Shown here: positions 1 through 13,964 of the stretch, piece after piece
Position numbering within the stretch: the stretch's first letter is position 1
Layout of the letters: each line of letters opens with the position of its first letter
Assembly: GCA_018065025.1 (NCBI GenBank)
Contig: JAGHUB010000104.1
Location: 1-13,964 of the forward strand
Length of the DNA: 13,964 nt
Direction of reading: 5' to 3'
Source: Candidatus Equihabitans merdae
GTDB taxonomy: Bacteria; Bacillota; Clostridia; Lachnospirales; Lachnospiraceae
Notes under the pieces: generated by a model
What the model was told of the DNA's origin: nothing
What the model saw: the letters and a program-made list of their open reading frames with translations, nothing else
Databases searched by the model: none
Made by a program: the position numbers and the translations under genes

Positions 1-972
1 AATATCTACCTGAACGGCACCATGATCGGTTTCACCAAGGAAGAGATCGACGAGCGTCTGGATGATATCTTAAGCTTCGCTGATATCGGTGATTTCATCC
101 ATCAGCCCTGTAAGACTTATTCCAGCGGTATGTTCGTTCGTCTGGCTTTCGCCGTTGCCATCAACATTGATCCGGAGATCCTGATCGTTGACGAAGCCCT
201 GTCAGTTGGTGACGTTTTCTTCCAGGCTAAGTGTTATCACAAGTTTGAAGAATTCAAGAAAGCCGGCAAGACCATCCTGATGGTTTCTCATGACCTTGGT
301 TCCGTTGCCAAGTACTGCGACAGAGTCGTTCTTCTCAACAAGGGCGTTAAGCGCAATGAAGGCGAACCCAAGGAAATCATTGATGAATACAAGCAGATCC
401 TGGTCAATACATCCGACAAGGATGACCGTGCCATGATCAAAGAAGACCTGTCCAGATACCTTAATCCGGCCAATGCCAAGGGCAAATGGTATGCCGACCT
501 GGAGATCAATCCTCAGGTTCTGGATTACGGCGATAAAGCCGCTGAGATCATTGACTTCGCAGTTGTGGATGATAATGGCAAGGTCAACTCAGGTATCATC
601 AAGGGTTCAGATTTCACCATCAAGATGAAGGTGCGCTTCAATGAAGCTATGACAGATCCTCTGTTCTGCTACACCATCAAGGATCCTCAGGGTACTGAGG
701 TCTGCGGTACCAACACCATGCTGGAGCAGATCGATACCGGGGATATGGAGGCAGGCTCCGAGCACGTGGTGGAATTCCGCCAGCGCATGAACCTGCAGGG
801 TCGTACCTATCTGCTGTCACTTGGCGTAGTAGGTTTCGCCCACAATCGCTTTAATGTTTACAACCGCCTGTACGATGTCTGTGACATCAATGTTATTTCA
901 GACAAGAACACAGTCGGCTTCTATGATATCGAATCTACAGTAAGTATTGACGGAGAGGTTCAGAAAAAATGA
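1..972 (+). CDS. ABC transporter ATP-binding protein with Wzt-type C-terminal domain (5' partial)
   Basis: This is the ATPase subunit of an ABC-2 polysaccharide exporter (Wzt/RgpD/TagH class), which powers export of a finished lipid-linked glycan across the cytoplasmic membrane. The reading frame is open from base 1, so the true start and the Walker A motif lie left of the window; the ATG at 22 is internal, because the preceding in-frame residues NIYLNGT fit the family. Visible in the 323 residues: the variant ABC signature YSSGM (40-44) typical of glycan exporters, Walker B ILIVDE (60-65), D-loop LSVGD, and the H-loop MVSHD with H97. After about residue 165 comes a beta-rich extension of some 150 residues that matches the Wzt C-terminal domain, known in E. 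coli O9a to bind the capped glycan end. The permease gene is not in view and probably lies just upstream. The stop overlaps the next start (ATGA). Family is certain; substrate is inferred from neighbours. Confidence 0.93.
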   Translation, partial: NIYLNGTMIGFTKEEIDERLDDILSFADIGDFIHQPCKTYSSGMFVRLAFAVAINIDPEILIVDEALSVGDVFFQAKCYHKFEEFKKAGKTILMVSHDLGSVAKYCDRVVLLNKGVKRNEGEPKEIIDEYKQILVNTSDKDDRAMIKEDLSRYLNPANAKGKWYADLEINPQVLDYGDKAAEIIDFAVVDDNGKVNSGIIKGSDFTIKMKVRFNEAMTDPLFCYTIKDPQGTEVCGTNTMLEQIDTGDMEAGSEHVVEFRQRMNLQGRTYLLSLGVVGFAHNRFNVYNRLYDVCDINVISDKNTVGFYDIESTVSIDGEVQKK

Positions 973-2816
973 TTCTGACAAATCAGCATCCGAAAAGATA
1001 TGGCATCTACGTCTTTTTCGACAAAGGCGGCTTTGTGGATGACTACAACATCGTCTTTCTGGAAGCCTTGAGAAAGGTAACCGATAAACTGCTTGTTATC
1101 GTTAACGGTGAAGCAGACGATGAAGGCATGGCCAAGATGGGTGCCGTAGCCGATGAAGTCATCAAGCGTCCCAACGAAGGCTTTGATATCACAGCCTACA
1201 ATCTGGGTCTGTTCAGAGATGGTTACGAAGCACTTTGTGAATACGATGAAGCCATCGTCTGCAACGGCACAAACTATGGTCCTTTCTTTCCTTTTGAGGA
1301 AATGTTTGATGCCATGGCTGTCAAGGACGTGGACTTCTGGGGCGTTACTGCCTTCCATGAAGTTCCCTTCGATCCCTTCGGCACCATTCGCTACGGCTAT
1401 ATTCCGGAACATGTTCAGTCTTATTTCCAGGTCTATCGTAAGGACTTCATGAAGACAGACGACTTCCGCCTCTGGTGGCAGGAGATGCCTCAGATCACAA
1501 GTTACGGCGAAGCCATTGGTTTCCATGAATCCGTATTTACCAAGGCTATGTCTGACAAGGGATATAAATGGGCTGTCTATGCAGATGCTTCAGATCTTGA
1601 AGGATTCACCTGGGATCCTCTTCGTGACTTCCCTCGTTATCTTATCGAGAAGAAACGCTGCCCCTTTATCAAGCGTCGTTCCTTCTTCCACGATTACGGT
1701 GAAGCCTATGGCAGAAGCGGTGGTGAAGCCACTCGCGAAGCCTTCGAGTACATCCGTGATCATACCGATTACGATACCGACCTGATCTGGCAGAACCTGC
1801 TTCGTACTGAAAACATGGCAGACCTTAAGAAGCGTATGCATCTTAACTATGTCCTGTCCACCAAGGTGCCGGCAGCCGATCGTCATGATCCCAACAAGAA
1901 GATTCAGGTGGTAGATCAGGAAACCAACAAACTGGTTCCCTGTGACCATTCATTTAAAGTGGCCTTGCTTTATCTGATCTACTTCGATGATGAAGCTCCC
2001 TTCTGTGCCCATTATGCTGAGCAGATGCCGGAAGGAACAGACATCTTCATCGCCGTTCCCAGTGAAGAGAAGATGGCCATCGTGGCAGAAGCCTTCAAGC
2101 CCCTGGAAGACAGATACAATGTCCATATTCGTCTGTGGCATAACCGGGGTCGTGATGTCAGCGCTCTTCTGGTCAGCTTCAAAGACATCATCATGGATTA
2201 TGATCTGGTCCTTTCTATGCACGACAAGAAAGTTAATCAGGTCAGCCCCAAGTCCATCGGACATTCCTGGGCTTATATGTGCTTCGAATCATTGGCAGCC
2301 AACAAGGTCTTTGTTGAAAATGTCATTGATCTCTTTGAGAAGAATCCCCGTCTGGGCATGCTGATGCCGCCGGTTCCGGTACATGGACCTTATTTCCCCA
2401 CAACCGGCCGTAATGAATGGGGACTCAATTTCGCTGTTACCAAGCAGCTTCATGAAGATCTGGGTATGACAGTGCCTCTGACAGAAGCCAAAGAACCGGT
2501 AGCTCCTCTGGGTACAGAATTCTGGGTACGTCCCAAGGCCCTGAAGGTCCTCTTTGACAGAGGATGGGAATATGAAGACTTCCCTCCTGAACCCAACCAT
2601 GTCGATGCTACCTTGCTGCATGCTATCGAGCGTCTGTATCCCTACTGCGCTCAGGAAGCCGGTTACTATGCCGGATGGCTGATGCCTGACACTTACGCCA
2701 AGATCCATCTGGACAACTGGCGCTTCCTCAACAGCGGATTGACCAAGGCCGAATCCGAACGAATCGGTACCTGGACAAACTTCCGCGAGTTTATTGATGC
2801 TGTCAAGAATTCATAA
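969..2816 (+). CDS. RgpF-like (rhamnan synthesis protein F family) putative glycosyltransferase, full two-module form
   Basis: A 615-residue RgpF-family protein, associated with assembly of rhamnose-rich cell-wall polysaccharides in streptococci and probably a cytoplasmic or membrane-associated glycosyltransferase. No signal peptide or membrane segment is seen. The start overlaps the ATPase stop as ATGA, with GGAGAGG at 952-958 as ribosome binding site. Two similar halves can be recognised. The N-terminal half has a YGIYVFFD strand, KLLVIVNG, N-E-G-F-D (69-73) and VDFWGVT (121-127). The C-terminal half has a VALLYLIYFD strand, TDIFIAV, N-R-G-R-D (392-396), MHDKK (417-421), LGMLMPPVP and TEFWVRP. 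The N-terminal half closely resembles that of the next gene, including a CPxIKRRxFFxDY block near 231-243. Acceptor and donor cannot be read from sequence; rhamnose is suggested by rfbD in the same locus. Confidence 0.85.
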   Translation: MILTNQHPKRYGIYVFFDKGGFVDDYNIVFLEALRKVTDKLLVIVNGEADDEGMAKMGAVADEVIKRPNEGFDITAYNLGLFRDGYEALCEYDEAIVCNGTNYGPFFPFEEMFDAMAVKDVDFWGVTAFHEVPFDPFGTIRYGYIPEHVQSYFQVYRKDFMKTDDFRLWWQEMPQITSYGEAIGFHESVFTKAMSDKGYKWAVYADASDLEGFTWDPLRDFPRYLIEKKRCPFIKRRSFFHDYGEAYGRSGGEATREAFEYIRDHTDYDTDLIWQNLLRTENMADLKKRMHLNYVLSTKVPAADRHDPNKKIQVVDQETNKLVPCDHSFKVALLYLIYFDDEAPFCAHYAEQMPEGTDIFIAVPSEEKMAIVAEAFKPLEDRYNVHIRLWHNRGRDVSALLVSFKDIIMDYDLVLSMHDKKVNQVSPKSIGHSWAYMCFESLAANKVFVENVIDLFEKNPRLGMLMPPVPVHGPYFPTTGRNEWGLNFAVTKQLHEDLGMTVPLTEAKEPVAPLGTEFWVRPKALKVLFDRGWEYEDFPPEPNHVDATLLHAIERLYPYCAQEAGYYAGWLMPDTYAKIHLDNWRFLNSGLTKAESERIGTWTNFREFIDAVKNS

Positions 2817-2820
2817 GGAG
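2815..2820 (+). promoter_or_regulatory. Ribosome binding site AAGGAG overlapping a stop codon
   Basis: The TAA stop of the first RgpF-like gene (2814-2816) shares its last two bases with AAGGAG, which sits 5 nt before the ATG at 2826. A ribosome ending on the first gene is therefore placed on the ribosome binding site of the second, suggesting coupled translation of the two paralogues. Confidence 0.8.
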
Positions 2821-2825
2821 AGCTT

Positions 2826-4499
2826 ATGCTGCTGCAAAAAGATCCTAAACGTTGTGCGATCTTCCTGTTTTACGATCCGCAGGGTGTGGTAGATCGTTAC
2901 ATCATAGAAATGCTGAAGGACATGCGTTCCGATGTCAGCCATATTCTGACGGTGGTCAATGGTTTCGTCAATTCAGAAGGCCGTGCCCTTCTGGAGAAGT
3001 ATTCCGATGAAGTCCTGCTTCACCTGAATGTAGGCTTTGACGTAGGTGGTTACCGGGCCGGTCTCTTCCATATCGGTTTCGAGAAACTCATGGAATACGA
3101 TGAGTTCATGATGCTGAACTACACCTTCTTCGCACCGGTATATTCCTTCAGGGAAATGTTTGCTGAGATGGACAAACGTGATCTGGACTTCTGGGGTATC
3201 ACCCGCCACCACATGGTCAACGGGGATCCCTTCCTGGGCAAGATCAGTTATGGCTATATGCCTAACCATATTAATTCTCACTTTATTGCCATCCGTCGCT
3301 CTATGTTTGAGACGGAAGCTTATCAGAAGTTCATGATCGAACTGAAGAATCCCGAATCCTATGTGGAATCCATCACTTCTTATGAAGCGGTCTTCACAAA
3401 GATCTTCGAAGATCAGGGATTCAAGTGGGATGTTTACGTGGATTCCGACCGTTTCGAAGGCATGTATTTTGCTCCCTTTATGTATGCGGTTTCCGATCTG
3501 ATTGAAGAGAATCGCTGCCCCATCATCAAGCGTCGTAACTTCTTCACCGACTACCTGCCCTTCCTTCAGAATACAGCCGGCGAATCTTCATCCGCCCTGT
3601 ATGAGACACTCCAGGACAAGACAGATTACGACACCACCATTATCTGGGACAATGTACTGCGTCTGCAGAATCAGGCAGATATCCACCAGACCGTGCATCT
3701 GAATTATTTCCCGGATGCAGCCTTCCATGAACGTGATATGAGCTGCGATGGCGAGATCAGCGTCTGTGTCTTTGGTAACGAAGCCCTTTGGGAAGCTCTT
3801 CCCAATTCTTATAAAGAAGCCATTCCCGCCAATGCTTCCCTGCATATGATGGGCATGGTGGATGAAACTGCCGCTCAGTTAAAGATGGCAGGGGAAGTGG
3901 CCGGCAGAAGCCGCTTTACATTGATTATTAACCTGCCGGATATGGCAAAAGAACAGGAACCCAAGTCCAATGCAGCATCCCTGCTTTACAGAGAGCTTGA
4001 GAACCTGTGCGGCACAGAAGCCGTCATTGCCAATATCCTGAAGGAATTTGATAAAGATCAGAGCCTTGGCCTTATGGTTTCACCGGTACCGGATTTTGGC
4101 ATCTACTTTGCTATGCTTGGTGACGGATGGGCCGGACGTTTTGATAAGGTCAAAGAAGCCCTGGCAGCGGCAGAGGTCAATGTGCCTCTTAAACCCAGTC
4201 AGAATCATCCTATATTCCCCATGGGAGGTTCCTTCTGGATTCGTTCCAAGCTCCTGGCCAAGACAGCTCAGGAATTGGAAAATGCTGACAAAGACGATGC
4301 TTTACTGGCCAGATTGATGCTGCCTTACCTGCTGCAGGATAAGCGCTATTTCACCGGTTCATCCTTAAGTACAAGATATGCACCTATTGAGATGACCAAT
4401 CTGGACTACAGTCTGAGAGAAAACAACCGTATGGTCTTCGACAAGTTCGGACCGGATTACTTTGAGATCGAACTGAAGAGGATCAGGAGGGAGGTATGA
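2826..4499 (+). CDS. RgpF-like protein, diverged second paralogue with degenerate C-terminal half
   Basis: A 557-residue paralogue of the preceding gene. The N-terminal half aligns almost throughout: AIFLFYD strand, N-V-G-F-D (68-72), DFWGIT (121-126), SYGYMP, a CPIIKRRNFFTDY block at 231-243 and HLNYF at 291-295. The C-terminal half is shorter and eroded. It keeps LGLMVSPVP (414-422) and SFWIRSK (469-475), which match LGMLMPPVP and TEFWVRPK of the first copy, but where that copy has NRGRD and HDKK this one has no counterpart to the first and NLPDMAKE in place of the second. Most likely the N-terminal module keeps the enzymatic role and the C-terminal one has become structural, or the enzyme works as a partner of the first copy. 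The start has AAGGAG 5 nt upstream; the stop overlaps the next gene. Confident on family, unsure on activity. Confidence 0.82.
   Translation: MLLQKDPKRCAIFLFYDPQGVVDRYIIEMLKDMRSDVSHILTVVNGFVNSEGRALLEKYSDEVLLHLNVGFDVGGYRAGLFHIGFEKLMEYDEFMMLNYTFFAPVYSFREMFAEMDKRDLDFWGITRHHMVNGDPFLGKISYGYMPNHINSHFIAIRRSMFETEAYQKFMIELKNPESYVESITSYEAVFTKIFEDQGFKWDVYVDSDRFEGMYFAPFMYAVSDLIEENRCPIIKRRNFFTDYLPFLQNTAGESSSALYETLQDKTDYDTTIIWDNVLRLQNQADIHQTVHLNYFPDAAFHERDMSCDGEISVCVFGNEALWEALPNSYKEAIPANASLHMMGMVDETAAQLKMAGEVAGRSRFTLIINLPDMAKEQEPKSNAASLLYRELENLCGTEAVIANILKEFDKDQSLGLMVSPVPDFGIYFAMLGDGWAGRFDKVKEALAAAEVNVPLKPSQNHPIFPMGGSFWIRSKLLAKTAQELENADKDDALLARLMLPYLLQDKRYFTGSSLSTRYAPIEMTNLDYSLRENNRMVFDKFGPDYFEIELKRIRREV
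4485..4490 (+). promoter_or_regulatory. Ribosome binding site AGGAGG for the methyltransferase
   Basis: A consensus AGGAGG lies inside the end of the second RgpF-like gene, 5 nt before ATG 4496 and 8 nt before a second in-frame ATG at 4499. Both starts are well placed, so the first methionine could be at either; 4496 gives the ATGA overlap seen at other junctions in this locus. Confidence 0.75.
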
Positions 4500-5431
4500 T
4501 GGCAGAGATGCTGAAAGAAGAGATGATCGGTAAGGTTCATCTTGATTACACCTGGTATAGCGGCAAGGACCTCTATAGTGACGGAGATGAGATGGAGAAT
4601 CTGATCCTGGATATCGTCAAGAACGAAGAGGGTTATGAGTTATACCACAAGGAATATCATAACTGGCCGGTGATGTATCACCTGACCCGTAAACGTGAAA
4701 ACATCTGTCTCCCCATGGAGTTAAATGAAGATGACGAAGTGCTGGAAATCGGTGCCGGTATGGGTGCCGTCACAGGCGCAGTAGCCCGTCAGGTCAAGAG
4801 CGTTGACTGTATCGAACTGTCACGCCGCCGCTCCCTGGTCAATGCTTATCGTCATAAAGATATGGACAACATCAATATCACTGTAGGTAACTTCAAGGAT
4901 ATTGAGATCACCAAGAAGTACGATGTCATCACCCTGATCGGCGTACTGGAATATGCCTGCCACTATGTAGGCGGTGCTACTCCCTACGAAGATTTCCTGA
5001 AGAAGATGGCTGAAAACCTGAAACCCGGTGGTCGTCTCTATATCGCTATTGAAAATAAGATCGGTATCAAGTATTTTGCCGGTTACAACGAAGACCATCT
5101 GGGTCGTCCCTTTGCCGGTCTGGAAGGTTATAAAGACGAAGATTTCGTCCGGACATTTACCAAATCCGAACTGATCGCCCTGCTTGAGAAGAGTGGCTAT
5201 CCTATCCACGACTTCTATTATCCCTTCCCGGATTACAAGCTGCCGCAGGTGATCTTCGATGAAAGCACCATCAAGGATGCCGAGATCGAATTTGACGAAA
5301 TCACCAACTACGATCTGCCTAAGATCGATCTGTTTGCCCAGAATCGTTTCATGGCCAATCTGAAGGGTTCTGACGAGAGATGTCTCTTCAGCAATTCCTT
5401 CCTGGTAGAAGCACGGAGGGAAGACGTATGA
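4496..5431 (+). CDS. Class I SAM-dependent methyltransferase
   Basis: A 311-residue soluble methyltransferase. The Rossmann-fold SAM site is clear: motif I VLEIGAGMGA (82-91), acidic end of beta 2 in VDCIELS (103-109), YDVITLIGVLEY (142-153), and LKPGGRLYIAIENK (175-188). The stretch after it, with KIGIKYFAGYNEDH (188-201), RPFAGLEGY (204-212) and FTKSEL (221-226), is of a type I associate with methyltransferases of Gram-positive polysaccharide loci, where a kinase-like domain may follow in the same polypeptide; that recollection needs a database check. Here the kinase is the next gene, joined by an ATGA overlap. The N-terminal ~75 residues precede the fold. The likely job is methylation of the glycan or of a phosphate on its end, by analogy with WbdD of E. 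coli O9a or the methyltransferase module of Geobacillus WsaE. The fold is certain, the substrate is inferred. Confidence 0.9.
   Translation: MMAEMLKEEMIGKVHLDYTWYSGKDLYSDGDEMENLILDIVKNEEGYELYHKEYHNWPVMYHLTRKRENICLPMELNEDDEVLEIGAGMGAVTGAVARQVKSVDCIELSRRRSLVNAYRHKDMDNINITVGNFKDIEITKKYDVITLIGVLEYACHYVGGATPYEDFLKKMAENLKPGGRLYIAIENKIGIKYFAGYNEDHLGRPFAGLEGYKDEDFVRTFTKSELIALLEKSGYPIHDFYYPFPDYKLPQVIFDESTIKDAEIEFDEITNYDLPKIDLFAQNRFMANLKGSDERCLFSNSFLVEARREDV
5415..5420 (+). promoter_or_regulatory. Ribosome binding site GGAGGG that fixes the kinase start
   Basis: GGAGGG lies 7 nt before ATG 5428, whereas the longer in-frame ATG at 5380 has no such site and would overlap the methyltransferase by about 50 bases. 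This supports 5428 as the start and argues that methyltransferase and kinase are separately initiated proteins rather than one gene broken by a frameshift. Confidence 0.8.
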
Positions 5432-6435
5432 AAAAACTGATGATCAAGTGCTCCGACGAGCGTAATCGTCGTTTCTCCATCATTACCACCATCGCCGAAG
5501 ATCAGGGCAAGAAGATGGTACTGAAAGAGGCTGTTTATCCTCAGGGTCAGGATCATCTTAAGCACACTGCCAATATGCAGTATGCTATTGATGACACCTA
5601 TTCACTGGTTAAGGCCTGTCCGGTCAAGTACGACGGCAAGAAGCTGGTCTTTGACTATCTTGAAGGCAAGACCCTTGAAAGCCAGTATGCCAAGGCCCTT
5701 AAAAACAATGATAAAGAAGGCTTTAAGGCTCTGCTGAAAGAGCATAAGACTTATCTGGAAGCTTCAGATGACAATGATTGCATCTTTGAAAGCACTGATG
5801 GTTTCCATCGCTTCTTCGGTTCCGGTGCTCCTTATCAGGGTAAGCCGGCTTATAAGAAGGCTAACTATGATGCCATCGCCGGCAACATTATGCTGACAGA
5901 TCAGGGTGCTTATTTCATTGATTATGAATGGATGATGGACTTCCCCATGCCCAAGGACATGGTTCTCTATCATTGCATCCGTGACCTCTACTATCATTAC
6001 GATAAGTTGGAAGATTTCTTCCCCCTGGCAGATGCTCTGAAGGAAATTGGTATCACCACAGACACAGCACTGCTTCAGGAGAGCTATGAATATTTCTGGA
6101 ATTACTGCATGTGCGAAGAAGACGGCACCAACTATGCTGTCAGCAAGATCTACTGGCGTGCAGCTACCAGATCTATGAAAGAAATCATCGATGAGAATGT
6201 CTGGATCCATCAGGAGTGGGGGCATTCCGCTGACATGTGGAAGGAAACCTCTGACGAACTCTTCAAGATGCAGGGCAAGCTCATCGACGAGCAGGCTAAG
6301 GTAACCCATCTGGAAGAAGAGTATCAGAAGCTCAACGACGACCGTGATTACTGGAAGAGCCAGCTGATCTATGTCACCTCAGCACGCTCCTATAGAGCAG
6401 TACAGAAATTAAAGAAGGTACTTGGCAGATCATGA
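5428..6435 (+). CDS. Kinase-fold (APH/eukaryotic-like) protein with C-terminal coiled coil
   Basis: A 335-residue protein whose first ~250 residues look like a small-molecule/protein kinase fold. A candidate ATP-contacting lysine is K33 in MVLKEA; the catalytic-loop equivalent is NYDAIAGNIML (146-156), with D148 and N153 at the same D-x4-N spacing as aminoglycoside phosphotransferases, although the usual HG before the Asp is NY here; the metal-binding Asp is D165 in FIDYEW. Residues ~265-312 are charged and heptad-like, a probable coiled coil, followed by a basic tail with SARSYRAVQKLKK (318-330). ATGA overlaps join it to the methyltransferase before and the glycosyltransferase after. This composition matches the kinase and coiled-coil parts of WbdD, which phosphorylates the end of O9a polymannan and sets its length. 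A role in phosphorylating the growing glycan is inferred; a kinase acting on lipid carrier, a free sugar or a protein is not excluded. Confidence 0.78.
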   Translation: MKKLMIKCSDERNRRFSIITTIAEDQGKKMVLKEAVYPQGQDHLKHTANMQYAIDDTYSLVKACPVKYDGKKLVFDYLEGKTLESQYAKALKNNDKEGFKALLKEHKTYLEASDDNDCIFESTDGFHRFFGSGAPYQGKPAYKKANYDAIAGNIMLTDQGAYFIDYEWMMDFPMPKDMVLYHCIRDLYYHYDKLEDFFPLADALKEIGITTDTALLQESYEYFWNYCMCEEDGTNYAVSKIYWRAATRSMKEIIDENVWIHQEWGHSADMWKETSDELFKMQGKLIDEQAKVTHLEEEYQKLNDDRDYWKSQLIYVTSARSYRAVQKLKKVLGRS

Positions 6436-8762
6436 GTGATAAGACTTCTTACGAAGAGCGCTATGAACAACTGAAGAAAGATTATGCTGAACTGTATGAC
6501 AAGTTCATTGAAGTCAGAGAAACAGCTATCGCCAGAGGCGAAGCAGCTGCCCGTTTAGGCGGCGAAAGTGCTGTCCGTCTCTACCGCAAGATGCAGGTCA
6601 AGTCCGGTCATGCCGATCCCCTGCAGGCTCTGCGTCCTCTGCTCAATGAAGCTCAGTCCGGCATTCGCATGCATATCGATAACAAGAATTACCGCAAGGG
6701 CGACCTGACTATCCGTGGCTGGTGTTGGGATCTTAAGGGCGCTAAGCCGGGTATTCTGATCCGTGACCGCAGTAAGGTCCTGGAATTCGTAGAGCATCGT
6801 TATCCCAGAAAAGACGTCAATGAAATGCTTGGTCTGGCTGATGATGTCTGCACCGGTTTCACAGTCCGTGTGGCTTTGAAGGATATTGCCCACAGCCCTA
6901 TTCTGGTGGAATTCGAAAATGAACTGGGCTATGTTCCTGTGGAAGTGGAAGTGCTGCTGTCTGAAAAAGAAAGACAGGCTTACCTGGATGGCAATGCTCA
7001 TCCGGTCTATGCCTATGACAGCGCCGGTTACGATGACTGGATCCGTGATCGACTGGTCACAGAAGAAGAACTGGCTGCCCAGAGAGCAGAAGTCTTCCCC
7101 TACAGCCCCAAGATCAGTATCTGCATCCCCCTTTACAACACCAAGCCCCAGTTCCTGAAGGAGCTGATGGACGGTCTGCTGGGTCAGTCTTACAGCAACA
7201 TCGAGATCTGCCTGGCTGACGGTTCTCCGGAAGATGATGTGGAACGTGAAGTCCGCGAAAAATATCTTCAGGATCCTCGTGTTGTCTACAAGCGCCTGGA
7301 GAAAAATGAAGGTATCTCCGGCAACACCAATGCCTCTTTCGAAATGGCAAGCGGTGATTTCATCATGCTCAGCGACCATGATGACGTGGTAGAAAAAGAC
7401 GCCTGTTATGAAATCGTTAAGATGCTTAACAGCGATGAAAACATGGATGTGGTCTACACCGATGAAGACAAGATCATGCTGACAGAGGGTGTTTACTATA
7501 GCCCCAACTTTAAGCCTGATTTTGACATCGACCTGCTTAGATCCAATAACTACATTACCCACATCTTCGTGGTCAGAAAGTCCATCGTGGATGAAGTGGG
7601 TGGCGAAGATTCTTCTTATGACGGTGCTCAGGATTACGATTTCATTCTGCGCTGCTGCGAGAAGGCCAGAAGCATCGGTCATGTACCCAAGTTCCTTTAT
7701 CATTGGCGTGCCCATGAGTCTTCCACAGCCGGCAATCCGGAAAGCAAGATGTATGCTTACGAGAACGGCCGCCGTGCTATTGAATCTCATTACAAACGCT
7801 GTGGTATTGATGCAGAAGTTGAACTGGCTGAGGATATCGGCAGTTATCGCACCACATACCGCATTCAGGGCAATCCCCTGGTATCCATCATTATCCCTAA
7901 CAAGGATCTGAAGGATACACTGAAACGAGCCGTAGATTCTATTCTTGAGAAATCTACCTACACCAATTATGAAATCGTCATTGCGGAAAATAATTCCACT
8001 GAGCAGGAGACTTTCGACTATTACAAGGAAGTCCAGGCTGCCCATGAAAATGTTCGTGTGGTGACATGGCAGGATGCTTTCAATTATTCTGCCATCAATA
8101 ACTTCGCAGCAAGAGAAGCCAAGGGTGATTATTATATCTTCCTGAACAATGACACAGAAGTCATCACAGATCGCTGGATCGAAGAGATGCTGGGTTATTG
8201 CCAGAGAGAAGATGTGGGTATCTGCGGCGCCCGCCTTTATTATCCGGATGACAGACTGCAGCACTGCGGTATCGTGGTTGGTATCGGTGGTATTGCCGGT
8301 CATATCTGTCACCTTGAGAAGCGTGGCAACGGCGGTTACTTCGGTCGTGTTGTTAAGACACAGGATATCAGTGCCGTAACAGCTGCCTGCCTGATGATCT
8401 CCAAGAAGGTCTTCGACGAAGTCAATGGCTTCGATGAAGAACTGGCTGTAGCTTACAACGACGTAGATCTGTGCCTGAAGGTTCGAGAAAAGGGTTACCT
8501 GGTTGTCTACAATGCCTGGTGCCTGCTGTATCATTATGAATCTCTCTCCAGAGGTTCCGATGATGCCGCTATCGATGAAAAGAAGCATGCTCGTCAGATG
8601 GCAGAAGCTGCCATCCTGAAGTCTCATTTCCCGGAGATCTTCGAAAAAGGCGATCCCTACTTCAATCCCAACCTGGATTACGATGCAGCGGATTATGTCC
8701 TTAAAGGAACCATCCCGCCCAACTATTCAACGCTGGAGAAGAAGCGCGAAGAAAAGGCATAA
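6432..8762 (+). CDS. Double-module family 2 glycosyltransferase with N-terminal coiled coil and GW beta module
   Basis: A 776-residue cytoplasmic glycosyltransferase. Order: charged helix/coiled coil at 1-35; basic helix near 45-57; a beta-type module at ~80-178 with LTIRGW (92-97), RKDV (126-129) and TGFTV (141-145); first GT2 module at ~227-450 starting KISICIPLYN, with SDHDD (314-318), YTDED (342-346) and GAQDYDF (398-404); second GT2 module at ~483-735 starting LVSIIIPNKD, with FLNNDTE (570-576), QHCGIVVG (610-617), YNDVDL (675-680) and HYES (701-704). Two active GT2 sites suggest that one chain adds two sugars or acts as a polymerase building a two-sugar repeat; rhamnosyl transfer is plausible because rfbD is close by. 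Its ATG overlaps the kinase stop; AAGAAGG at 6412-6418 is a distant ribosome binding site, so translation probably relies on coupling. No membrane segment. It is a paralogue of the next gene. Confidence 0.9.
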   Translation: MSDKTSYEERYEQLKKDYAELYDKFIEVRETAIARGEAAARLGGESAVRLYRKMQVKSGHADPLQALRPLLNEAQSGIRMHIDNKNYRKGDLTIRGWCWDLKGAKPGILIRDRSKVLEFVEHRYPRKDVNEMLGLADDVCTGFTVRVALKDIAHSPILVEFENELGYVPVEVEVLLSEKERQAYLDGNAHPVYAYDSAGYDDWIRDRLVTEEELAAQRAEVFPYSPKISICIPLYNTKPQFLKELMDGLLGQSYSNIEICLADGSPEDDVEREVREKYLQDPRVVYKRLEKNEGISGNTNASFEMASGDFIMLSDHDDVVEKDACYEIVKMLNSDENMDVVYTDEDKIMLTEGVYYSPNFKPDFDIDLLRSNNYITHIFVVRKSIVDEVGGEDSSYDGAQDYDFILRCCEKARSIGHVPKFLYHWRAHESSTAGNPESKMYAYENGRRAIESHYKRCGIDAEVELAEDIGSYRTTYRIQGNPLVSIIIPNKDLKDTLKRAVDSILEKSTYTNYEIVIAENNSTEQETFDYYKEVQAAHENVRVVTWQDAFNYSAINNFAAREAKGDYYIFLNNDTEVITDRWIEEMLGYCQREDVGICGARLYYPDDRLQHCGIVVGIGGIAGHICHLEKRGNGGYFGRVVKTQDISAVTAACLMISKKVFDEVNGFDEELAVAYNDVDLCLKVREKGYLVVYNAWCLLYHYESLSRGSDDAAIDEKKHARQMAEAAILKSHFPEIFEKGDPYFNPNLDYDAADYVLKGTIPPNYSTLEKKREEKA

Positions 8763-8785
8763 AAGCTCTAATAATAACTGACAAT

Positions 8786-8790
8786 GGAGG
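8786..8790 (+). promoter_or_regulatory. Ribosome binding site GGAGG that moves the start of the second double-GT2 gene
   Basis: GGAGG ends 5 nt before ATG 8796. The longer in-frame ATG at 8784 lies directly against this site (ATGGAGG) and has no ribosome binding site of its own, so 8796 is preferred. The 33-nt spacer after the previous stop (8763-8795) is AT-rich and shows no hairpin or promoter I could support. Confidence 0.8.
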
Positions 8791-8795
8791 TTTCC

Positions 8796-11225
8796 ATGGT
8801 TGTCAACAATGGATTCTTAATTAAAAATGACCGTTTTTCCATGACGGATGATACTTGTTATATCCTGCGGGGCTGGTTAGCTCCCCGTACAGAGCTGTCA
8901 GCTTCTATGGATGGCAAGCCCTTCCCTCTTAAGGTGGAAAGAGTCACGGAAAATGTGGATGAACGTTACGGCGGTGCCGAAACTAAGGTTATTTTCCGCA
9001 TCGATGAATACGTTCAGAATCACAAAGCTCTCAAGGTCTATACCACAAGAGATGGTGAGAAGCGTCTCTGCTTTGCCATCAGTGTCAAAGATCTGATGGA
9101 AAAACAGGAACCGGTGAAGGTCTTTATCGATGACTATTCAGTCAATACCAAGGACGGTTATTTCCGTCTTCAGGGCTGGGCTGCCGGTCATGAAGATGTC
9201 ACTGTCTCAGTGGCTACCACAGACGGCAAGACACCTGAAGGTAAAGTTGAGAAATACACCCGTCTGGATGTAGTGGATCTGTTTGATGAGTACCCGGTTG
9301 GCGAAAACTGCGGTTTCCACATCGAGCTGCGTCCTGTTCCGGATCTGCCGGTAGTAGTCACTTTCCGCTCCGGTGAAGATGTGATCACCCGCACCTATAA
9401 GACCAGCGCTTCTGCTGTTAAGATGCAGAACTACGGCCGTCTTATGAAGAAGGGTACCGAGTATCTTCGTTACAAGGGTCCCAAGGCTTTGGCCAAGAAG
9501 ACTTATGACAAGCTCTTCAATCCGGTTTATAAGCCCATCATTTACACCGATTGGATCAAGAAGCATCTGCCTTCAGACCGTGAACTGGCCAGACAGAAAG
9601 CCGAATCCTTCGAGATGAACACACGTTTCTCCATCGTAGTGCCTCTTTACAAGACACCGGAAGAATTCCTGGTTCAGCTGGTGGATTCAGTGAAAGCCCA
9701 GAGCTATGGCAACTGGGAGCTAGTCCTTTCAGACGGCAGCGGTGAGAACAGTCCTCTGGATGGCATTCTGACCAAGCTGGAAGAATCCGATGCCCGCATC
9801 AAGGTGCTTCGCAATAAGAAGCAGCTGCACATTGCGGAAAATACTAATGCCGCCATCGCTGCAGCCACCGGCGATTTCATTGTATTCGCCGACCATGATG
9901 ATCTGCTGACACCCAATGCCTTGTTTGAAAATGCTGCTGTGATCCGCCGTCATCCCGATGCGGAAATGATCTACAGTGATGAAGACAAGATCGGGGTAGG
10001 CGAGAAATACATGCAGCCTAACCTGAAGCCTGATTACGATCCTGACCTGCTGTGTTCAGTGAATTACATCTGTCACCTGCTGGCGGTCAAGAAAGACCTG
10101 CTTAATCGCGTAGGTCTCCTTCGTCCCGCATTTGACGGTGCCCAGGATTATGATTTCGTCCTGCGCTGCACAGAAGAGACCAAGGCAATTTACCATATTC
10201 CCAAGATCCTCTATCATTGGCGTTTCTTTGACGGCAGCACTGCCGCCAATCCGGAAAGCAAGACCTATGCCTTTGAAGCCGGTAAGAGAGCCATTGAAGC
10301 TCATTATGAGAGACTGGGTCTGCCGGGCAAGGTTGAGATGGGTCCCTTCCCTGGTATCTATCGCACCACCTGGCATTATGAAGATGATCCCATGGTTTCC
10401 ATCCTGATCCCCAACAAGGATCACACAGAAGACCTGGATGTCTGCCTGAAGAGTATCGACAGAGGACGGGTATATCCCAACCTTGAGATCATTATTATTG
10501 AAAATAACAGCACAGAACCGGAGACATTTGCTTATTACGAAGAATTAAAGAAGCGTGATGAGCGCGTCAAGGTCATTACCTATGATGAAGGCGTCTTTAA
10601 CTTCTCAGCCATCAACAATCTGGGCGCTAAAGAAGCCAAGGGCGACTACCTCTTCCTGCTCAACAACGATACCGAATTCATCAGTGAAGACGTGATCGGA
10701 GAAATGGTAGATTACTGTCGTCGTGACGATGTAGGTGCTGTGGGTGCACTCTTGTATTATAATGATAATACCATTCAGCATGCCGGTGTTATCGTTGGCT
10801 GGGGCGGCGTAGCCGGTCACGCCTTCGTTAACCAGAAGCGTGGTGAGACAGGTTATATGCACCGTATCATCTGCCAGCAGGATTACAGCGCTGTTACAGC
10901 TGCCTGCATGATGGTAAAACGCAGTGTCTTTGAAGAAATCGGCGGCTTCTCAGAGGAGCTGGCTGTAGCCTTCAACGATATTGACCTGTGCATGAAGATA
11001 AGAGAAGCAGGCTATCTGATCGTTTATGATCCCTACTGCGAACTCTATCATTATGAATCTAAATCAAGAGGTCTGGATCAGGGCAACCCCGAGAAGGTAC
11101 GCCGCTTCCAGAAAGAGATGGCCATCTTCCAGAAGAAATGGCCCGAGATCCTGAGAGACGGAGATCCTTATTACAATCCCAACTTCTCCATGATTACACA
11201 GGATTTTTCTTTGAAACATAACTAA
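8796..11225 (+). CDS. Double-module family 2 glycosyltransferase with two N-terminal GW beta modules
   Basis: An 809-residue paralogue of the preceding gene. Two beta-type modules come first: one around residues 5-85 with YILRGW (22-27), and one around 108-195 with FRLQGW (123-128), RLDV (156-159) and CGFHI (172-176). A basic, lysine-rich linker at ~209-258 follows. The first GT2 module begins at ~278 (FSIVVPLYK) with ADHDD (365-369), YSDED (393-397) and GAQDYDF (448-454). The second begins at ~533 (MVSILIPNKD) with LLNNDTE (621-627), QHAGVIVG (661-668), FNDIDL (726-731) and HYES (752-755). All acidic motifs expected for GT2 are present in both modules, so both should be active. It lacks the N-terminal coiled coil of its sibling. 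It probably extends or branches the same glycan; the sugars cannot be read from sequence. The start is set by GGAGG at 8786-8790. Confidence 0.9.
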   Translation: MVVNNGFLIKNDRFSMTDDTCYILRGWLAPRTELSASMDGKPFPLKVERVTENVDERYGGAETKVIFRIDEYVQNHKALKVYTTRDGEKRLCFAISVKDLMEKQEPVKVFIDDYSVNTKDGYFRLQGWAAGHEDVTVSVATTDGKTPEGKVEKYTRLDVVDLFDEYPVGENCGFHIELRPVPDLPVVVTFRSGEDVITRTYKTSASAVKMQNYGRLMKKGTEYLRYKGPKALAKKTYDKLFNPVYKPIIYTDWIKKHLPSDRELARQKAESFEMNTRFSIVVPLYKTPEEFLVQLVDSVKAQSYGNWELVLSDGSGENSPLDGILTKLEESDARIKVLRNKKQLHIAENTNAAIAAATGDFIVFADHDDLLTPNALFENAAVIRRHPDAEMIYSDEDKIGVGEKYMQPNLKPDYDPDLLCSVNYICHLLAVKKDLLNRVGLLRPAFDGAQDYDFVLRCTEETKAIYHIPKILYHWRFFDGSTAANPESKTYAFEAGKRAIEAHYERLGLPGKVEMGPFPGIYRTTWHYEDDPMVSILIPNKDHTEDLDVCLKSIDRGRVYPNLEIIIIENNSTEPETFAYYEELKKRDERVKVITYDEGVFNFSAINNLGAKEAKGDYLFLLNNDTEFISEDVIGEMVDYCRRDDVGAVGALLYYNDNTIQHAGVIVGWGGVAGHAFVNQKRGETGYMHRIICQQDYSAVTAACMMVKRSVFEEIGGFSEELAVAFNDIDLCMKIREAGYLIVYDPYCELYHYESKSRGLDQGNPEKVRRFQKEMAIFQKKWPEILRDGDPYYNPNFSMITQDFSLKHN

Positions 11226-11262
11226 TCGATTTCGAGAACCCCTTAATTCATCTTGAAACATG

Positions 11263-11270
11263 AAAGGCGG
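11263..11270 (+). promoter_or_regulatory. Ribosome binding site AAAGGCGG for rfbD
   Basis: AAAGGCGG ends 7 nt before ATG 11278. The in-frame ATG at 11260 immediately precedes this site and has nothing like a ribosome binding site upstream; starting at 11278 gives the canonical MRVFVTG beginning of this family. The 52-nt gap from 11226 to 11277 otherwise shows no clear promoter or terminator. Confidence 0.7.
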
Positions 11271-11277
11271 ACTGAAA

Positions 11278-12195
11278 ATGAGAGTATTTGTAACAGGTGT
11301 AGCCGGTCAGCTTGGCCATGACGTTGTCAACGAACTGGTAAAGAGAGGCTATGAAGCTGTAGGTACTGACCTGGCAGCAGAGTATACCGGCGTACAGGAT
11401 GGTACAGCTGTAACCACAGCTCCTTATGTAGGACTGGATATCACAGATGCTAAGCGTGTTGATGAGATCATCACAGAAGCCGGCGTGGATGCCGTTATTC
11501 ACTGCGCAGCCTGGACAGCTGTAGATAAGGCAGAAGAGTGCGAAGATCTGGTTCGCAAGATCAATGCCGGCGGTACAGAGAATATCGCCAAGGTTTGTAA
11601 GAAGCTGGACATCCCCATGATGTATTTCTCTACCGACTATGTCTTTGACGGACAGGGCACACGTCCCTGGGAACCGGAAGATGCCTATGCACCTCTGGGC
11701 GCTTACGGCCGCACCAAAGCTGAAGGCGAACAGGCAGTTAAGGACAATCTGGAGAAGTATTTCATTCTTCGTATTGCCTGGGTATTCGGCATCAACGGTA
11801 AGAACTTTATCAAGACTATGCTGAATCTGGCTAAGACCCACGATACACTGCGTGTCGTTAACGATCAGATCGGTAACCCCACCTATACCTATGACTTGGC
11901 TCGTCTGGTAGTGGATATGATCGTCTCCGATAAGTATGGTATCTACCATGTCACAAACGAAGGTGAATCTATCTCCTGGTATGATTTCGCCTGTGCCATC
12001 ATGAAAGAAGGCGGCGCCGATCATGTGACAGTGAACCCCTGCACATCTGCAGAATACGGTGCTCAGGCCGTTCGCCCTTACAATAGCCGTATGGACCGCT
12101 CCAAAATCGCAGCCATGGGCTTCGAACCCCTGCCCACCTGGCAGGATGCTCTTTCACGTTATGTGAAGATCCTGAAAGAGACAGGTGCCATCTGA
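11278..12195 (+). CDS. rfbD: dTDP-4-dehydrorhamnose reductase
   Basis: RfbD/RmlD, 305 residues, a cytoplasmic short-chain dehydrogenase/reductase that makes the last step of dTDP-L-rhamnose synthesis: NAD(P)H-dependent reduction of dTDP-4-dehydro-L-rhamnose. Visible: nucleotide-binding GVAGQLG (7-13), HCAAWTAVDKAE (75-86), STDYVFDG (118-125) with the catalytic Thr at 119, the YxxxK pair Y143 and K147 in YGRTKAEGE, RIAWVFG (165-171) and NDQIGNPTYTYDLA (195-208), all diagnostic of the family. Length is normal (about 280-305). The other three pathway enzymes (RfbA, RfbB, RfbC) are not in this window and may lie nearby or elsewhere. Its presence points to rhamnose in the glycan made by the upstream transferases. 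It sits 52 nt after the previous gene, so it is probably in the same transcript or has a weak promoter of its own. Confidence 0.96.
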   Translation: MRVFVTGVAGQLGHDVVNELVKRGYEAVGTDLAAEYTGVQDGTAVTTAPYVGLDITDAKRVDEIITEAGVDAVIHCAAWTAVDKAEECEDLVRKINAGGTENIAKVCKKLDIPMMYFSTDYVFDGQGTRPWEPEDAYAPLGAYGRTKAEGEQAVKDNLEKYFILRIAWVFGINGKNFIKTMLNLAKTHDTLRVVNDQIGNPTYTYDLARLVVDMIVSDKYGIYHVTNEGESISWYDFACAIMKEGGADHVTVNPCTSAEYGAQAVRPYNSRMDRSKIAAMGFEPLPTWQDALSRYVKILKETGAI

Positions 12196-12270
12196 TCATT
12201 GGTTGATCCATTCACCAAACAAACAAGTAAGTAAGTATATGCCTGACAAGGCATATAGATTAGCTAAGAG
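12196..12270 (+). other. Intergenic leader between rfbD and the YfhO-family gene
   Basis: A 75-nt, AT-rich spacer. It holds, in order: a weak imperfect hairpin at 12199-12218 (7 pairs with one bulged T, TTGGT pairing with ACCAA), short tandem motifs CAAACAAACAA and GTAAGTAAGTA, and a perfect hairpin at 12236-12257 described separately. No intrinsic terminator with a T run, and no -35/-10 pair I would defend. It is the longest non-coding stretch in the window and the most likely place for a regulatory break in the operon. Confidence 0.5.
12236..12257 (+). repeat. Perfect 9-bp inverted repeat with 4-nt loop
   Basis: TATATGCCT, loop GACA, then AGGCATATA: every base of the two arms pairs. It is followed by GATTAGCTAAG rather than a run of T, so it does not look like an intrinsic terminator. 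It ends 13 nt before the ATG of the YfhO-family gene, where it could form in the mRNA and lower or control initiation, serve as an RNA-processing site, or be an operator for a dimeric regulator. Role unknown. Confidence 0.6.
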
Positions 12271-13964
12271 ATGAAAGAAAAGACAAGACTGACGCATATT
12301 AATAAAAGAATGCTTCTGACACTGCTCCTGGTAACAGGAGCTTCTTGTCTGTTAGCCTTTTCGCGTTTTTATATCTTTGGAGATCGGGTTCTGGTCTTTA
12401 AAGACATCGGCTCTGACACGGCCCAGCAGTATCTGGCCCTGTATGCATCTATCTCCGAGAAGATCCGAAGCGGTGACTGGACACTGTGGAATGTGGACAA
12501 TGGCTTTGGCGTCAACATGTACATGTGCAATCTCTTTAATCCGCTTCTGTGGATCCTCTATGTGGTTGGTGCCATATTCGGCTTCAGTCCGGTGCCACAG
12601 ATGCTGGTCTGGTGGTTCATGCTGGAGATTCTTCTGGCAGCACTTTGTGCTTATGTGTATCTGTCCGTCTTTGATCTGCCGGAGATAGCCAAGGGCATTG
12701 CCGCTTATATCTATGCCTTTAACGGTTTCCTCATCGTCTGGGGACAGCATTATCAGTTCGGCATTATCTGCATTATCCTGCCATTACTTCTGTGGAGTGT
12801 GGAAAGGTATTTCAGAGATTCATCCAAATGGCCTCTCATGACTATCATGACAGCAGTGGTGGTGTTCAACAGCATGTATCTGGCTTATATGAGCCTGCTG
12901 ATGACCGGCTTCTATGTGGTGCTGCGTATTCTCATGCATGAGAATAACCGCCCCCTTAAATACATCCGCCGGGTGGTGGCCACAGCCATTCCTATGTTCC
13001 TTGGTGTCTTCATCGGTATGGTATCCCTGCTGCCTTCTTATATCGCCATTAAGAGTGCTTCCAATCGACTGGATGGAGGCATGGATTGGGGTAATTTCCT
13101 GGTCCACATGATCGACCGTTATCCCAATCTTTATTTTAAGACAGCCCTGGATCGTCTTATGAGCAGCGTAGGTGAGGGCATCAGTCTTTTCCACGGCTTA
13201 CTCAACTACTATGAGGCTCCGGCCCTGTTCTTCTCCGGCTTATTCATTATTCTTTTATTCCAGTACATTTTCTCAATTCCTGTTCAGAAGGTGTCCCGGA
13301 AATCAAAGATCCTCCAGGTAGTTTTCCTGGTTCTGACAGCCGGTGTCATGTATTTCATCAATATCGGTACCATTTTGAATGGTTTCACCGCACCTTTCTG
13401 CCGCTTTACTTTCCTTCTGATGCCATATTTCCTGCTGATCGTGGCATTTGCCATGAAACGGATCCTGGAAGAGAAGAAGATCAATCTGATCGCCCTTCTG
13501 GCAGCGGCTCTTATGATGGCCTGGAGAGGCCGTATCATTTTACTGAGCGATTGGCACAACCCCAAGAAAGTACTGCTGATGTCCTTCGCAGCCTGCGGCA
13601 TGATGGTGATCTGTCTTGGTATTCTGAGATTTGTTAAGAAGGAGAAGAGTCGCCGCATTGTTTTTATAGCCTTGCTGCTTTTCCTCTTTATCAATGTCTC
13701 TGCCGAAACCTACGGCAACTTCGGTGCCCGTGATACCTTGCTTAAGGATGATGAGTATTTCGAAGACGTTGAAGACCCGGATACCCTGGAAGCACTGGCT
13801 ATGATTCAGGCAGAAGATGCCGGACTCTATCGTATCGAGAAGATGTACGGCGCTTCATTCTGCGTAGATGCTATGTATCAGAATTATCAGGGCGTCAGCA
13901 CCTATAATTCCGTTCAGAACGGCAATATTCAGGAACTTGTAGACAGTGATTGGACTCAGATCCG
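12271..13964 (+). CDS. YfhO-family polytopic membrane protein, putative GT-C glycosyltransferase (3' partial)
   Basis: The frame is open from ATG 12271 to the window edge, giving 564 residues with the C-terminus missing; full YfhO proteins usually run to 800-900. About a dozen hydrophobic segments are visible, for example around 14-34, 88-105, 110-133, 141-157, 162-178, 190-222, 233-257, 315-336, 346-366, 375-395, 433-453 and 462-476. The first external loop carries FKDIGSD (43-49), QQY (52-54) and GDWTLWNVDNGFG (68-80), the acidic-loop layout of the YfhO family, where an Asp there is the likely catalytic base of a GT-C enzyme using a polyprenyl-phosphate sugar. After ~478 an extracytoplasmic domain begins. 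In Gram-positives such proteins add side sugars to cell-wall polymers or lipids outside the membrane, fitting a locus whose glycan is exported by an ABC transporter. The start is weakly supported: only AAGAG directly abuts the ATG; an in-frame ATG at 12310 is an alternative. Confidence 0.85.
   Translation, partial: MKEKTRLTHINKRMLLTLLLVTGASCLLAFSRFYIFGDRVLVFKDIGSDTAQQYLALYASISEKIRSGDWTLWNVDNGFGVNMYMCNLFNPLLWILYVVGAIFGFSPVPQMLVWWFMLEILLAALCAYVYLSVFDLPEIAKGIAAYIYAFNGFLIVWGQHYQFGIICIILPLLLWSVERYFRDSSKWPLMTIMTAVVVFNSMYLAYMSLLMTGFYVVLRILMHENNRPLKYIRRVVATAIPMFLGVFIGMVSLLPSYIAIKSASNRLDGGMDWGNFLVHMIDRYPNLYFKTALDRLMSSVGEGISLFHGLLNYYEAPALFFSGLFIILLFQYIFSIPVQKVSRKSKILQVVFLVLTAGVMYFINIGTILNGFTAPFCRFTFLLMPYFLLIVAFAMKRILEEKKINLIALLAAALMMAWRGRIILLSDWHNPKKVLLMSFAACGMMVICLGILRFVKKEKSRRIVFIALLLFLFINVSAETYGNFGARDTLLKDDEYFEDVEDPDTLEALAMIQAEDAGLYRIEKMYGASFCVDAMYQNYQGVSTYNSVQNGNIQELVDSDWTQI

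Follow-up and report, generated by a model that had tools for sequence, protein, structure and literature searches.

The locus analysed in the present study, a window of 13,964 nucleotides from Candidatus Equihabitans merdae (Lachnospiraceae; contig JAGHUB010000104.1), raises the question of what a methyltransferase (MT) and a kinase-fold protein (KIN), encoded by overlapping genes, might do in an operon for the assembly and export of a rhamnose-containing polymer. To our knowledge, the way in which growth of the surface rhamnan chains is stopped in Clostridia of the gut and rumen has been little studied. With a probability of roughly three in four, MT and KIN each supply one catalytic half of a chain terminator of the type of ORF6 of Klebsiella pneumoniae O7, which would add a phosphate or methyl-phosphate cap. 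The original prediction of a chain terminator is retained as probable, and both proteins are related to the O7-type family. The features of the locus are collected in Table 1.

Table 1. Features of the 13,964-nucleotide window.
Feature	Positions	Strand	Evidence
Wzt, polysaccharide ABC exporter ATPase	1..969	+	Pfam Wzt_C E 4.6e-38
RgpF-family protein	969..2816	+	Pfam RgpF E 1.8e-181
Second RgpF-family protein; best match is the N-terminal half of the model	2826..4499	+	Pfam RgpF E 2.1e-98
MT, class I SAM methyltransferase, predicted O7 ORF6 type	4496..5431	+	Pfam; Pseudomonas O7-type match; SAM-site residues
KIN, predicted kinase domain of the APH type (roughly residues 1-235), followed by a helical, basic tail	5428..6435	+	AF2, fold matches, catalytic residues, profile
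ATGA stop/start overlap of MT and KIN	5428..5431	+	Sequence reading
GT2-GT2 protein, overlapping KIN	6432..8762	+	Pfam Glycos_transf_2
Second GT2-GT2 protein	8784..11225	+	Pfam
RmlD, dTDP-4-dehydrorhamnose reductase (rhamnose donor)	11278..12195	+	NCBIfam TIGR01214, above cut-off

Several lines of evidence lead to this conclusion. First, the layout of the operon agrees with what had been predicted, namely a rhamnose locus in which the coupled MT and KIN genes share an operon with a Wzt of the cap-binding type. The Wzt gene is cut at the contig edge and its 5' part is missing, and the C-terminal domain of its product matches the Wzt of a Pseudomonas O7-type locus (27.7% over 148 aa, E 7e-16) and, weakly, the Wzt C-terminal structure 2r5o (E 0.012); by these matches and its Pfam assignment, this domain is of the cap-binding type. 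Both GT2-GT2 proteins match the Pseudomonas O7-type protein in its GT2 region, the one that overlaps KIN at 40% over 543 aa (E 3e-117) and the second at 42% over 566 aa (E 2e-135). In the former, the N-terminal 215 residues carry no annotation, and a Pfam scan of residues 1-232 gave no match.

Second, KIN has the fold and the motif of a kinase. The predicted structure (AF2) is a kinase fold, and the best matches listed by Foldseek and by VIA-align (50 each) are aminoglycoside-phosphotransferase (APH)-type kinases. The catalytic residues read from the sequence at the outset are kept across the 62 Clostridial KIN domains compared (K33 in 61, D148 in 60, N153 in 61 and D165 in all 62), and KIN carries the catalytic Asp (D441 in O7) and the metal-site Asn and Asp of an APH/AmiN-type kinase; eight of 139 Clostridial KIN stretches are without even a loose kinase motif. 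For the coiled coil expected after the kinase, the model shows a long helix (residues 267-317) in the basic tail, with a weak heptad signal (p 0.011 in the window KIN and 0.85 in the fused relative L076). Sequence searches of the PDB returned nothing meaningful for KIN alone, weak and mostly coiled-coil matches only for the KIN profile (A3), and methyltransferases and coiled coils for the combined MT-KIN profile (A2); P0011, a chimeric fragment of 248 aa, was kept in A1 and left out of A2 and A3, and P0005 was left out of A2. That KIN is a mere coiled-coil protein, as weak Pfam and NCBIfam matches would have it, was rejected on fold and motif. A kinase label for the family is absent from both Pfam and NCBIfam, and such loci are therefore now annotated only as "methyltransferase" or "glycosyltransferase".

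Third, the nearest characterised relative of MT and KIN, by sequence and profile kinship, is ORF6 of K. pneumoniae O7, whose cluster record is MN173773.1. This protein has been described as a methyltransferase-kinase that caps rhamnose with methyl-phosphate and is built from a methyltransferase, a kinase, an Ig-like (CBM) domain, a coiled coil and a GT2-GT2 module (Kelly 2024; PMC11231755). According to the same source, its APH-type kinase, with AmiN as the closest structure, acts on the terminal rhamnose, its methyltransferase methylates the phosphate, and the kinase mutant D441A was inactive in vitro and lost the exported polysaccharide in vivo (PMC11231755). The comparison with O7 was run through a stand-in, a Pseudomonas protein in which all six SAM-site residues cited for ORF6 (Y28, Y66, G91, G93, E112 and Y158; PMC11231755) occur at identical numbers. 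The counterparts in the window MT are Y27, Y61, G86, G88, E107 and Y153, and MT matches the stand-in at 36.9% over 290 aa (E 7e-54). For KIN, pairwise BLAST against the stand-in gave no match, and the link to the O7 kinase, as traced by profiles, runs through the wider Clostridial family: a profile of 139 Clostridial KIN stretches matched one of 122 Gram-negative O7-type kinase stretches with 97.7% probability (E 2e-12, 196 columns), compared with at most 1.4% in 11 control comparisons, and the close KIN subgroup of the window alone reached 62.7% (E 7e-5, 123 columns). The N-lobe Lys is nearly invariant in the Clostridial domains (61 of 62) but is not kept at the corresponding column of the Gram-negative set, where Arg (50 of 122) and Gln (45 of 122) occur.

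As far as the O7 cluster is described in PMC11231755, and through the Pseudomonas stand-in, the window shares with it the methyltransferase family, an APH/AmiN-type kinase, a GT2 pair, Wzm/Wzt and rhamnose genes, and the order of the ORF6 modules is that of three window genes, namely MT, KIN with its helical tail, and GT2-GT2. Unlike in ORF6, these modules are spread over three overlapping genes, the methyltransferase and kinase being two genes instead of one polypeptide, and the operon also encodes another GT2-GT2 protein and a pair of RgpF proteins. The orthologues of ORF6 named in PMC11231755 come from alpha- and gammaproteobacteria, cyanobacteria and a Methanoculleus, whereas the window lineage is Clostridial. 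Since the module distribution of the O7 type is described as flexible in that source, the one-polypeptide form is taken as a variant, not as a defining feature. The locus is best read as encoding a probable O7-type phosphate or methyl-phosphate terminator in a Clostridial lineage, with its modules spread over translationally coupled genes.

Two Gram-negative loci of this type were also found, in Pseudomonas asturiensis pCC1524 (L079) and Citrobacter braakii pF217-3 (L080). In both, wzm and wzt are directly followed by an O7-type methyltransferase-kinase, which is fused there, unlike in the window, and whose function is likewise predicted; the Citrobacter locus also carries rmlBACD genes, and in its O7-type protein a Glu replaces the second metal-site Asp. 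A blastn search with the Citrobacter gene against 20,395 E. coli records gave no match, and tblastn with its protein in plasmids returned only these two known records. A match to an Azospirillum plasmid (20% of the query, E 0.06) was set aside.

Fourth, MT and KIN occur together among the Clostridial relatives. The 62 KIN places come from 60 stretches, a set of 34 (34 of 46 matching genomes, window included) and a set of 26 (24 matching genomes besides that of the window, of which two contribute a second place), leaving aside 12 matching genomes, two second places and the new matches of the phylum search. The two are fused in 23 places and adjacent in 33 (together 56/62), and in six no MT lies next to KIN. 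The view that MT and KIN are the split form of something fused elsewhere had called for species with both genes fused, and these were found within the genus of the window itself, as a single MT-kinase-helix protein of 670-679 residues. The gene order is conserved among the relatives, and Wzt_C is present in 26/34 and 21/26 stretches of the two sets; the tree was built quickly, and several of its forks are weak and its branches long. The SAM loop is degenerate in four relatives that largely keep the kinase motif and, together with the six places without MT, this means that methylation does not extend to every member. The presence of MT and KIN in all 120 listed of 477 matches follows from the choice of a fused stretch as query, the 120 listed of 1,249 matches are likewise fused through the choice of query, and neither set measures fusion frequency.

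Other roles for the pair have to be weighed. The two proteins might decorate the polymer elsewhere than at its end, on side chains, the linker or a phosphodiester attachment, or might act on a small precursor. This reading is unlikely, given that KIN shares profile kinship with a kinase that acts on terminal rhamnose (PMC11231755) and that MT constantly, and a cap-binding-type Wzt usually, accompany KIN. Alternatively, KIN alone might cap with phosphate while MT, like the methyltransferase of WsaE, modifies a hydroxyl group of a sugar with methyl. The places without an adjoining MT and the relatives with a degenerate SAM loop are consistent with such unlinked roles, and a precedent is given by the S-layer glycan of Geobacillus stearothermophilus, a Gram-positive rhamnan with Wzm/Wzt, in which WsaE, a methyltransferase with two rhamnosyltransferase domains, adds a terminal 2-O-methyl cap (PMC2943079). 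However, sequence matches place MT in the O7-type family, in which the phosphate is the group methylated by the characterised member (PMC11231755), and the fusion of MT and KIN in 23 of the 62 places also argues against two unlinked roles, which we regard as decidedly improbable. No kinase is among the three domains reported for WsaE (PMC2943079), and the window does not fit a kinase-free terminator of that type, as its MT is coupled to KIN, a kinase-fold protein that retains its catalytic residues.

The pair had originally been called WbdD-like, and this kinship was not confirmed. WbdD of E. coli O9a and K. pneumoniae O3 resembles the window in the order of methyltransferase, kinase and helical tail and in the predicted chemistry, and differs in its mannose polymer and single polypeptide and, as far as the APH-type matches of KIN indicate, in its eukaryotic-type (Src/ROCK-like) kinase (PMC3482155); the O7 authors describe ORF6 as distinct from WbdD, although the cap that it places on rhamnose is of the same kind (PMC11231755). 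WbdD was not among the PDB matches of the KIN or MT-KIN profiles, which leaves room for a distant kinship, nor among the best 50 listed for KIN by Foldseek and VIA-align or the best 50 of VIA-align for the fused model. Of the structural comparison, the domain order held, as Foldseek with a fused relative listed the WbdD structures 4azs (rank 21, E 3.1e-8, 579 columns) and 4ax8 (rank 37, 603 columns), and the overall superposition did not (rmsd 17.6 and 21.2). Despite this shared order, it is scarcely credible that MT and KIN descend from a true WbdD whose gene was divided in two, given the APH-type kinase matches, the profiles without WbdD, the poor superposition and sequences that are related to those of the O7 type.

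Herein, we propose how an O7-type terminator in two parts might operate. In the cytoplasm, the two GT2-GT2 proteins, with the two RgpF proteins, would elongate a chain that contains rhamnose and is linked to a lipid. KIN, which its basic tail probably anchors to the membrane and which may form a complex with MT, would phosphorylate the non-reducing terminal rhamnose, and MT would then methylate this phosphate. The cap would end chain growth and so may control length, and its recognition by the Wzt C-terminal domain would allow export. In a wider form of the proposal, which in our judgment is evenly balanced, rhamnan export in Lachnospiraceae is licensed by a phosphate or methyl-phosphate cap, and the terminator of the window lineage works in trans, as a free methyltransferase together with a kinase that is tethered to the membrane and spaced from the polymerase by its tail; in this reading, the terminator modules would also have been fused and parted repeatedly.

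Among the papers listed in searches of an open-licence library, none was seen to describe a methyltransferase-kinase terminator in a Gram-positive bacterium. The present analysis names a kinase family that had no Pfam or NCBIfam kinase label. If the proposal is true, the split would permit phosphorylation, methylation and tail length to be removed separately, which the one-chain enzymes do not, and if the terminator works in trans, capping, methylation and measuring could be separated genetically. Cap-licensed export through phosphate or methyl-phosphate would then extend from the O antigens of Gram-negative bacteria to rhamnans on the surface of Clostridia of the gut and rumen.

The chain terminator ORF6 of Klebsiella pneumoniae O7, as described by Kelly et al. 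(2024, PMC11231755), combines a methyltransferase and a kinase with an Ig-like domain, a coiled coil and a pair of GT2 modules, and places methyl-phosphate at position 3 of the terminal rhamnose. According to the same report, the kinase is a previously unannotated, AmiN-like domain that differs from the WbdD kinase, and the D441A substitution abolished phosphorylation in vitro and polysaccharide export in vivo. The order of the ORF6 modules is that of three overlapping window genes, encoding a methyltransferase (MT), a kinase with a helical tail (KIN) and a GT2-GT2 protein. The window represents the entire contig C424 of a draft genome (1.86 Mb, 97.97% complete), and four ATGA overlaps (Wzt/RgpF, RgpF/MT, MT/KIN and KIN/GT2) were observed in the sequence, confirming the overlap of the methyltransferase and kinase genes claimed in the original prediction. 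Because ORF6 has its Ig-like domain between the kinase and the GT2 modules, the N-terminal stretch of the first window GT2 protein may be the corresponding region. Relative L067 has genes for an ABC-2 permease (Wzm) and for RmlC upstream of its Wzt gene.

Window genes in order and features of related loci
Locus	Coordinates	Strand	Feature
Window		+	Wzt, 5' cut
Window		+	RgpF family, two genes
Window	4496-5431	+	MT
Window	5428-6435	+	KIN
Window		+	GT2-GT2, two genes
Window	6432-7127	+	N-terminal part of first GT2 protein; no Pfam match
Window		+	RmlD
Window		+	YfhO membrane protein, start only; last gene
L043	7901-9013		Extra KIN-helix protein after two RgpF-type genes, ~1.7 kb upstream of Wzt of a complete Wzt-MT-KIN-GT2 set, same cluster
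L044	7897-9009		As L043
L056	4060-8430		MT-KIN-GT2-GT2
L060	6433-9960		KIN-RgpF fusion, with MT
L088	1924-5457		KIN-RgpF fusion, without MT
L076	5207-5905, 5905-6927		Second RgpF gene in two adjoining ORFs
L097	4748-6400		Short MT-KIN-helix fusion (551-595 aa in all four)
L098	4643-6316		Short fusion
L099	4849-6633		Short fusion; separate, better-matching MT gene adjoins Wzt
L105	4635-6305		Short fusion
L079 (Pseudomonas)	7920-12293		O7-type candidate; another N-lobe Lys (344) kept in 122/122 Gram-negative kinases
L080 (Citrobacter)			Glu replaces second metal-site Asp

A plasmid search with a fused relative revealed two proteins, one of 1457 aa from Pseudomonas asturiensis and one of 649 aa from Citrobacter braakii, both encoded directly 3' of ABC permease and ATPase genes. 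We infer that the Pseudomonas protein is O7-type, because its architecture and residue numbering agree with ORF6: the six methyltransferase residues numbered in PMC11231755 were all found at the same positions (6/6), and the kinase Asp is 443 versus 441. This protein matched the window MT (36.9% over 290 aa, E 7e-54) and GT2 proteins (40% over 543 aa, E 3e-117; 42% over 566 aa, E 2e-135), and Wzt_C, the C-terminal domain of Wzt, matched the Wzt of the Pseudomonas locus (27.7% over 148 aa, E 7e-16). No pairwise match was obtained with KIN. In profile-profile comparison, 139 Clostridial KIN and 122 Gram-negative stretches aligned at 97.7% probability (E 2e-12, 196 columns); the highest probability of the control profiles (seven against KIN, four against the Gram-negative kinase) was 1.4%, and the close KIN subgroup of the window alone reached 62.7% (E 7e-5). 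The pattern D....N, followed by D or E.EW, was present in 122/122 Gram-negative and 123/139 Clostridial stretches (131/139 with a looser pattern). Counting against the O7-type reading, the near-invariant N-lobe Lys of Clostridial KIN aligns with a column not conserved in the Gram-negative set. WbdD was absent from the sequence-profile matches. In a Foldseek search with the modelled fused relative L076 (pLDDT 77.9, pTM 0.68), WbdD structures 4azs (rank 21, 579 columns) and 4ax8 (rank 37, 603 columns) gave the only alignments of both-domain length among the 50 matches listed; overall, they superposed poorly (rmsd 17.6 and 21.2). Thus, the "WbdD-like" pair originally predicted holds for domain layout, and the sequence kinship found is with the O7 type.

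KIN relatives were observed in 46/99 near-relative genomes (own genome included), 25/391 sampled from the class and 8/398 from the phylum; the 13 named loci with such relatives bear the labels Lachnospiraceae, Clostridiales or Fusicatenibacter. The search for species with both activities fused, suggested in the original prediction, was successful: among 62 KIN places, 23 have MT fused to KIN, 33 have it as a neighbouring gene and 6 lack it, and a quick tree of these places requires a minimum of five switches between the fused and the split state. Within the genus, three genomes (L040, L041, L045) encode a single MT-KIN-helix protein of 670-679 aa, and the 1457-aa L056 chain is identical in module order and about equal in length to the Pseudomonas protein. 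Two others (L043, L044) carry an additional KIN without its own MT, and the two kinases possibly share one methyltransferase. KIN-RgpF fusions are an additional tie of the kinase to rhamnan synthesis. The SAM-binding glycine loop is degenerate in L097, L098, L099 and L105; such relatives, together with those lacking MT, suggest that some lineages may cap with phosphate alone. Wzt_C was found in 26/34 and 21/26 fetched stretches, some of the remainder being short contigs.

Herein, we propose that KIN would phosphorylate the terminal rhamnose, that MT would then methylate this phosphate, and that chain growth would halt after capping. Wzt would take the capped chain for export, by analogy with other systems with cap-binding Wzt domains, in which acceptance of capped chains has been reported (PMC9445017), and coupled translation of the overlapping genes would hold the parts in step. 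No description of a methyltransferase-kinase terminator in a Gram-positive organism was found in the open-licence papers searched. A capped Gram-positive rhamnan with Wzm/Wzt is already known from WsaE of Geobacillus, reported with a 2-O-methyl cap (PMC2943079).
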